Positions 1-64,000 of a DNA stretch of 64,000 bases are shown here, piece after piece. The notes under the pieces were generated by a model. It saw only the letters and a program-made list of their open reading frames with translations, was not told the origin of the DNA and made no database searches. The position numbers and the translations under genes were made by a program. How positions within the stretch are numbered: the stretch's first letter is position 1; each line of letters opens with the position of its first letter. The stretch is from Burkholderiaceae bacterium (lineage in GTDB: Bacteria > Pseudomonadota > Gammaproteobacteria > Burkholderiales > Burkholderiaceae_C): assembly GCA_919902775.1 (NCBI GenBank), contig CAKKRJ010000008.1, positions 62,001-126,000 on the forward strand, written 5' to 3'.

Positions 1-363
1 TGGCACCAGGCCCGCTTGCAGCGCGGTTTGTTCCGGCGCGCCTTCGCGCAGGGCACGTGACAAAGCCAGGCGCAGCGCGCTCCAGGCGGTGCTGCCCAGC
101 GCCATCAGGGCGTTGAGCTTGTCGCGTGCGCCGGCTTGTGCCGCGGTGGCGGCATCGCCTTGGAGCACACCCGCGTTGGCCACAGCAGCCAGGTCCAGAA
201 TCTGGTCGCCAATGGCCACGCCGCCCCGGAAGGCTTCGCCCGAGCCCTTGCGGCGGAACACCGCAAACGGCAGGTTCTGGATCGGAAAGTCGCAGCCCGG
301 TGTATTGGCCGAGCGCACCCAGCTTTGGAGCGCTGGGTGGTGGGTTTCGTTGAGCATCGTCAT
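1..363 (-). CDS. fahA: Fumarylacetoacetase, N-terminal part, cut by the left edge
   Basis: About 121 N-terminal residues are present. The start reads MTMLNETHHPALQSWV and is followed by the family-typical stretch SANTPGCDFPIQNLPFAVFRR. Known fumarylacetoacetases hydrolyse fumarylacetoacetate to fumarate and acetoacetate, the last step of homogentisate-type ring degradation. The start could be 363 or 357, because two ATGs lie two codons apart and neither has a clear Shine-Dalgarno site. It begins 10 bases after the VOC gene stop, so it is the last visible gene of the MarR/FAD-monooxygenase operon. The metal-binding C-terminal domain lies outside the window. Confidence 0.85.
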   Translation of the reverse strand, partial: MTMLNETHHPALQSWVRSANTPGCDFPIQNLPFAVFRRKGSGEAFRGGVAIGDQILDLAAVANAGVLQGDAATAAQAGARDKLNALMALGSTAWSALRLALSRALREGAPEQTALQAGLVP

Positions 364-373
364 GTGGCCGCTT

Positions 374-910
374 TCAGGAGGCCATGCTGCCATCGTGCAT
401 CCAGGCGGCGTGTTTGGGGGCGCGTTTGGTTTGGCTCCACTCTTCGAGCATGTCCCACTTCACGTCGTCGAGCTTTTGCATCATCTCGGGCGTGCCGCAG
501 TCGGCAGCCAGCTCCAGGCGGTGGCCGCTCGGGTCAAAGAAATAGATGCTCTTGAAGATGGTGTGATCCGTTGGGCCCACGACCTCGATGCCAGCGGCTT
601 CCAGTTTGGCTTTGGTGCGCAACAGGGTGTCGACCGAATCGACCTTGAGCGCCAAATGCTGCACCCAGTTGGGCGTGTTGTGGTCGCGGTCCATCGGCGG
701 CTGGCTGGGCAGCTCAAAGAAGGCGAGGATGTTGCCGTGGCCTGCATCCAGAAAAATGTGCATGTACGGGTCGGGTGCCTTGGTGGAGGGCACTTCGTTT
801 TCGGCAATGGCCAGCACGAATTTCATGTCGAGGTGCTTTTGGTACCACTCGACGGTTTCTTTGGCGTCTTTGCAACGGTAGGCCACGTGGTGAACGGATT
901 GAACGAGCAT
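374..910 (-). CDS. VOC-family (glyoxalase/extradiol dioxygenase-like) protein
   Basis: This 178-residue protein opens with the VOC fold signature VHHVAYRCKDAKETVEWYQ and carries the paired-motif pattern of metal ligands (an early HH, FFE near the middle, a later QHLALKV and HRLEL). Start 910 is chosen over 943 because AGGAG lies a few bases before its ATG. The family includes ring-cleavage dioxygenases, isomerases and glyoxalases, so the exact reaction cannot be read here. Its place between an aromatic monooxygenase and fumarylacetoacetase suggests a ring-cleavage or isomerase step in aromatic catabolism (inference). Confidence 0.75.
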   Translation of the reverse strand: MLVQSVHHVAYRCKDAKETVEWYQKHLDMKFVLAIAENEVPSTKAPDPYMHIFLDAGHGNILAFFELPSQPPMDRDHNTPNWVQHLALKVDSVDTLLRTKAKLEAAGIEVVGPTDHTIFKSIYFFDPSGHRLELAADCGTPEMMQKLDDVKWDMLEEWSQTKRAPKHAAWMHDGSMAS

Positions 911-939
911 GGGAGTCTCCTGGTGAATAAAACGGTTGG

Positions 940-1146
940 TCAAAGGTCTTGCAAGGCCGCAGCGATCTGCTGCTGAAACAGGTTTTCGTCGGCCAGTGCG
1001 TTGGCGTTGAGCAAGGCGAGCTTGACCAGGAACAGCTGCGCCTTGTCGGCGCCAGCCTGGTCAATGGCCGTGGCCAGTGCGTCGTAGACGGTTTCAAGCC
1101 CGTCGATGGTCAGTGCTTTGTCGGTCATGGTGGTCGGTATCTTCAT
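940..1146 (-). CDS. DUF2783 small protein
   Basis: A 68-residue acidic helical protein (YDALATAIDQAGADKAQLFLVKLALLNANALAD) that resembles DUF2783. That family is usually found beside FAD-dependent aromatic hydroxylases, as here. Its function is unknown. Start 1146 has GAAGG upstream; an internal ATG at 1128 (MTDKAL) is an alternative with a weaker site. Its ribosome-binding region lies inside a copy of dispersed repeat A that also holds the stop codon of the upstream monooxygenase gene. Confidence 0.7.
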   Translation of the reverse strand: MKIPTTMTDKALTIDGLETVYDALATAIDQAGADKAQLFLVKLALLNANALADENLFQQQIAAALQDL

Positions 1147-1172
1147 AGGTCGGTACCTTCAGGTCCGACATG
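1147..1172. repeat. Repeat A, short copy (A0)
   Basis: Read on the minus strand this is GTCGGACCTGAAGG followed by TACCGACCTATG, nearly the same as the right half of repeat A at 59275-59302. It straddles the stop codon of the monooxygenase (1159-1161) and the Shine-Dalgarno region of the DUF2783 gene, so the repeat has been absorbed into the operon's translation signals. Confidence 0.65.
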
Positions 1173-2877
1173 TGTGGTTCGGCAAGGCGTTGTCGAGGGC
1201 GGCTTGCAGCCGTGTGGCATCCAGTGTGAGCCAGCGGGCGCAGATGTGCTGGTCGGGGCGCAACAAATACGCGCCGCCCTTGGCGCCGTCATCCACCGGG
1301 ACGCCATAGCGCTGGCGCAGGTGGCCGTCGGCATCGGGCAGGGTTTGGTCGGCACCGTTCACCGCTTGGGCCGCGCCCACGGCGGTCACCTTCAGCGGCA
1401 GGCCTTGGGCGCGTGCGGTCTGGATGACCTGTTGCAGTGCGTCGGGCAAGGCGATGGCGTCGGTGAAATACAGCAGGTCAAAACCGCCACCCAGGTGGTC
1501 GAGCAAAAAGTCGTTGGCCCCGAGACGCACGTTTTGCGGTGGTGCGCCGTGGGCCGGGCCGCTCTTGAACAGGTGGTTGTCGTCGTCCCTGCTGTTGAGC
1601 ATCGAATGGCTGTATTCGTGGGGGCGCGAGGTGCGCCAGTGGTAGAGCGGGCGCACAAATTCTTGCGAGAGCGAGAGCGACAGCACCGCGTCGCGCAACA
1701 GCCGAAAGCCGGGGCTGGGCGGCGCCATGAAACGTGTGCTTTTGCCCGCTTCGGTGATGATCTCGCGGGCCGCACCCACGCGCTCGGCGCTGTGGTTGGC
1801 GAGCAGTTGTTTGCCCGCCAGGCCTTTGACGACAAAGGCCAGGTGCCAGCCCAGTGACTGCGCGTCCTGAAAAGCGGTGTTGGCCCCGCGCACCCCAAAA
1901 ATGGGCAGCAGGTGGGCCGCGTCGCCGGTGAAGATCACGCTGCCATGCACAAAGTCGGGCAGTGTCAGCGTGCGGGCGGAATAGACCGATGACCAGTCCA
2001 TCTTCCACGCGACTCCGGCATGGCCGATCATGGCCAGCTGCGCGTCGATGCGGGCCTTGAGCGAGTCCGGGTGCAGGGCTTCTTCGGGCGTTTCGCCCGC
2101 AGGCAGCTGGTAGTCCACGCGCCAGATGCCGTTCGGTTCGCGGTGCATCAGGATGGTGTTGCCGGGGTTCCAGTCGGGGTCGAAGAAAGCCAGCCGTTCG
2201 GTGGGCAGGGGCAAGTCGACCTGGATGTCGGCGATCACGAAAAAGCCTTCGTACGATGCGCCTTCCATTTGCAGGTTCATGGCGCTGCGGATGCCCGAAC
2301 GCCCACCGTCAGCCGCCACCACCCAGTCGCTCTCCAGTGCATAAGGGCCTTCGGGCGTGTCGACTTCGAGCACGGCATAGCCGTCCTTTTGATCGATTTT
2401 CTCCAGCTTGTTGCCCCAGCGGAAATCGATCAGCGGATGGGCTTGGCAGGCGTCGTGCAGGTACTCCTCCATGTACTGTTGCTGCACGTTGATGATCGGG
2501 AAGAAGCGGTCATCGGCATCGTGCGGCGCTTCCATGCGGAACACGCGTTGTCCCCGGTAGAACGAGTTGCCAAAGCGCCAGGGCAGGCCGCCCTCGGTCA
2601 TGCGGTCGGCCACACCCACTTGCTGCAGGATTTCCATCGAACGGCGCGTGAAACAGATGGCCCGACTGCCTTGAGAGAACTGCAACTCGGACGACAGCAC
2701 CACGCTGGCCACGCCGTGGCGCGCCAACTCCAGCGCCGTGACCATGCCGGCGGGGCCGGCACCCACGACCACGACTTTTTTTCTGTCTTGCGCAGGGTGT
2801 GCCGACGCCAGCCAGGGCTGGAAGACCTGGTACGGGTAGTAAATCGAAGGGCGGGCTTCTGTGGTGGGCGTGTGCAT
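1159..2877 (-). CDS. FAD-dependent aromatic monooxygenase
   Basis: This 572-residue flavoprotein hydroxylase has a Rossmann FAD motif VVVVGAGPAGMVTALELARHG near residues 35-55 and the second FAD motif FTGDAAHLLPIFGVRGANTAFQDA near residue 320. These mark group A single-component monooxygenases such as MhpA, which hydroxylate phenolic substrates with NAD(P)H and O2. The substrate cannot be read. It lies 17 bases after the marR stop, and DUF2783, VOC and fumarylacetoacetase genes follow, consistent with a catabolic operon for a phenol or hydroxyaryl acid. No signal peptide; cytoplasmic. Confidence 0.85.
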   Translation of the reverse strand: MHTPTTEARPSIYYPYQVFQPWLASAHPAQDRKKVVVVGAGPAGMVTALELARHGVASVVLSSELQFSQGSRAICFTRRSMEILQQVGVADRMTEGGLPWRFGNSFYRGQRVFRMEAPHDADDRFFPIINVQQQYMEEYLHDACQAHPLIDFRWGNKLEKIDQKDGYAVLEVDTPEGPYALESDWVVAADGGRSGIRSAMNLQMEGASYEGFFVIADIQVDLPLPTERLAFFDPDWNPGNTILMHREPNGIWRVDYQLPAGETPEEALHPDSLKARIDAQLAMIGHAGVAWKMDWSSVYSARTLTLPDFVHGSVIFTGDAAHLLPIFGVRGANTAFQDAQSLGWHLAFVVKGLAGKQLLANHSAERVGAAREIITEAGKSTRFMAPPSPGFRLLRDAVLSLSLSQEFVRPLYHWRTSRPHEYSHSMLNSRDDDNHLFKSGPAHGAPPQNVRLGANDFLLDHLGGGFDLLYFTDAIALPDALQQVIQTARAQGLPLKVTAVGAAQAVNGADQTLPDADGHLRQRYGVPVDDGAKGGAYLLRPDQHICARWLTLDATRLQAALDNALPNHTCRT

Positions 2878-2894
2878 GGTGTTGTGGGGGAAGT

Positions 2895-3377
2895 TCAGCG
2901 CGGGCGGGGGGCCTTGGCAACGCCCGAGCGGGAGTCCATGACAACGCCCGGGCGGGCGTGGGCAATCAGGCGGTCAAACAGGGTGCTCAAGGTGGTTTGT
3001 TCCTTGTCCGTCAGGCAGCCAAAAATGTCCTGGTTGCGTTGGTGGACCATGGCCATGGCCCGCTCAAACACCGCGCGCCCGGGGGACGTCAGCGTCAGCA
3101 CCACGCCCCGACCATCGCCGGGGTGGTCGGCTTTGAGCACCAGGCCCTGATCGACCAAGGCCTGCGCTGCCCGGCTGGCCTGGCCCTTGTTCAGGTTGGC
3201 TTTGTCGGCCAACTCCTTGACCGACAAAGGTTCAAACGTGCCAATCGTGGTCAGGCAGCGCCCGTCGCTCATCGACAGGCCCGTGCGCTCCGGATAGACC
3301 GACTGGCTGTCCATGTCGGTCAGCTTGTGCAGTTGGTGCAGACGGTAGGTCAGCGTGCGGTCGAGTTGGATGGACAT
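2895..3377 (-). CDS. MarR-family transcriptional regulator
   Basis: 160 residues with a winged-helix core (LTTIGTFEPLSVKELADKANLNKGQASRAAQALVDQGLV, then KADHPGDGRGVVLTLTSPGR for the wing). The MSIQLDRTLTYRLHQL start at 3377 is preferred because the upstream extension has no family character. Its own promoter region holds a 20-bp palindrome of MarR operator type 49 bases upstream. It probably represses itself and the downstream monooxygenase operon, and perhaps the divergent dehalogenase gene, with release by a phenolic ligand (inference). Confidence 0.85.
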   Translation of the reverse strand: MSIQLDRTLTYRLHQLHKLTDMDSQSVYPERTGLSMSDGRCLTTIGTFEPLSVKELADKANLNKGQASRAAQALVDQGLVLKADHPGDGRGVVLTLTSPGRAVFERAMAMVHQRNQDIFGCLTDKEQTTLSTLFDRLIAHARPGVVMDSRSGVAKAPRPR

Positions 3378-3425
3378 GCAGATGGGCGAGTTGGGTTTTT
3401 GAACTTGGCCGCATCTTAGGCGAAT

Positions 3426-3445
3426 TTGGTTGCGCGCGCAACTAA
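3426..3445. promoter_or_regulatory. Palindromic MarR-type operator
   Basis: The sequence TTGGTTGCGCGCGCAACTAA is a 20-bp inverted repeat with a single mismatched pair between its 10-bp arms. It resembles the TTnnTTGCnnGCAAnnAA operators bound by many MarR proteins. It lies 49 bases before the marR start and about 295 bases before the rdhA start, so direct control of marR and its operon is the strongest inference. Confidence 0.7.
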
Positions 3446-3471
3446 GTGAAAATACCGATGACTGTGCCAGC

Positions 3472-3550
3472 AACGTCGGAGCTGAAGCTCTGACCTGCAA
3501 AAGAGCAGGCTTCAGTTTTTCTGTAGGTCGAGCTTCAGTGGATCGCCGCG
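3472..3550. repeat. Repeat A, degenerate copy (A1)
   Basis: Contains ACGTCGGAGCTGAAGCTCTG followed by ACCTGCAAAA, then a partial second half (GTAGGTCGAGCTTCAGTGG). It matches the paired-hairpin design of repeat A but the second hairpin is eroded. Confidence 0.6.
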
Positions 3551-3559
3551 GCTTGTCGG

Positions 3560-3600
3560 GTCTGACTTTCAAACAGCTTGGTGACGCTCAGGATGATGAA
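3560..3600. repeat. Repeat C, copy 1 (upstream of rdhA)
   Basis: A 41-base stretch beginning GTCTGACTTTCA and ending GGATGATGAA. It matches the stretch at 6962-7002 in the same orientation at 32 of 41 positions by eye. The two copies bracket the reductive dehalogenase gene. Confidence 0.6.
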
Positions 3601-3739
3601 GGGCGCTTGCACAACGCGCGGGTCATTTGTAGCAGTCCGCTGGCTTACTCCCCTGTAAGATCGGCCCCCACAGGGCAGGATCAACCATTTCGGCTGCGCA
3701 GGCGAGGTCTGCGGCTGGCCGTTTTCGCGGGACTTTTCA

Positions 3740-6700
3740 ATGCGTTTGTTTTCCTACCGCAACCGTCCGGTCCATCTCGGGCCTTACCCGTTGGAGCGCC
3801 TGCAGCGCAGTGCTGAACCACCCAGTGACAGCCAGCTGCCCCCCATGCAGGCCTTGCCGTTCGGGCACGACAACCCCGAGTCGATCGCGCACGCCATGGC
3901 GCGTTACATGGCCATGTTTGACCTGGTGCGCGACGGCGCGGTCAACCCCGAAAAAGGCGACATCCCGCACGAGCTGACGGCACGTTCTGAGCACCTGAAG
4001 GCGGCCGGCTATTACTTTGACGCGACGATGATGGGGGTGGGCGCGCTGCCCGCATCTGCCCTGCTGAGCGAGCCGATCCGCAACCCCGCAGTGACGGCAC
4101 TGGGTGAAGAGTTGGTACAAAGTCAGCCGGTGAGTTTTGCGGCCGGGATGGACATGATCCTGGCCGATGTGCTCGATTCCTCGCGCAGCGTGCACGGTCC
4201 CATCGCGCACCACGGCCATGTGGTCGTGATCCTGGTGGAGTTCATGCGCGAGCCCCGAGCGGGCGAGCCCGGTTGCGAATGGCTGGGCGGCACGCAGGCG
4301 CAGCGCGCGGCGGTGTTGGCGGCGCAAACGGCCGTGCTCTTGTCCACCTATTTGCGCATGCTGGGGCACGAGGCACGCGCCCACAGCGCCAGTTGCAGCG
4401 AGCTGGATTTGGCGCGTGTGGCGCTGGCGGCCGGTTTGATCCAAGGAGATGGATCGAACCCCTATGTGGGCCATCGCTACGCGCTGGCCGCGGTCAGCAC
4501 CACGCTGGAACTGGCCCCCGACCAGGCGCTGGCGGCGCAGCAAAAGCGCTGGCAAAGCCACGGCCCGGCTTGGGTTGTGGGGCAGGGCACCTTCAAGAGT
4601 GCCTTTCACCGCGATGCCTTTGCCCGCCGTGAATTCCGCCAGGGCGCGCACCCGTTTGAAACGCTCAAACGGCGCGACACACCGACCACCTTCATCGACC
4701 ATGCGCGGGTGCCGCGCTTTCCCAAGCGCGCCGATTTTTTTGCGCGGGCCTTGTTTGGCGATCTGGGCAAGACCGTGCAAGACAGCGCCAAAAACGCGCA
4801 CTATGTGATGAAGAGCCCCATCGGCGCCTGTGCGCGGCGCGCCCTGGGCGCCTTGCTGCTCTTGCAGTTCGGGCCGGCGCGCGGCCCGGTGGCGGCCAGC
4901 ACCGCCGACCCGCAGCGCAATGCCGACAACCTCAAAGCGGCGTCGCATTACCTGGGCGTGGACGCCGTGGGTTTGTGCGCCGTGCCCGAATGGGCTTATT
5001 ACTCGCACGATGCGGGCGGCAACCCTTTGCCCGCCTACCATGCCAACGCCCTGAACCTGCTGATCGACCAGGGCCACGAAACCATGGAAGGCGCCAGCGG
5101 CGACGACTGGATTTCGGTGGCGCAAAGCATGCGGGCTTATCTGCGCTTTTCCTTGCTGGGCGGCATCATGGCCGAGCAGATTCGGCGCCTGGGTTATTCG
5201 GCCCGGGTGCACTCGGTGCTCGATGGCGATGTCTTGCAACCGCCCTTGCTCTTGCTGTCTGGCTTGGGCGAGGTCAGCCGCATCGGTGAAGTCATCCTCA
5301 ACCCCTTTCTGGGCCCGCGCCTGAAAAGCGGCTGCGTCACCACCGACATGCCGATGGCCGCCGACCGGCCGATTGACTTTGGCCTGCAAAGCTTTTGCGA
5401 AAACTGCAACAAGTGCGCACGCGAATGCCCTTCGGGGGCCATCACGGCAGGCCCCAAGCTGATGTACAACGGCTACGAAATCTGGAAGAGCGATGCCGAA
5501 AAATGCGCCCGTTACCGCATCACCAATGCGGCCGGTGGCATGTGTGGGCGCTGCATGAAGACCTGCCCCTGGAACCTCGAAGGGCTGCTGGCCGACAGCC
5601 TGTGGCGCACGCTGGCGATGAAGCTGCCGGCCGCCGCACCAGCGCTGGCGCGGCTCGATGATGTGTTGAATCGCGGCAGCATCAACCCGGTCAAGAAATG
5701 GTGGTGGGACATCGAACTGGACAAGCGCACCGGGCGCTATGTCCAGGCGGCGCAAACCCACCGCCGGGGGCTGCAAAAAGACCTGCAACTGCGCTACGAA
5801 GACCAGACCCTGGCGGTGTACCCGGCGGACAAAATGCCGCCGCCGTATCCGCTGGCGTTTCCGGTCAACCGGGAAGAGGGCATTGCCCGCTACAAAACGC
5901 TGCTGACGCCTGCGCAATACCAGGCCCGGCTGGCCGCCGGTCAGACCGAGGGCCTGGCCCCCGGGCCGCAAGCGCTGCAAGGCGAGCCGCCGGTGTTCCC
6001 TGTGGTTTTGCAACGCCGCGAAGAGATGGCCGAGGGCTTGGCGCGTTACGAGTTCATCGCACCCGATGGCCAGGCGCTGCCGCCGTTTGAGGCCGGCGGC
6101 CACATCGATGTGGTGATCGCGCCCGAGTACCAGCGTTCCTACAGCCTGGCGGGCGACCCGGCCGACCGCAGCCGCTATGTGCTGGGCGTGTTGCGCGAGT
6201 CGCCCGAGCAGGGCGGGCGTGGCGGCTCGGCGCTGATGCACCGCGTCTTTCGCGAAGGGCGTCGGGTCTTTGTGAGCCGGCCGGTCAACCACTTTGCCTT
6301 GCACGAAGAGGCCACGCACAGCTGCTTGTTCGCTGGCGGCATTGGCGTCACGCCGCTGCTCGCCATGGCGCACCGCTTGCATGCTTTGGGCAAACCCTTT
6401 GACTTTCACTACAGCGCCGCCAGCCGCCACAGCGCCGGCTTTTTGAAAGACCTGGACCAAGCGCCCTGGCGTGAGCGCGTTCACTGCCACTTCAAGGACG
6501 AGGGCCAGCGCGCCGATCTGGCGCAAGTGCTGCCCCGCTATGCGCCTGGCCAACACCTCTACACCTGTGGCTCGGCGCGTTACATGGACGGGGTGTTCGA
6601 AGCGGCCCTGGCGCACGCCTGGCCCGAAGACGCCCTGCACCGCGAATATTTCAGCGTGCCCGATGCCGATGCCTGGGTGAACCACCCCTTCGAATTGGAA

Positions 6701-6958
6701 CTGAAGGACTCCGGGCGCCGCCTGAGTGTGCCCGCCGACCGCACGGCCACGGATGTGCTGATCGATGCGGGCATCGCGGTCGATGTCAAATGCAGCGACG
6801 GGCTGTGCGGCGTCTGCGCCCGGCCCTACGATGCGGCGACTTCGGACGAGATCGAGCACCGCGACTTCGTCTTGAGCCAGGCCGAGCGCCAACACAAAAT
6901 CGTCTTGTGCTGCTCGCGCGCCAAGCACGCGGGCGGCGTGATCGAATTGGCGCTGTGA
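3740..6958 (+). CDS. rdhA: Self-sufficient catabolic reductive dehalogenase (RdhA-reductase fusion)
   Basis: A 1072-residue protein. Residues 1 to about 640 form a reductive dehalogenase core with two [4Fe-4S] motifs: C553-x2-C556-x2-C559-x3-C563-P, and C589 with C602-x2-C605-x3-C609-P. Residues from about 750 form a phthalate dioxygenase reductase-like module: FMN motif RSYSL at 799-803, NAD motif AGGIGVTP near 865-872, and a C-terminal plant-type [2Fe-2S] site (C1018, C1023, C1026, C1057 or C1058). Known relatives (BhbA, NpRdhA) remove halogen from halophenols or halohydroxybenzoates using cobalamin. There is no Tat signal and no rdhB anchor gene, so it should be cytoplasmic and catabolic, not respiratory. 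It is divergent from a MarR-controlled aromatic operon. The substrate is unknown. Confidence 0.92.
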   Translation: MRLFSYRNRPVHLGPYPLERLQRSAEPPSDSQLPPMQALPFGHDNPESIAHAMARYMAMFDLVRDGAVNPEKGDIPHELTARSEHLKAAGYYFDATMMGVGALPASALLSEPIRNPAVTALGEELVQSQPVSFAAGMDMILADVLDSSRSVHGPIAHHGHVVVILVEFMREPRAGEPGCEWLGGTQAQRAAVLAAQTAVLLSTYLRMLGHEARAHSASCSELDLARVALAAGLIQGDGSNPYVGHRYALAAVSTTLELAPDQALAAQQKRWQSHGPAWVVGQGTFKSAFHRDAFARREFRQGAHPFETLKRRDTPTTFIDHARVPRFPKRADFFARALFGDLGKTVQDSAKNAHYVMKSPIGACARRALGALLLLQFGPARGPVAASTADPQRNADNLKAASHYLGVDAVGLCAVPEWAYYSHDAGGNPLPAYHANALNLLIDQGHETMEGASGDDWISVAQSMRAYLRFSLLGGIMAEQIRRLGYSARVHSVLDGDVLQPPLLLLSGLGEVSRIGEVILNPFLGPRLKSGCVTTDMPMAADRPIDFGLQSFCENCNKCARECPSGAITAGPKLMYNGYEIWKSDAEKCARYRITNAAGGMCGRCMKTCPWNLEGLLADSLWRTLAMKLPAAAPALARLDDVLNRGSINPVKKWWWDIELDKRTGRYVQAAQTHRRGLQKDLQLRYEDQTLAVYPADKMPPPYPLAFPVNREEGIARYKTLLTPAQYQARLAAGQTEGLAPGPQALQGEPPVFPVVLQRREEMAEGLARYEFIAPDGQALPPFEAGGHIDVVIAPEYQRSYSLAGDPADRSRYVLGVLRESPEQGGRGGSALMHRVFREGRRVFVSRPVNHFALHEEATHSCLFAGGIGVTPLLAMAHRLHALGKPFDFHYSAASRHSAGFLKDLDQAPWRERVHCHFKDEGQRADLAQVLPRYAPGQHLYTCGSARYMDGVFEAALAHAWPEDALHREYFSVPDADAWVNHPFELELKDSGRRLSVPADRTATDVLIDAGIAVDVKCSDGLCGVCARPYDAATSDEIEHRDFVLSQAERQHKIVLCCSRAKHAGGVIELAL

Positions 6959-6961
6959 GGG

Positions 6962-7006
6962 GCCTGACTTTCATGTAGCTGGGCGACGCCTCGGATGATG
7001 AAAGTC
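6962..7006. repeat. Repeat C, copy 2 (downstream of rdhA)
   Basis: Begins four bases after the rdhA stop. The outer arms GACTTTCAT (6966-6974) and ATGAAAGTC (6998-7006) are exact complements, so the transcript could form a 9-bp stem. There is no U-run, so it is not a standard intrinsic terminator. The same sequence in diverged form lies upstream of rdhA. Confidence 0.6.
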
Positions 7007-7012
7007 ATGGGG

Positions 7013-7095
7013 GCATTCGCGCGCGGGGGCGCGCTCCCACAAGGGGCTGGGTTTTTGTGCGAGGCCGCCCCTGCGGCCGAAAGCTGTTCTTTCAC
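7013..7095. repeat. Repeat B, full composite copy (B1)
   Basis: Two GC-rich palindromic halves in opposite orientation. The left half is GCGCGCGGGGGCGCGCTCCC with flanking ATTC and ACAA. The right half is GAGGCCGCCCCTGCGGCCGA followed by AAGCTGTTCTTTCA. It lies in the gap between convergent rdhA and glcD and resembles REP/BIME elements of other proteobacteria. Confidence 0.75.
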
Positions 7096-7141
7096 CGTCG
7101 CCACCGACCTGCCAATACCGCACCTCTGCTGTGGTGCAGCT

Positions 7142-8650
7142 TCAGAAGCGTTCCAGCTCCGGGTGTTTGATTTGCCCGGCCCGCACCAGCATCTTGCCGT
7201 ACTCGGCGCAGCGGTGGAGGGTGGGGATCACCTTGCCGGGATTGAGCAGGCCTTGTGGGTCAAAGGCGCGCTTGAGGCCGAACATCTGCGCGTTTTCTTC
7301 GGCGGAAAACTGCACGCACATGCTGTTCAGTTTCTCGATGCCCACGCCGTGTTCGCCCGTGACGGTGCCGCCCATGGCCACGCTGGTTTCCAGAATGTCG
7401 GCACCAAACAGTTCGCAGCGGTGCAGCTGGTCGGGGTCGTTGGCATCGAACAGGATCAGCGGGTGCAGGTTGCCGTCGCCCGCGTGGAAGACGTTGAGGC
7501 AGCGGAGTTGGTATTTCTTTTCCATCTCCGAGATGGCTTGCAGGATGTCGGCCAGACGCTTGCGCGGGATGGTCGAGTCCATGCACATGTAGTCGGGACT
7601 GATGCGACCCGAAGCGGGGAAGGCGTTTTTACGACCGCTCCAGAACTTCATGCGCTGGGCTTCGTCGCGGCTCACGGTGATGGCCGTGGCGCCGCAGTTG
7701 CGCAGCACTTCGCTCATGCGGCCGATTTCCTCTTCGACCTCTTCGGGCGTGCCATCGCTCTCGCACAGCAAGATGGCCGCTGCGCTCAGGTCGTAGTCGG
7801 CGTGCACAAAGTCTTCGACGGCGACGGTCATCGGGCCGTCCATCATCTCCAGCCCGGCGGGGATGATGCCGGCTGCAATCACCGCGGCCACAGCTTCACC
7901 GGCTTTGCGCACGTCGTCAAAGCTGGCCATGATGCAGCGCGCCAGTTGGGGTTGGGGCACCAGCTTGACGGTGACTTCGGTGGCCACGGCCAGCATGCCT
8001 TCGCTGCCCACCAGCACGGCCAGCAGGTCGTAGCCGGAGGTGTCGAGCGCATCGCTGCCAAATTCGATCGGATCGCCTTCGATGGTGAAGCCGCGCACCT
8101 TGAGCACGTTGTGCACCGTCAGGCCGTATTTGAGGCAGTGCACGCCGCCCGAGTTTTCGGCCACGTTGCCACCGATGGTGCAGGCGATCTGGCTGGACGG
8201 GTCGGGCGCGTAGTACAGGCCATAAGGCGCAGCGGCCTCACTGATGGCCAGGTTGCGCACGCCGCACTGCACGACCGCCGTGCGGCTGACCGGGTCCACG
8301 GTCTTGATCTGGTTGAAGCGAGCCATCGACAGCGTCACGCCCATGCGGTGCGGCATGGCCCCCCCCGACAGGCCAGTGCCTGCGCCGCGTGCGACCACGG
8401 GCACTTGCAGGGCGTGACAGACCTGGAGCGCGGCTTGTACCTGCGTTTCGTTTTCAGGCAGGGCCACCACCAAAGGCCGTTCGCGGTAGGCGGTCAGGCC
8501 GTCGCATTCATAGGGCGTGGTGTCTTCAGCGGTGTACAGGATGGCGTCGGCGGGCAGCACCCTGCCCAAAGCCTGCACCACAGCGCGTTGGCGCTCGGCG
8601 CGTTCGGTGGTGGTCAGTGGGGGTGTTTTGGCAGGGGTGCTGGCGCTCAT
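7142..8650 (-). CDS. glcD: Glycolate oxidase FAD-binding subunit GlcD
   Basis: A 502-residue FAD-linked oxidase. The PCMH-type FAD domain carries PVVARGAGTGLSGGAMPHR and IGGNVAENSGG; the C-terminal half carries FHAGDGNLHPLILFD and GTVTGEHGVG, all typical of GlcD, which oxidises glycolate (or D-lactate) to glyoxylate. Start 8650 (MSASTPAK) has AGG upstream and fits family length better than 8692. GlcE and GlcF are not adjacent: the downstream neighbour is the repeat-filled gap, so partners must be elsewhere. Confidence 0.88.
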   Translation of the reverse strand: MSASTPAKTPPLTTTERAERQRAVVQALGRVLPADAILYTAEDTTPYECDGLTAYRERPLVVALPENETQVQAALQVCHALQVPVVARGAGTGLSGGAMPHRMGVTLSMARFNQIKTVDPVSRTAVVQCGVRNLAISEAAAPYGLYYAPDPSSQIACTIGGNVAENSGGVHCLKYGLTVHNVLKVRGFTIEGDPIEFGSDALDTSGYDLLAVLVGSEGMLAVATEVTVKLVPQPQLARCIMASFDDVRKAGEAVAAVIAAGIIPAGLEMMDGPMTVAVEDFVHADYDLSAAAILLCESDGTPEEVEEEIGRMSEVLRNCGATAITVSRDEAQRMKFWSGRKNAFPASGRISPDYMCMDSTIPRKRLADILQAISEMEKKYQLRCLNVFHAGDGNLHPLILFDANDPDQLHRCELFGADILETSVAMGGTVTGEHGVGIEKLNSMCVQFSAEENAQMFGLKRAFDPQGLLNPGKVIPTLHRCAEYGKMLVRAGQIKHPELERF

Positions 8651-8735
8651 GGCATTCAAAACCTGAAAGGAATGGCTCAACTGTAAGCCCAAGCCCGGCG
8701 CATGGGGCTGAAGAATCTTTGACAGGTTTGTGAAA

Positions 8736-9611
8736 TCAGGCCAGTGCGCTTTTCAGCCAGTCGGCGAATGCGGCGCATTCCCAGCGCTCCATGGTGCCGG
8801 TGCGCCAGCACAGGTAATGGGCATGGGGGCTGGGCACACTGCGCTCGAACAAGCGGACCAGTTGGCCGCTTTCCAGCCATGGAGCGCCCAGTTTGGTGCG
8901 GATCAGGCCGACCCCCAGGTCCTGGGCGGCGGCGTCGCACATCAGGCCAATGTCGTTGAAGGAGGAGCCGTCGGTGGGTTCGGGCCAATCGAGGTCGTGC
9001 GCTGCAAACCAGGTGCGCCAAGGCTCGAGCGGGCTGCGCAGCAGGGCCATGCCTTGCAATTCTTCGGCGCTGCTGAATGGGCCGTTTTTGCGCACCCACG
9101 CGGGTGAGGCCAGGGGCGTCACGTCGTCCTTGGCCAGGCAGACGTGCTCCACATCAGAATAACGGCCGGTGCCAAAACGCACGGTCAGGTCGGCGTCTTC
9201 CGCCACCACATCCAGCAGCGGAATGCTGACCTGCAAGGTGATGTCGATCTCGGGGTAGGCTTCCAGAAAGTGCTTCAGGCGTGGCATCAAGATGGAACGG
9301 GCAAATGTCGGCGTGACCGCCAAGCGCAGCTTGCGTCGGCCCGAGGTGTTGTTGGCGCTGGGAAAGCGCTGCAAGGACACCAGCCCTTCACGCACATGGG
9401 CCAAATACTCGATGCCCTCGGTCGTGAGCGAGAAGTCCGACCGGCCAAACAGCTTGGTGCCAATGATTTGCTCGAGCTGCTTGACCCGGTGGCTCACCGC
9501 GCTGGGCGTCACGCACAATTCTTCGGCCGCCTGGGTCACGCTGCGCAATCGCGCCAGAGCCTCAAACGTCAGCAGGCACTGGATGGGCGGGATGCGTGAG
9601 TTGGCGGACAT
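8736..9611 (-). CDS. LysR-family regulator (GcvA-like)
   Basis: 291 residues with an N-terminal helix-turn-helix (FEALARLRSVTQAAEELCVTPSAVSHRVKQLE) and a LysR substrate-binding domain with the LTVRFGTGRYSDVEHVCLAKDDVTPLASPAW region seen in GcvA-type proteins. It lies 12 bases downstream of purU on the same strand and upstream of glcD, so it may be read from the purU promoter. Target genes cannot be identified; one-carbon or glycolate metabolism is a guess from position. Confidence 0.85.
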   Translation of the reverse strand: MSANSRIPPIQCLLTFEALARLRSVTQAAEELCVTPSAVSHRVKQLEQIIGTKLFGRSDFSLTTEGIEYLAHVREGLVSLQRFPSANNTSGRRKLRLAVTPTFARSILMPRLKHFLEAYPEIDITLQVSIPLLDVVAEDADLTVRFGTGRYSDVEHVCLAKDDVTPLASPAWVRKNGPFSSAEELQGMALLRSPLEPWRTWFAAHDLDWPEPTDGSSFNDIGLMCDAAAQDLGVGLIRTKLGAPWLESGQLVRLFERSVPSPHAHYLCWRTGTMERWECAAFADWLKSALA

Positions 9612-9623
9612 GGCAAGCCTTTG

Positions 9624-10472
9624 TTATTTGAAAATCACGGTCTTGTGGCCGTTGATCAGCACGCGGTGTTCGCTGTGCCATTTCACGGCGCGGGCCAGCA
9701 CCTGGCTTTCTGTGTCGCGGCCCAGGGTGGTCAGGTCTTCCACTGCCTTGCTGTGATCCACGCGGGCCACATCCTGTTCGATGATCGGGCCTTCGTCCAG
9801 GTCGGCCGTCACATAGTGGGCGGTGGCGCCGATCAGCTTCACGCCACGGTCGTGCGCCTGGTAGTAAGGCTTGGCGCCCTTGAAGCTGGGCAAAAAGCTG
9901 TGGTGGATGTTGATGGCACGGCCGGCCAGCTTGCGGCACAGGTCGTCGGAAAGGATTTGCATGTAACGCGCCAGCACCACCAGCTCAGCGCCTTCGGCCT
10001 GGATGATTTCGTACTGCCGGGCCTCGGCTTGCGCCTTGTTGTCTTTGTTGACCTGGATGTGGTGAAACGGCACGTTGTAGCTGGCGGCCAACTGGTAGAA
10101 CTCGCGGTGGTTGCTCACGATGGCGCGGATGTCCAGCGGCAGCAGGCCGCTCTTCCAGCGGAACAGCAGGTCGTTCAGGCAGTGGCCTTCTTTGCTGACC
10201 ATGATCACCGTGCGCATGGGCTGGGCGGTGGTGTGCAGGTCCCACTTCATGTCAAAGGTCTGGGCAAATGCACCCCACTGCGCGCTCAGCGCGGCACCGT
10301 CGGCCTGGCCGCATGCGAATTGCACACGCATGAAAAACAAGCCGGTGTCGTGGTCGTTGTACTGCGCGGCCTCTTCGATGTTGCCGCCCCGCTCCAGCAA
10401 AAAACCCGACACGGCATGCACGATGCCGGTGCGGTCAGGACAGGAGAGGGTCAGGATGTAGGTGGTGGTCAT
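9624..10472 (-). CDS. purU: Formyltetrahydrofolate deformylase
   Basis: A 282-residue enzyme that hydrolyses 10-formyltetrahydrofolate to formate and tetrahydrofolate, feeding formate to purine synthesis and balancing one-carbon pools. An N-terminal ACT domain (TLSCPDRTGIVHAVSGFLLERGGNIEEA) precedes the formyltransferase fold, with NIHHSFLPSFKGAKPYYQAHDRG and the acidic TADLDEGPIIEQDV near the end. Start 10472 (MTTTYILTLS) gives the usual family length. The LysR gene follows closely. Confidence 0.95.
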   Translation of the reverse strand: MTTTYILTLSCPDRTGIVHAVSGFLLERGGNIEEAAQYNDHDTGLFFMRVQFACGQADGAALSAQWGAFAQTFDMKWDLHTTAQPMRTVIMVSKEGHCLNDLLFRWKSGLLPLDIRAIVSNHREFYQLAASYNVPFHHIQVNKDNKAQAEARQYEIIQAEGAELVVLARYMQILSDDLCRKLAGRAINIHHSFLPSFKGAKPYYQAHDRGVKLIGATAHYVTADLDEGPIIEQDVARVDHSKAVEDLTTLGRDTESQVLARAVKWHSEHRVLINGHKTVIFK

Positions 10473-10533
10473 GGGGCAAAGCGGTTGGGGCTGAACCCAT
10501 AAAGAGTGGGGTGCGGCCGGGTCGAGTCGGCCT

Positions 10534-10561
10534 ATTGTAGAGAAGCGCCCGAGCCTGTCGC
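10534..10561 (-). promoter_or_regulatory. Possible sigma-70 promoter of purU
   Basis: On the minus strand, TACAAT (10539-10534) is a good -10 element and GCGACA (10561-10556) a weak -35, with 16 bases between. It points at purU, starting 62 bases from the -10. The -35 is poor, so confidence is limited. Confidence 0.35.
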
Positions 10562-10629
10562 GTTGGGGCCGTGGCGCCACTGGGTGGACGTAAACTGTGC
10601 GCCTGAACCGATCCAGAGGAGTTTTTGCC

Positions 10630-11964
10630 GTGGCCCACACCGACCTGAACATGGACAACCATTGGTTGCCCTTCACCCCCAACCGCACGTTCCGCCAGGA
10701 CCCGCGCGTGTTCGTGGGCGCCGAGGGCATGCACTTCACCACCCACGATGGCAAAAAGGTGATCGACGGTATCTCCAGTCTCTGGTGCGTGGGCGCGGGC
10801 CACAACCGCCGCCCGATCAATGAAGCCATCAAGAAGCAGTTGGACACGCTGGACTACGCCACCGCCTTCCAGGCCAGCAACGACAAGGCGTTCAAAGCGG
10901 CAGAGATGATTGCGGCCATGGCGCCAGGCGACCTGAACAAGGTGCTGTTTTGCAACTCTGGCTCGGAAGCCGCTGACACCGCATTGAAAGTGGCGCTGGC
11001 CTACCACCGCGCCCGTGGCGAAGGCCACCGCAACGTGTTCATTGGCCGCGAAAAGGGTTACCACGGCGTCAATTTCGGCGGCATGAGCGTGGGCGGCCTG
11101 CCTGCCAACCGCAAGGTGTACGGCGCGCAGCTGCTGCCGCGCGTGGACCACATGCGTTTCATTCACGACCCGGTCAACCACGCCTACATCCACCACGAAG
11201 AACCGGTGTGGGCCGAAGACCCGTTGCTGGAGCTGGAAAACCGCATTTTGGTGTTGCACGATCCGAGCAACATTGCCGCTGTGATCGTGGAGCCGATCGC
11301 GGGCAGCGCGGGCTGGTACATCCCGCCCCAAGGCTATGTGAAGCGCCTGCGCGAGATTTGCGACAAGCACGGCATCCTGCTGATTTTTGACGAAGTCATC
11401 ACCGGCTTTGGTCGTCTGGGCGTGAACTTTGGTGCCGACTACTACGGCGTGGTGCCCGACATGCTGAACTTCGCCAAGGCGGTGACCAACGGCGTGATCC
11501 CATTGGGTGGTGTGATTTGCCGCGACTTCATCTACGACGCGATGATGAACGCGCATGCGCCCGACCACGCGATCGAGTTCTTCCATGGGTACACCTATTC
11601 CGGGCACCCGGTGGCGTGTGCGGCGGCCATTGCCACGCTCGACTTGATGAAAGAAGAAAACCTGTTTGTGCGTGCCGGGCAACAGGGCCGGGTGCTGGGC
11701 GATGCCATGCACAGCACGTTGAAGGGCTTGCCCAACGTGGTCGGCATCCGCACCCTGGGCCTGGCCGGGGCGGTGGAGCTGGCCAGCATCGCGGGCTCGC
11801 CCGGCAAGCGGGCTTACGACATCTTCATGGACTGCTTCCACAAAGGCGTGTGGGTGCGTCCGGCGGGTGAAAACATCGTCATTTGCCCGCCTTACATTGT
11901 GGAAGACGCACACATCGACCAGATCGTGCAGACCGTGGCCGACAGCATTCGCAGGCATGCATGA
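10630..11964 (+). CDS. Class III omega-aminotransferase (beta-alanine--pyruvate type)
   Basis: A 444-residue PLP enzyme of the omega-amino acid:pyruvate aminotransferase group. Visible landmarks are CNSGSEAADTALKVALAYHRA (cofactor phosphate site), GYHGVNFGGMSVGG, LIFDEVITGFGRLG (aspartate holding the PLP nitrogen) and NFAKAVTNG with the Schiff-base lysine. A GTG start at 10630 is chosen because GAGGAG lies 8 bases upstream; an ATG seven codons later is less well placed. It transfers amino groups from beta-alanine or similar omega-amino acids to pyruvate. It is divergent from purU. Confidence 0.88.
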   Translation: MAHTDLNMDNHWLPFTPNRTFRQDPRVFVGAEGMHFTTHDGKKVIDGISSLWCVGAGHNRRPINEAIKKQLDTLDYATAFQASNDKAFKAAEMIAAMAPGDLNKVLFCNSGSEAADTALKVALAYHRARGEGHRNVFIGREKGYHGVNFGGMSVGGLPANRKVYGAQLLPRVDHMRFIHDPVNHAYIHHEEPVWAEDPLLELENRILVLHDPSNIAAVIVEPIAGSAGWYIPPQGYVKRLREICDKHGILLIFDEVITGFGRLGVNFGADYYGVVPDMLNFAKAVTNGVIPLGGVICRDFIYDAMMNAHAPDHAIEFFHGYTYSGHPVACAAAIATLDLMKEENLFVRAGQQGRVLGDAMHSTLKGLPNVVGIRTLGLAGAVELASIAGSPGKRAYDIFMDCFHKGVWVRPAGENIVICPPYIVEDAHIDQIVQTVADSIRRHA

Positions 11965-12001
11965 CCGCGCATTTGCGGGTCGGATTCGCGTAGGCCTGCG
12001 C

Positions 12002-12077
12002 AAGAACAGCCTTCGGCCGCAGGGGCGGCCTCCCACAAAAACCCGAACCTTGTGGGAGCGCGCCCCTGCGCGCGAAT
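12002..12077. repeat. Repeat B, full composite copy (B2)
   Basis: Left half TTCGGCCGCAGGGGCGGCCT followed by CCCACAA, right half TTGTGGGAGCGCGCCCCTGC followed by GCGCGAAT. This is the two-hairpin composite of family B in the opposite orientation to B1. It ends 5 bases before the start of the next gene. Confidence 0.75.
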
Positions 12078-12081
12078 AAAG

Positions 12082-13158
12082 ATGAATGCAGGACTTCGGG
12101 TCGCGCTGACCCTGCTGTTGGCGCTGGCGGCTGCAAAGTTGTGCATCTGGCTGCACACGCCCATTCCCTGGATGCTGGGGCCTTTGCTGGCCACCGCTTT
12201 GGCGTCGGTGCTGGGCGCGCCCACGCGCAGTGCGGCGCTGTTGCGCAATGGCGGGCAGTGGGTGATCGGTGCCGCCTTGGGTTTGTATTTCACACCGCAG
12301 GTCAGTGCGCTGGTGGTCAGCCTGTGGTGGGCGATTGTGCTGGCCGTGGTTTGGGCGCTGGCGCTGGGCGGTTTGTTTGGCCTGTGGTTGCAGCGCCAGC
12401 ATGCGGCCGATTTTGCGCACTTGCCGCCTGGGGCCTGGCGTGCCACCAGCTACTTTGCCAGTGCGATTGGCGGTGCGTCCGAGATGACCTTGCTGGCCGA
12501 GCGCCACGGGGCCCGCACCGACCTGGTGGCGGCAGCGCACAGTGTGCGCTTGGTCATGGTGGTGGTGTCGGTGCCTTTTGCGATGCAGTGGGCGCAAAGC
12601 CATTGGGGCTTGCAGGTCGATGCGCGCTTGTTGCCAGGGCCGCGCGTGGCGCAGTGGCCCGGTTTGATGTGGCTGGCGCTGGCCACGGCCGGTGGGGCGC
12701 TGGTCATGACCTGGCTCAAGCGCACCAACCCGTGGTTCATGGGGGCTTTGTTGGTGTCGATGGGACTCACGCTGGCAGGGGTGCATTGGTCAGCGGTCCC
12801 CACAGGCTGGTCGAACGCGGCGCAGCTGGTCATCGGCGTGAGCCTGGGTGTGCGATTCCAGCGCGAGTTTGTGCACACTGCGCCGCGCTGGCTGGCGTCG
12901 GCCGCTATTGGCACGCTGCTCATGATGGTCTTGTCGGTGGGTTTTGGTTGTCTGTTGTCCTGGGCCACCGGCCTGCACCCGGCGACCCTGATTTTGGGCA
13001 CCTCGCCCGGCGGCATTGCCGAGATGGCGATCACGGCCAAGGTTTTGCAGCTGGGGGTGCCGGTGGTCACCGCGTTTCAGGTGTGCCGTCTGGTGGCGGT
13101 GCTGATCCTGGTGGGGCCGATTTTTCAGTGGATGGGCAGGCGAAAAAAAACCGCCTGA
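12082..13158 (+). CDS. AbrB-family integral membrane protein
   Basis: A 358-residue, strongly hydrophobic protein with about ten membrane segments and an internal duplication: LHTPIPWMLGPLLATALASVLG in the first half is mirrored by LKRTNPWFMGALLVSMGLTLAG in the second. GTSPGGIAEMAITAKVLQLGVPVVTAFQVCRL near the C-terminus is typical of the AbrB/AmoA-named membrane family, whose transport role is poorly defined. Start 12082 (MNAGLRVAL) is chosen because the upstream codons lie in repeat B. No operon partner; a terminator overlaps its stop. Confidence 0.8.
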   Translation: MNAGLRVALTLLLALAAAKLCIWLHTPIPWMLGPLLATALASVLGAPTRSAALLRNGGQWVIGAALGLYFTPQVSALVVSLWWAIVLAVVWALALGGLFGLWLQRQHAADFAHLPPGAWRATSYFASAIGGASEMTLLAERHGARTDLVAAAHSVRLVMVVVSVPFAMQWAQSHWGLQVDARLLPGPRVAQWPGLMWLALATAGGALVMTWLKRTNPWFMGALLVSMGLTLAGVHWSAVPTGWSNAAQLVIGVSLGVRFQREFVHTAPRWLASAAIGTLLMMVLSVGFGCLLSWATGLHPATLILGTSPGGIAEMAITAKVLQLGVPVVTAFQVCRLVAVLILVGPIFQWMGRRKKTA

Positions 13159-13174
13159 ACGTGCAGGCGGTTTT
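13147..13174. terminator. Bidirectional intrinsic terminator
   Basis: Stem AAAACCGCCTG / CAGGCGGTTTT (11 bp) with loop AACGTG and A/T tracts on both sides. It overlaps the stop codon of the AbrB-family gene and could also serve the convergent DUF3567 gene. Confidence 0.85.
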
Positions 13175-13186
13175 AGGAAGTGTTTT

Positions 13187-13262
13187 GTAGGTCGGAGCTT
13201 CAGCTCCGACGCTCGTCAACGAATCACAAGGATTTGTCGGGGCTAAAGCCGCCGACCTGCGG
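13187..13262. repeat. Repeat A, full copy (A2)
   Basis: Outer arms GTAGGTCGG and CCGACCTGC enclose two hairpins: GTCGGAGCTTCAGCTCCGAC and GTCGGGGCTAAAGCCGCCGAC (given here as separate halves of the element). It lies between convergent genes. Confidence 0.75.
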
Positions 13263-13274
13263 GCAAGCGGTTTT

Positions 13275-13556
13275 TCAGTGCACCACCACCGGTTGCTGGG
13301 CCAGGCCGGTGTAGCCTTCGAGCGTGTCTTCCACCTCTTCTTGCGTCGGGGTGTGTTGCTGCCAGGCCTGGATTTGCTGCTGGAACATTTCGGCCCACGA
13401 ACCGTCCAGATAGACCTCTTTGCCCGAGCGTTTGTCCACGATTTCAAAACCATGGCGCTCCAGCAGCGGAATGCTCGTTTGCGGTGCGGCCTCGGCGGGG
13501 GCGTTGGCCAGCACATGCATCACGGCAAAGGTTTCAGATTCGTACAGCAGGTTCAT
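13275..13556 (-). CDS. DUF3567 domain protein
   Basis: 93 residues matching the DUF3567 pattern common in Burkholderiales: an N-terminal LLYESETFAVMHV strand, HGFEIVDKRSGKEVYLDGSWA in the middle and an acidic helix ending LAQQPVVVH. Function unknown. Start 13556 (MNLLYES) is chosen over 13613 because GAAGG sits just upstream and the extension is unlike the family. A DUF3108 gene lies downstream on the same strand across an arrangement widely seen in this order. Confidence 0.8.
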   Translation of the reverse strand: MNLLYESETFAVMHVLANAPAEAAPQTSIPLLERHGFEIVDKRSGKEVYLDGSWAEMFQQQIQAWQQHTPTQEEVEDTLEGYTGLAQQPVVVH

Positions 13557-13629
13557 GCCTTCATTCTCCCTCAAGTTCTGCCTCATAAGTGGAGGCGGGG
13601 GCATCCACTTCAAGATCGTGTGGTTTTAT

Positions 13630-14997
13630 TTAGCCGGCCGGGGCCACCACAGGCTGGGACGGCAGGGGCGGCAAGGCTTCCTGGTCACGCAACACCAAGT
13701 CGATGAAGCTGCCGCTGACCTGGGTGATGCGGATGCGCACAGGCATCCAGGCGTATGCGGCGGCCACCCAGAACTCGACCTTGGCATCAAAGCGGTTGCG
13801 CGGTTGGCAGACCCATTTGGCGGTGGACACGGCTTGACCGTCCAGCGCCAGGGTTTCGGGTTGTTCCATGGTCAGCAGCCAGGGCACGGCATCCCGGACG
13901 GTGGCGGTCTGCACTTGCAAGCGTGTGCCGGGCTGAAAGCGCTGGGGCGCACCGGCCATGGCGGCCGCCAGTTGCACATACAGGCTGATCTGGTCTTGTG
14001 CGCCCGTCTCCAGCGCCGCGACGGGTGCGTTGTTGCTGAACACCACCCGTTGCTTGGCCCGGTCAAAGTGGGCGGCGCGTTCACTGCGCCAGCTGTCTGA
14101 AAAGCGCGTGGGCGTGAGGCCTGCGCTGGTGATCTCCCCCTGACTTCGCCAGTGGCGTGCGCCGATCAGAAAGGCCTTGACGGACAGGCTCAGCGCATAG
14201 GCGGCCTCGTTGTGCTGCCAGCGCAACTCGCCGTTGGCGTGGTAGGTCAAACCCTTTTCCTGCCCCGTCATGCGGTAGCTCAGCAAGACGGGGGGCGGCA
14301 ATGCCCCGACGGGGATGGGCGGCAGCGAGACGCTGGCCAAGGCGGATGGGACGTTGGCCGTGTCGGGTGCCTTGCCCGCGTCGGGTGCCGTGGCCGTTGG
14401 TGGCACCGTTGCGGGCGCAGGCGCAGGCGCGGGTGCGGGTGCAGGCGCGGGTGCGGGTGCAGGCGCGGGTGCGGGTGCGGGTGCGGCGTCCGCCGATGCC
14501 GGTGCCGGTGCCGATGCGGGCGGGAGCTCGGTTGCGGCCACCTGCGCCGGGGTGTTGTGGGGTGTCGCAACCGCCTCTTCGGTTGCAGGAGGAAGAGGCG
14601 GCGCTGTCAGATCTGCGGAGTTGGTTGAAGCAGCATCGGCAGGATGTGAGTCTGGTTCAGGTTGAGGTAGCGGCGCAGGCTTGGGTTCGGGTTTGGGCTC
14701 TGTGGCGATGCGTGTGCGGGGCTTGGGCGGGGCCGTGACCGGTGCAGTCGCCGACAAGGGGGCCTGCAAGGACGCAGGAGGCACCCACCGGGTGTGCATC
14801 GGGGCCACACGGACCGGTTCAGCGGTGGACAGCCGCCAGTCCAGGGTGCCGCTCAGGCCCAAGATCAATGCCATGTGCAGGGCCAATACCGTGACGACCA
14901 GCCAGCCAAGGGCGCGGCGCGAAGGGCGCGCGGCCCCCGGCGATGCTGCGGCCAGCAGTGCGGTGGCCAGGGCAGGGCGTGCAGGCAAGGCGGGCAT
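13630..14997 (-). CDS. DUF3108 protein with Ala-Pro linker
   Basis: 455 residues: one N-terminal membrane segment (ALGWLVVTVLALHMALILGLSG), a long Pro/Ala-rich linker around residues 70-215, then a C-terminal DUF3108 domain beginning near YHANGELRWQHNEAAYALSLSV. Likely an inner-membrane-anchored periplasmic protein of unknown function; the linker would let the domain reach across the periplasm. The linker is encoded by GC-rich hexamer repeats (14411-14488). It starts 6 bases after the IclR gene stop, so the two may be cotranscribed. Confidence 0.75.
   Translation of the reverse strand: MPALPARPALATALLAAASPGAARPSRRALGWLVVTVLALHMALILGLSGTLDWRLSTAEPVRVAPMHTRWVPPASLQAPLSATAPVTAPPKPRTRIATEPKPEPKPAPLPQPEPDSHPADAASTNSADLTAPPLPPATEEAVATPHNTPAQVAATELPPASAPAPASADAAPAPAPAPAPAPAPAPAPAPAPAPATVPPTATAPDAGKAPDTANVPSALASVSLPPIPVGALPPPVLLSYRMTGQEKGLTYHANGELRWQHNEAAYALSLSVKAFLIGARHWRSQGEITSAGLTPTRFSDSWRSERAAHFDRAKQRVVFSNNAPVAALETGAQDQISLYVQLAAAMAGAPQRFQPGTRLQVQTATVRDAVPWLLTMEQPETLALDGQAVSTAKWVCQPRNRFDAKVEFWVAAAYAWMPVRIRITQVSGSFIDLVLRDQEALPPLPSQPVVAPAG
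14411..14488. repeat. Hexamer tandem repeat coding for an Ala-Pro linker
   Basis: About 13 tandem copies of a GCRGGY hexamer inside the DUF3108 gene, giving (Ala-Pro)n on the minus strand. It is a likely site of slippage length variation, always in frame because the unit is six bases. Confidence 0.8.
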
Positions 14998-15003
14998 CCC
15001 GAC

Positions 15004-15846
15004 TCAGTGGGCGTGCCAGCCCAGATCGGCCGACAGTTGCTGGGCAAACTGGCGCAAGCGCTGGGCAATCGGCCCGTCCCATGCGGTGTCGAGTGTGGCC
15101 GACGAACCCAGCGACACCACGCCCAGAACCAGGTGGCCGTCCGCGTCAAAGACCGGGGCGCAAAGCCCGGAAATGCCCGGCAACAACACATTGACCACGC
15201 GCCCCAGGCCTTGCGCACGTGTTTCCTGCACCATGGCCTGCACTTGCGCCGGGGTGCTGGGCAAGTCGCTGCGCCCCAGTTTGCGTGCCAGGGCCAACTC
15301 TTCTTCGATCATCGGGCGGGCTTTGTCGGTCGCCCCACCCTGACCGATGAAGGCGGCAAAGCAGCGCCCCGTGGCCGATGACAGCAAGGGCATCACATCG
15401 CCCAAGCGCAGGCTGACCGGCATGGCCAGTGGCGTTTCTTGCCAGTGCACCAAAGTCGGTCCCCGGTTGCCCCACACGGCCAGGGCCGTGGTGTGGCCTG
15501 TGGCTTCAATCAACGCGGGCAAACGCTCGCGGGCCATCTTCACGGCGTCCAGCCGGGACAAGGTCGCCAAGCCCAGGCGCAGTGTGGCGGGCCCCAGTTC
15601 GTACCGGGTGCTGGTGCTGTCTTGCAGCACCAGGCCCAGGCGCTGAAAGCTGACCAGATAGCGGTGGGCTTTGGCCGCGCTCATGTGGGCGGCTGCCGCC
15701 AGGTCACGCAACATCAAGGGGCCAGGCGCTTGCGCCAGCACATCCAGCAGGGCAAATCCGACTTCGACCGATTGGATGCCTGCGCGTTCCTTTTCGCCGT
15801 CTTTGGTGCTGGAGGCGGTGCTGTCAGGGGCTTGGGTGAGGGGCAT
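15004..15846 (-). CDS. IclR-family transcriptional regulator
   Basis: 280 residues: N-terminal winged helix (GFALLDVLAQAPGPLMLRDLAAAAHMSAAKAHRYLVSFQRLGLV) and a C-terminal IclR effector domain with LSSATGRCFAAF and GLGRVVNVLLPGISGLCAPVFDADGHLVLGVVSLG. It is divergent from an FAH-family hydrolase with a palindromic site between them (15865-15880), so it probably controls that gene in response to a catabolic intermediate (inference). Confidence 0.88.
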   Translation of the reverse strand: MPLTQAPDSTASSTKDGEKERAGIQSVEVGFALLDVLAQAPGPLMLRDLAAAAHMSAAKAHRYLVSFQRLGLVLQDSTSTRYELGPATLRLGLATLSRLDAVKMARERLPALIEATGHTTALAVWGNRGPTLVHWQETPLAMPVSLRLGDVMPLLSSATGRCFAAFIGQGGATDKARPMIEEELALARKLGRSDLPSTPAQVQAMVQETRAQGLGRVVNVLLPGISGLCAPVFDADGHLVLGVVSLGSSATLDTAWDGPIAQRLRQFAQQLSADLGWHAH

Positions 15847-15864
15847 GTCGTCTAGAATCGTGTT

Positions 15865-15880
15865 TCGTTTAGTTAAACGA
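15865..15880. promoter_or_regulatory. IclR-type operator palindrome
   Basis: TCGTTTA-GT-TAAACGA: two exact 7-bp complementary arms around GT, 18 bases before the iclR start and about 70 before the divergent hydrolase. AT-rich compared with its surroundings, as expected for a divergent control region. Confidence 0.6.
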
Positions 15881-15949
15881 GTTTAATAATGCGTAATTTT
15901 TCGGTGTGGCTCACTGTAGCGCATCGCGACACGAACGGACACATTCAAC

Positions 15950-16960
15950 ATGAAACTGGCGACCTACAAAGACGGCTCACGCGACGGACAACTGGTGGTG
16001 GTTTCGCGTGACCTGAGCACCGCACATTATGCGACCGGCATCGCCAGCAAACTGCAGCAGGTGCTGGACGACTGGAACTTCTTGGCCCCCCAGCTGGAAG
16101 ACCTCTACACCACGCTCAACCAGGGCAAAGCGCGCCACGCTTTTGCGTTTGATCCCGAGCGCTGCATGGCCCCCCTGCCCCGCGCCTACCAATGGGCGGA
16201 CGGCTCGGCCTACCTCAACCATGTGGAGCTGGTGCGTGCGGCCCGCGCCTCAGAGGTGCCGTCCAGCTTTTACACCGACCCTTTGATGTACCAGGGTGGG
16301 AGTGACGATTTTCTGGGCCCATGCGACCCGGTGGTTTGCGCCAACGAGGCCTTTGGCATCGACTTTGAGGCCGAAATCGCGGTCATCACCGGCGATGTGC
16401 CCATGCAAACCAACGCCGACGAAGCCATCGAAAGCGTGCGCTTGATCATGCTGGCCAACGACGTGAGCCTGCGCAACCTGATCCCGAACGAACTGGCCAA
16501 AGGCTTTGGCTTCTTTCAAAGCAAGCCCGCCACCGCCTTCAGTCCCGTGGCCGTGACGCCCGACGAGTTGGGCGACGCCTGGCAAGGCGGCCGTGTGCAC
16601 CTGACGCTGCAGTCCACCTGGAATGGTCGCAAGGTCGGCATGTGCGAGGCCGGGCCCGAGATGACGTTTCACTTCGGCCAGTTGATCGCCCACATCTGCA
16701 AGACGCGCAACGTGCGCGCCGGCTCCATCGTGGGCAGCGGCACGGTGAGCAACAAGAGTGAAGAAGTCAAGGGCAAAAAGACCTGGCCCAAAGGCTACAG
16801 CTGCATTGCCGAAAAACGCGCCATCGAAACCATTTTGGACGGCCAACCCAGCACCGAATTCATGAAGTTCGGCGACACCATCCGCATCGAGATGAAGGGC
16901 AAAGATGGCGAGAGTTTGTTTGGCGCGATTGAACAGGAAATCGTGCCACTGGCCAGCTGA
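15950..16960 (+). CDS. Fumarylacetoacetate hydrolase family protein
   Basis: 336 residues of the FAH superfamily. Metal-binding and catalytic landmarks are FGIDFEAEIAVITGDVP (acidic metal ligands), IRLIMLANDVSLRNLIP-like region, GFGFFQSKPATAFSPVAV and GSIVGSGTVSNKSE. The family cleaves C-C bonds in acylpyruvates and fumarylacetoacetate. It differs from the true fumarylacetoacetase at the left edge, so it may act on an acylpyruvate such as maleylpyruvate or a related product. Controlled by the divergent IclR gene by position. Confidence 0.8.
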   Translation: MKLATYKDGSRDGQLVVVSRDLSTAHYATGIASKLQQVLDDWNFLAPQLEDLYTTLNQGKARHAFAFDPERCMAPLPRAYQWADGSAYLNHVELVRAARASEVPSSFYTDPLMYQGGSDDFLGPCDPVVCANEAFGIDFEAEIAVITGDVPMQTNADEAIESVRLIMLANDVSLRNLIPNELAKGFGFFQSKPATAFSPVAVTPDELGDAWQGGRVHLTLQSTWNGRKVGMCEAGPEMTFHFGQLIAHICKTRNVRAGSIVGSGTVSNKSEEVKGKKTWPKGYSCIAEKRAIETILDGQPSTEFMKFGDTIRIEMKGKDGESLFGAIEQEIVPLAS

Positions 16961-16997
16961 GGGCCGATCTGTTCATTGCACTGAAGCAGCCTTCCCC

Positions 16998-17100
16998 TGT
17001 GGGAGGACCCTTGCAGGGGCCACTTCTGTAGGGGCCTTCTCCAGCAGGAGCCTTCTTCTGTGGGAGCCTTTCCCTGTGGGAGGCCGCCCCTGCGGCCGAT
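16998..17100. repeat. Repeat B, expanded and degenerate copy (B3)
   Basis: Several partial units in a row: TGTGGGAGGACCC, TGTAGGGGCC, CAGGAGCC, TGTGGGAGCC, then a full TGTGGGAGGCCGCCCCTGCG half. It looks like local tandem expansion and decay of family B. Confidence 0.65.
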
Positions 17101-17169
17101 GGGCGTGGCACACGCCCTGAAACCCCGAGGGGTCAAATGGGCCTGATCATTCGCCTTGGAAAAAATCCA

Positions 17170-17444
17170 TCAGAAGCTTCGCCATTTATCCAGTGACGCG
17201 ACCTGGACCTGGATAGTCAGCCTGGGTGGTTCGAACTCGATGTTTTCGCCCCCCGCAATGCCATCCATCACCTTCAAAAAGGACGGGCCTGTTTCCCGTT
17301 TATGCGGTAATAGTCGTCGATCTTCAGCAAGGCAAATGCAGGCCGCCCCCGATCGGTGATGAACACCGGTCCGTCCGCGGCAGCGCGTTTGGCAGCGGAC
17401 ACGTTATGCGTGAAATCGCGGCTGGAGATGGTGTGAATGGCCAT
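17170..17444 (-). pseudogene. Phd/YefM-type antitoxin remnant, frameshifted
   Basis: The N-terminal part MAIHTISSRDFTHNVSAAKR and the following GPVFITDRGRPAFALLKIDDYY are typical of Phd antitoxins. The frame then ends at PF* (17274). If one T is restored in the run of five Ts near 17281, the next frame continues LKVMDGIAGGENIEFEPPRL..., which matches the usual C-terminal neutralising region, and ends at 17170. No PIN or Doc toxin follows, so this is an orphan decayed antitoxin, or a sequencing indel in an orphan gene. GAGG precedes the start at 17444. Confidence 0.7.
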
Positions 17445-17456
17445 GGGTTGCCTCAA

Positions 17457-17731
17457 GGTTCTTGATGTGCATATGTTGCGACATTGAGGCCGACTGTCAA
17501 CTTGAACGTGATGGCAACCGGTATGCGCGAGCAGTGCACTCCATGGGGGTGCTGTGCGTGTAAAGCGTAAAAATGCCTTTTTTTGAAGCGTAAATTAGAT
17601 GTGCGCCTTTACGTGGAGCCAGACGGGCTGTTTACAAGCTGAAAATCGCCGTGAAGTAAGTCAACGGTTGTCGCGTGTCACGCGCTACAAGCTAGAAGAT
17701 TTGCTGTCGGCATGACCGAAGATAACGCCCA
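17457..17731. other. Gap with a possible small ORF
   Basis: AT-richer than its surroundings. On the plus strand 17599-17715 encodes a 38-residue frame ending RYKLEDLLSA, vaguely like the C-termini of MazE-type antitoxins (RYTLDELL). There is no Shine-Dalgarno site and the start of such a protein is missing, so I regard it as a possible remnant only. Together with the Phd remnant it suggests a degraded toxin-antitoxin patch. Confidence 0.25.
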
Positions 17732-18274
17732 TTAAGCGCCGTAGTAACGGCCAGCGCGGTGGTTCACGGCAATCACCAAGTTGAGTGCAAAAGCACCCAG
17801 CAACGAGAGCAAAGCCTTGCTCGCATCGGTGAGCGCAAAAGCGGCGATCAAGATGGTGGCGTCAACGGCCATTTGCACATGGCCGGCACGCCAGCCGCGT
17901 GCTTTTTGCAAATAGACCGCCATGATCGTGACGCCGCCCAAGCTGGCACCGTGGCGAATCAAAATCAAAATGCCTGTGCCAACCAACAGACCCGCCATCA
18001 CTGCGGCGAAGACGGGGTCGAGGTGAGAGAACGCGATCCACCTGGGCAGCAACTCAACGTAGATGGACAGCAGACCCACGGCGGCAAATGTTTTGAGGGT
18101 GAACTGACGGCCCAGTTTTTGCCAGCCAAACACGTAGAACGGCAGGTTGATCGCAAACAGCGCGGCCCCCAGTGGGGCCTTTGCAAGGTAATGCACTAAA
18201 AACGCAATGCCTGTGGTGCCGCCGGTGAACAAAGCGGCTTCACGAAACATGCACACCCCCAGTGCGACAAACAA
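17732..18274 (-). CDS. YitT-family membrane protein, start codon uncertain
   Basis: About 180 residues with five to six membrane segments: FREAALFTGGTTGIAFLVHY, LGAALFAINLPFYVFGWQKLG, RHGASLGGVTIMAVYLQKARG. These are YitT (DUF161) features; the C-terminal DUF2179 domain of Bacillus YitT is absent, as in many proteobacterial members. The only listed start is TTG at 18274 inside the first membrane segment. The frame is open upstream (EDIQGLLTGCLFVALG) to the gatB stop at 18353 with no ATG or GTG, so the true start is either a rare codon or lost. Confidence 0.7.
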   Translation of the reverse strand: MFVALGVCMFREAALFTGGTTGIAFLVHYLAKAPLGAALFAINLPFYVFGWQKLGRQFTLKTFAAVGLLSIYVELLPRWIAFSHLDPVFAAVMAGLLVGTGILILIRHGASLGGVTIMAVYLQKARGWRAGHVQMAVDATILIAAFALTDASKALLSLLGAFALNLVIAVNHRAGRYYGA

Positions 18275-18352
18275 GCAACCTGTGAGCAGGCCTTGAATGT
18301 CTTCCAGCGCACTGTGTGGCGTGGGTGCCGATGCCGTGTCTGAAGAAATAAC

Positions 18353-19804
18353 TTACCCCAGCTTCTTCATCAACAACGCATTCACCTGCGCCGGATTGGC
18401 CTTGCCCTTGCTGGCCTTCATGATGGGGCCCACCAAACCGTTCAGCGCCTTGGTGTTGCCCGCCTTGAACTCTTCCACGTTCTTGGGGTTGGCGGCCAGC
18501 ACGTCGTCGATGATTTTTTCCAGCTCGCCGGTGTCGTTCATCTGCTTGAGGCCTTTGGCTTCAATGATGGCGTCGACTTCGCCTTCCTTGTTCCACAGAC
18601 CTTCAAACACCTGACGCGCCGCGTTGTTGCTGATGGTGTTGTCGCTGATGCGGCCGATCAAGGCCGCCAGTTGGGCGGCGCTCACAGGCGCTTGCTCGAT
18701 GGCCATTTCGCTGGTGTTCAGGCGGCGTGAGACTTCGCCCATGATCCAGTTGCTGGCCAGTTTGGGCTGGCCGCAGGCTTGGGCGGTGGCTTCAAAGTAG
18801 GCGGCAACCGCCTTGCTTTGCGTCAGCTGGGTGGCGTCGTATTCGGGCAGGGCGTAGTCCTTGACGAAGCGCTCGGCCATCACGCGGGGCAGTTCGGCCA
18901 TTTCGCCTTTCACGCGCGCGACCCAGTCGCGGCCGATCACCAGCGGGGGCAGGTCGGGGTCGGGGAAGTAGCGGTAGTCGGCGGCGTCTTCCTTGGTGCG
19001 CATGGCGCGGGTCTCGCCTGTTTCGGGGTCGAACAGCACGGTGGCTTGCTGGATGGCGTGACCGTCTTCGATTTGGTCGATCTGCCAGCGCACTTCGTAG
19101 TCGATGGCCTGCTGCATGAACTTGAAGCTGTTCAGGTTCTTGATCTCGCGGCGCGTGCCCAGCTCGCCACCGGGCTTGCGCACCGACACGTTGGCGTCGC
19201 AACGGAAACTGCCTTCTTGCATGTTGCCGTCGCAGATGCCGATCCAGGTGACGATCTTGTGCAACTCTTTGGCGTAGGCCACGGCTTCGTCGCTGCTGCG
19301 CATGTCGGGCTGCGTGACGATTTCCAGCAGCGGTGTGCCGGCGCGGTTCAGGTCGATGCCGGACTGGCCAATGAAGTCTTCGTGCAGCGATTTGCCTGCG
19401 TCTTCTTCGAGGTGGGCACGCTCCAGGCGCACGGTTTTGCGCACGGTTTCTTTGCCCACTTCGAGGAAGAAAGACACCTCACCGCCTTGCACCACCGGGA
19501 TCTCGAACTGGCTGATCTGGTAGCCCTTGGGCAGGTCGGGGTAGAAGTAGTTTTTGCGTGCAAAGATGCTGCGCTCGGCGATGTGCGCGTTGATGGCCAG
19601 ACCGAACTCGATGGCGCGTTCGACCGCGCCGATGTTCATCACCGGCAGCGTGCCGGGCAGGGCCATGTCCACCGCGCAGGCTTGCGTGTTGGGCTCGGCA
19701 CCAAACGCGGTCGGGGCGCGGCTGAAAATTTTGCTCTGGGTCGAGAGTTGGGCGTGTGTCTCGAAGCCGATGACGACTTCGTAGCCTTGGACAAGTTTGC
19801 TCAT
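18353..19804 (-). CDS. gatB: Asp-tRNA(Asn)/Glu-tRNA(Gln) amidotransferase subunit B
   Basis: 483 residues. Subunit B of the GatCAB complex, which phosphorylates and amidates misacylated Glu-tRNA(Gln) or Asp-tRNA(Asn). Visible: [11 protein letters not shown] at the N-terminus, [31 protein letters not shown] and a C-terminal YqeY-like tail. Start 19804 (MSKLVQGYE) has AGGTGA upstream; the longer frame enters repeat B. Gene order gatC-gatA-gatB on the minus strand, with a 93-base gap holding repeat B4 between gatA and gatB. Confidence 0.96.
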
Positions 19805-19857
19805 ATGTTGTTCACCTGATGAATCAGAATTTGCAGGAGGCCGCTGCTGTATCAAAA

Positions 19858-19887
19858 GCATTCGCGAGCAGGGGCTCGCTCCCACAA
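19858..19887. repeat. Repeat B, half copy (B4)
   Basis: GCATTCGCGAGCAGGGGCTC followed by GCTCCCACAA: one hairpin half of family B between gatA and gatB, so it is transcribed within the gat operon. A trace of the other half (GCAGGAGGCCGCTGC) lies at 19833. Confidence 0.65.
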
Positions 19888-19897
19888 AGACCTGGGT

Positions 19898-21421
19898 TCA
19901 CTGAAGGCCCTCCGGCTGGCGAAGGTGGAAATCGGTCGCTTGTTGCAGGCGGTGTGCGGCGTTCAGCAACTGGGCTTCCTTGAAGTAGTTGCCAATCAGT
20001 TGCAGGCCCACGGGAAGCGGCTTGCCGATTTCCGTTTCCGAGCCTTGCATGCCGTTCGCGCCAAAGCCAGCAGGCACGCTCATGCCGGGCAAGCCGGCCA
20101 GTGATGCGGGCAGCGTGAAGATGTCGGCCAGGTAGTCGGCCACGGGGTCGCCCGCGTTTTCACCCAACTTCCAGGCCACCGATGGGGCCACGGGGCCGGC
20201 GATCACATCGCATTCTTTGAACGCGTTCTGGAAGTCGTCGGCGATCATGCGGCGGATTTTTTGCGCTTGCAGGTAATAGGCGTCGTAGTAGCCGTGGCTC
20301 AGCACATAAGCGCCGGTCATGATGCGGCGTTTGACTTCGTTGCCAAAGCCTTCGGCGCGGGTCTTTTTGTACATGTCCACCAGGTCGGTGTAGTCCTTGG
20401 CGCGGTGGCCGAACTTCACGCCGTCAAAGCGGCTCAGGTTGGAGCTGGCTTCGGCCGGGGCAATGATGTAGTACACCGGAATCGACAACTCGGTGCGCGG
20501 CAGGCTGATGGGCACCAGCTTGGCACCCAGCTTCTCAAATTCGCGCAAAGCGCTATCCACGGCCGCGCGCACATCGGCGTGCAGGCCTTCGCCAAAAAAC
20601 TCTTTCGGAATGCCAATGCGCAGGCCTTCGATGGACCCATTGAGCGAGGCCGTGAAGTCTTCAGCGGGCACGTCGAGCGAGGTCGAGTCGCGGTCCAGAT
20701 CCGGGCCGCACATGGCGGAGAGCAGCAGCGCGCAGTCTTCGGCGCTGCGGGCCATGGGGCCGCCCTGGTCCAGGCTGGAGGCGTAGGCGATCATGCCGTA
20801 ACGGCTGGCACGGCCATAGGTCGGCTTGATGCCGGTGATGCCGCAAAAACTGGCGGGCTGGCGGATCGAGCCGCCGGTGTCGGTGCCGGTGGCCGCAGGG
20901 ACCAGGCGGGCCGCCACAGCGGCGGCGCTGCCGCCCGACGAGCCGCCGGGCACGCGGGCCGTGTCCCAGGGGTTGGTCACTTTGCCAAAGGCCGAGTTTT
21001 CGTTGGCCGAACCCATCGCGAACTCGTCGCAGTTGAGTTTGCCTAGGCTGACCATGCCGGCGCCACCCGATGCCGAGGCGCCCAGCTTTTGCACCAAGGT
21101 CGCATCAAACGGCGAGCGGTAGCCGGTCAGGATCTTGGAGCCTGCGGTGGTGACGAAGTCGCGGGTCACAAAGACATCTTTGTGCGCCACGGGCACGCCT
21201 TCCAGCCGTCCGGCTGTGCCCGCGGCCAGGCGGGCGTCGCTGGCCTGGGCTTGGGCCAGCGTCACTTCGCTGTCGATGTCCAGAAACGCGTTGTGCGGGT
21301 TGCCGCCCAGGCGGGCCAGAAAACTGGTGGCCACTTCGACCGCGCTCACCTGTTTGGCGCGGAGGGCCTGGGCCAATTCGGCCACGGTCATGTTGTGCAA
21401 TGTGGTCATCGTGCGGCTCAT
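19898..21421 (-). CDS. gatA: Asp-tRNA(Asn)/Glu-tRNA(Gln) amidotransferase subunit A
   Basis: 507 residues of the amidase-signature family, the glutaminase subunit of GatCAB that supplies ammonia. The Ser-cisSer-Lys triad regions are visible: VPVAHKDVF (lysine), [16 protein letters not shown] and [16 protein letters not shown]. Its ATG overlaps the gatC stop by four bases (ATGA, 21418-21421), indicating translational coupling. A second in-frame ATG (MTTLHNM) lies four codons on. Confidence 0.96.
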
Positions 21422-21717
21422 TCAATCACCTTGGGCACCAGGAACAGACCCTGCTCGACGGCGGGGGCGCTGCGCTGGTTCAGGTCGCGTTGGTTGGGTT
21501 CGCTGGCCACGTCGGGGCGCAGGCGCAGAGTGATGTCCTGGATGGCGGCCACGGGGTGGGCCATGGGCTCGATGCCGGTGGTGTCTACGGCCTGCATGGC
21601 CTCGACAATGCCAAAAAAGCCGTTGATCTGAGTCAGCATGCGCTCACTTTCCTCGGGCTGTAGCTCCAGTCGAGCGAGGTTCGCGATGCGGGCAATATCC
21701 TGCGGGGTCAGGGACAT
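21418..21717 (-). CDS. gatC: Asp-tRNA(Asn)/Glu-tRNA(Gln) amidotransferase subunit C
   Basis: 99 residues, the small stabilising subunit that holds GatA and GatB together. [41 protein letters not shown] is the family pattern. First gene of the gat operon and divergent from mreB across 211 bases. The minus strand upstream has TTGACC and TACAAC 16 bases apart, a plausible sigma-70 promoter. Confidence 0.95.
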
Positions 21718-21910
21718 GGTTTGAAACGAGTTGTAAATGACGGGTTTTCCAGGTCAAACGGGGCTGTAAAGCACCTGTTTTGCCGGGGGATCGGGTATTA
21801 TCCTGTGTTTGGTGTCGCTCACAGCACAGCCGCTGAGCCAGCACCGACCCCACACCAGATTTGACAGCCACGCCCGCCCCAGCAAGCCACCCCGTGGGCC
21901 TTGGGGCTGA

Positions 21911-22972
<1,062 letters not shown>

Positions 22973-23051
22973 CGCCAGCTTTTGGCTGTTCAGCGGTCCA
23001 AGAGCCAGCTCTTGCCCACCTGAATCCGGCGCCCAAGTTCACACCTCTTCC

Positions 23052-23993
23052 ATGGCTCTGGATACCCTTGAACGCAGTGCCCCGCCGATTTTTCGGCAGG
23101 GCTTGTCTGCCACCTCCAAACTGGTGCTGTTGGCGTTGCTGTCTATTTTGCTGATGGCTTCAGACCACCGGTTCCTGATCTCCCAACCGCTGCGTTCGGG
23201 CATTGCCATCGTGCTGTCGCCCTTGCAGTGGCTGTCGTTGCAGCCTGCCCGTGCGGTCAGCGCCATGGGGCAATATTTTGGCAATCTGGAGGCGGCCCAG
23301 GATGCCGCGCAAAACTTCCAGACCCGTACCGTGGCACAAGCCCAGCGCTTGCAACAAGTGGAACAGTTGACGCAAGAAAACGCCCAATTGCGGCAGCTGC
23401 TGGAGTTGCGTGCACAAATCGCCGGGCCTTCCCGCGCGGTGGAAGTGCTGTACGACACCGCCGACCCTTATACCGACCGCATCGTCGTGGACCGTGGGCA
23501 AATCGGGGGCCTTGTGCAAGGCTCGGCGGTCATCGACGTGGCCGGTGTGGTGGGGCAAGTCACGCGCGTGTACCCCCTGGTCAGCGAGGTGACGCTGCTC
23601 ACCGACCGCAACCAGAGCATTCCGGTCATGAACGCCCGTACCGGCAGCCGCCATGTGGCGGTGGGCGATCCGAACATGCAGGGCGGGGCGCTGGAGTTGA
23701 AGTTTGTACCGTCTGCGACCGACATCAAACAAGGTGATTTGCTCACCACCAGTGGCATTGACGGCGTGTATCCGGCGGGTTTGCATGTGGGCACGGTGAG
23801 TCAGATTGACCGCCGGGTGGACTCCTCGTTTGCGCGGGTACATGCCACCCCGGCGGCCCAACCAAGAGGGCGGCATTTGCTGGTGCTGATGCCGATCAAG
23901 GACTGGCCCGTTGCGCCAGAGCCGCCACCCGAGTCCAAGCGCCCGGGCAAAAGCCGGGCATCGGCTGGCGCTTCAGCAGGAGCCAAACCATGA
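23052..23993 (+). CDS. mreC: Rod-shape determining protein MreC
   Basis: 313 residues: an N-terminal membrane anchor (LVLLALLSILLMASDHRF), a coiled coil (QAQRLQQVEQLTQENAQLRQLLEL) and the periplasmic beta domain beginning DRIVVDRGQIGGLVQGSAVID. The C-terminus is proline-rich and low complexity. Start 23052 (MALDTLERS) follows the mreB stop by 79 bases. It overlaps mreD by ATGA. Confidence 0.96.
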   Translation: MALDTLERSAPPIFRQGLSATSKLVLLALLSILLMASDHRFLISQPLRSGIAIVLSPLQWLSLQPARAVSAMGQYFGNLEAAQDAAQNFQTRTVAQAQRLQQVEQLTQENAQLRQLLELRAQIAGPSRAVEVLYDTADPYTDRIVVDRGQIGGLVQGSAVIDVAGVVGQVTRVYPLVSEVTLLTDRNQSIPVMNARTGSRHVAVGDPNMQGGALELKFVPSATDIKQGDLLTTSGIDGVYPAGLHVGTVSQIDRRVDSSFARVHATPAAQPRGRHLLVLMPIKDWPVAPEPPPESKRPGKSRASAGASAGAKP

Positions 23994-24511
23994 TCATGCC
24001 CGCAGGTCGGCCACTGTTGTTGCCTGCCAACCCCCGTTTCATTGCCATGACGGTGGTGGTGGGCCTGTTGTTGAACATGTCGCTGGGCCTGCTGGGCTGG
24101 CGTTGGTTGCCCGATGTGCTGGCCATCGTGGTGGTGTTCTGGAATGTGTACCAGCCCCGGCGTGTGGGCGTGGTGCTGGCCTTTGTGCTGGGTTTGGCCA
24201 TGGATGTGCATGAGTCGGCCTTGCTGGGTCAAAACGCCTTGTCTTACGTGGTGCTCAGCAGCATGGCGCTGGCGGTGCAACGGCGTTTGCTGTGGTTCCC
24301 CTTGCGTGAACAAGCCTTGCAAATTGTGCCGCTGTTTGTGCTCGCTGCTTTGCTGGAGTGGGCGACTCGCCTGATCGTGCAAGATGCCTGGCCGCATTGG
24401 AGTCAGCTGTTTGCCCCTTTGATGCAAGCGGCCCTGTGGCCGTTGATCGGGGCGCTGTTGCTGGCGCCCCAACGGCGGGCGGTTGACCCTGACAACATCA
24501 GGCCGCTTTGA
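23990..24511 (+). CDS. mreD: Rod-shape determining protein MreD
   Basis: 173 residues, five to six membrane segments, with LGLAMDVHESALLGQNALSYVVLSS characteristic of MreD. It links MreC to the wall synthesis machinery. The start overlaps the mreC stop by four bases and the next gene starts two bases after its stop. Confidence 0.93.
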   Translation: MIMPAGRPLLLPANPRFIAMTVVVGLLLNMSLGLLGWRWLPDVLAIVVVFWNVYQPRRVGVVLAFVLGLAMDVHESALLGQNALSYVVLSSMALAVQRRLLWFPLREQALQIVPLFVLAALLEWATRLIVQDAWPHWSQLFAPLMQAALWPLIGALLLAPQRRAVDPDNIRPL

Positions 24512-24513
24512 CC

Positions 24514-26487
24514 ATGTCACTTGGGCTGACCTCGCTTGCCGAGTTGCGCAATCACCAGGCCGATCTGGACCGGTTTCGCAGCCGCGTGGTCATTGTCCAA
24601 TTGGTCGTGCTGGTTTGTTTTGTGCTGGTGGCGGTGCGTTTGTCTTATTTGCAAATTGTGCGCCACGCCGACTTGCTGGAGCAGGCTGAAAACAACCGCA
24701 CGGCGGTGATTCCGACCGTGCCGCCACGCGGCTCGATTCTGGACCGCAACGGCGTGGAGCTGGCCAGCAATTATTCGGCCTACACCCTGGAGATCACGCC
24801 TTCCAAAGTGGCCGATCTGGAGGCCACGATCGATGCACTTGGTGAATTGGTGGAGATCCAGGGCAAGGACCGCCGCCGCTTCAAACGTTTGCGCGAAGAG
24901 TCGCGCAGCTTTGATTCGCTGCCGATCCGCACCCGGTTGAGCGATGAGGAGGTGGCCCGTTTCAGTGCGCAGCGCTATCGGTTCCCGGGCGTTGAAATCA
25001 AGGCGCGCTTGTTCAGGCAATACCCCTATGGGGAGTTGGCCAGCCATGTGGTGGGCTACATCGGACGCATCAATGCCCGTGAAAAAGAACGCATCGAAGA
25101 CGACGACGATGTGGGCAATTACCGGGGCACCGAATACATCGGAAAGCTGGGTGTCGAGCAGCGCTACGAGCGCGAGTTGCATGGCATCACCGGCGTGAAC
25201 CGGGTTGAGACGTCGGCCGGCGGGCGTGCCACCCGCAGCCTGTCCAGCCACCTGGCCACGCCGGGTCAAAACGTGGTCTTGTCGCTCGACATCCACCTGC
25301 AAAAAATGGTCGAAGACCTGTTTGGCAGCCGCCGTGGCGCACTGGTGGCCATGGACCCGCAAACCGGCGAGGTCTTGGCCTTTGTCAGCAAGCCCACGTT
25401 CGACCCCAACCTGTTTGTCGAAGGCATTGATGTGGAGAGCTGGCAGTCGCTCAATGAGTCGCCCGACAAGCCCTTGCTCAACCGGGCTTTGCGCGGCACC
25501 TACCCGCCGGGCTCCACCTACAAGCCTTTCATGGCGCTGGGCGCGCTGACCACGGGCAAGCGCAGTGCCAGCACCGTGATCAACGATGCGGGTTCGTGGT
25601 CGTATGGCGGCCACACCTTCCGCAGCCACGGCGATGCAGGGCTGGGGCCGGTGGACATGGTGCGCTCCATCGCCTTGTCCAGCAACGTGTATTACTACTC
25701 GTTGGCCAATGAGATGGGGGTCGACACGATCCACGATTTCATGAAGCCCTTGGGCTTTGGCCAGATCACGGGCATTGATTTGCCCGGCGAGGTGCGTGGG
25801 GTGCTGCCCAGCACCGAGTGGAAGCGCAACTACTACAAAAAACCCGAGCAGAAAAAGTGGTTCGGTGGCGAGACCATTTCCTTGGGCATTGGCCAGGGCT
25901 ACAACGCTTTCACCATGGTGCAGCTGGCATCGGCCACCGCCACCATCGCCAACGGCGGGCGCAAATTCGCACCCCGTGTGGTGCGCGCCACGCAAGATGC
26001 GCTGACCCACGCACAAACGCAGGCCACCACAGCAGAGCCGGTCGATCTGGGTTATGCGCCCGAACACATCGCGGTGGTGCGCAACGGCTTGGTGGGTGTG
26101 GTCACCTCAGGTACATCGGCACAGGTGTTTGCCGGAGCGGGCTACCAAAGCGCGGGCAAAACCGGGACGGCGCAAGCCGTCTCGATCGGTCAGAAAGACA
26201 AATACAACGCGGCCCGATTGGCCGAATACCAGCGCGACCATGCTTTGTACATGGCCTATGCCCCCGCCAGTAACCCCAAGATCGCGCTGGCGGTGGTGGT
26301 CGAAAATGCCGGCTTCGGCGCGGCCTCTGCGGCACCGATTGCCCGGCGTGTTTTTGACTACTGGTTGCTGGACCAATACCCCAGCGAAGAGGACATGGCC
26401 GCCACCAAGAAAGGCCAATCCGGCAGGCCGGTGGGAACACCGCGCGCCAAAAAGGATGTGCCCCTGGAAAGCAACCGGCTCAACTGA
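24514..26487 (+). CDS. mrdA: Penicillin-binding protein 2 (elongasome transpeptidase)
   Basis: 657 residues: one N-terminal membrane segment (VVIVQLVVLVCFVLVAVRLSYLQ), a pedestal domain with PRGSILDRNGVELASN, and the transpeptidase domain with catalytic Ser334 in GSTYKP (S-x-x-K, Lys337), SSN (ALSSNVYYY) and K549-T-G-T. It cross-links peptidoglycan during elongation with MreBCD and RodA. ATG 24514 is chosen over TTG 24508. rodA, often next, is absent: repeat B and a leftward marC-type gene follow. Confidence 0.97.
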   Translation: MSLGLTSLAELRNHQADLDRFRSRVVIVQLVVLVCFVLVAVRLSYLQIVRHADLLEQAENNRTAVIPTVPPRGSILDRNGVELASNYSAYTLEITPSKVADLEATIDALGELVEIQGKDRRRFKRLREESRSFDSLPIRTRLSDEEVARFSAQRYRFPGVEIKARLFRQYPYGELASHVVGYIGRINAREKERIEDDDDVGNYRGTEYIGKLGVEQRYERELHGITGVNRVETSAGGRATRSLSSHLATPGQNVVLSLDIHLQKMVEDLFGSRRGALVAMDPQTGEVLAFVSKPTFDPNLFVEGIDVESWQSLNESPDKPLLNRALRGTYPPGSTYKPFMALGALTTGKRSASTVINDAGSWSYGGHTFRSHGDAGLGPVDMVRSIALSSNVYYYSLANEMGVDTIHDFMKPLGFGQITGIDLPGEVRGVLPSTEWKRNYYKKPEQKKWFGGETISLGIGQGYNAFTMVQLASATATIANGGRKFAPRVVRATQDALTHAQTQATTAEPVDLGYAPEHIAVVRNGLVGVVTSGTSAQVFAGAGYQSAGKTGTAQAVSIGQKDKYNAARLAEYQRDHALYMAYAPASNPKIALAVVVENAGFGAASAAPIARRVFDYWLLDQYPSEEDMAATKKGQSGRPVGTPRAKKDVPLESNRLN

Positions 26488-26502
26488 GGGGCGGTCGTCG
26501 CT

Positions 26503-26596
26503 TTGCAGGGGCGCGCTCCCACAAGGGTTCAGGGTTTTTTGCAGGGTTCGGGGTTTTTGTGGGAGGCCGCCCCTGCGGCCGAAGGCTGTTCTTTCA
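26503..26596. repeat. Repeat B, full composite copy (B5)
   Basis: Left half TGCAGGGGCGCGCTCCCACA, a spacer with duplicated GGGTT, then right half TGTGGGAGGCCGCCCCTGCG followed by GCCGAAGGCTGTTCTTTCA. It lies in the convergent gap after mrdA. Confidence 0.75.
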
Positions 26597-26632
26597 CGTC
26601 AACTTCAGCGCTCAGGGCGTGAGTGCACAGGC

Positions 26633-27238
26633 TCAGTGCGGCCAAGTTTGTGCCAGAGACTTCATGCCCCGGATCAGCATCTCGACCGAGATGGACACCA
26701 GGATCAGGCCCATCAAGCGCTCGAAGGCCGAGACCACGCGCAAGCCCACCATCCGCTGCAAGCGTTCGGCCAGCAGCAGCACCACGGCGCAGACCGCCAT
26801 GGTCACGCTCAGGGCGGCCACCCATTCCAGCCGGCGCTCGGGGGCCTGACTGACCAGCAGCAACACGGTGGCCATGGCCGAGGGGCCGGCCAAGGCCGGG
26901 ATGGCCAGGGGCACGATCAAGGGTTCGGCTTCAGGCATGGGAGAGTCTTGCGCTGGGGGTGGAAAGACCATGCGCAGTGCAATCAGGAACAGCACCACCG
27001 CACCGCCAATTTGCAAGGACACGTCCGACAGGTTCATCGCCTTCAGGAACGATTGCCCCACAAACATGAAGGCCAGCAGCAGGCCAAACGCGATCAGCAC
27101 TTCGCGCACGATGACGCGGGCACGCCGCTCTGGCGGCACTGCCCGCAAGCTGCTCACAAAAAGCGGGACGTTGCCCAGCGGGTCGGTGATCAGCAACAAC
27201 AAGATGGTGGCCGAAGCAAAGCTGTGTTCCATGGCCAT
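26633..27238 (-). CDS. MarC-family membrane protein
   Basis: 201 residues, six predicted membrane segments, with LLLITDPLGNVPLFVSSLR at the N-terminus and LIVPLAIPALAGPSAMATVLLL, both diagnostic of MarC/YhgN. Function unproven; the original link to multiple antibiotic resistance was withdrawn for the family. Its ATG shares one base with the stop of the upstream VOC gene (TGATG), so the two are translationally coupled. Confidence 0.85.
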   Translation of the reverse strand: MAMEHSFASATILLLLITDPLGNVPLFVSSLRAVPPERRARVIVREVLIAFGLLLAFMFVGQSFLKAMNLSDVSLQIGGAVVLFLIALRMVFPPPAQDSPMPEAEPLIVPLAIPALAGPSAMATVLLLVSQAPERRLEWVAALSVTMAVCAVVLLLAERLQRMVGLRVVSAFERLMGLILVSISVEMLIRGMKSLAQTWPH

Positions 27239-27651
27239 CAGCGCGCGTAAAGCGTGTCCAGGCTGGCAAAGCCCTTCACTTCAATCGGGTTGCCAAACGG
27301 GTCCATGAAGAACATGGTCCATTGCTCGCCCGCTTGCCCTGCAAAGCGCAGATGGGGCTCGAGCACAAAGGCCATGCCCGCGGCTTGCAGGCGGTCGGCC
27401 AGGGCCCGCCAGTCGTCTTTTTGCAAAACCAGACCAAAGTGCGGCATGGGCACCAAGTGGTCGCCCACATGGCCGGTGAGGCTGGTCTTGAACGGCTCGC
27501 CCAGGTGCAGGGAGAGCTGGTGAGAAAAGAAGTCAAAGTCCACCCAGGTGTCGGTGGAGCGGCCTTCTTGGCAACCGAGCAGGCCGCCATAAAAGCGACG
27601 CGCCTCTTGGAGGTCGGTGACGTGAAAAGCAAAATGAAAAAGGCTGCGCAT
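27238..27651 (-). CDS. VOC-family protein
   Basis: 137 residues: LFHFAFHVTDLQEARRFYGGLLGCQEG at the N-terminus and FFMDPFGNPIEVKGF at the C-terminus, typical of dioxygenase/glyoxalase-fold proteins that bind a metal by His and Glu ligands. Start 27651 (MRSLFHF) is preferred to 27663 or 27720 because it gives the normal distance to the first motif. Reaction unknown. Coupled to the MarC-family gene. Confidence 0.75.
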   Translation of the reverse strand: MRSLFHFAFHVTDLQEARRFYGGLLGCQEGRSTDTWVDFDFFSHQLSLHLGEPFKTSLTGHVGDHLVPMPHFGLVLQKDDWRALADRLQAAGMAFVLEPHLRFAGQAGEQWTMFFMDPFGNPIEVKGFASLDTLYAR

Positions 27652-27738
27652 GCCCGAAAGCATAGCAGCCGTGTCAGCCCCCGCTGCAGCCGCAAGAAGC
27701 GGTTGCCGTGGGGGTGCCAAAACGCCGTTCAGACCGAC

Positions 27739-28113
27739 TCAGACGAGTGTCGGGTCGGCGGCCATGGCGTCGAATTTTTTGAAGTATTGCTTGGCCAATG
27801 CGACCAGTTGGGCGTCCGTTGGGTGATCGGATGCGATGCTGTCAACGATGGTGTCTGCGGTCGATTTTTGGTGGGCTGTGCACCAGTCCTGGAATTCGTT
27901 GCGGGCAAGACCAGGGCCTGTCAGCAGCACTTCGCGTGTGCCGTTCAGGGCATTGGCCACATCGGCAAAAAAGGCGGCGGTGTCGCCGGTCTTGCCTTGG
28001 TGTTTGTGGTGGCTGCGCGACCGGATGCGTTGGGCTTCGACATGCGCACGGTCAAACATGACGACATGGGCTTCGTGGTGGTCCATCCAGACGACGGCGT
28101 GGAAAGTGCTCAT
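27739..28113 (-). CDS. Conserved hypothetical (so-called translational machinery protein)
   Basis: 124 residues beginning MSTFHAVVWMDHHEAHVVMFD with a histidine-rich RIRSRSHHKHQGK segment and a C-terminal AKQYFKKFDAMAA helix. It resembles a small family annotated as translational machinery protein, an eRF1/archaeal-release-factor-like fold (EVLLTGPGLARNEF region). No function is established. It is followed upstream by a DksA-like gene 21 bases away on the same strand, so both may be one operon. Confidence 0.6.
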   Translation of the reverse strand: MSTFHAVVWMDHHEAHVVMFDRAHVEAQRIRSRSHHKHQGKTGDTAAFFADVANALNGTREVLLTGPGLARNEFQDWCTAHQKSTADTIVDSIASDHPTDAQLVALAKQYFKKFDAMAADPTLV

Positions 28114-28134
28114 AAGACTCCTTGGGTAAAAAAA

Positions 28135-28518
28135 TCAACGGTGTTGCTCGGCCAACGCCTGGCAATCGATGCAGCGCTTGGCGGTGGGGTAGGCGTTGAG
28201 CCGGGCGAGTGGGATGGTGACGCCGCAGTCGGTGCATTGACCGTAGCTGCCCGCCTGGATGCGTTCGAGTGCGGCTTCGATGTCGCCCAACTCGGCAGTT
28301 TCGAATTCGTTCATGGCGAATTCGGTTTGCCGTTCGGTCTGCAGCTGGGCGCGTGATTGGAAGCGGTTGTCAAAGTGGTCGGCCGCCATGTCGGCGCGCG
28401 AGACCACGCCGCCGCGCTCGTAGGCGATGCGCTCCAGCAACTGTGCGCGCGCCTGGATCAGCTGCGCCTTGAAAACCTCTTGCGAGGATGCTTGTGTGGC
28501 GTTGGGTGTAGTGCTCAT
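28135..28518 (-). CDS. DksA/TraR-type zinc-finger protein
   Basis: 127 residues: an N-terminal helical coiled coil and a C-terminal C4 zinc finger (CTDC ... CIDC) in YGQCTDCGVTIPLARLNAYPTAKRCIDCQ. DksA relatives enter the RNA polymerase secondary channel; this shorter form with SVxR-like acidic tip not clearly kept may be a TraR/YbiI-like member. Start 28518 (MSTTPNATQ) is preferred to 28581, whose extension is unlike the family. Confidence 0.8.
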   Translation of the reverse strand: MSTTPNATQASSQEVFKAQLIQARAQLLERIAYERGGVVSRADMAADHFDNRFQSRAQLQTERQTEFAMNEFETAELGDIEAALERIQAGSYGQCTDCGVTIPLARLNAYPTAKRCIDCQALAEQHR

Positions 28519-28569
28519 GGTTTCATCATGGCACTGCCTTGGGGGGCTGGCGTTGATGCAAGTCAACGG

Positions 28570-28650
28570 GCATTCGCGCACGGGGGCGCGCTCACACAGC
28601 GCTCGGTTTTTTGTGGGAGGCCGCCTCTGCGGCCGAAGGCTGTTTTTTTC
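28570..28650. repeat. Repeat B, full composite copy (B6)
   Basis: Left half GCATTCGCGCACGGGGGCGC followed by GCTCACACA, right half TTGTGGGAGGCCGCCTCTGC followed by GGCCGAAGGCTGTTTTTTTC. The T-run at the end could help it act as a terminator for rightward transcripts. Confidence 0.75.
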
Positions 28651-28753
28651 AGTTAATGCTGCCGTGTGTGATCAGCGCCAGGCGTTTGACCTGCATCAAC
28701 CGGAAGGCGTGGCGAGCGGCCCGGGCGGCCTTCCCTTGGACCGCATCACCTGG

Positions 28754-28801
28754 GCATCAGGCTCTGTGTCAGGCCCTGCATCAGGCCTTGGATCGGGCCC
28801 G
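28754..28801. repeat. 12-bp tandem repeat at the end of the GST gene
   Basis: Four units: GCATCAGGCTCT, GTGTCAGGCCCT, GCATCAGGCCTT, GGATCGGGCCCG. The GST stop codon (28781-28783) lies in the third unit and further in-frame stops occur in the other units, so the gene's end was shaped by local duplication. Confidence 0.6.
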
Positions 28802-29431
28802 TGCCAGCATCAGCTCGGTGTTGACTTTGCGCTCGGCGTTGACCTGTTGCAGGGTGGGGCGTTCGTTCATGCGCTTGAGGTAATCGCGCACCGGCAAGTC
28901 GGCCAGAAAGTCGCGCCCGTAAACAATTTTGGTGGCGCTCGAGACCAGCGGCAAATGCACCACCGCCGCGCAGTCGGCCAGCGTCAGGCTGTCGCCGAAC
29001 AGGTAGGGATTGAATTGGGCCAGTTGGGCCAAGGCGGCCACGTTTTTTTCGAGCTGAATGGCGGTTTTTTCTTTCGCGCCGTCGCTGATCTTGCCACCAA
29101 AAAAGGCCTGGGGGTACAGGTTGCGGGCCACCAGTTCCAGATGCAATTCCAGAAAAGTCACCAGCTCGCGCACCTTGGCCGCTGCAAACGGGTCGGCGGG
29201 CAGCAAGGGGTGCTGTGGGTACTGCTGTTCGATGTACTCCATGATCACGCCCGACTCGCACAGCGGGCCTTGCGCGGTCTTGATGTAGGGCACTTTGCCC
29301 AAGGGGCTGGCTGCGGCATCGGTCTGCCCCAGCCAGGCCAGCTCTTCGGTGAAGGGCACCCCTTTTTCGAGCAGGGCGAATTTCACCTTGTTGTAGTAGT
29401 TGCTGGCGGCAAAGCCACAGAGTGTGAGCAT
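28781..29431 (-). CDS. Glutathione S-transferase family protein
   Basis: 216 residues with an N-terminal thioredoxin-like domain (LTLCGFAASNYYNKVKFALLEKGVPF, LGKVPYIKTAQGPLCESGVIMEYIE, the cis-Pro and Glu-Ser glutathione contacts) and a C-terminal helical domain (FGDSLTLADCAAVVHLPL). Start 29431 (MLTLCGF) is the natural GST start. Substrate unknown. It lies 20 bases from the stop of an ABC ATPase gene upstream on the same strand. Confidence 0.85.
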   Translation of the reverse strand: MLTLCGFAASNYYNKVKFALLEKGVPFTEELAWLGQTDAAASPLGKVPYIKTAQGPLCESGVIMEYIEQQYPQHPLLPADPFAAAKVRELVTFLELHLELVARNLYPQAFFGGKISDGAKEKTAIQLEKNVAALAQLAQFNPYLFGDSLTLADCAAVVHLPLVSSATKIVYGRDFLADLPVRDYLKRMNERPTLQQVNAERKVNTELMLARARSKA

Positions 29432-29451
29432 GGTGCGTTCCTCAGTCGGGA

Positions 29452-30183
29452 TCAGTGGCGTGTCAAGTGCAAGAAGGCGGCTTGCACGCTGGTCTGTTGG
29501 GTGTCGGACAACAGGTCGGTCACGCGACCTGCGTGGCGCATGATACCTTTGTGTAACACCACCACACGGTCGGCTTGCTCCACCTCTTCGACCAGGTGCG
29601 TGGCCCACAGCGTGGCGACACCTTGTTCGCGTTGCAGGTCATGCACCGCTTGCAGCAACTGCATCCGCGAGGCCGGGTCCAGGCCCACGGTGGCCTCGTC
29701 CATCAAAAGCACGGCAGGACGGTGCAGCAAGGCGCGCACCAGCTCGATCTTGCGCCGATTGCCGCCGGACAGGGTTCGGCAAGGCTGGTTCAGGTGGGCC
29801 ATCAGACCCAGGCGTTCCAGACCGGCATGGATGCGGTCATTGGCCACCGCGCGAGGCAGGCCGTGCAGGTCGGTGTGAAAGCGCAGGTTGGTCTGCACAC
29901 TCAAGTCCAGGTCCAGTGCCGGTTGCTGAAACACCACGCCCAGGTGGGCCAGTGCCCTGGGGGCCGCTGTGCGCAAGTCGTGGCCCATGATGTGGATGCT
30001 GCCGCTGTCGGGTGTAAACAGGCCGGTCAGCAATTGCATCAGGGTGGACTTGCCCGCGCCGTTGGGCCCCAGCAGGGCCACCCGTTCGCCCGGGACCAGG
30101 CTCAGGTTCAGGCCAGCCAAGGCCACATGGCCCTGGTACGCCTTGTTCAGGGATTGCGCTTGCAGGGGCAGGGCGGTGGGCAT
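29452..30183 (-). CDS. ABC transporter ATPase, PQQ-dehydrogenase associated
   Basis: 243 residues with Walker A LLGPNGAGKST, Q-loop VVFQQPALD, signature LSGGNRRK, Walker B AVLLMDEATVGLD and switch ATHLVEE. It resembles the ATPases of the PQQ-dependent alcohol dehydrogenase ABC systems. The matching permease (33571-34434) and binding protein (32405-33589) are 2-4 kb away on the other strand, separated by a Bug-type gene. The start 30183 lies 23 bases after that gene's stop, so these two leftward genes may be cotranscribed. Confidence 0.8.
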   Translation of the reverse strand: MPTALPLQAQSLNKAYQGHVALAGLNLSLVPGERVALLGPNGAGKSTLMQLLTGLFTPDSGSIHIMGHDLRTAAPRALAHLGVVFQQPALDLDLSVQTNLRFHTDLHGLPRAVANDRIHAGLERLGLMAHLNQPCRTLSGGNRRKIELVRALLHRPAVLLMDEATVGLDPASRMQLLQAVHDLQREQGVATLWATHLVEEVEQADRVVVLHKGIMRHAGRVTDLLSDTQQTSVQAAFLHLTRH

Positions 30184-30206
30184 GGGGGCTTTCGTGGGGC
30201 GGTGGC

Positions 30207-31205
30207 TTACTCGGCCAGCAGTTTCATGCGTTGCAGCAGCTTGCGCTCGCGCTGGCTGCTCTGGACCAGCATCTGGTGGTAGGCGGTGCTGTCCAGGTAG
30301 CTGGCCTCCTGGTCGTAGCGCTGCAGCTCGGCCAGGTGGCGCGGACTGAACATGGCGGCCTTGAAGGCGTCGTGCAGCAGGGCCAGCACGGCAGGCGGTG
30401 TGCCTGCCGGAGCCGCCAAGCCCCAGGGCGAGTGGTAAACCGCTTGGGCAAATCCCAACTCCTTCATGGTGGGCACCTGCGGCCAGCGCGCACTGCGCTG
30501 TTCGCTGAACACGGCCAGCAGGCGCAGCTTGCCTTGTTCGACCCAAGGGGCAAAGCCGGTCGAGTTCATGCCGGCCATGATGTTGCCGCTGGCCAGGGCC
30601 AGCATCTGGTCGGTGGTGCCCTTGAAGGGCACATGCGTGTACAGGATGTTTTGGGCGCCCAGCAGGTCTTCCATCGCCAGGTGGGGGGTGGAGCCCATGC
30701 CGGTGGAACCCAGCATGAGTTCACTGGGATGTGTGCGGGCCCATTCCAGCAGGTCTTGCACTTTTTGCCAGGGGCTTTGGGTGGGCACCAACAGGCCAAA
30801 GGTGGTGCCCGAAATCTGGAGGATGGCACTCAGATCGGTCAGCGGGTCCCAGGGCACTTTGTTCATCAACGCATGGCGCAGCACCGGCAAGGGCAGTTGG
30901 CCAATGGTGTGGCCGTCGGGCGTGGCGGCCTTGAGCAGTGGGGCCACCATCGTGCCCGCAGCGCCCGGGCGGTTGATCACCACCACCGGTTGTCCCAGCC
31001 GGTGCCCCGCCTCTTCGGCCAGCACCCGGATGCTCAGGTCGGTGCCGCCGCCTGCAGGCCAGGGCACGATGAGTTGGATCGGCTTTTGGGGCCAGCCGTT
31101 CTGGGCCCGCGCCCACAGGGGCAAGGCCGACAGGCCGAGGGCCGCGGTGTGTTTCAACCATTGGCGGCGTGCCAGCGAGGGGGTGGGTTTTCGCAAGGAC
31201 ATCAT
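30207..31205 (-). CDS. Bug-type (tripartite tricarboxylate transporter) binding protein
   Basis: 332 residues: a twin-arginine-like signal (SLARRQWLKHTAALGLSALPLWARAQ) and the Bug/TctC fold with PIQLIVPWPAGGGTDLSIRVLAE, VVINRPGAAGTM and STGMGSTPHLAMEDLLG. These periplasmic proteins capture carboxylates; many act without dedicated membrane partners. No TctA/TctB genes are present. It is divergent from the YVTN propeller gene and lies upstream of the ABC ATPase. Confidence 0.82.
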   Translation of the reverse strand: MMSLRKPTPSLARRQWLKHTAALGLSALPLWARAQNGWPQKPIQLIVPWPAGGGTDLSIRVLAEEAGHRLGQPVVVINRPGAAGTMVAPLLKAATPDGHTIGQLPLPVLRHALMNKVPWDPLTDLSAILQISGTTFGLLVPTQSPWQKVQDLLEWARTHPSELMLGSTGMGSTPHLAMEDLLGAQNILYTHVPFKGTTDQMLALASGNIMAGMNSTGFAPWVEQGKLRLLAVFSEQRSARWPQVPTMKELGFAQAVYHSPWGLAAPAGTPPAVLALLHDAFKAAMFSPRHLAELQRYDQEASYLDSTAYHQMLVQSSQRERKLLQRMKLLAE

Positions 31206-31315
31206 GCAAGGCTGGTTAGCAAAATGCACGCCAGCGCCGGTCTGGCATGGGGGCTGCTGTTTGTATTGCGGTGTGCCCATGCGTCCAGGTGGTGGTGTGG
31301 TGGCGCTTGGGTGCA

Positions 31316-31330
31316 GGCACAGCTCTTGCA
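31316..31330 (+). promoter_or_regulatory. Sigma-54 promoter of the propeller/ABC/SoxYZ-like operon
   Basis: AGGCACAGCTCTTGC has the GG and GC dinucleotides at the exact -24/-12 spacing and matches the TGGCACG-N4-TTGC consensus except at positions 1 and 7. It lies 70 bases before the start of the propeller gene, with an activator-site motif just downstream. Confidence 0.65.
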
Positions 31331-31355
31331 AAAATGAAAGCAGGGTGGGTGGACT

Positions 31356-31374
31356 GTGTCAAAACGGAACACTC
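31356..31374. promoter_or_regulatory. Activator-site motif (UAS-like) in the propeller gene leader
   Basis: TGTGTCAAAACGGAACACT fits the motif TGTSTC-N7-AACAC shared with the two sites in the acoR-like/pedF gap. It is downstream of the sigma-54 element; enhancer sites can work from there. Confidence 0.5.
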
Positions 31375-31400
31375 GCCATGCCACTCAGGAGAACGGACCG

Positions 31401-32408
31401 ATGCAATCAAAAAAATCGCCACTGCCAAATGTTCAAGCGTGGTGTGTTCAGGCGTGGCGTGTCCTGGCCATGGCGGCGGTGCTGGCGTGTGCTGGCGCAG
31501 CGCAGGCCCAGACGGTGTATGTCTCGTCCGAGAAGGACAACAAGGTGCTGGTGTTTGATGCGGCGGGCAAGCTCCTGTCCAAGATCGAGGTGTGCAAGCG
31601 CCCTCGCCACATGCTGTTCAGTCCAGACCGGTCGAAGATCTATGTCTGCTGCGGCGACAGCAACCAACTGGGCGTGGTGGACCGCGCCAGCGGCAAGATG
31701 GTCGACACCGTGCCCTTGGCCGACAGCCCTGAAATTTTTGACCTGAGCCCGGACGGCAAGGTGGCCTATGTGTCCAGCGAAGACGACGGTGTGCTGGCGG
31801 CGGTCGATCTGACGACCCGCAAACCGCTTTTCCAGATCAAGACCGGTGGCGAACCCGAAGGCGTGTTGGTCACGCGGGACGGCAAATTTGCCTATGTCAC
31901 GTCCGAAGAAGCCAATGTGGTTCACCTGATCGATCTGGTCAGCAAGAAAATCGTCAAGGACATCCAGGTTGGCAACCGCCCGCGCCGCTTTGCCGCCTCG
32001 CCCGATGGGCGTGAAATCTGGGTCAGCAATGAACTGAGCGCCAGTGTGTCCGTCATTGACACGGCCACGCAGGCGGTCAAAGGCCGTGTCCTTTTTCAGA
32101 TTCAGGGCATGCGGGCCAGTGACATCACCCCGGTGGGCGTGGTCATGACACGCGATGGCAAGACCGCCTGGGTCAGCCTGGGCCGTGCCAACCATGTGGC
32201 CGAAGTCGACGTGGCCACGCGCCAGGTCCGGCGCACCGTGCTGGCGGGCAAGCGCGCCTGGGGCCTCGCGCTGAGCCAGGATGACAAATGGCTGTACGTG
32301 ACCAACGGTTTGTCGGACGACATGACCTTGGTGGACACCCAGGCGGGCAAAGCGATCCGCACCGTGGCGGCGGGCCGTGTGCCCCACACCCCGCTGGTGG
32401 GGCCATGA
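31401..32408 (+). CDS. YVTN beta-propeller protein of PQQ alcohol dehydrogenase system
   Basis: 335 residues: signal peptide (MAAVLACAGAAQAQ) and repeated YVTN/NHL blades such as VYVSSEKDNKVLVFDAAGKLL, VAYVSSEDDGVLAAVDLTT, FAYVTSEEANVVHLIDLVS and WLYVTNGLSDDMTLVD. Such propellers are conserved next to the PQQ-linked ABC proteins; their exact role is unknown. Start 31401 has AGGAGA upstream. ATGA overlap with the next gene indicates coupling. Periplasmic. Confidence 0.85.
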   Translation: MQSKKSPLPNVQAWCVQAWRVLAMAAVLACAGAAQAQTVYVSSEKDNKVLVFDAAGKLLSKIEVCKRPRHMLFSPDRSKIYVCCGDSNQLGVVDRASGKMVDTVPLADSPEIFDLSPDGKVAYVSSEDDGVLAAVDLTTRKPLFQIKTGGEPEGVLVTRDGKFAYVTSEEANVVHLIDLVSKKIVKDIQVGNRPRRFAASPDGREIWVSNELSASVSVIDTATQAVKGRVLFQIQGMRASDITPVGVVMTRDGKTAWVSLGRANHVAEVDVATRQVRRTVLAGKRAWGLALSQDDKWLYVTNGLSDDMTLVDTQAGKAIRTVAAGRVPHTPLVGP

Positions 32409-33589
32409 TGGGCAAGTCCGGTCGCCGCATGGGGGGCGCGTTGCTCGCGTGTCTGCTTGCCGTGCCTGTGGCGCAGGCGGCCACGCACACGGTGGCGTTG
32501 GTGTCGCTGCAGGACGATCCCCGTTACCAAAGTCGCCGCCTGGAGCGCCATTACCCCGGGCATCCGGCGGGGCGGCTGTGGCACGCCACGCAACTTGGGG
32601 CGGCCGATGCCGAGGTGGGTTTGCGTGCCGCAGGCCATGCCCTCAAGGTGCTGGAGGCGACCGCCAGCAACGCCGCTGAACTGGGCAAGGTGTTGCAGCA
32701 ACTCAAAGCCCAGCGCGTGGCCTATTGGGTGTTGGATGTGCCTGAGGCCCAGTTTGCACAAGCGGTGCAGGCGGCGGGCCACAGCGCCTTGCTGTTCAAT
32801 GCCAGTGCCCCCGCGGACGTGTTGCGGGGCAGCCAGTGTGCGGCCCTGTTGTTTCACACCTACCCCAGCCAAAGCATGTTCAGCGATGCGATGGCGCAGT
32901 ACCTGGCCGCGCGTTCATGGCGCCATGCGCTGGTGTTGCAAGGCGGTGACCCAGCCGACCAACGCCAGGCTGAGGCCTGGCAACGTGCCGCCAAACGCTA
33001 TGGCATCAAGACCGTGGACACCAAGGTGTTCAAGCTCTCGGGCGATCCGCGTGAACGCGACTTGGCCAACCCCCGACTGTTGACCAATGACCGCAACCAC
33101 GATGTGGTGGCCGTGCTGGATGCCGATGGTGAATTTGCCCGAACCTTGCCCTATGCGACCCAGCAGCCGCGTCCCGTGGTGGGGGCCAATGGCCTGGTGG
33201 CCCTGGCCTGGCACCCGCAGTGGGAGCGCAACGGCGGCCCGCAGGTCAACCGCCGCTTTGGCCGTCTGGCACAACGGCCAATGGTCGGACAAGACTGGGC
33301 GGCCTGGGTGGCGGTCAAATCCGTGGCGGCGCTGGTGAGCGAACACAGCCAAGCCCCCTTGCCCGAGCAGGCGCGCCGGCTGCGCAGTGGGCAGGTGTTT
33401 GTGGATGGGGCCAAGGGGCCGCGTTTGTCGTTTCGGGCCTGGGATGGCCAGTTGCGCCAGCCGGTGTTCCTCGCGCATGTGGACGGTGTGGCCGGCACCG
33501 CCCCGTTGGACGGTGTTTTGCACCCGACCGAAGTTTTGGACACCCTGGGTGTCGATGAAAAAGAAAGCCCATGCCAAGCCAAACCCTGA
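32405..33589 (+). CDS. ABC substrate-binding protein, PQQ alcohol dehydrogenase system
   Basis: 394 residues: signal peptide (GGALLACLLAVPVAQA) and a periplasmic binding protein fold of the branched-chain amino acid/amide type (SMFSDAMAQYLAARSWRHALVLQGGDPADQRQAEAW). This type accompanies PQQ-dependent alcohol dehydrogenases (PedA-region proteins). The ligand is unknown. Overlaps the propeller gene by four bases and the permease gene by 19 bases. Confidence 0.82.
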   Translation: MMGKSGRRMGGALLACLLAVPVAQAATHTVALVSLQDDPRYQSRRLERHYPGHPAGRLWHATQLGAADAEVGLRAAGHALKVLEATASNAAELGKVLQQLKAQRVAYWVLDVPEAQFAQAVQAAGHSALLFNASAPADVLRGSQCAALLFHTYPSQSMFSDAMAQYLAARSWRHALVLQGGDPADQRQAEAWQRAAKRYGIKTVDTKVFKLSGDPRERDLANPRLLTNDRNHDVVAVLDADGEFARTLPYATQQPRPVVGANGLVALAWHPQWERNGGPQVNRRFGRLAQRPMVGQDWAAWVAVKSVAALVSEHSQAPLPEQARRLRSGQVFVDGAKGPRLSFRAWDGQLRQPVFLAHVDGVAGTAPLDGVLHPTEVLDTLGVDEKESPCQAKP

Positions 33590-34434
33590 GCGCTCCCCCT
33601 TCCCCTCAGTCCCCCCAGGCGCCTGCGGCACGGGGGCTGCACCTGCTGCGCGCCTTGCGTGCGGTGGTGGGGCGAGAAATTCACAAATTTTTGCGCCAGC
33701 CCGCGCGGCTGGCGTCGGCGCTGGTGCGGCCGCTGTTGTGGTTCGTGGTGTTTGCCACGGGTTTCCAGAATGTGTTCGGGGTGGCCATCATCCCGCCCTA
33801 CGAGACCTACATTGAATACAAGGTGTACATGCTGCCGGGGCTGCTGGGCATGATCGCGCTGTTCAACGGCATGCAAAGCTCGCTGTCGCTGGTCTATGAC
33901 CGCGAGATGGGCCTGATGCGGCTGTTGCTGACGGCGCCGCTCAACCGGGCCTGGTTGCTGGCGTTCAAGCTGCTGGCGGGCACCAGCCTGTCGGTGTTCC
34001 AGATGGTGGTTTTTCTGATGGTGGCTTGGGCGCTGGGGGTGGATGTGTTGCCCCTGCATGCCTTGCAGGCCTTGCCCGCGATGGTGCTGGCGGCGGTGTT
34101 GATGGCTTCTATGGGGTTGGTGCTGTCGGTGTACGTGCGCCAGTTGGAAAACTTTGCCGGGGCGATGAACTTCGTGATCTTTCCGATGTTTTTCATCAGC
34201 TCGGCTTTGTACCCCTTGTGGAAGTTTGAAGAAGCCGGGGCCGCATGGCTTTACCGGCTGGCGCAGTGGAACCCGTTCACCCAGGCGGTGGAGACCCTGC
34301 GCTTTGCATTGCATGGACAGACGTATGGATTGGGCTGGGCAGTGGGCACGGTGTGCACGCTGCTCTTTTTTGCGCTGGCCGTGCGTGGCTATGACCCGCA
34401 ACGCGGCTGGATGCGCCAGCGCGGCGCAGCCTGA
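33571..34434 (+). CDS. ABC-2 type permease, PedC-like
   Basis: 287 residues with six membrane segments of the ABC-2 fold: LLWFVVFATGFQNVFG, YKVYMLPGLLGMIALFNGMQSSLSLVYDREMGLMRLLLTAPL, NFVIFPMFFISSALYPLWKF. It resembles the permease of phenylethanol/ethanol PQQ systems (PedC). The start overlaps the binding protein gene by 19 bases. Its ATPase is probably the one at 29452-30183. Confidence 0.85.
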   Translation: MPSQTLSAPPSPQSPQAPAARGLHLLRALRAVVGREIHKFLRQPARLASALVRPLLWFVVFATGFQNVFGVAIIPPYETYIEYKVYMLPGLLGMIALFNGMQSSLSLVYDREMGLMRLLLTAPLNRAWLLAFKLLAGTSLSVFQMVVFLMVAWALGVDVLPLHALQALPAMVLAAVLMASMGLVLSVYVRQLENFAGAMNFVIFPMFFISSALYPLWKFEEAGAAWLYRLAQWNPFTQAVETLRFALHGQTYGLGWAVGTVCTLLFFALAVRGYDPQRGWMRQRGAA

Positions 34435-34451
34435 AGCGAATGGAGACGGAC

Positions 34452-35252
34452 ATGCACACAGACTGGACACGGCGTCAGGTTCTTGCGGGCTTGGGCGCGT
34501 TGGCTGCAGCGCCTGCCTGGGCGCAGTCGGCCGACCCGACCGGGGGCGATCCCTTGGGGTCGATGCAGTGGCCGGTGCTGCAGAAGAAACACATCGGTGC
34601 GGCACCCTGGCAGTTCAGCGATGGCATCGCGGTCAAAGGGCCCGAATTCGCTGAAGACGCGATGAATGTGCCGATTTTTGTCGACGCCCGGGCCTTGGCG
34701 CGTTCGGCCGGACCGATCGCGCTGATCCGGTTGGTGGCCGACCGCAATCCGATCCAGCACATCCTGGACTTTGAGCCGCTGGCTTGCTGGCCGGTGCTGG
34801 CTTTTCGCTTTCGCATGGAACAGGGGTCGCCGGTGCGGGCCCTGGTGCGCACCCGCGATGGCCGCTGGTATGTGGGCCAGACCTGGGTGAATGCCGCAGG
34901 TGGCGGCTGCACCGTGCCCGGCCTCACGCGGGCCGATGGTTCTTGGAGTCGCACGCTTGGGCAGGTACAGGGGCGTGTCTTTCGCAACGTGATCGAGGGC
35001 GGCACACGTTTGCGCTTGCGCGTGATGCACCCGATGGACACCGGGCTGGTGGCGGGTATTCCGGCCTTTCACCTGGAGCAATTGGTTTTGCGCGATGCCC
35101 GGGATCAGACCCTCTGGCGTTTGAACTTGCACGAGCCGGTCTCGGAAAACCCGCTGTTGACCCTGGAGCTGGGCGACACCGTGCACGGGCCCTGGCAGCT
35201 GACAGGGCGGGACAACAATGGCAACCGCATTGACGCGCAGGTGAGCGCATGA
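34452..35252 (+). CDS. Quinoprotein dehydrogenase-associated SoxYZ-like carrier
   Basis: 266 residues: Tat-type signal (TRRQVLAGLGALAAAPAWAQS), a SoxY-like N-terminal half (PIFVDARALARSAGPIALIRLVADRNP, GGGCTVPGL near the SoxY C-terminal cysteine site) and a SoxZ-like C-terminal half (RLRVMHPMDTGL, ... GTDNNGN-like end). Such fused carriers are found with quinoprotein dehydrogenases and zinc metallohydrolases and may carry a bound intermediate. ATG 34452 is preferred to 34440 because GGAG precedes it. ATGA overlap with the next gene. Confidence 0.82.
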   Translation: MHTDWTRRQVLAGLGALAAAPAWAQSADPTGGDPLGSMQWPVLQKKHIGAAPWQFSDGIAVKGPEFAEDAMNVPIFVDARALARSAGPIALIRLVADRNPIQHILDFEPLACWPVLAFRFRMEQGSPVRALVRTRDGRWYVGQTWVNAAGGGCTVPGLTRADGSWSRTLGQVQGRVFRNVIEGGTRLRLRVMHPMDTGLVAGIPAFHLEQLVLRDARDQTLWRLNLHEPVSENPLLTLELGDTVHGPWQLTGRDNNGNRIDAQVSA

Positions 35253-36232
35253 CCGCCAGGCCGATGCGGTGGGCTGGCGTGTGGCTCCTGCTGGGGTGGA
35301 GCGCCACCGTCTGGGCGGTCGATGCGGCGCGGCTCGATTACCAGTTGCAAGCGCGCCAAATTGCGCCCGGCACCTGGGTGATCGAAGGCGCAGTGGATGA
35401 CTTCAGCCGCGCCAATGGCTGCAACATCATCAACACCGGTTTTGTCAGCACGGCCGCGGGCACCTTGGTGCTCAACACCGGCCCATCACGCCTGTATGGT
35501 GCGCAGCAGCGTGCCGCGTTGAGCCGCGTGGTGGAGCAGCCCGTGCGGCGCGTGGTCAACCTCAATTTGCATCCGGACTACTTTCTGGGCAACCAGGCCT
35601 GGGGCGATGTGCCCACCGCTGCCTTGCCCGGCAGCCGTGTCGGCATGCAGGCAGAGGGCAAGGCGTATGAAGACAATCTGTACCGTCTGTGCGGTGACTG
35701 GATGCGCGGCACCGAGTTCCGACCTGCCCGTGAGGATGTGCAGCCCATGCGCTTCGACTGGGGCGGCCATGCGCTGGAATGGGTGCGCCTGCAAGGCCAC
35801 ACCAGCGATGACCTCGTGTTGATCGATCACACCACCGGCGTGCTGTTTGCAGGTGGCCTGGTGTTCGCTGACCGGGTGCCCACCTTGCCCCACGCCCACC
35901 TGCCGCAATGGCTGGCCAGTTTGCATGAAATCCGTCAATGGATCCTGCAAGGCCGGGTCAAGACCGTGGTGCCCAGCCATGGCCCCGTGCACACCGGCAC
36001 GCACGGGGTGGACCAGACGCTGGACTGGTTGCAATGGTTGCACGAGCGCTTGCAAACCAGTGCGGCGCAGGGCCTGGACATTTCTGAAGTGTTGCGCTTG
36101 CCCATTCCCGAGCGGTTTGTGCGCTGGGCGGCCTTGCGTCCCGAGTACGTGCGCAATGTCACCACCTTGTACCCGCGCTATGAGATCGAACAGTTTCCAT
36201 TGCAAACTGCTCCAGCTGTCACAGGCCAGTGA
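35249..36232 (+). CDS. Quinoprotein relay system zinc metallohydrolase 1
   Basis: 327 residues: signal peptide (WLLLGWSATVWAVDA) and a metallo-beta-lactamase fold. The usual HxHxDH motif is replaced by NLNLHPDYFLGN, and later ligands appear at QGHTSDDLVL and PSHGPVH. This SoxH-related class accompanies quinoprotein dehydrogenases together with SoxYZ-like carriers. Its substrate is unknown. Last gene of the operon from the 31316 promoter. Confidence 0.8.
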   Translation: MTARPMRWAGVWLLLGWSATVWAVDAARLDYQLQARQIAPGTWVIEGAVDDFSRANGCNIINTGFVSTAAGTLVLNTGPSRLYGAQQRAALSRVVEQPVRRVVNLNLHPDYFLGNQAWGDVPTAALPGSRVGMQAEGKAYEDNLYRLCGDWMRGTEFRPAREDVQPMRFDWGGHALEWVRLQGHTSDDLVLIDHTTGVLFAGGLVFADRVPTLPHAHLPQWLASLHEIRQWILQGRVKTVVPSHGPVHTGTHGVDQTLDWLQWLHERLQTSAAQGLDISEVLRLPIPERFVRWAALRPEYVRNVTTLYPRYEIEQFPLQTAPAVTGQ

Positions 36233-36351
36233 TCCAAAGTTGAACAGGGCACAGCGTGGGCTGTTGCAGCGACCTTGCCGATGGCCGCATGGCGCGCACA
36301 TTCATCAGGGTAATTCCGGATCTTTTCTGGCCGCCAAGGGGGCGTGGTGGA

Positions 36352-36366
36352 TGGCACGTTATTTGC
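36352..36366 (+). promoter_or_regulatory. Sigma-54 promoter of the PQQ alcohol dehydrogenase gene
   Basis: TGGCACGTTATTTGC fits the -24/-12 consensus at all fixed positions. It lies 97 bases before the GTG start and is nearly identical to the promoter before pedF. Confidence 0.85.
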
Positions 36367-36462
36367 CACTGTGTGCGGGCACGATGCCCGCCGGGTGCGC
36401 TTTGGACCTGGTGCGTCGTTCACACATTCATCCATGCTTTGCCTGTACCAGGAGACATCACT

Positions 36463-38181
36463 GTGAAACTCAAACTATTCAGCCTGCTCGTCACGATGGC
36501 CGCCGCACAAGCGGGGGCGCAAGTCACCAACGACATGATCGGCAAAGACGCCGCCACCACCAACGACGTCCTGTCTTGGGGCCTGGGCACACAAGGGCAG
36601 CGTTTTTCGCCCTTGAACGATGTGAATGCCAAGAGCATCAGCAAGCTGGTGCCCGTGTGGTCCATGTCCTTCGGGGGTGAAAAGCAACGCGGGCAGCAAT
36701 CGCAGCCCCTGGTGCACAACGGCAAAATGTTTGTCACGGCCTCGTATTCGCGCATCTTTGCGGTCGATGCCAAGAGCGGCAAAAAACTCTGGAAATATGA
36801 GCACCGCTTGCCCGAAGGCATCATGCCTTGCTGCGATGTGATCAACCGGGGCGCCGCCTTGTTTGACAACCTGGTCATTTTCGGCACGCTGGACGCGCAA
36901 CTGGTCGCACTCGACCAGAACACCGGGAAGGTGGTGTGGCGCGAGAAGATCGATGACTACGCTGCGGGCTACAGCTACACAGCGGCCCCCTTGATTGCCG
37001 ACGGCCTGCTGCTGACCGGCGTGTCCGGTGGTGAATTTGGTGTGGTGGGCCGTGTCGAAGCACGCGACCCCAAGACCGGCAAGATGGTCTGGTCACGTCC
37101 CACGGTCGAAGGCCACATGGGCTACAAGGACGGCAAGGAAAACGGCATTTCTGGCACCACCAACGCCACCTGGCCGGGCGACACCTGGAAGACCGGCGGC
37201 GCAGCCACCTGGTTGGGCGGCACCTACGACGCCAAGACCGGCCTGGCCTATTTCGGTACCGGCAACCCTGGCCCCTGGAACAGCCATTTGCGCAAGGGTG
37301 ACAACCTGTATTCCACATCCACCGTGGCCATCGATGTCAAGTCGGGCCAGATCAAGTGGCATTACCAGAACACCCCCAACGACGGTTGGGACTTTGACGG
37401 GGTGAACGAATTCATCACCTTCGACATGGATGGCCAACGCGTCGGCGGCAAGGCCGATCGGAACGGTTACTTTTATGTCAACGATGCCGCCACCGGCAAG
37501 CTCATCAACGCGTTCCCCTTTGTCACCAAGACCACTTGGGCCAACGGCATCGACTTGAAAACAGGCCGTCCCAACTTCGTGCCCGAGAACCGACCTGGGG
37601 ACCCCACCGGCACGGGTGGGGATGGTCAAAAGGGCAAGTCGGTGTTCGCAGCCCCGGGCTTCTTGGGTGGCAAGAACCAGATGCCCATGGCTTACAGCCC
37701 CAAGACCCAACTGTTTTATGTGCCCACCAACGAATGGGGCATGGAAATTTGGAACGAGCCTGTCACCTACAAAAAAGGGGCGGCCTACCTGGGCGCGGGT
37801 TTCACCATCAAGCCTTTGTATGACGACTACATCGGTGCCTTGCGCGCTGTGAACCCCAAGACCGGCAAGATCGAGTGGGAAGTCAAGAACGAAGCACCGC
37901 TGTGGGGTGGTGTGCTGGTGGCTGGCGACCTCGTGTTCTGGGGCACGCCAGAGGGTTACCTGAAAGCCGCTGACGCCAAGTCCGGCAAAGTGGTGTGGCA
38001 GTTCCAGACCGGCTCGGGCATCGTCGCGCCCCCCATCACCTGGAAAGAAGGCAACGACCAGTATGTGTCCGTGGTCTCCGGCTGGGGTGGTGCGGTGCCG
38101 TTGTGGGGGGGGGAAGTGGCCAAGAAGGTCAACTTCCTCGAACAAGGCGGCTCCGTCTGGACCTTCAAGTTGATGAAGTGA
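36463..38181 (+). CDS. PQQ-dependent alcohol dehydrogenase with lanthanide-type metal site
   Basis: 572 residues with a signal peptide ([20 protein letters not shown]) and the eight-bladed quinoprotein fold. Vicinal cysteines C123-C124 (MPCCDV), metal ligands E191 (SGGEFG) and N268 (TGNPGP), catalytic D310 and a second Asp, D312, in [10 protein letters not shown]. Ca-type enzymes carry Ala, Ser or Thr at the second position; XoxF, ExaF and PedH carry Asp and use lanthanides. Overall similarity ([29 protein letters not shown]) is to the ExaF/PedH group that oxidises ethanol and other alcohols in the periplasm. GTG start with GGAGA upstream. Confidence 0.93.
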
Positions 38182-38282
38182 TTTTCTGACGGTGCCCTTC
38201 AGGGGGGCCCTGTCAGCGATCACACCAGAGGCACAGCCCACAGTGCAAGGCCTGTCATGGCGTTGTGCTGAGGGCCAAGAAC

Positions 38283-38325
38283 AAGAGCAGTCTTCTGCGC
38301 ACAGGCAGGCGGCTGCTCTTTTTTT
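38283..38325 (+). terminator. Intrinsic terminator after the PQQ dehydrogenase
   Basis: AAGAGCAG (38283-38290) pairs with CTGCTCTT (38313-38320) around a 22-base loop with internal pairing, followed by TTTTT. Confidence 0.65.
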
Positions 38326-38394
38326 GCCAGTGCCCTCGCAAGCATCTGGCGAAAGCAACACGTGAATGCGGATTCATTGGCCTGAAAGAAAGAC

Positions 38395-38721
38395 ATGAAC
38401 ATGAAAACCCGACAAAGTCTCGTGCTGTGGGCCCTGAGCTGGGCCGCAGCCGGACTGGCGCAAGCGGCGGATGCGCAAGCCGTGCTCAAAGACAACGGCT
38501 GCCTGTCCTGCCATGCCAAAGATGAAAAAATCGTGGGTCCGGCCTTTGTGAGCGTGGCGGACAAATACCGCAATGACAAAGATACCGTAGCCACATTGGT
38601 GCAATCGATACAGAACGGCTCCAAAGGCAAGTGGGGCCGCGTTGCCATGCCTGCCCACCGAGGCATGAGCCAGGATGATCTGAAATCCGTGGCTGAGTAC
38701 ATCTTGGCAAGCAAGCTCTGA
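38395..38721 (+). CDS. Periplasmic cytochrome c (c551/c8 type)
   Basis: 108 residues: signal peptide ending AQAAD, haem motif CLSCH, the KIVGPAFVSVADKY region and an axial Met in GRVAMPAHRGMS. A class I cytochrome c likely to take electrons from the quinoprotein dehydrogenase. Lies after an intrinsic terminator, so it may have its own promoter or depend on read-through. Confidence 0.88.
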   Translation: MNMKTRQSLVLWALSWAAAGLAQAADAQAVLKDNGCLSCHAKDEKIVGPAFVSVADKYRNDKDTVATLVQSIQNGSKGKWGRVAMPAHRGMSQDDLKSVAEYILASKL

Positions 38722-38839
38722 TCTGACGCGGCGGCCCTGAACGTCATGGGCCTGCGCTAAACGCCCCTACCGCCATGGTTGGGGTTGTCGCTAGAGGGGG
38801 GCACGGGGTGGCCCGAGGGAAAAACGGGAGGAACAAGGC

Positions 38840-39409
38840 ATGCTGATAAAACGCAATGCAGCCATTGGGGGGATGCTGTGTGGATTGATATTGCTGCAAC
38901 CCAAGGTTCAGGCCTTCGTGCTGCAGGGTGAAAAGTTTCTTGTAGCCGAAACGCGCGAGGGTCAACAAACCCGAATTGGCCATGTTGAATTCACGCCCGC
39001 TGGTGCTGGCCAAGCAAAAATCCGCGTGCGCATGGACCACGCCGTGATGCGGGACCATTTTTTGTCGATGCGTGAGTTCAAGTGTTTGGCGGCGGCGTTG
39101 GAGGTGACGTGCCATGTGCCATACCCCTACGCCAATCCGGCCACGGTGTCTTTGGACAATTGGCAGTGGCTAGACCACAACCTGCTGTTCCTTTACAAAA
39201 AACCCGAGGACTTCGGTGCCAAGCTGTGGAACGGCATCATTTACCGTTGGCGCATGACGCCCACCGGTTTGGAGGGACTGCCGCAGGCGGTGGACCTGAA
39301 CCTCATCAGCGCCCCGCCAGACCGACTCGACCAGCCGCCCTATGGTCCGGCAGACAGTGAGCCCTTTGCGCCCGATGCCCGCTGGATTCGCAAATTGCGC
39401 ATCGAGTAA
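38840..39409 (+). CDS. Hypothetical exported protein in the quinoprotein cluster
   Basis: 189 residues with a signal-like N-terminus (GGMLCGLILLQPKVQAF) and no domain I recognise. The body is beta-rich (RIGHVEFTPAGAGQAKIRVRMD), with aromatic patches WQWLDHNLLFLYKKPEDFGAK and YRWRMTPTG. GGGAGGAAC before the ATG is a strong Shine-Dalgarno site, supporting translation. It ends 29 bases before the stop of the convergent lipoprotein gene. Its role is open; position suggests the alcohol oxidation system. Confidence 0.6.
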   Translation: MLIKRNAAIGGMLCGLILLQPKVQAFVLQGEKFLVAETREGQQTRIGHVEFTPAGAGQAKIRVRMDHAVMRDHFLSMREFKCLAAALEVTCHVPYPYANPATVSLDNWQWLDHNLLFLYKKPEDFGAKLWNGIIYRWRMTPTGLEGLPQAVDLNLISAPPDRLDQPPYGPADSEPFAPDARWIRKLRIE

Positions 39410-39438
39410 CAGGCCGGGGACGGTGGGTGCCTGTCCGA

Positions 39439-40143
39439 TCAGCGCATGCGCTCAGCCGTCAAAGTACCGCCGGTTAAAAAACCGGCAAGCACTTTTTCCT
39501 CGCGGGTGAACTTGACCAAGCCCTGGCCTTGGCAGTACCACTCGTGGCTGGTCAGAGGCACATCAGTGAAACCGTTGACCGGATCGGTGTAAAGGTTCAA
39601 AAAAGCCTCCCCGACCACATGCAGACAGGGTGCCAAAACCTCGCCGCTGCCCAGCTTGAGCTGCTCCTTGTTGGACACGATCCGCCAGGTCATGGTGGTT
39701 TTGTGGGTGTACCGGAGGTCGCGCGGGTACTCGTTTTTTCGCATCAGCAAATAGGGTACGGTGGTCGTGGTCCATTCGGTCCCCGTTTGGTAGGGGGCTT
39801 TGAGCACCCACATGGCGGACTCCTCGGGCAGCGGGTTGGGGTCGATGTCGGTTTGATGGGCGACCCGGCGTACGCCTTGCGCATCCACTTGAAATAAATA
39901 GGCCACGCCTTGCGAGTGGTGGCGCACAGCATGGGTCTGGCCCTGCCAAAGTACCGGCTCGCGGGTGCGCAAGGTCCAGACTTCATCGTCTTTGCCCGCC
40001 TCTGGGTTGTAGTGCACTTCATAGTGCGTGACGTCGCCTGCACGCAGTGGAAACCAATCGGGGCCCATCTGGGGCGAACAGGCACTGAGCACAACAGCAC
40101 ACAGCGATGCGCTAGCCCATCCAAAAAGTTTCATGGGCATCAT
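39439..40143 (-). CDS. Hypothetical lipoprotein, last gene of the ExbB/ExbD-like operon
   Basis: 234 residues with a lipobox (SLCAVVLSAC, Cys near residue 22) and a beta-rich body (HYEVHYNPEAGKDDEVWTLRTREPVLWQGQTH). No family recognised. Its ATG overlaps the stop of the upstream membrane protein gene (ATGA), so it is coupled to the ExbB/ExbD-like operon. Probably anchored to the inner leaflet of the outer membrane, or the inner membrane, facing the periplasm. Confidence 0.65.
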   Translation of the reverse strand: MMPMKLFGWASASLCAVVLSACSPQMGPDWFPLRAGDVTHYEVHYNPEAGKDDEVWTLRTREPVLWQGQTHAVRHHSQGVAYLFQVDAQGVRRVAHQTDIDPNPLPEESAMWVLKAPYQTGTEWTTTTVPYLLMRKNEYPRDLRYTHKTTMTWRIVSNKEQLKLGSGEVLAPCLHVVGEAFLNLYTDPVNGFTDVPLTSHEWYCQGQGLVKFTREEKVLAGFLTGGTLTAERMR

Positions 40144-40664
40144 TTTTCGGGCAACTGCGCGCGCGGCAGGTCGCTGAGTTTGATCTGGGGTTTGTCATCG
40201 CTGCCCGGCCGCAACCAGGGCAAGCTGCCCTGGCCCCGGCGCGGCTCGGTTGTGCCGATCTGGGTGTTGCCGTCGCGTGCTTTCTTGATGCCATCGCCGA
40301 GGATGCGGTGCAGGTCTTTTTCATAAGGCAGGCGGTGCACGCGGGGCAACGCCAGTGCCTGGTGGTCCTGGAGTTCATTGACCCAGATGTAGATCGCTCC
40401 CGGGTGGTGGCGTACCGCGCTGGGCTCGTCGAACACGGCCGAGAGCAAGACGAAGCGCGCGGGCAGCGCATCGTCGGCAGGCCAGCCCGCGATGCCGCGC
40501 AGCACTTGGTTGTGCAACAGAAAAAAGCCACTGACCACCAGCACCATGACGGCTTTGACAAGCCAGTGCCAGCGCGTGGCCAGACACAGGCACAGCAGCA
40601 AGAAGGCGAGCAGGGCGTAGGTCAGGCCCAGCCAGAGCAGTTCAGAGGTGGTGGTCAAGATCAT
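40140..40664 (-). CDS. Hypothetical membrane protein of the ExbB/ExbD-like operon
   Basis: 174 residues. Two adjacent membrane segments (LLWLGLTYALLAFLLLCLCLATRW and LVKAVMVLVVSGFFLLHN) are followed by a soluble part containing AIYIWVNELQDHQALALPRVHRLPYEKDLHRIL and a polar C-terminus. No family recognised. Lies 18 bases after the stop of the ExbD-like gene and overlaps the lipoprotein gene by four bases. Confidence 0.65.
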   Translation of the reverse strand: MILTTTSELLWLGLTYALLAFLLLCLCLATRWHWLVKAVMVLVVSGFFLLHNQVLRGIAGWPADDALPARFVLLSAVFDEPSAVRHHPGAIYIWVNELQDHQALALPRVHRLPYEKDLHRILGDGIKKARDGNTQIGTTEPRRGQGSLPWLRPGSDDKPQIKLSDLPRAQLPEK

Positions 40665-40682
40665 GGGGGTGCTTCAAGAGGT

Positions 40683-41294
40683 TCAGATGCCCGAGCGCAT
40701 CACGATGGGTTTGGGGCGTGTGTTCAGGTCGAGGATCTGGCCGTGGTCGTCGATGGAAAAACGCACCAGGGTGCGCTCTTCGCCTTTGGCCGTGAGTTGC
40801 TGGGTCCCGGTGAAGACGATTTCGGCTTGCGGGTTGATCTTCACCACGGTCACCGTGGCGTCGACGGGCAATTGGTTGCGGCTTTCGTAATAGTGGGCAT
40901 TGACCACGTACTCGCCCGCCACCAGTCCGCGCAGGGTCACGATCTCTTGCCGGGCGGCGCTGGTGATGGTTTTGCCATTCACCACCACCGCGTTGTTCTT
41001 GTCGCCCCGGTCATCGCGGTCCAGATGCAACAGGCCCACATCGCGCTGGCGAAACCACAGCACCTTGCCGCCGGGCTCTTGCACCCAGGCGTCCAGGTCG
41101 TTGGGGTTGTCGTCGGGCCAGGACACGGTGATCATGAATTCGGCTTTGGCCGGGACATCGCCCGCCTTTTTGGCCTGCGGGTTGAACGACAGCAGCGCGA
41201 TGACAAAGCAAAAGACGAAGGCGATCAGCATGTTGAACAACATGTCGTAAAACGGATCGGTTTCGGTGTCACGCGTGCTGCGTCCGATGCTCAT
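40683..41294 (-). CDS. ExbD/TolR-like membrane protein with DUF2135-like periplasmic domain
   Basis: 203 residues. The single membrane segment is preceded by DPFYD (Asp17) and reads DMLFNMLIAFVFCFVIALLSF, the layout of ExbD, TolR and MotB where that Asp is the proton site. The periplasmic part is not the usual ExbD domain: SWPDDNPNDLDAWVQEPGGKVLWF and GEYVVNAHYYESRNQLPVDATV resemble DUF2135 (YfaP-like) beta-sandwich proteins. ATGA overlap with the upstream ExbB-like gene argues for a complex of the two. Confidence 0.7.
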   Translation of the reverse strand: MSIGRSTRDTETDPFYDMLFNMLIAFVFCFVIALLSFNPQAKKAGDVPAKAEFMITVSWPDDNPNDLDAWVQEPGGKVLWFRQRDVGLLHLDRDDRGDKNNAVVVNGKTITSAARQEIVTLRGLVAGEYVVNAHYYESRNQLPVDATVTVVKINPQAEIVFTGTQQLTAKGEERTLVRFSIDDHGQILDLNTRPKPIVMRSGI

Positions 41295-42037
41295 GCGCGG
41301 GCCTTGTCGGGTGGGGCGGTCATGGCCTGGGCTTCGCCACGGGTGAGGATTTCGGCCACCAGGCCATCGGCAAAGCGGTCAATGCGCATCAGTTGCAAGC
41401 CCAGCAAGATGTTGGCCGTCAGGCCGGTGATGGTGGTCAGCAGTGCGATGCCCAGGCCCCCTGTCAGGCTTTTGAGCATCTGAGCCGACTGTTGCGGGTC
41501 GAAGCCGTCCATGCGACCCAGCTCGAAAGCGAGCACTGAAAAACCGATCACCTTGCCCAGCAGACCCAACTTGAGTTGGATGCCGTTGAGCCACCAGGCC
41601 ATCTCTTGCGGGCCGTGCGCGCGGTCATTCAGCACTTGTTGCCATACGCGCATGTCGGTGGCGGGGTGCGCGCGGGCGCTCAGGTAGTCGGCCGCCCAGT
41701 TGGCAGGGCCGCAAGGCGAGTGCAGTGCCTGCCACTGCCGGCCCAGCTGCCAGCTGCGCGCACCCGCCCAGAGCGAGCAGGCGATGAACAGCAGCACGAT
41801 GGCGATCGTCAGGCCCGTGGGGTCGGCCTGCACCAGCCGTTGCCACAGACCGTGCTGGGCCATGACGCTGGCACCAAAAACCAGCAAACCCATGAAAGAC
41901 AGCCACAACAAAAAGAGCCCCTGTGGGGCCTGTTCCAACGACAGGCTGCGCTGCGAAACGCCGGGCAAGCGTTGCACCAACAAGGCACCCCACATGCGCA
42001 GGTGCCCGTGACTGGCCGGAGGGGTGGGTGTGTTCAT
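41291..42037 (-). CDS. MotA/TolQ/ExbB-like proton channel protein
   Basis: 248 residues. Two membrane segments (GLFLLWLSFMGLLVFGASVMA, GLTIAIVLLFIACSLWAGA) come before a cytoplasmic stretch, and the C-terminal part LGLLGKVIGFSVLAFELGR ... GGLGIALLTTITGLTANILLGLQ is the family signature of ExbB/TolQ/MotA. Start 42037 (MNTPTPPASH) has GGAG upstream; longer frames lack support. A sigma-54 type promoter lies about 90 bases upstream. First gene of a four-gene operon. Confidence 0.8.
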   Translation of the reverse strand: MNTPTPPASHGHLRMWGALLVQRLPGVSQRSLSLEQAPQGLFLLWLSFMGLLVFGASVMAQHGLWQRLVQADPTGLTIAIVLLFIACSLWAGARSWQLGRQWQALHSPCGPANWAADYLSARAHPATDMRVWQQVLNDRAHGPQEMAWWLNGIQLKLGLLGKVIGFSVLAFELGRMDGFDPQQSAQMLKSLTGGLGIALLTTITGLTANILLGLQLMRIDRFADGLVAEILTRGEAQAMTAPPDKARA

Positions 42038-42126
42038 GCGTGTGATCGTCTCCAGGCGTGGGGTTGGCATGCCAAGTGCTGCAGGGGTGAACATGCCCGG
42101 CATGGGTGTGCCCATTTTTTCAACGA

Positions 42127-42141
42127 GCAACAAAAGTGCCA
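42127..42141 (-). promoter_or_regulatory. Sigma-54 promoter of the ExbB/ExbD-like operon
   Basis: On the minus strand TGGCACTTTTGTTGC matches TGGCACG-N4-TTGC at every fixed position but the seventh. The -12 GC lies 90 bases before the ExbB-like start. It ties this operon to the same control as the PQQ dehydrogenase. Confidence 0.7.
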
Positions 42142-42243
42142 CCTGTTTTTCCGATTGCTGACGCCTTCTGCCCCCTTCTGCCCCGTAGTCCAGACGGTGG
42201 CGACCCTGGGTGTTCCAGTTTGGAGCAGTGGAGGTGTTGCGTT

Positions 42244-43362
42244 ATGACAAGACGAGGCCGCCTCTGGCGCTGCGCGTGGGTGGCTGTGTGGCTGGGTTGG
42301 GTGTGGATGGGGTCGGCGTGGTCAGGGCAGGCCGTGCCAGCGAGCGTGGCCACGCCAGTGTGCGCGCCCTCGGAAGGGGTGTCGCTTCAGACCGTGGTGC
42401 CCGGTGTGGCGGTGGTGCATGGGCAGTGGCCTGCGCTGGCTGGGGCGACCTGGACACCGGAGCGACCCGCCCGATTGGCCACCACGGTGGTGCTGGGATT
42501 GAGGTCGGGGTCGGGGTCGGGGCGCGAAGTGACCGTGGTGGACCCCGGGCCGACCCGGCGCGTGGGGCAGGCACTGAAAAACACTTTGCTATGCCAGTGG
42601 CAGGCGCGGGTGACGGGCTTGGTCAACACCCATGCCCATGCCGAACAGGTGTTGGCCAACAGCGCCTTTCGGTTGCCGGTCAGGGCTTTGCCCGGCACGG
42701 CGCGGGCCATGCAAAAACGCTGCGCCGCCTGTCAGGCCGCCCTGCGGGAAGACCTTGGCGCACAGGCCATGCAAGGGACACGCATCGTTTTGCCTTCACA
42801 CACGCTGCACGACGGACAAAGTCTGCAAGCCGGTGGCCGTCTGTGGCAGGTGATCGAGATGCCGCAGGCGCACACCGAAAGTGATTTGGTGTTGTGGTCA
42901 CGGGGCACCCGCGATGGCCAGCGCCAAGATGGCGGTGTGCACAAGGGCGAGGCGATGGAGCCGGGGATTGTGCTGGCGGGCGGGCTGGTGGATGGGCGCT
43001 GGCCGGTGCTGGCGCAGGGCCGTGTGTTGGGTTGGTTGCAGGCGCTCGATCGGCTGCAGGCCATGCAGCCGGATTGGTTGATTGGTCAGCATGTGGTGGC
43101 CGGGCCGCAACAGGTGCTGCCGGTGTTGCAACGGCAGCGCGACTACCTGTGCGGGCTGTTGGGCCACGCCTGGCGCAGGCTGGAGCAGGGGCAGTCAGAG
43201 TCTGAAGGCGTGCAGGGCCTGAGCGTGCCAGCGCACTGGCCTGCACCGGAGGCCAAAGATGCCCCCGCCTGGCGTCAGCAGCACCTGTTCAATCAACTGC
43301 GCGCCTGGCGTGAGGCCGAACTGCTCTGGCTGGAGCGCCAAGCCTGGCCCGCGTCATGCGGT

Positions 43363-43386
<24 letters not shown>
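42244..43386 (+). CDS. Quinoprotein relay system zinc metallohydrolase 2
   Basis: 380 residues: signal peptide (VAVWLGWVWMGSAWSGQA) and a metallo-beta-lactamase fold with VTGLVNTHAHAEQVLANSAF (an HxHxE form of the usual HxHxDH) and PDWLIGQHVVAGP. It resembles the second SoxH-related metallohydrolase of quinoprotein clusters. Start 42244 has GGAGG ten bases upstream. Its last 24 bases overlap the end of the convergent AcoR-like gene. Confidence 0.75.
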
Positions 43387-45522
<2,136 letters not shown>

Positions 45523-45675
45523 GGGGTCTCCTGACGGATCTGTCACGGCCCACAGGGGGTCGTGCAGTGCCTCTGATTCTTGTGGATTCACCGGTTCACG
45601 AGAACAGGCATAAACCCGATGCTCAGGTTCCAAACTTTCTGGTGGTTGACGCAAGGGTGTTCTCCTGTTTCAAAG

Positions 45676-45694
45676 TGTGTCGTTTCTCAACACA
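45676..45694. promoter_or_regulatory. Upstream activator site 1
   Basis: TGTGTCGTTTCTCAACACA: outer arms TGTGT/ACACA. Aligns without gaps to site 2 (TGTSTCGTTT-N3-AACAC) and lies 183 bases before the sigma-54 promoter of pedF. Confidence 0.65.
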
Positions 45695-45759
45695 TGCAAA
45701 ACACTGGCCAGTTCTGGAGCGTGCAGATGTGGCTGGGCTGCTGGCCAAGGGTTCAAAAG

Positions 45760-45778
45760 TGTCTCGTTTTGAAACACG
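45760..45778. promoter_or_regulatory. Upstream activator site 2
   Basis: TGTCTCGTTTTGAAACACG: same register as site 1, 84 bases downstream of it, on the same helical face. Confidence 0.65.
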
Positions 45779-45858
45779 TGGCCATTGGGGGCGTGCACAG
45801 GATGAGCACGGGGTGTGCCATTTGGGCCTGATGCCCTGATTTGCAACAGTGGCTGGCA

Positions 45859-45873
45859 TGGCACGCTATTTGC
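45859..45873 (+). promoter_or_regulatory. Sigma-54 promoter of pedF
   Basis: TGGCACGCTATTTGC fits the -24/-12 consensus at all fixed positions. Transcription would start near 45885, giving a 28-base leader to the ATG at 45913. Confidence 0.9.
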
Positions 45874-45912
45874 CAGTCCTTGTGCACGATGCAACCCCAA
45901 CGAGTTCACTTC

Positions 45913-46401
45913 ATGCACACCACTCTTTCTCTTCGTCGCCGCTTGCGCACCACCCTGATCGCCGGCGGACTGGCCTTGGCCAGCACCGTCTTGTGGGCCC
46001 ATGGCGATGTCACGCCACAGGCCGTGGACACCAAGACCTTGCCGCAACTGGGGGCCAAATGGTTGCCCAGCAACCCTTACAGCAGTGGCCCCGCCGCCAA
46101 AGAGGCCTTGCGCATTGGCACCTCGGCTTACAACCAGAACTGCGCACGCTGCCACGGTCTGGAAGCCATCTCGGGCGGCATTGCGCCCGATCTGCGCAAG
46201 ATGGATGCCGATTGCACCGGCATGGCCGATGTGCCAAAGAAAAATGCCTGCTTGGCCGAAATGGACGATTACTACGTGGCCACCGTGCGGCGTGGGCGTA
46301 CCCGCGATGGGCGTGTGTACATGCCGCCTTTTGAGGCCACGCTGAGTCAGGAAGCCATCTGGGCCATTCGCACCTACCTGGAAACCCGCCGCGAGAAATA
46401 A
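45913..46401 (+). CDS. pedF: Cytochrome c-550, PedF-like
   Basis: 162 residues: signal peptide (TTLIAGGLALASTVLWAHG), a single haem site CARCHG, and the long insert APDLRKMDADCTGMADVPKKNACLAEMDDYY with an extra cysteine pair seen in PedF-type cytochromes, plus a C-terminal MPPFEATLSQEAIWAIRTYLE. It accepts electrons from quinoprotein alcohol dehydrogenase. Start 45913 gives a normal signal peptide; 45889 is possible. First gene of an operon with the binding protein and TonB receptor. Confidence 0.87.
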   Translation: MHTTLSLRRRLRTTLIAGGLALASTVLWAHGDVTPQAVDTKTLPQLGAKWLPSNPYSSGPAAKEALRIGTSAYNQNCARCHGLEAISGGIAPDLRKMDADCTGMADVPKKNACLAEMDDYYVATVRRGRTRDGRVYMPPFEATLSQEAIWAIRTYLETRREK

Positions 46402-46443
46402 GCCGACCCGCGCGAACGACCACAAAAAACAACTGGAGACTTC

Positions 46444-47352
46444 ATGCAAACACAAGGTGACCGCCCGATCTTTTTGACCGAGCCCACGCGCCGCCAATGG
46501 CTCAAGACCGCCGCCTGGACGTGCGCGGGCAGTGCGTTTGGCCTGGGGGCCAGCCTGGTGCAGGCGCAAGAGTTGTTTGATCTGGACAAAGTGCGTGCCG
46601 GCGGCCTGCTGAAGGTGGCGGTCTACAAAGACAACGCGCCATATTCCGATGGCAAAGGTCAGGAGATGGGCGGCGTGGACGTGGCGCTGGCGCAGGCCTT
46701 GGCGAGCGAGATGGGCCTCAAACTGAGTTTGTTGCCGTTCGATGCGGGCGAAAAAATGGACGACGATCTGCGCAACATGGTCTGGAAAGGCCACTACCTT
46801 GGCTATGGCCCGGCCGATGTCATGTTGCATGTGCCGGTGGACAAATTCCTCATGACAGAAAACCGCCAAAGCTTGATCTTTGCGCCGTACGCACGCGAAG
46901 TGTTGGTGGTCTTTCATGCGTTGGACCGCCTGCCTGCGCTCCAGTCGGGTTTGGATCTGCAAGGCCTGCCGCTGGCGGCCGAGCGGGGCAGTGGGGCGGC
47001 CAGTACCTTGATCGGTTTTGGTGGCGGGCGATTGCGCGCCCAAGTCAAGATGTACCACTCGGGCATCGACGCCGCGCAGGCCGTGATCCAAGGCGATGCG
47101 GTGGCGGCTTACGTCAGCCGCGCCCAGGCCGAAACCGCCTTGCGCGCTTCCGCGCGTCCAGCGGCAGGCTTTGGCCTGACGCAACTGACCTTGCCCGGAC
47201 TGGCCGACAACGGGTGGCCCATCGGCATGGCGGTCAAGTCAAGCCACAAACAACTGGCCCAGGCGCTGGAAGGGGCGCTGCAAAAAGTGCGTGCCGATGG
47301 CCGCTTGCTGGCGATGTACCGCGATCGGGGTCTGACCCTGGTGGCACCTTGA
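46444..47352 (+). CDS. Quinoprotein-associated substrate-binding protein (MxaJ/XoxJ-like)
   Basis: 302 residues: Tat-type signal (PTRRQWLKTAAWTCAGSAFGLGASLVQAQ) and a family 3 solute-binding fold (LLKVAVYKDNAPYSDGKGQEMGGVDVALAQALASEMGLKL, GYGPADVMLHVPVD). MxaJ/XoxJ proteins are linked to maturation of methanol dehydrogenases, probably by opening the apoenzyme, not to transport. Lies 42 bases after pedF. Confidence 0.85.
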   Translation: MQTQGDRPIFLTEPTRRQWLKTAAWTCAGSAFGLGASLVQAQELFDLDKVRAGGLLKVAVYKDNAPYSDGKGQEMGGVDVALAQALASEMGLKLSLLPFDAGEKMDDDLRNMVWKGHYLGYGPADVMLHVPVDKFLMTENRQSLIFAPYAREVLVVFHALDRLPALQSGLDLQGLPLAAERGSGAASTLIGFGGGRLRAQVKMYHSGIDAAQAVIQGDAVAAYVSRAQAETALRASARPAAGFGLTQLTLPGLADNGWPIGMAVKSSHKQLAQALEGALQKVRADGRLLAMYRDRGLTLVAP

Positions 47353-47371
47353 TATGGATGGGGAGATCGCT

Positions 47372-49504
47372 ATGAAGAGAACGCACATTTCCTTGGTGTT
47401 GCTTTCATTGGGTTGGGGCTCGGTGTGTTGGGGCCTGCTGACGCGCGCTGCGCAGGCCCAGGAAGCCGCTGGCAACCAAGATGTTTTGGTGCAAACGGGG
47501 CGACTTGCACAAAAGCAGTTTGATGCACCGGCCTCTTTGCGCGTGGTGGATGGCGAGGCCATTCGCAACGCGGGCGCGCAAGTCAACCTGTCTGAAGCGT
47601 TGGCACAAACACCTGGCGTGGTGGCCTTGAACCGGAACAACTACGCACAGGATTTGCAGATTTCGATCCGAGGCTTCGGCTCGCGCGCGGCCTTTGGTTT
47701 GCGCGGCATCCGCCTCATCACCGACGGTATCCCGGCCACGACCCCTGACGGTCAAGGGCAGGCTTCCACGGTGAGCCTGACGTCGGCGGATCGCATTGAA
47801 GTGCTGACCGGTCCGCTGGCGCAACTCTATGGCAACGCGTCTGGGGGCGTGATTCAGACCTTCACGCGCGAGGCGGGTGCTCTGCCACAAGCCGATGTCT
47901 CCACCACTTTCGGGTCCTATGGCCTTCAGCGGCATGACGTGCAGCTCAGTGGCCGCATGGGCCAGGTCGGCATCGTGGCCGACTACAGCCGCTTTGAGGT
48001 GGACGGCTACCGCCAGAACAGCGCAGCCAAGCGCCAACAGTTCAATGGCGTGCTCACGGCGCAATTACAGGAAGACACCCGTTTGAAACTGGTGGCCAAC
48101 CTGTTTGACATGCCAGAGGCGCAAGACCCCTTGGGTTTGACGGCGGCGCAGTGGCTGGCCGATCCGCAGCAAGCGGGTGCCGGTGCGGTCACCAACCGGA
48201 CGCGCAAGTCGGTTCAGCAAAACCAATTGGGGCTGGTGCTTGAGCATCAATTCCATCCTGATTTGCACATGCAATGGCGTGCCTATGCCGGTACGCGTGA
48301 CAACCTGCAGTACCAGACCAATGCCAAATGGGTGGGCCTCCAGCGTGATTTCCAGGGCATGGGGGCCCAGATCAAAGGCAAAGTCCGCCATGTTCAGAGT
48401 GGTGCGCTGGACTGGGTGGTGGGGGGCGATGTGGACCGGTCTGCCGAGCGTCGCCAGGGTGGAAACACGGTGGGCGGGGAGAAAGAGGGTGCGCTGACGC
48501 GTGATGAACTCAACAAGGCCGCCAACACCGATGCCTACGCACAGGCCAATTGGCATGTGATCGATGCCCAGGGGCGTCAGTCTTACACCTTGACGGCGGG
48601 TGTCCGGCGCAGTCAGGTCCAGCTTGAAAATGCCGATGATTTGCCTTTGACCGATGGCAACGGGTCGGGCCGTGTGCGCTACACCGCCACCAATCCGGTA
48701 CTGGGGCTGACCTGGCATGCGTTGGATACGCTCAATGTGTACGCCAATTGGGGTCGAGGTTTTGAAACCCCCACCTTGGCAGAAGCGGCGTATTCCGTCG
48801 AGAACAATGTGCTGAAAGGGGTGTTCAACACCGGGCTTCTGGCCTCGCGCAGTCAGCATATGGAAGTGGGCGCGAAGTGGGTGCCTTCACCGGCGGCCCG
48901 CCTGGATGCGGCCTTGTTCCGAATCACCACCGAAAACGAGATCGTCACGCTCAAAAGCAGCTATGGCAAGACCGCCTACAAAAATGCCGCCAGAACCTTG
49001 CGCGAAGGCGCAGAGCTGTCATGGCAAAACGAATGGTCTGCGCATTGGCGCAGCCAATTGTCGGTGGCTGTGTTGCGCGCGCTGTACGACGAAAACTTTG
49101 TCTCTGGCACGACCTTGATTGCCGCAGGCAAGCGCATGCCGGGCATTCCAGAGCAGCAGCTTTATGCTTCTTTGCAATGGGCCGAACAAGGTTTTGCATC
49201 CAAAGCCAAGCCGCAGCAGCAGGGCTGGTCGGCCTCTGCCGATTGGATGCTCCGTTCGGCCTTGTGGGGCAATGACCTCAATGATTCGGATGCCCGTGTG
49301 TCGGGGCAAGGGGTGTTGAATCTGCGCTTGCGCCACCGCAGCCTTTGGGGCGCTGTGCGTGCAGAGGGTTGGCTGGGGGTGGACAACGCGACGGACCGCG
49401 CCTATGTGGGTTCCGTGATTGTCAACCAGTCGTCCAAACAATACTTTGAGGCGGGCTTGCCGCGCAACTGGATGTTGGGCTTGAAGCTCTCTGTTCCTTT
49501 GTGA
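47372..49504 (+). CDS. TonB-dependent outer membrane receptor
   Basis: 710 residues: signal peptide ending RAAQAQ, a plug domain ([78 protein letters not shown]) and a 22-strand type barrel ending [12 protein letters not shown]. The plug resembles YncD/PqqU-type receptors, so PQQ is a possible ligand; a lanthanide chelate is the other obvious candidate from context. Start 47372 has GGGGAGA upstream. Cotranscribed with pedF and the XoxJ-like gene. A strong terminator follows. Confidence 0.88.
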
Positions 49505-49531
49505 TGCAGCCAAGGCCTGCGGGCCTGCCTG

Positions 49532-49557
49532 TATTCAACCCACCAATTCAACCCACC
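49532..49557. repeat. 13-bp tandem duplication
   Basis: ATTCAACCCACCA occurs twice in a row just before the terminator. Probably a simple local duplication. Confidence 0.7.
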
Positions 49558-49586
49558 AAACAGGCCTTTCGAGGCCTGTTTTTTTT
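49558..49586 (+). terminator. Intrinsic terminator after the TonB receptor gene
   Basis: CAGGCCT-TTCG-AGGCCTG with a UUCG tetraloop, flanked by AAA and a run of eight Ts. Confidence 0.92.
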
Positions 49587-49721
49587 GGCATGGACCTATG
49601 CAAACATTTGCCGTACCAAATTGACGCAGTGTCACATGGGGGTGCTGCCATGCTGGCGCAAAGCGGCGCCCGCCTGCTTCAGGCTGGCGCACATGCACGC
49701 CATTTGGCCTCTTTTTCAGGC

Positions 49722-49736
49722 TGGCATGAATGGTGC
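49722..49736 (+). promoter_or_regulatory. Likely sigma-54 promoter of the aldehyde dehydrogenase gene
   Basis: TGGCATGAATGGTGC keeps GG and GC at the right spacing, with mismatches in TTGC and at one -24 base. It lies 49 bases before the ATG. Weaker than the pedF and dehydrogenase promoters. Confidence 0.5.
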
Positions 49737-49785
49737 GGAAGTGGGTGCACGTCCTGCAAGACGTTCATCACTTTTTGGAGACCCC

Positions 49786-51306
49786 ATGATCTACGCAGCA
49801 CCCGGCGCCGCTGGCGCCAAAGTTCAATACAAAACCCGCTATGACAACTTCATCGGCGGCAAGTTCGTGGCCCCGGTCAAAGGCCAGTACTTTGATGTGA
49901 TCACGCCCATCAGTGGCAAGGTCTACACACAGGCTGCACGCTCCGATGCCGCCGACATCGAACTGGCCCTGGACGCGGCCCATGCCGCGTCAGACGCTTG
50001 GGGCAAGACATCGCCCACCGAGCGGGCCAACATCCTGCTCAAGATTGCCGATCGCATCGAAGCCAATCTGGAAATGCTGGCCTATGCCGAAACCGTGGAC
50101 AACGGCAAAGCCATCCGTGAAACGCTCAACGCCGACATTCCGCTCACCGTGGACCATTTCCGCTACTTCGCCGGCTGCGTGCGTGCCCAAGAGGGCGCGC
50201 TGTCCGACATCGATGAGAACACGGTGGCCTACCACTACCACGAGCCTTTGGGGGTGGTCGGTCAAATCATCCCTTGGAACTTTCCCATCCTGATGGCCGC
50301 CTGGAAGCTGGCCCCCGCTTTGGGCGCTGGCAACTGCGTGGTGTTGAAGCCCGCCGAGTCCACCCCGATCTCCATTTTGGTGTTGGCCGATTTGATCGCC
50401 GACTTGCTGCCCCCGGGCGTGCTCAACATCGTCAACGGTTATGGCCGTGAGGCCGGCATGCCTTTGGCCACCAGCAAGCGCATTGCCAAGATCGCCTTCA
50501 CCGGTTCCACCTCCACCGGCCGCGTGATTGCGCAAGCCGCTGCCAACAACCTGATCCCCGCCACACTGGAGTTGGGCGGCAAGTCGCCCAATATTTTCTT
50601 TGCCGACGTGATGGACAAGGACGATGGCTTCCTCGACAAGGCCATCGAAGGCATGGTGCTGTTCGCCTTCAACCAGGGCGAGGTGTGCACCTGCCCATCG
50701 CGCGCACTGATCCAGGAAAGCATCTACGACCAATTCATGGAACGTGTGCTCAAGCGTGTGGCCGCCATCCAGCACGCCAACCCGCTGGACACCGACAGCA
50801 TGATGGGCGCACAAGCGTCCAAAGAGCAGTTGACCAAGATCTTGTCTTACCTCGACTTGGGCAAGCAAGAAGGTGCAGAAGTGTTGGCCGGTGGAAGTCA
50901 AGCCCACCTGGGCGGCGACCTGGAAGGCGGCTATTACGTGCAGCCCACCTTGTTCAAAGGGCACAACAAAATGCGCATCTTCCAGGAAGAAATTTTTGGC
51001 CCCGTGTTGGCGGTGACCACCTTCAAGGACGAAGCCGAAGCCCTGGCCATTGCCAACGACACGCTGTACGGTCTGGGCGCTGGTGTCTGGAGCCGCAATG
51101 GCAACGTGGCCTACCGCATGGGCCGCGCCATCAAGGCGGGCCGTGTGTGGACCAACTGCTACCACGCCTACCCCGCGCACGCGGCGTTTGGTGGTTACAA
51201 AGAGTCCGGCATTGGCCGGGAAACCCACAAGGTCATGCTGGACCACTACCAGCAAACCAAGAACCTGTTGGTCAGCTACAGCGAGAGCAAGCTGGGCTTT
51301 TTCTGA
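49786..51306 (+). CDS. NAD-dependent aldehyde dehydrogenase (AcoD/ExaC type)
   Basis: 506 residues. Motifs: [30 protein letters not shown] (cofactor site), [25 protein letters not shown] (general base Glu), [12 protein letters not shown] (catalytic Cys) and [10 protein letters not shown]. It resembles the aldehyde dehydrogenases paired with AcoR-type regulators and quinoprotein ethanol dehydrogenases (AldB/AcoD/ExaC), oxidising acetaldehyde to acetate. Start 49786 ([10 protein letters not shown]) has GGAG upstream. DUF779 follows after a terminator, a pairing common in these systems. Confidence 0.93.
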
Positions 51307-51330
51307 TCGACTGAATCGGTGGTGATTACA

Positions 51331-51356
51331 GGGGCGAAGCGATTCGCCCCTTTTTT
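51331..51356 (+). terminator. Intrinsic terminator after the aldehyde dehydrogenase gene
   Basis: GGGGCGAA-GCGA-TTCGCCCC (8-bp stem, GNRA-type loop) followed by TTTTTT. Confidence 0.92.
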
Positions 51357-51381
51357 GTCTGGCGCTGACCAGGAGATGAAC

Positions 51382-51759
51382 ATGGTTGAACGTGTGGTGG
51401 CCACGCCCGAAGCGCTGGCGCTGATTGACGTCTTGAAAGCCCAATACGGCGAGCTGCTGTTTCACCAGTCGGGTGGCTGCTGCGACAACAGCGCGGCCAA
51501 TTGCTATTTGCCCACCGATCTGACGATCGGGCCCTATGACGTGAAGCTGGGCGAAGTGGGCGGCGTGCCGTTTTACATCAGCAAATCCCAATACGACTAT
51601 TGGAAACACACCCAACTCATCCTGGATGTGATCGAGGGCTCGGGCGGCACCTTTTCACTGGAGGGCAACACCGGCCAGGCGTTTCACAGCCGCTCGCGAT
51701 TGTTCACCGACGAAGAGTGGGCCGAGATCGCGCCGCAGGTGCTGCGCGACCTGAGCTGA
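51382..51759 (+). CDS. DUF779 protein
   Basis: 125 residues with the DUF779 pattern LLFHQSGGCCDNSAANCYL (paired cysteines) and GPYDVKLGEVGGVPFYISKSQYDYWKHTQLILDV. The family is often linked to aldehyde dehydrogenases of the acetaldehyde type, as here. Function unknown; the CC and nearby Cys may bind metal. Start 51382 is preferred over 51376 because AGGAG is then six bases away. Confidence 0.88.
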   Translation: MVERVVATPEALALIDVLKAQYGELLFHQSGGCCDNSAANCYLPTDLTIGPYDVKLGEVGGVPFYISKSQYDYWKHTQLILDVIEGSGGTFSLEGNTGQAFHSRSRLFTDEEWAEIAPQVLRDLS

Positions 51760-51797
51760 AGGTTGGTGGTCGCAGGGCTGGGCCATAATCACGCCCC

Positions 51798-52175
51798 ATG
51801 TCTTCCCTGCAAACCTTGCGCAACGCGCACCTGCTCACCCGCCTCGTGCTGGTGTGGTTTGCCTTGTTCATCGGGGTGGCGGTGGCGTCGCCACTGGTCA
51901 AGCCCCAAACTGCGCAGATGGTTTGCTCGGCCATGGGGGGCATGAAGATGGTCGTCGGTGACGACGCGGGCGACAGCCAGGCCGCGTCGGGCGGCATGGA
52001 TTGCCCTTTGTGCGCCCAGATCAGCGGCCCCGTGCCCACGACCGCTCAGGCGGTGCTGGCCCCCAGTGCGCTGGCCCATGCCTTGCGCCCCATCCCGTCA
52101 GCCCACATCGCCTGGCTGACCGGCTCGCCTCTTCCGCCACGCGGACCACCTGCTTTTCCTGAACCGCGCCGTTGA
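51798..52175 (+). CDS. DUF2946-like protein
   Basis: 125 residues: an N-terminal membrane or signal segment (LVLVWFALFIGVAVASPLV), a methionine-rich stretch (VCSAMGGMKMVVGDD), the MDCPLCAQ motif and a proline-rich tail (PLPPRGPPAFPEPRR). This resembles DUF2946, a family found with copper genes; Met and Cys could bind copper. A PCuAC chaperone gene lies 214 bases downstream. Function unproven. Confidence 0.7.
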   Translation: MSSLQTLRNAHLLTRLVLVWFALFIGVAVASPLVKPQTAQMVCSAMGGMKMVVGDDAGDSQAASGGMDCPLCAQISGPVPTTAQAVLAPSALAHALRPIPSAHIAWLTGSPLPPRGPPAFPEPRR

Positions 52176-52389
52176 CGCGCCTGCGGCGAATGCCGCCTGC
52201 TGGCCAAGCCCGACACCAGCCACGGGCGCGCGGTGACCGCAGACGACATGCTGCCCAACGGCCACTGCGACGAGTTTGTGCGGGTGGGCGCCTTGCCCGA
52301 CCAGGCGGGCGCGATGCACTGGCTCGAGCAGCAGGCGTTGGCGCCCACAACCACTGAGATTTTTTTCCATTTCACACAAGGACAAACCC
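52176..52389. other. Gap with coding-like but unassigned frame
   Basis: The plus-strand frame ending through 52233-52380 reads MTADDMLPNGHCDEFVRVGALPDQAGAMHWLEQQAL (given here in part), which has protein-like composition, but it has no Shine-Dalgarno site and runs out of frame into the PCuAC gene. It may be the remnant of a small gene or chance. No other feature seen. Confidence 0.25.
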
Positions 52390-52869
52390 ATGATTTCCAA
52401 GTTCAAAATTTCTTCGCTGGTGCTGGCCGCCGTGGTGAACAGCAGCGTCTGGGCGCAGACCGCCGTCAAGGTCGAAGGCGGCTGGGCACGTGCCACGGTG
52501 CAAGGCCAAAAAGCCAGCGGGGCTTTCATGAAACTCACGGCCCCGCAGGCCACACGCCTGGTGGCGGTGTCCACGCCGGTGGCCGGTGTGGCCGAAATCC
52601 ATGAGATGAAGATGGACGGCGGTGTCATGAAAATGCGCGCCGTGCCCGCGCTGGAGTTGCCCGCCAACCAGGCGGTGGAGCTCAAGCCCGGCAGTTACCA
52701 CCTGATGTTGATGGACCTCAAGGCACCGCTGGCCAAAGACAGCGCCGTGGCGCTGTCCCTCACGTTCAAAGACGCCAAAGGCGTTGAAAGCCAGCAGCAA
52801 ATCAGCCTGCCTGTCAGTACGGCCATGCCCATGGCGCACGACCACGCACACGGCGAGCACAAGCACTGA
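52390..52869 (+). CDS. PCuAC-type periplasmic copper chaperone
   Basis: 159 residues: signal peptide (KISSLVLAAVVNSSVWAQ) and a PCuAC domain with copper motif H(M)x10MxxM-like IHEMKMDGGVMKMRAV, plus LKPGSYHLMLMDLKAPL. The C-terminus is His-rich (MAHDHAHGEHKH). It delivers copper, typically to cytochrome oxidase. AAGGA precedes the ATG. Confidence 0.9.
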   Translation: MISKFKISSLVLAAVVNSSVWAQTAVKVEGGWARATVQGQKASGAFMKLTAPQATRLVAVSTPVAGVAEIHEMKMDGGVMKMRAVPALELPANQAVELKPGSYHLMLMDLKAPLAKDSAVALSLTFKDAKGVESQQQISLPVSTAMPMAHDHAHGEHKH

Positions 52870-52934
52870 ACGCCTGCAAGCCGATGGCCAGCCGTTTGGT
52901 TTAAGCTCATGGCACCACCCCACCAGGAGACACC

Positions 52935-53714
52935 ATGAGCGACACATCCGCCTTCGGCTTTGGCAAATTCGTGCCCGGTTTTGACTTTTTGCAAAACCTG
53001 TCCAAGTCGGCCACTCAGGCCACACCTGCCGCCGGGGCCATGCCGGGCATGGCCAGCTGGGTGGCACCGACACTGAGCATCGAAGAGATCGACAAGCGCA
53101 TCCAGGAACTCAAGGCGGTGCAATTCTGGCTGGACCAGAACGCCACAGCGCTCAAGGCCACCATCCAGGCGATGGAGGTGCAGAAGATGACCTTGTCCAC
53201 GCTGCAAAGCATGAATGTGAACATGGCCGATCTGGCCAAAGCCTTCACGGCCAAACCCCCAGCCCCCGACGCGGCACCTGCGGCGACCGCTACGCCTGCG
53301 CCAGCGGCATCCATTTTTTCGCAAAAACCGGCCCCCGCCCCCGAGCCGCCAGCGGCGGCTCAGGCAGCGCCTGAGCCCCAAGCCGAAGCCCAGGCTGAAA
53401 CGTCTGCGCAAGACGGCGCAAGCAAGCCCGCAGTCGATCCCATGCAGTGGTGGGGGGCTTTGACGCAGCAGTTTCAGGGGATCGCCGCCGCCGCCATGAA
53501 AGATGTGGCCGCCGAAGCGATGAAGGCCGGTGCCGCTGCCAAAAACGCAGCCACTTCCGGCGCAAAGCCGCCCACAGCCGCCAAGCCCAAAGCGGGCTCT
53601 GCCAAGAAAGCGCCGGTCAAAACAGGGGGTAAGGGCGCTGCGAAAACCGCGGCCCAAGCGGCCGCCAAACCCACCGCCCGCAAAGCCCCCGTCAAAAAAC
53701 GCCCCACCGCATGA
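52935..53714 (+). CDS. phaM: PHB granule-associated activator PhaM
   Basis: 259 residues. The conserved block LSIEEIDKRIQELKAVQFWLDQN and MEVQKMTLSTLQSMNVNMADLAKAF matches PhaM, which binds PHB synthase and DNA and governs granule number and partition. The rest is a Pro/Ala linker and a highly basic, lysine/alanine-rich C-terminus like histone H1 (KKAPVKTGGKGAAKTAAQAA), fitting DNA binding. Overlaps the FIST gene by ATGA. Confidence 0.88.
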   Translation: MSDTSAFGFGKFVPGFDFLQNLSKSATQATPAAGAMPGMASWVAPTLSIEEIDKRIQELKAVQFWLDQNATALKATIQAMEVQKMTLSTLQSMNVNMADLAKAFTAKPPAPDAAPAATATPAPAASIFSQKPAPAPEPPAAAQAAPEPQAEAQAETSAQDGASKPAVDPMQWWGALTQQFQGIAAAAMKDVAAEAMKAGAAAKNAATSGAKPPTAAKPKAGSAKKAPVKTGGKGAAKTAAQAAAKPTARKAPVKKRPTA

Positions 53715-54949
53715 AGTTGTTTCCCTGTGGCCATGCCACCCATCCGCAATGGCGCATGGCCGCAGACCTGGTGCTGGCCCAGTTGCGGGCGCAAATGGCC
53801 TTGCCCGAATACGCCAGCCAACCCCGACTGGCGCTGCTCTACATCACCGACCACTATGCCGCGCAGGCGCAAGCCGTGCTGGACCACCTGCGCCAGGAGC
53901 TGCCCGCAGTGACCGACTGGGCGGGCACGGTGGGGGTGGGCATTGCGGTCAGCCATGCCGAATACTGGGATGAACCTGCCCTGGCCGTGCTGCTGTGCGA
54001 TCTGCCGCTTGAGCACTACCGGGTGTTTTCAGGCATCAGTCCTTTGCCTGCGGCCTGGGCCGATACGGCGCTGGTGCACGCCGATCCGTCCACGCCTGAA
54101 CTGGCCGAACTGGTGGCGGATCTGGCCGGGCTCACGCAACAAAATTACCTGTTTGGAGGCCTGACTTCCAGCCGCGGGCGCAGCGTGCAGTTCGCCGTCA
54201 AGGCCACTCAAAACCCGGTGGATGGTGGTGTTTTAGAGGGCGGTTTGAGTGGCGTCGCCTTTGCACCCGAAGTCGGGCTCTTGTCACGCGTCACGCAGGG
54301 CTGCCAGCCTGTCTCGCCCGAGCGCGAAATCACCGCGGCCGAACGCAACACGGTGCTGCAACTCGCGGGAGAGCCCGCGCTGGATGTGATGTTGAACGAC
54401 CTGGACATTCGCCTGAGCGAGCCGAAAAAAGCGATTCCAGTGGTGCGCGCCACCTTGGTCGGCCTGAGCCCCGCCGGTCAAATGGGCGTGGGCCGCACGG
54501 GGCATCTGGGCAGTGAGGTGTTGGTGCGCCACATCATTGGCTTGGACCCGATCCGCCAGGGCGTGGCGATTGCCGACAACGTCGAGCCCGGCATGCGCCT
54601 GACCTTTTGCCGACGTGACGTCCAGGCCGCCCGTGCCGACTTGGTGCGCGTGTGCGCCGAAATCCGCGAAGCGCTGGAGCCCGAGATGCTGTCCATGGAG
54701 TCCCTCAGCGCATTCAGCGATGACGCCTTGCCCACCACGCCCCAGACGGGCAAGCGCATGGTTGGCGCGGTGTATGTGAGTTGCACGGGCCGGGGCGGTG
54801 CCCACTTTGGTGGCCCGAGTGCCGAAATGCAGATCATCCGCCATGCGCTGGACGATGTGCCGCTGGTGGGTTTTTATGCCGCCGGAGAGATTGCGCGGCA
54901 CCACCTGTATGGCTACACCGGTGTGCTGACGGTGTTCACGGCCGATTGA
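53711..54949 (+). CDS. FIST-domain sensor protein
   Basis: 412 residues with an N-terminal FIST domain (LALLYITDHYAAQAQAVLDHL, WAGTVGVGIAV, NYLFGGLTSSRGRSVQFAV) and a FIST_C domain (VYVSCTGRGGAHFGGPSAEMQIIRHALDDVPLVGFYAAGEIAR). FIST domains are thought to sense small ligands such as amino acids. No output domain is fused. Coupled to phaM by a four-base overlap, so a link between a metabolic signal and PHB granules is possible (inference). Its stop is 10 bases from the end of convergent tgt. Confidence 0.85.
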   Translation: MKLFPCGHATHPQWRMAADLVLAQLRAQMALPEYASQPRLALLYITDHYAAQAQAVLDHLRQELPAVTDWAGTVGVGIAVSHAEYWDEPALAVLLCDLPLEHYRVFSGISPLPAAWADTALVHADPSTPELAELVADLAGLTQQNYLFGGLTSSRGRSVQFAVKATQNPVDGGVLEGGLSGVAFAPEVGLLSRVTQGCQPVSPEREITAAERNTVLQLAGEPALDVMLNDLDIRLSEPKKAIPVVRATLVGLSPAGQMGVGRTGHLGSEVLVRHIIGLDPIRQGVAIADNVEPGMRLTFCRRDVQAARADLVRVCAEIREALEPEMLSMESLSAFSDDALPTTPQTGKRMVGAVYVSCTGRGGAHFGGPSAEMQIIRHALDDVPLVGFYAAGEIARHHLYGYTGVLTVFTAD

Positions 54950-54959
54950 GGGCCATCCC

Positions 54960-56287
<1,328 letters not shown>

Positions 56288-56307
56288 GAACTGCAGCGCT
56301 GACTGGC

Positions 56308-57234
56308 TCAGTCGGTGCCATCGCCAAAACATTGCGCCACCAGCGTGCGCAGCCACTGGTGCCCCGGGTCTTTGTGCAGACGACCATGCCAGAACTGGTG
56401 GATGGCGCTGCCGTCCACCACCAGCGGCAAGGGGCGTGTGGTCAGGCCAAAGGGCGCTGTCACGCGTTGCGCAAAGCGTTCGGGCACGGTGGCCATCAGG
56501 TCGGCGTGGCCCAGCACATCGCCCAAAGCGACGTAGTGCGGCACCGTCAGGCGGATGCGGCGTTGCAAGCCCTGGCGCTCCAGCGCGGCATGCAAAGCCT
56601 CGTCAATCCGGCCATGGCCGGTGCCTGCGGCGATCACCCGGACATGCTCGGCCGCAGCGAAATTGGCCAAGGTCAAGGCCTGTGCGCTGGCCAGGGGGTG
56701 CCCTTGGCGCATCAGGCACACATAGGGCTGGCGAAACAGCGCTTGTTGAAAAAAGCCTGCTTGCAACTGCGGCAGCAGGCCCAGTGCCAGGTCGGTGCGG
56801 CCCGAGGCCATGTCTTCGCCCAGGCTGGCGCTGGTCACGGCCACCACGTTCAAGGTGACGCCGGGCGCGGTCTGGGCCAGCGCGTCCATCAACACGGGCA
56901 AAAAATACATCTCGCCCACATCGGTCATGGCCAGGGTGAAGCGGCGCTGGCTGCTGGCCGGGTCAAACGAGGCGCGGACATTGAGCGCTTGCTGCAGGCC
57001 ATCCAGTGCGGCGGCCACGGGCTCGGCCAGTTGCAGCGCGTAGGGCGTGGGCACCATGCCGCGCTGGGTACGCAAAAACAAGGCGTCGCCCAAGCTGTTG
57101 CGCAGGCGTCCCAGGGCGCTGCTCACGGCAGGTTGGCTCATGCCCAGCACGGCAGCCACCGCTGAGACCCGCTTTTCGCGCAGCAGGTGGTGAAAGACCA
57201 GCAGCAGGTTCAGATCAAGGCGGGCGAGTTCCAT
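56308..57234 (-). CDS. LysR-family regulator of the Rieske oxygenase genes (NahR/DntR-like)
   Basis: 308 residues: helix-turn-helix LLREKRVSAVAAVLGMSQPAVSSALGRLRNSLGDALFLRTQRGM, the NahR/DntR/NodD-type arrangement, then LALGLLPQLQAGFFQQALFRQPYVCLMRQGHPLA in the effector domain. Divergent from the Rieske oxygenase operon, with a palindromic AT-rich site between them. It probably activates the operon in response to an aromatic acid (inference). Confidence 0.87.
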   Translation of the reverse strand: MELARLDLNLLLVFHHLLREKRVSAVAAVLGMSQPAVSSALGRLRNSLGDALFLRTQRGMVPTPYALQLAEPVAAALDGLQQALNVRASFDPASSQRRFTLAMTDVGEMYFLPVLMDALAQTAPGVTLNVVAVTSASLGEDMASGRTDLALGLLPQLQAGFFQQALFRQPYVCLMRQGHPLASAQALTLANFAAAEHVRVIAAGTGHGRIDEALHAALERQGLQRRIRLTVPHYVALGDVLGHADLMATVPERFAQRVTAPFGLTTRPLPLVVDGSAIHQFWHGRLHKDPGHQWLRTLVAQCFGDGTD

Positions 57235-57255
57235 GATGGTGTTGATGTATTTGAA

Positions 57256-57280
57256 ATTCGAATAATGATTATCTTTGAAT
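57256..57280. promoter_or_regulatory. LysR-type operator palindrome
   Basis: A 25-bp AT-rich dyad: outer arms ATTCGAA / TTTGAAT (one mismatch) and inner arms ATAAT-G-ATTAT. It starts 22 bases before the LysR gene and is the most AT-rich part of the gap, as expected for a LysR activator site between divergent genes. Confidence 0.6.
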
Positions 57281-57327
57281 TTCGATTTACGGAATTCAAT
57301 GGGTTTGCCATGATTCCCATCGAGTTT

Positions 57328-57420
57328 TGCAGGTCGGTGGCTGTAGGGCGGTGGCTTCAGCCCCGACGTTTTTGCCTTGTCGACAACCGCCCATGTCGGA
57401 GCTGAAGCTCCGACCTGCAA
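57328..57420. repeat. Repeat A, full copy in the oxygenase leader (A4)
   Basis: Outer arms TTTTGCAGGTCGG and CCGACCTGCAAAA are exact complements and enclose hairpins with GGCTTCAGCC and CGGAGCTGAAGCTCCG. The element ends 24 bases before the ATG of the Rieske alpha subunit gene, so it lies in the transcript leader or promoter region. Confidence 0.75.
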
Positions 57421-57444
57421 AAAACCTGAACAGAAAGAGACACC

Positions 57445-58710
57445 ATGACCGAACACCCCATTCACTGGGAAACGGAGGGCACCAGCCGCATTCCGTTTGC
57501 CGTGTACACCGACGAAGACCGGCACAAAAAAGAGCTGGAGCGCTTCTTCTATCAAAGCCATTGGAGCTATGTGGGCCTGGAGGCCGAGATCCCGAATCCC
57601 GGCGACTTCAAGCGCACCGTGGTGGGCGAGCGTTCGGTCATCATGACGCGCAGCAACGACGGCCAGATCCACGTGGTGGAAAACGTCTGCGCTCACCGGG
57701 GCATGCAGTTTTGCCGTGAGCGCCATGGCAACAAAAAAGAGTTTGTCTGCCCTTACCACCAGTGGAGCTACACCCTGCAAGGTGGTTTGCAGGGCGTGCC
57801 GTTTCGGCGTGGCGTGCGGCAAGACGGCAAGGTCAACGGCGGCATGCCGGCCGACTTTGACCCGAAAGACCACGGCCTCACGCCGCTGAAGGTGGCGACG
57901 CGCGGTGGCGTGGTGTTCGCGTCGTTTGACCACGCGGTGGAGTCGCTGGAAGACTTCATGGGCCCGACCATCTTGAAATACTTTGACCGCCTGTTCAATG
58001 GCCGCAAGCTGGTGGTGCTGGGCTACAACCGCCAGCGCATTCCGGGCAACTGGAAGCTGATGCAGGAAAACATCAAGGACCCGTACCACCCCGGCCTGCT
58101 GCACACCTGGTTTGTGACTTTTGGTCTTTGGCGTGCCGACAACAAGAGCGAGTTGCGCATGGACGCGCACCACCGCCATGCGGCCATGATCTCAACACGC
58201 GGCAGTGCGGGCCAGGCCACGGGCGCTGCGGCGCAGGTCACGCAGGTGAGCAGCTTCAAGGAGAGCATGCAGCTGAATGACCCGAGCTTTCTGGACATCG
58301 TGCCCGAAGCCTGGTGGCAGATGGACGACAAGATGCCGACCGCCGTGATGATGACGCTGTTCCCCAGCGTGATTTTTCAGCAGCAGGTCAACAGCGTGTC
58401 CACGCGCCACATCCAGCCCGACGGGCATGGCGCGTTCGACTTTGTCTGGACGCACTTTGGCTTTGAAGACGACACGCCCGAAATGCACGAGCGCCGCCTG
58501 CGTCAGGCCAACCTGTTTGGTCCGGCCGGTTTTGTGAGCGCGGACGATGGCGAGGTGATCGAGTTCTCGCAGCAGGCGTTTGAGTCCAAACCCGAGCACC
58601 ATATGTTGGTGGAGTTGGGCGGGCGCGATGTGGGTGAGACGGACCACATGGTGACCGAAACGCTGATCCGGGGCATGTATGCCTACTGGCGCAAAGTGAT
58701 GGAGGCTTGA
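57445..58710 (+). CDS. Rieske aromatic ring-hydroxylating oxygenase, alpha subunit
   Basis: 421 residues. Rieske [2Fe-2S] motif CAHRGMQFC ... CPYHQW (C-x-H ... C-x2-H) near residues 83-110 and a C-terminal catalytic domain with the non-haem iron ligands in [16 protein letters not shown]. It resembles salicylate 5-hydroxylase (NagG) and related acid hydroxylases; the true substrate is not readable. AGAGACACC precedes the ATG. Followed by beta subunit and ferredoxin genes; no reductase gene is present. Confidence 0.88.
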
Positions 58711-58711
58711 T

Positions 58712-59185
58712 ATGGTCGATATGAATACCTGGTTCGGCATCCAGCAGCTGTATGCCGATTACGCCAGCGCCGTGGACAGCGGCGATTGGGACCTGTGGCC
58801 CGAGTTCTTCACCGAGCAAGGTGTGTACAAACTGCAGCCGCGCGAGAACCACGAGCGCGGTTTTCCGCTGTGCACGCTGTCGCTGACCAGCAAAGGCATG
58901 CTCAAAGACCGCGTCTATGGCATCAAGGAAACGCTGTACCACGACCCGTATTACCAGCGCCATGTGGTGGGTGCGCCCATCGTGCGACGCGTCGAAGACG
59001 GGCGCATCCACAGCGAGGCCAACTACGCGGTGTTTCGCACCAAGTTCGACAAGGAAAGCACGGTGTTCAATGTGGGTCGCTACATCGACACCATCGTGCA
59101 CACCCCCGAAGGCTTCAAATTCGCCGAGCGCCTGTGCGTGTACGACAGCGAGATGATCCCCAACTCCATCATTTACCCCATATAA
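58712..59185 (+). CDS. Rieske oxygenase, beta subunit
   Basis: 157 residues of the SnoaL/NTF2-like beta subunit fold: [37 protein letters not shown] and a C-terminal [17 protein letters not shown], the usual end of NagH-type subunits. It starts one base after the alpha subunit stop. Structural role in the hexamer. Confidence 0.88.
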
Positions 59186-59190
59186 GGCCC

Positions 59191-59302
59191 ATGTCGGGGC
59201 TAAAGCCACGACCTACGGGGATGTTTGTAGGTCGGCGGCTTTAGCCCCGACATGGCTTTGCGACGAAGCCTGAAACGTCGGACCTGAAGGTTCCGACCTA
59301 CA
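59191..59302. repeat. Repeat A, extended copy inside the oxygenase operon (A5)
   Basis: GTCGGGGCTAAAGCCACGAC followed by a complete element whose outer arms are TGTAGGTCGG and CCGACCTACA. It fills the gap between the beta subunit and ferredoxin genes and must be transcribed if they form one operon. Confidence 0.75.
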
Positions 59303-59327
59303 CAACAACATCAACCGGAAAGTAACC

Positions 59328-59639
59328 ATGACCGCATGGATTGACGTGGCCGCAGAGGCCGATTTGTTTGAAGGCGCTGGCATTGCCGTGGCCCCCGAGG
59401 GGCAAGACATCGCGCTGTTCAGCGTAGAAGGTGAAGTCTTCGCCATCAACAACCTGTGCAACCACGGCAACGCCAAGTTGTGTGACGGCTTTGTAGAGGG
59501 CCATCACGTGGAGTGCCCGTTCCACCAAGCCCAGTTCAGCTTGCGCGACGGTTCGGTGGCCTGCGGTCCGGCGACCGAGCCGGCCAAGACCTGGCCGGTC
59601 AAGATCGAAGGGGGAAGGGTGTTCCTTCAGTTGGTTTGA
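59328..59639 (+). CDS. Rieske-type ferredoxin
   Basis: 103 residues with a Rieske site CNHGNAKLC ... CPFHQA (C-x-H, C-x2-H) and the short NagAb/BphF ferredoxin layout. Electron carrier to the oxygenase upstream. GGAAAGTAACC precedes the ATG. No ferredoxin reductase gene follows. Confidence 0.9.
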   Translation: MTAWIDVAAEADLFEGAGIAVAPEGQDIALFSVEGEVFAINNLCNHGNAKLCDGFVEGHHVECPFHQAQFSLRDGSVACGPATEPAKTWPVKIEGGRVFLQLV

Positions 59640-59664
59640 TGGTGCGTGTTGGGGGGGATTTCCA

Positions 59665-59973
59665 TCAGTGGAAATCGTCTTCCCGTTGATGCCGCAGTGC
59701 GAGGATGGTCACCGTATGTGCATCCTCAATTTCGAAAAGCGCCAGATAACCCGAGGCACCAAACGGAATGATGAGTTCTCTGAGAAGGGGGCCGTGCGCA
59801 CCGTCTGCAGCTTTACGACACGAAAAGGGGGATTTACGCAGGAACCCCAAACCATCTTCGATGGCTTGAAATGCACGTTCGGCGGTGCGGATGTCAAATT
59901 CCAAAAGGAACTCATAAAGCCGGTTCAGATCGGATTTGGCTTTTTCAGTGAAGCGGACCTGAAACTCATTCAT
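59665..59973 (-). CDS. RelE/ParE-family toxin
   Basis: 102 residues: VRFTEKAKSDLNRLYEFLLEFD, FLRKSPFSCRKA and a C-terminal GYLALFEIEDAHTVTILALRHQREDDF, the ParE/RelE fold with the typical R-H-x-R-E end. ParE members poison gyrase, RelE members cut mRNA; the sequence favours the ParE side. Partner antitoxin 18 bases upstream on the same strand. Confidence 0.87.
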   Translation of the reverse strand: MNEFQVRFTEKAKSDLNRLYEFLLEFDIRTAERAFQAIEDGLGFLRKSPFSCRKAADGAHGPLLRELIIPFGASGYLALFEIEDAHTVTILALRHQREDDFH

Positions 59974-59991
59974 GGTCGAGTCCGGTTCGGC

Positions 59992-60261
59992 TCAGGAGGC
60001 AGAAGACTTTGCTTTGGTCAGCTTGCTTTTCAATTCCTGTAACACTTCGTCTGCTGAAAAGTAGACCTGACTTTGGCGGGCCTCTTCGGCTGAACGCAAC
60101 CCACGTGCGATGAACTCGTCTTCAGCCGCACGGTGTGCAATGAACCTCTCCAGTGATGCTTGCATCAGCTTGGAAATGGTTTCATTGGGCCGAAGTGCAT
60201 TTTCGGCAGCTTGCTTCAGATCTGGGCTGACACGCAGCGCCGGGAGTGTTGCGGATTTCAT
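59992..60261 (-). CDS. Ribbon-helix-helix antitoxin for the ParE-type toxin
   Basis: 89 residues: an N-terminal LPALRVSPDLKQAAENALRPNETISKLMQASLERFIAHR (ribbon-helix-helix with predicted helices) and a C-terminal tail AEEARQSQVYFSADEVLQELKSKL that would wrap the toxin. Start 60261 (MKSATLP) has AAAGG upstream. Probably autoregulates the pair. Confidence 0.82.
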   Translation of the reverse strand: MKSATLPALRVSPDLKQAAENALRPNETISKLMQASLERFIAHRAAEDEFIARGLRSAEEARQSQVYFSADEVLQELKSKLTKAKSSAS

Positions 60262-60319
60262 CTTGAAACCTTTCAAAGGCAATGCAATGCAATTGTAATG
60301 CGGCGGGCGCTTGGCTTGC

Positions 60320-61384
60320 TCAGTTCTTTTCTGTGCGCGTCAGCAGCATCGCATCCCCATAGCTGAAAAACCGGTACTGGTTCGCAATGGCGTGCCGGTA
60401 CAGGCCCATGATGTGCTCGTAGCCTGCAAAGGCGCTGACCAGCATCATCAAGGTGCTCTTGGGCAGGTGGAAGTTGGTGATCAAGCGATCCACCATCTGG
60501 AATTCAAACCCCGGTGTGATGAAGATCTGCGTGTCGCCACTCGCCTGGCCGAACTTGGCCCACGACTCCAGCGTGCGCACCGTCGTCGTGCCCACGGCCA
60601 CCACCTGGCCGCCCCGCGCCTTGCACGCGGCAATCGCCTGCTGCGTGGCTTCGGGCACCTCGTACCACTCGCGGTGCATGGTGTGGTCGGCCAAGTTTTC
60701 AGTTTTGACGGGCTGGAACGTGCCAGCGCCCACATGCAGCGTGACGCTGGCGCGCTGCACGCCGCGCGCATCCAGCGCGGCCAGCAGCGCTTCGTCAAAA
60801 TGCAGCGCCGCCGTGGGCGCGGCCACCGCACCGGGGGCACGCGCAAAGACGGTTTGGTAGCGCTGGGCGTCTTCTTCCGAATCGGTGTGGGTGATGTACG
60901 GCGGCAGTGGCACATGGCCGTGCTTTTCCATCAGCGTATGCGGCTCGTCGCTCAACTTCAGATGAAATAACTGGCCGTTGGCATCGGGCCAGCGGCCCAG
61001 CAGCACGGCATCAAAACCGCCGTTGCGGGCCCCACCCACCATGAACATCTTGCCGCCGATCAGCGGCTTCTTGCTCACCTTCATGTGCGCCACCACCTCA
61101 TGGTTGGGCAACACCCGCTCGATCAAAAGTTCCAGCTTGCCGCCAGACGCTTTTTCACCAAAGATGCGCGCCTTGACCACCTTGGTGTCGTTGAACACCA
61201 GCAGGTCACCCGGGTTGAGCAAGCCGGGCAGTGCGTTGAAAATTCGATCGACCACGGCGCTGGTCGAGCCATCCAGCAAACGCGAGCCGCTGCGCTGGGC
61301 TGCGGGGTGCTGGGCGATCAGTTCGGGGGGGAGTTCAAAGTCGAAGTCGCTGAGCGTGAAGGCGCGGGGGAAAGATGCAGTCAT
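60320..61384 (-). CDS. queA: S-adenosylmethionine:tRNA ribosyltransferase-isomerase
   Basis: 354 residues. Adds the epoxycyclopentanediol part of queuosine to preQ1-tRNA using S-adenosylmethionine. Motifs: [63 protein letters not shown] and [34 protein letters not shown]. Divergent from recG across 120 bases. Confidence 0.96.
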
Positions 61385-61504
61385 GGTTCAGGGCTGGACA
61401 GGCCCGAGCAAATGGAAAGGCCGTGATTTTGCCCGAAGGTCAACAAGCCACTGCAGGCTGGAGCCGATGTGATCGAGGTGCTGCTCTCACGGCACAATCA
61501 CCCC

Positions 61505-63574
61505 ATGTCTGTGAAGTCCGACGCCATACCCGCCAAAACGCTCAGCGCCCCGCAAAAGGCGTTGATCAAACTCGGTTTGGTGCGCGACATCGACTTGGCG
61601 CTGCATTTGCCGCTGCGTTACGAGGACGAAACCCGCATCGTCAAGTTGCGCGATGTGCGCGAGGGCGATACCGCCCAGATCGAGGCCACGGTGACGGCTT
61701 GCGAGATCACGATGCGGCCGCGTCGGCAGTTGCTGGTGACGGTGGACGATGGCTCGGACACCTGCGTGATGCGGTTTTTCAGCTTTTACCCTTCGCACCA
61801 AAAAGCGCTGGCGGTGGGCAACCGCATCCGGGCGCGGGGCGAGGTCAAGGGCGGCTTCATGGGCTTGACCATGATGCACCCGAGTTTCAAGGCCGCAGGG
61901 GGGCATTTGGCCGAAGCGCTGACCCCGGTGTATTCCACGGTGGCTGGGTTGGCGCAGGCCTATTTGCGCCGTGCCGTGATCACCGGGCTGAACCATGCCG
62001 ACCTGAGTGAAACCCTGCCCCCGGGCATCCCCTGGCCTGACCGGCGAGGGGCTTGGTCGCTGCGCGATGCCTTGCGGTTTTTGCACCACCCCACGCCCGA
62101 TGTGTCGCTGGCCGCACTCGAAGACCGCAGCCACCCGGCCTGGATTCGCCTCAAGTGCGAGGAGCTGCTGGCGCAGCAGTTGTCGCAGCTGACGGCCAAA
62201 CGCGAGCGCGATTTGCTGCGTGCGCCTGCACTGGCCTTGAAGACGGCGGGCTTGTCTGGTCAGTTGCTCAAGGCGCTGCCCTTTGGTTTGACGCATGCCC
62301 AGCAGCGCGTGGGCCACGAGATCGCACAAGATCTGGCCCGCAATGTGCCCATGCACCGTTTGCTGCAAGGCGATGTGGGTGCGGGCAAAACCGTGGTGGC
62401 TGCGTTGGCGGCCATGGTGGCGGTTGATGCGGGCTGGCAATGTGCCCTGATGGCGCCCACCGAAATTTTGGCCACGCAGCACTTTGCCAAACTGGTGGGC
62501 TGGCTGGAGCCTTTGGGCGTCCAGGTGGCCTGGCTGATTGGCAGCCAGAAGAAGAAAGAGCGTGCCGCCATGCTGGCGTTGATTGAATCGGGTGAGGCCG
62601 CGCTGGTGGTGGGCACGCATGCGGTGATTCAGGAGCATGTGAAGTTCAAGAACCTGGCGCTGGCCGTGATCGACGAACAGCACCGCTTTGGCGTGGCGCA
62701 GCGCCTGGCCTTGCGCAGCAAGATGCAGGCCGAAGGCATGGAGCCGCACATGTTGATGATGACGGCCACGCCGATCCCGCGCACGCTGGCCATGAGCTAT
62801 TACGCCGATCTAGACGTGTCGGTGATCGACGAGTTGCCGCCTGGGCGCACCCCCATCGTGACCCGCGTGGTGTCGGACCACCGTCGCCACGAAGTGGTGG
62901 AACGCATCGGCGCCCAATTGCAGCAGGGACGACAGGTGTATTGGGTGTGTCCATTGATCGAAGAAAGCGAAGCGCTGGACTTGACCAACGCCACCCAGAC
63001 CCATGCCGATCTGAGCGAGGCGCTGCCAGGGGTGATGGTGGGCCTGCTGCATTCGCGCATGCCGGTGGCCGAAAAGAAGGCCGTGATGGCGTTGTTCACC
63101 AGTGGCCAGATGGGCGTGCTGGTCAGCACTACCGTGATCGAGGTGGGGGTGGATGTGCCCAACGCCTCGCTCATGGTGATTGAGCATGCCGAGCGCTTTG
63201 GCCTTTCCCAGTTGCATCAGTTGCGTGGCCGGGTGGGACGCGGCGCGGCAGCGTCGGCCTGCGTGCTGCTGTATGGCACGCCCGAGGGCGGACGCCTGAG
63301 CGAGACGGCCCGCGAGCGTTTGAGGGCGATGGTGGAGACCCACGATGGGTTTGAGATCGCCCGTCGCGACTTGGAGATCCGGGGGCCTGGCGAATTCCTG
63401 GGCGCGCGCCAATCGGGGGCCCCTTTGTTGCGCTTTGCCGATTTGGAGACCGATGGCCATTTGCTGGACTGGGCCCGTGCGCTGGCCCCGCAGATGTTGG
63501 ACCAGCATCCGCCATGGGCCGAGCGGCACATTCACCGCTGGCTGGGTGGAAAATCCGAGTACCTGAAAGCCTGA
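61505..63574 (+). CDS. recG: ATP-dependent DNA helicase RecG
   Basis: 689 residues. Wedge (OB) domain region ARGEVKGGFMGLTMMHPSF, helicase Walker A GDVGAGKTVVAA, DEQH box VIDEQHRFGV, ATPIPRTLAMSYY, and TRG-like C-terminus ARRDLEIRGPGEFLGARQSG. It drives fork regression and branch migration in recombination and repair. Start 61505 (MSVKSDAIP) gives normal family length. oxyR starts 16 bases after its stop. Confidence 0.97.
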   Translation: MSVKSDAIPAKTLSAPQKALIKLGLVRDIDLALHLPLRYEDETRIVKLRDVREGDTAQIEATVTACEITMRPRRQLLVTVDDGSDTCVMRFFSFYPSHQKALAVGNRIRARGEVKGGFMGLTMMHPSFKAAGGHLAEALTPVYSTVAGLAQAYLRRAVITGLNHADLSETLPPGIPWPDRRGAWSLRDALRFLHHPTPDVSLAALEDRSHPAWIRLKCEELLAQQLSQLTAKRERDLLRAPALALKTAGLSGQLLKALPFGLTHAQQRVGHEIAQDLARNVPMHRLLQGDVGAGKTVVAALAAMVAVDAGWQCALMAPTEILATQHFAKLVGWLEPLGVQVAWLIGSQKKKERAAMLALIESGEAALVVGTHAVIQEHVKFKNLALAVIDEQHRFGVAQRLALRSKMQAEGMEPHMLMMTATPIPRTLAMSYYADLDVSVIDELPPGRTPIVTRVVSDHRRHEVVERIGAQLQQGRQVYWVCPLIEESEALDLTNATQTHADLSEALPGVMVGLLHSRMPVAEKKAVMALFTSGQMGVLVSTTVIEVGVDVPNASLMVIEHAERFGLSQLHQLRGRVGRGAAASACVLLYGTPEGGRLSETARERLRAMVETHDGFEIARRDLEIRGPGEFLGARQSGAPLLRFADLETDGHLLDWARALAPQMLDQHPPWAERHIHRWLGGKSEYLKA

Positions 63575-63590
63575 TGTTCAAATACTGTCC

Positions 63591-64000
63591 ATGACCCTGA
63601 CCGAACTCAAATACATCGTGGCCGTGGCCCGGGAAAAGCACTTTGGCAAGGCCGCCGAGGCTTGCTTTGTCTCTCAACCCACGCTGTCGCTGGCGATCAA
63701 GAAGCTCGAAGAAGAACTGGAAGTCAAGCTCTTTGAGCGCAGCGCCAGTGAAGTGTCCGTCACGTTGTTGGGTGACGAGATCGTGCGCCAGGCGCAAAGC
63801 GTGCTGGAGCAGGCTGCCGAGATCAAGGAAATTGCCAAACGTGGCCAAGACCCGTTGGCAGGCACCATGCGGCTGGGGGTCATCTACACCATCGGGCCCT
63901 ATTTGTTGCCCGATCTGGTGCGCCAGATCATCACCGACATCCCGCAAATGCCGTTGATGCTGCAAGAAAACTTCACCGTGCGCTTGCTGGAGATGCTGCG
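63591..64000 (+). CDS. oxyR: Hydrogen peroxide-responsive regulator OxyR, N-terminal part, cut by the right edge
   Basis: About 136 residues are present. MTLTELKYIVAVAREKHFGKAAEACFVSQPTLSLAIKKLE is the OxyR-type LysR helix-turn-helix, followed by RQAQSVLEQAAEIKEIAKRG and the start of the sensor domain LAGTMRLGVIYTIGPYLLPDLV. The redox cysteines would lie beyond the window. recG-oxyR order is common in this group. Confidence 0.9.
   Translation, partial: MTLTELKYIVAVAREKHFGKAAEACFVSQPTLSLAIKKLEEELEVKLFERSASEVSVTLLGDEIVRQAQSVLEQAAEIKEIAKRGQDPLAGTMRLGVIYTIGPYLLPDLVRQIITDIPQMPLMLQENFTVRLLEML

Follow-up and report, generated by a model that had tools for sequence, protein, structure and literature searches.

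The window analysed here, a stretch of 64,000 nucleotides, carries a gene, rdhA, whose 1072-residue product is best explained as a catabolic reductive dehalogenase of the BhbA/JtRdhA type that works in the cytosol and tolerates oxygen, a reading to which we assign a probability of about 0.88. This reading draws on computed features of the protein: its domain make-up, the residues of its cofactor and active sites, its predicted fold and its relationships to other proteins. By analogy with NpRdhA and JtRdhA, from which we take the chemistry, the enzyme very probably removes halogen from phenols when oxygen is present, and would use NADPH and work in air. The substrate is most likely an ortho-halogenated 4-hydroxyaryl acid or phenol of natural origin, and its halogen may be either chlorine, or bromine and iodine only. 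Sites of rdhA in genomes of the same genus match Limnohabitans records base for base (for example, G314:C1:864923 = L012; G317:C1:219346 = L016), which puts the host in the group holding Limnohabitans. Oxygen-tolerant, B12-dependent dehalogenation would thereby be placed among relatives of a genus common in lakes. The features of the gene are as follows.

3740..6958, + strand: rdhA-PDR fusion gene, 1072 aa, ATG start; probable catabolic (self-sufficient) reductive dehalogenase
3740..5959, + strand: reductive dehalogenase part, residues 1-740, N-terminal half included
4085..4210, + strand: 42-residue insert, residues 116-157, without counterpart in NpRdhA
5117..5119, + strand: V460, equivalent to NpRdhA A419 of the second-halogen pocket; V in 73/89, S in BhbA
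5138..5140, + strand: Y467, equivalent to the proton donor Y426 of NpRdhA (alignment)
5324..5326, + strand: K529, equivalent to NpRdhA K488 (alignment)
5396..5428, + strand: first [4Fe-4S] motif, C553-x2-C556-x2-C559-x3-C563 (alignment)
5504..5566, + strand: second [4Fe-4S] motif, C589 ... C602-x2-C605-x3-C609 (alignment)
5516-5518, + strand: R593, equivalent to NpRdhA R552, inside the second [4Fe-4S] motif (alignment)
5984..6955, + strand: phthalate-dioxygenase-reductase module, residues 749-1072 (structure match)

The sequence-only reading had the coordinates and length of this chain exactly right, and its assignment to the BhbA/NpRdhA class is borne out by profile and structure matches. The protein scored 169.1 bits against the NCBIfam reductive dehalogenase profile TIGR02486 (cut-off 160.35). 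The NpRdhA structure 4ras matched residues 1-103 and 157-733 with 548.2 bits, and the phthalate dioxygenase reductase structure 2pia matched residues 757-1069 with 190.6 bits; both lie far above chance and stand in series on the single chain. The N-terminal half superposes on the vestigial duplicated cobalamin domain of NpRdhA, a mark of catabolic RdhAs, and the C-terminal reductase has the FMN, NAD(P) and [2Fe-2S] sites of a self-sufficient fusion, with FMN and NAD(P)H domains at about 749-974 and the [2Fe-2S] domain at about 984-1072. When 2pia was compared with the predicted model, the rmsd over the whole reductase was 12.4, indicating that the model arranges the subdomains differently and that its inter-module electron path is unreliable. 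PF12838 and PF13484 were above cut-off, in agreement with two [4Fe-4S] motifs. The Pfam Dehalogenase profile PF13486 was absent among the matches of the protein at E<=1 and gave zero matches in its own genome and none in the control genomes; since both the fold and TIGR02486 gave positive results, we did not let this one profile decide membership of the catabolic class. No twin arginine occurs within the first 40 residues, so the Tat signal of respiratory RdhAs is lacking, as the sequence-only reading had it, and inspection of the called genes around rdhA showed none resembling rdhB. An antisense ORF at 3737..6928 was taken as a shadow of the high-GC rdhA gene.

A cobalamin and double-cluster core is also common to epoxyqueuosine reductase (QueG), and the protein matches the QueG profile TIGR00276 weakly. 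That it is a QueG-like or other class III cobalamin enzyme with no dehalogenase function is nevertheless very improbable, as TIGR00276 reached only 23.6 bits against a cut-off of 200, compared to 169.1 bits for TIGR02486, and all of the NpRdhA dehalogenation residues that we tested are kept. No QueG row was present among the 50 VIA-align matches listed, which carries no weight as evidence of absence. The sequence-only reading had named a better match to QueG as one result that would speak against a dehalogenase, and the scores fell the other way.

To place these residues, the protein was aligned with NpRdhA and 88 fused relatives (90 rows, 89 of them fused). The relatives were the best 80 of 447, five plasmid copies and three unnamed family members, one of which is identical to another aligned row; the best-80-of-447 sampling leaves out more distant relatives, probably including that of Jhaorihella. 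The eight [4Fe-4S] cysteines listed in the earlier reading (C553, C556, C559, C563, C589, C602, C605 and C609) are invariant in 90/90 rows, NpRdhA included. Likewise, NpRdhA F291, S422, M423, Y426, K488 and R552, which correspond to F334, S463, M464, Y467, K529 and R593 of the window protein, are invariant in all 89 fused proteins, so that the Tyr/Lys/Arg active-site set is retained; loss of active-site residues was the other result that the sequence-only reading had named as refuting. The reductase carries the FMN motif R799-x-Y801-S802, the nucleotide motif 866-GGIGVTP-872 and [2Fe-2S] cysteines at 1018, 1023, 1026 and 1057, confirming that the three expected cofactor modules share the chain. 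R799, S802, G867, I868, G869, T871, P872 and these four cysteines occur in 89/89 fused proteins; position 801 is Y in 73 and F in 16, position 866 is G in 88, and positions 800 and 870 are variable. An insert of 41 or 42 residues is likewise found in 89/89. The JtRdhA paper describes an insert, specific to the fusions, that covers the active site (PMC10463259).

On this set of residues, NAD(P)H would pass a hydride to FMN, and electrons would then move through the [2Fe-2S] cluster and the two [4Fe-4S] clusters to base-off cobalamin. An ortho-halogenated phenol, presumably bound halogen-first at the cobalt, would lose its halide, with Tyr467, aided by Lys529 and Arg593, delivering the proton.

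BhbA, the 3,5-dibromo-4-hydroxybenzoate reductive dehalogenase of plasmid pBHB from Comamonas sp. 7D-2, shares the one-chain architecture over its full length (50.4% identity) as well as the six catalytic and binding residues and the Fe-S cysteines. It differs in its halogen pocket (F-S-V-S-A instead of F-Y-V-V-V) and in its gene adjoining protocatechuate 4,5-dioxygenase genes, which the window rdhA does not. NpRdhA of Nitratireductor pacificus (PDB 4ras, 6zxu) has neither the fused reductase nor the 42-residue insert, and its pocket reads F-F-P-A-N. The Limnohabitans-type fused RdhAs of 11 loci (L007-L017) show 85-86% identity over the full length and have the same pocket; their neighbours are an SDR gene directly downstream and, by eye, a small NIPSNAP gene, with no MarR/monooxygenase operon. 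A full-text search for Limnohabitans and dehalogenase returned seven papers with no Limnohabitans reductive dehalogenase in their titles or abstract openings, and for the fused RdhA of these loci we found public records but no study.

Self-sufficient catabolic RdhAs, including the fused architecture, have already been described for BhbA, named as the first catabolic RdhA, and for JtRdhA of Jhaorihella thermophila (PMC10463259). As described there, JtRdhA is driven by NADPH, active in air, and reduced brominated and iodinated phenols but not the chlorinated ones tested; like the window protein, it is an RdhA-PDOR fusion without Tat signal, with the fusion-specific insert and the Y/K/R set (PMC10463259). 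This likeness is drawn from the description in the paper, and the host of JtRdhA is marine (PMC10463259). A marine Roseobacter debrominase has its Fe-S motifs near residues 283-345 (PMC13101508), which suggests a shorter type of enzyme.

The gene lies head-to-head with a MarR gene that opens an aromatic operon, and the sequence-only reading had proposed that the dehalogenated product is handed to this operon and that the neighbourhood may define a new substrate. The features flanking rdhA are the following.

1..363, - strand: start of the fumarylacetoacetase (FAH) gene, TIGR01266 550.5 bits, true fumarylacetoacetase; the gene extends past the window edge upstream (L001:15038-16363)
374..910, - strand: VOC-fold protein, same operon as MarR (profile match)
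940..1128, - strand: small 62-aa protein, same operon as MarR, below every curated cut-off
1159..2877, - strand: FAD aromatic monooxygenase, PRK08132 subfamily, 569.4 bits (cut-off 416)
2895..3377, - strand: MarR-type regulator that heads the adjacent operon, oriented divergently to rdhA
3558..3600, + strand: one copy of a repeat dispersed through the genome, 5' of rdhA (repeat search)
6960..7002, + strand: second copy of the repeat, one base past the rdhA stop codon
7142..8650, - strand: GlcD-like FAD-linked oxidase, which adjoins MarR in sister loci without rdhA

If rdhA were a functional part of this pathway, the dehalogenated phenol would be hydroxylated, cleaved and hydrolysed by the monooxygenase, VOC protein and fumarylacetoacetase. 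A MarR operator is likely in the upstream region common to the MarR gene and rdhA, consistent with such a role. The fumarylacetoacetase is a true one and hmgA was not found in the genome (84% complete), suggesting that the operon encodes an unassigned route of ring cleavage, into which a new substrate could enter; on a plasmid of Acinetobacter, maiA is accompanied by related monooxygenase, VOC and FAH genes. Scans of the surroundings gave no sigma-70 promoter around rdhA (0.4 in shuffles), an uninformative 5 terminator-like sites against 4.5 in shuffles, and no Rfam RNA in the window at the gathering threshold.

The distribution of these genes makes that pathway quite unlikely. rdhA occurs in 17/90 genus genomes and 5/299 family genomes, compared to 73/90 genus genomes with an orthologue of the monooxygenase, counted by hand at 67% identity or more (an automatic tally of 79/90 includes a paralogue at 37-41%). 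A VOC relative was found in 171/349 family genomes, a tally that may include paralogues. The monooxygenase is present in 15 of the 17 rdhA genomes and in 58 of the 73 others, and hence shows no association with rdhA. Both genes occur in 14 further genus genomes, where they lie on separate contigs or, in one (G305), 1.47 Mb apart; 13 of these separations rest on different contigs of drafts, where a break between neighbours is possible for each. Coordinates match 11 of the 16 other rdhA genomes to L007-L017, and L156 supplied the locus of a twelfth. In all twelve loci an SDR gene follows rdhA, and the monooxygenase operon is absent from the stretch examined. Furthermore, no VOC or FAH orthologue occurs in the available flanks of 85 other rdhA loci, 50 of them with 5 kb or more to either side, and three carry a monooxygenase-family gene at 24-39% identity. 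The neighbour table covers 75 of the 85 loci; five have no called rdhA (L033, L042, L069, L080 and L084) and five further ones lie outside it.

Sister loci point the same way. In five of six, the GlcD-like, MarR, monooxygenase, 62-aa and FAH genes follow the order seen here but rdhA is missing (in one, L146, the VOC gene is absent too), and in the sixth (L144) the operon is located elsewhere. The junction is 155 bp in two of the five; two others hold a Y1-transposase-like ORF there, and the last an HSDR_N-like ORF. In the window it measures 3764 bp. Such a pattern is expected if rdhA inserted into a variable junction. Most likely, therefore, rdhA arrived in a junction next to an aromatic operon common in the genus; loss from the sister lineages is the less simple account. 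One marker gene tried for the usual Limnohabitans rdhA site was not found in the host genome, which at 84% completeness shows nothing. An operon that is common in the genus independently of rdhA does not name the substrate, and we take its position as a warning that the operon beside rdhA is probably not its pathway by descent. The earlier reading is supported for the identity of the enzyme and its mechanistic class, and not supported for the hand-over of the product or for a substrate defined by the neighbourhood. The repeats that bracket rdhA were compared by eye with an integron attC site; this was dropped because four more copies sit elsewhere in the genome between ordinary genes.

A second possible outlet lies on the same contig, where a homoprotocatechuate (hpa) cluster ends about 14 kb upstream of rdhA. 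HpaG, HpaE, HpaD and HpaI exceed their NCBIfam cut-offs and CHMI its Pfam cut-off, and hpaR, hpaG1 and hpaH were identified by eye. The dehalogenated product might then be 4-hydroxyphenylacetate or a relative that feeds this cluster. JtRdhA reaches 99% of its best rate with 3-bromo-4-hydroxyphenylacetate and, in engineered E. coli W, allows growth on this compound through the 4-hydroxyphenylacetate pathway of that strain (PMC10463259), which makes the link attractive. We consider it doubtful, since HpaB (PF03241) was not found in the genome (84% complete), the genes between the cluster and rdhA look unrelated, and no hpa cluster like that of the window host occurs in the flanks of the 85 other rdhA loci, where we found HpaE-family matches at 29-39%, one HpaG at 40% and one HpaI at 58% (L026).

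The neighbours of rdhA vary by clade. An SDR gene lies directly downstream in 11/11 Limnohabitans-type loci, a TRAP transporter and MarR stand beside rdhA in five alphaproteobacterial loci (L002, L051, L066, L072 and L075), and protocatechuate cleavage genes adjoin BhbA and the Nitratireductor OM-1 copy. It is possible, though short of probable, that the main role of the enzyme is to detoxify mixtures of halophenols, natural or man-made, with no tie to any one catabolic pathway, which would account for the changing neighbours and fit the patchy presence of the gene in the genus. Against such a role, BhbA is catabolic and uptake genes (TRAP, tripartite-tricarboxylate receptors) recur beside rdhA, suggesting that the substrate is taken up on purpose.

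The halogen pocket was compared at NpRdhA positions 290, 310, 311, 419 and 452 and set on a tree from a quick IQ-TREE search with SH-aLRT values and no bootstrap. The window protein groups with the 11 Limnohabitans-type sequences (SH-aLRT 100) inside a mostly betaproteobacterial clade of 36 rows (SH-aLRT 99; L039 and L045 bear no betaproteobacterial label), all with F-Y-V-V-V. A sister alphaproteobacterial clade has this pocket in 14/18 rows. In the other main clade of 32 rows, presumably, by record titles and background knowledge, mostly marine Alphaproteobacteria, position 290 is M in 31. Reading the pocket as a matter of habitat meets difficulties: F-Y-V-V-V is not confined to the betaproteobacterial clade, some rows of the sister clade that have it come from hosts that sound marine by their record titles, and an Aminobacter, presumably plant-associated, has M at 290.

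For NpRdhA, it is reported that residue 419 lines the second-halogen pocket, that A419M shifted the preference towards mono-halogenated substrates and that the wild type accepts chlorinated substrates too (PMC7565698). From these residues one could tentatively, and with little confidence, picture the F-Y-V-V-V enzymes, including the whole 36-row clade, as a chlorine-using branch and the M-at-290 clade as turned to bromine and iodine. With F290 as in NpRdhA and V419 narrowing the second-halogen pocket, the former would be mono-chlorophenol reductases for natural chlorinated phenolics. Pocket is confounded with descent and habitat fits in part only, which keeps this halogen reading hypothetical. 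If true, natural organochlorine would have an aerobic, B12-dependent sink in part of Limnohabitans, a genus common in lakes. The JtRdhA authors state that detailed study has covered a single self-sufficient reductive dehalogenase and leave undecided whether enzymes of this class are restricted to bromine (PMC10463259). A clade with a different, uniform pocket offers a direct test of that limit.

Cobalamin, which such an enzyme would need, is likely imported by the host. A single cobalamin riboswitch (69 bits, C6:128690-128936) lies directly before a TonB receptor gene, and btuF, btuC, btuD and cobQ, named by eye, follow the riboswitch region.

In three sister genomes (L145, L146 and L147), the junction between the GlcD-like gene and the MarR gene, which is occupied by rdhA in the window, contains another ORF: Y1-transposase-like in two of them, HSDR_N-like in the remaining one. 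This junction is a small insertion hot spot. Furthermore, rdhA is bracketed by one copy of a dispersed repeat on either side. The 3' copy lies a single base beyond the rdhA stop codon and contains a 10-bp inverted repeat. A pattern search yielded six matches to this repeat in the same genome, both flanking copies included, and none with a reversed control pattern.

Window 3429-3442, palindrome GTTGCGCGCGCAAC, MarR upstream region
Window 3558-3600, dispersed repeat, 5' side of rdhA
Window 6960-7002, dispersed repeat, 3' side of rdhA
C1:56317, C2:392483, C4:165347 and C4:203006 (contigs of the same genome), further copies of the repeat

The flanking repeat may be REP-like, and may also represent a former recombination site.

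The palindrome is common to the upstream regions of MarR and rdhA in the window. Since the form GTTGC-N4-GCAAC was found upstream of MarR in all five sister loci examined, this sequence is likely a MarR operator.

The operon (window 1-2877) comprises monooxygenase, 62-aa protein, VOC and fumarylacetoacetase genes. On an Acinetobacter plasmid (L097), a related monooxygenase/VOC/fumarylacetoacetase set is accompanied by maiA. Given this gene composition and that hmgA was not found in the 84% complete genome, the operon looks like a homogentisate-like ring-cleavage route, and the VOC protein may act as its dioxygenase.

Two other members of the genus (L155 and L158) encode a second monooxygenase (~38% identical) located ~13-18 kb from rdhA, with its own small gene and its own VOC gene. 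Based on coordinates, a second monooxygenase lies less than 40 kb from rdhA in 9 of the 16 other rdhA genomes. Window 57445-59185 carries genes for the alpha and beta subunits of a ring-hydroxylating dioxygenase (PF00355, PF00848, PF00866). Fused rdhA is also borne by a metagenome bin labelled Bordetella parapertussis (L031), a doubtful label; in the tree, this rdhA clusters with those of uncultured Burkholderiales/betaproteobacterial bins.
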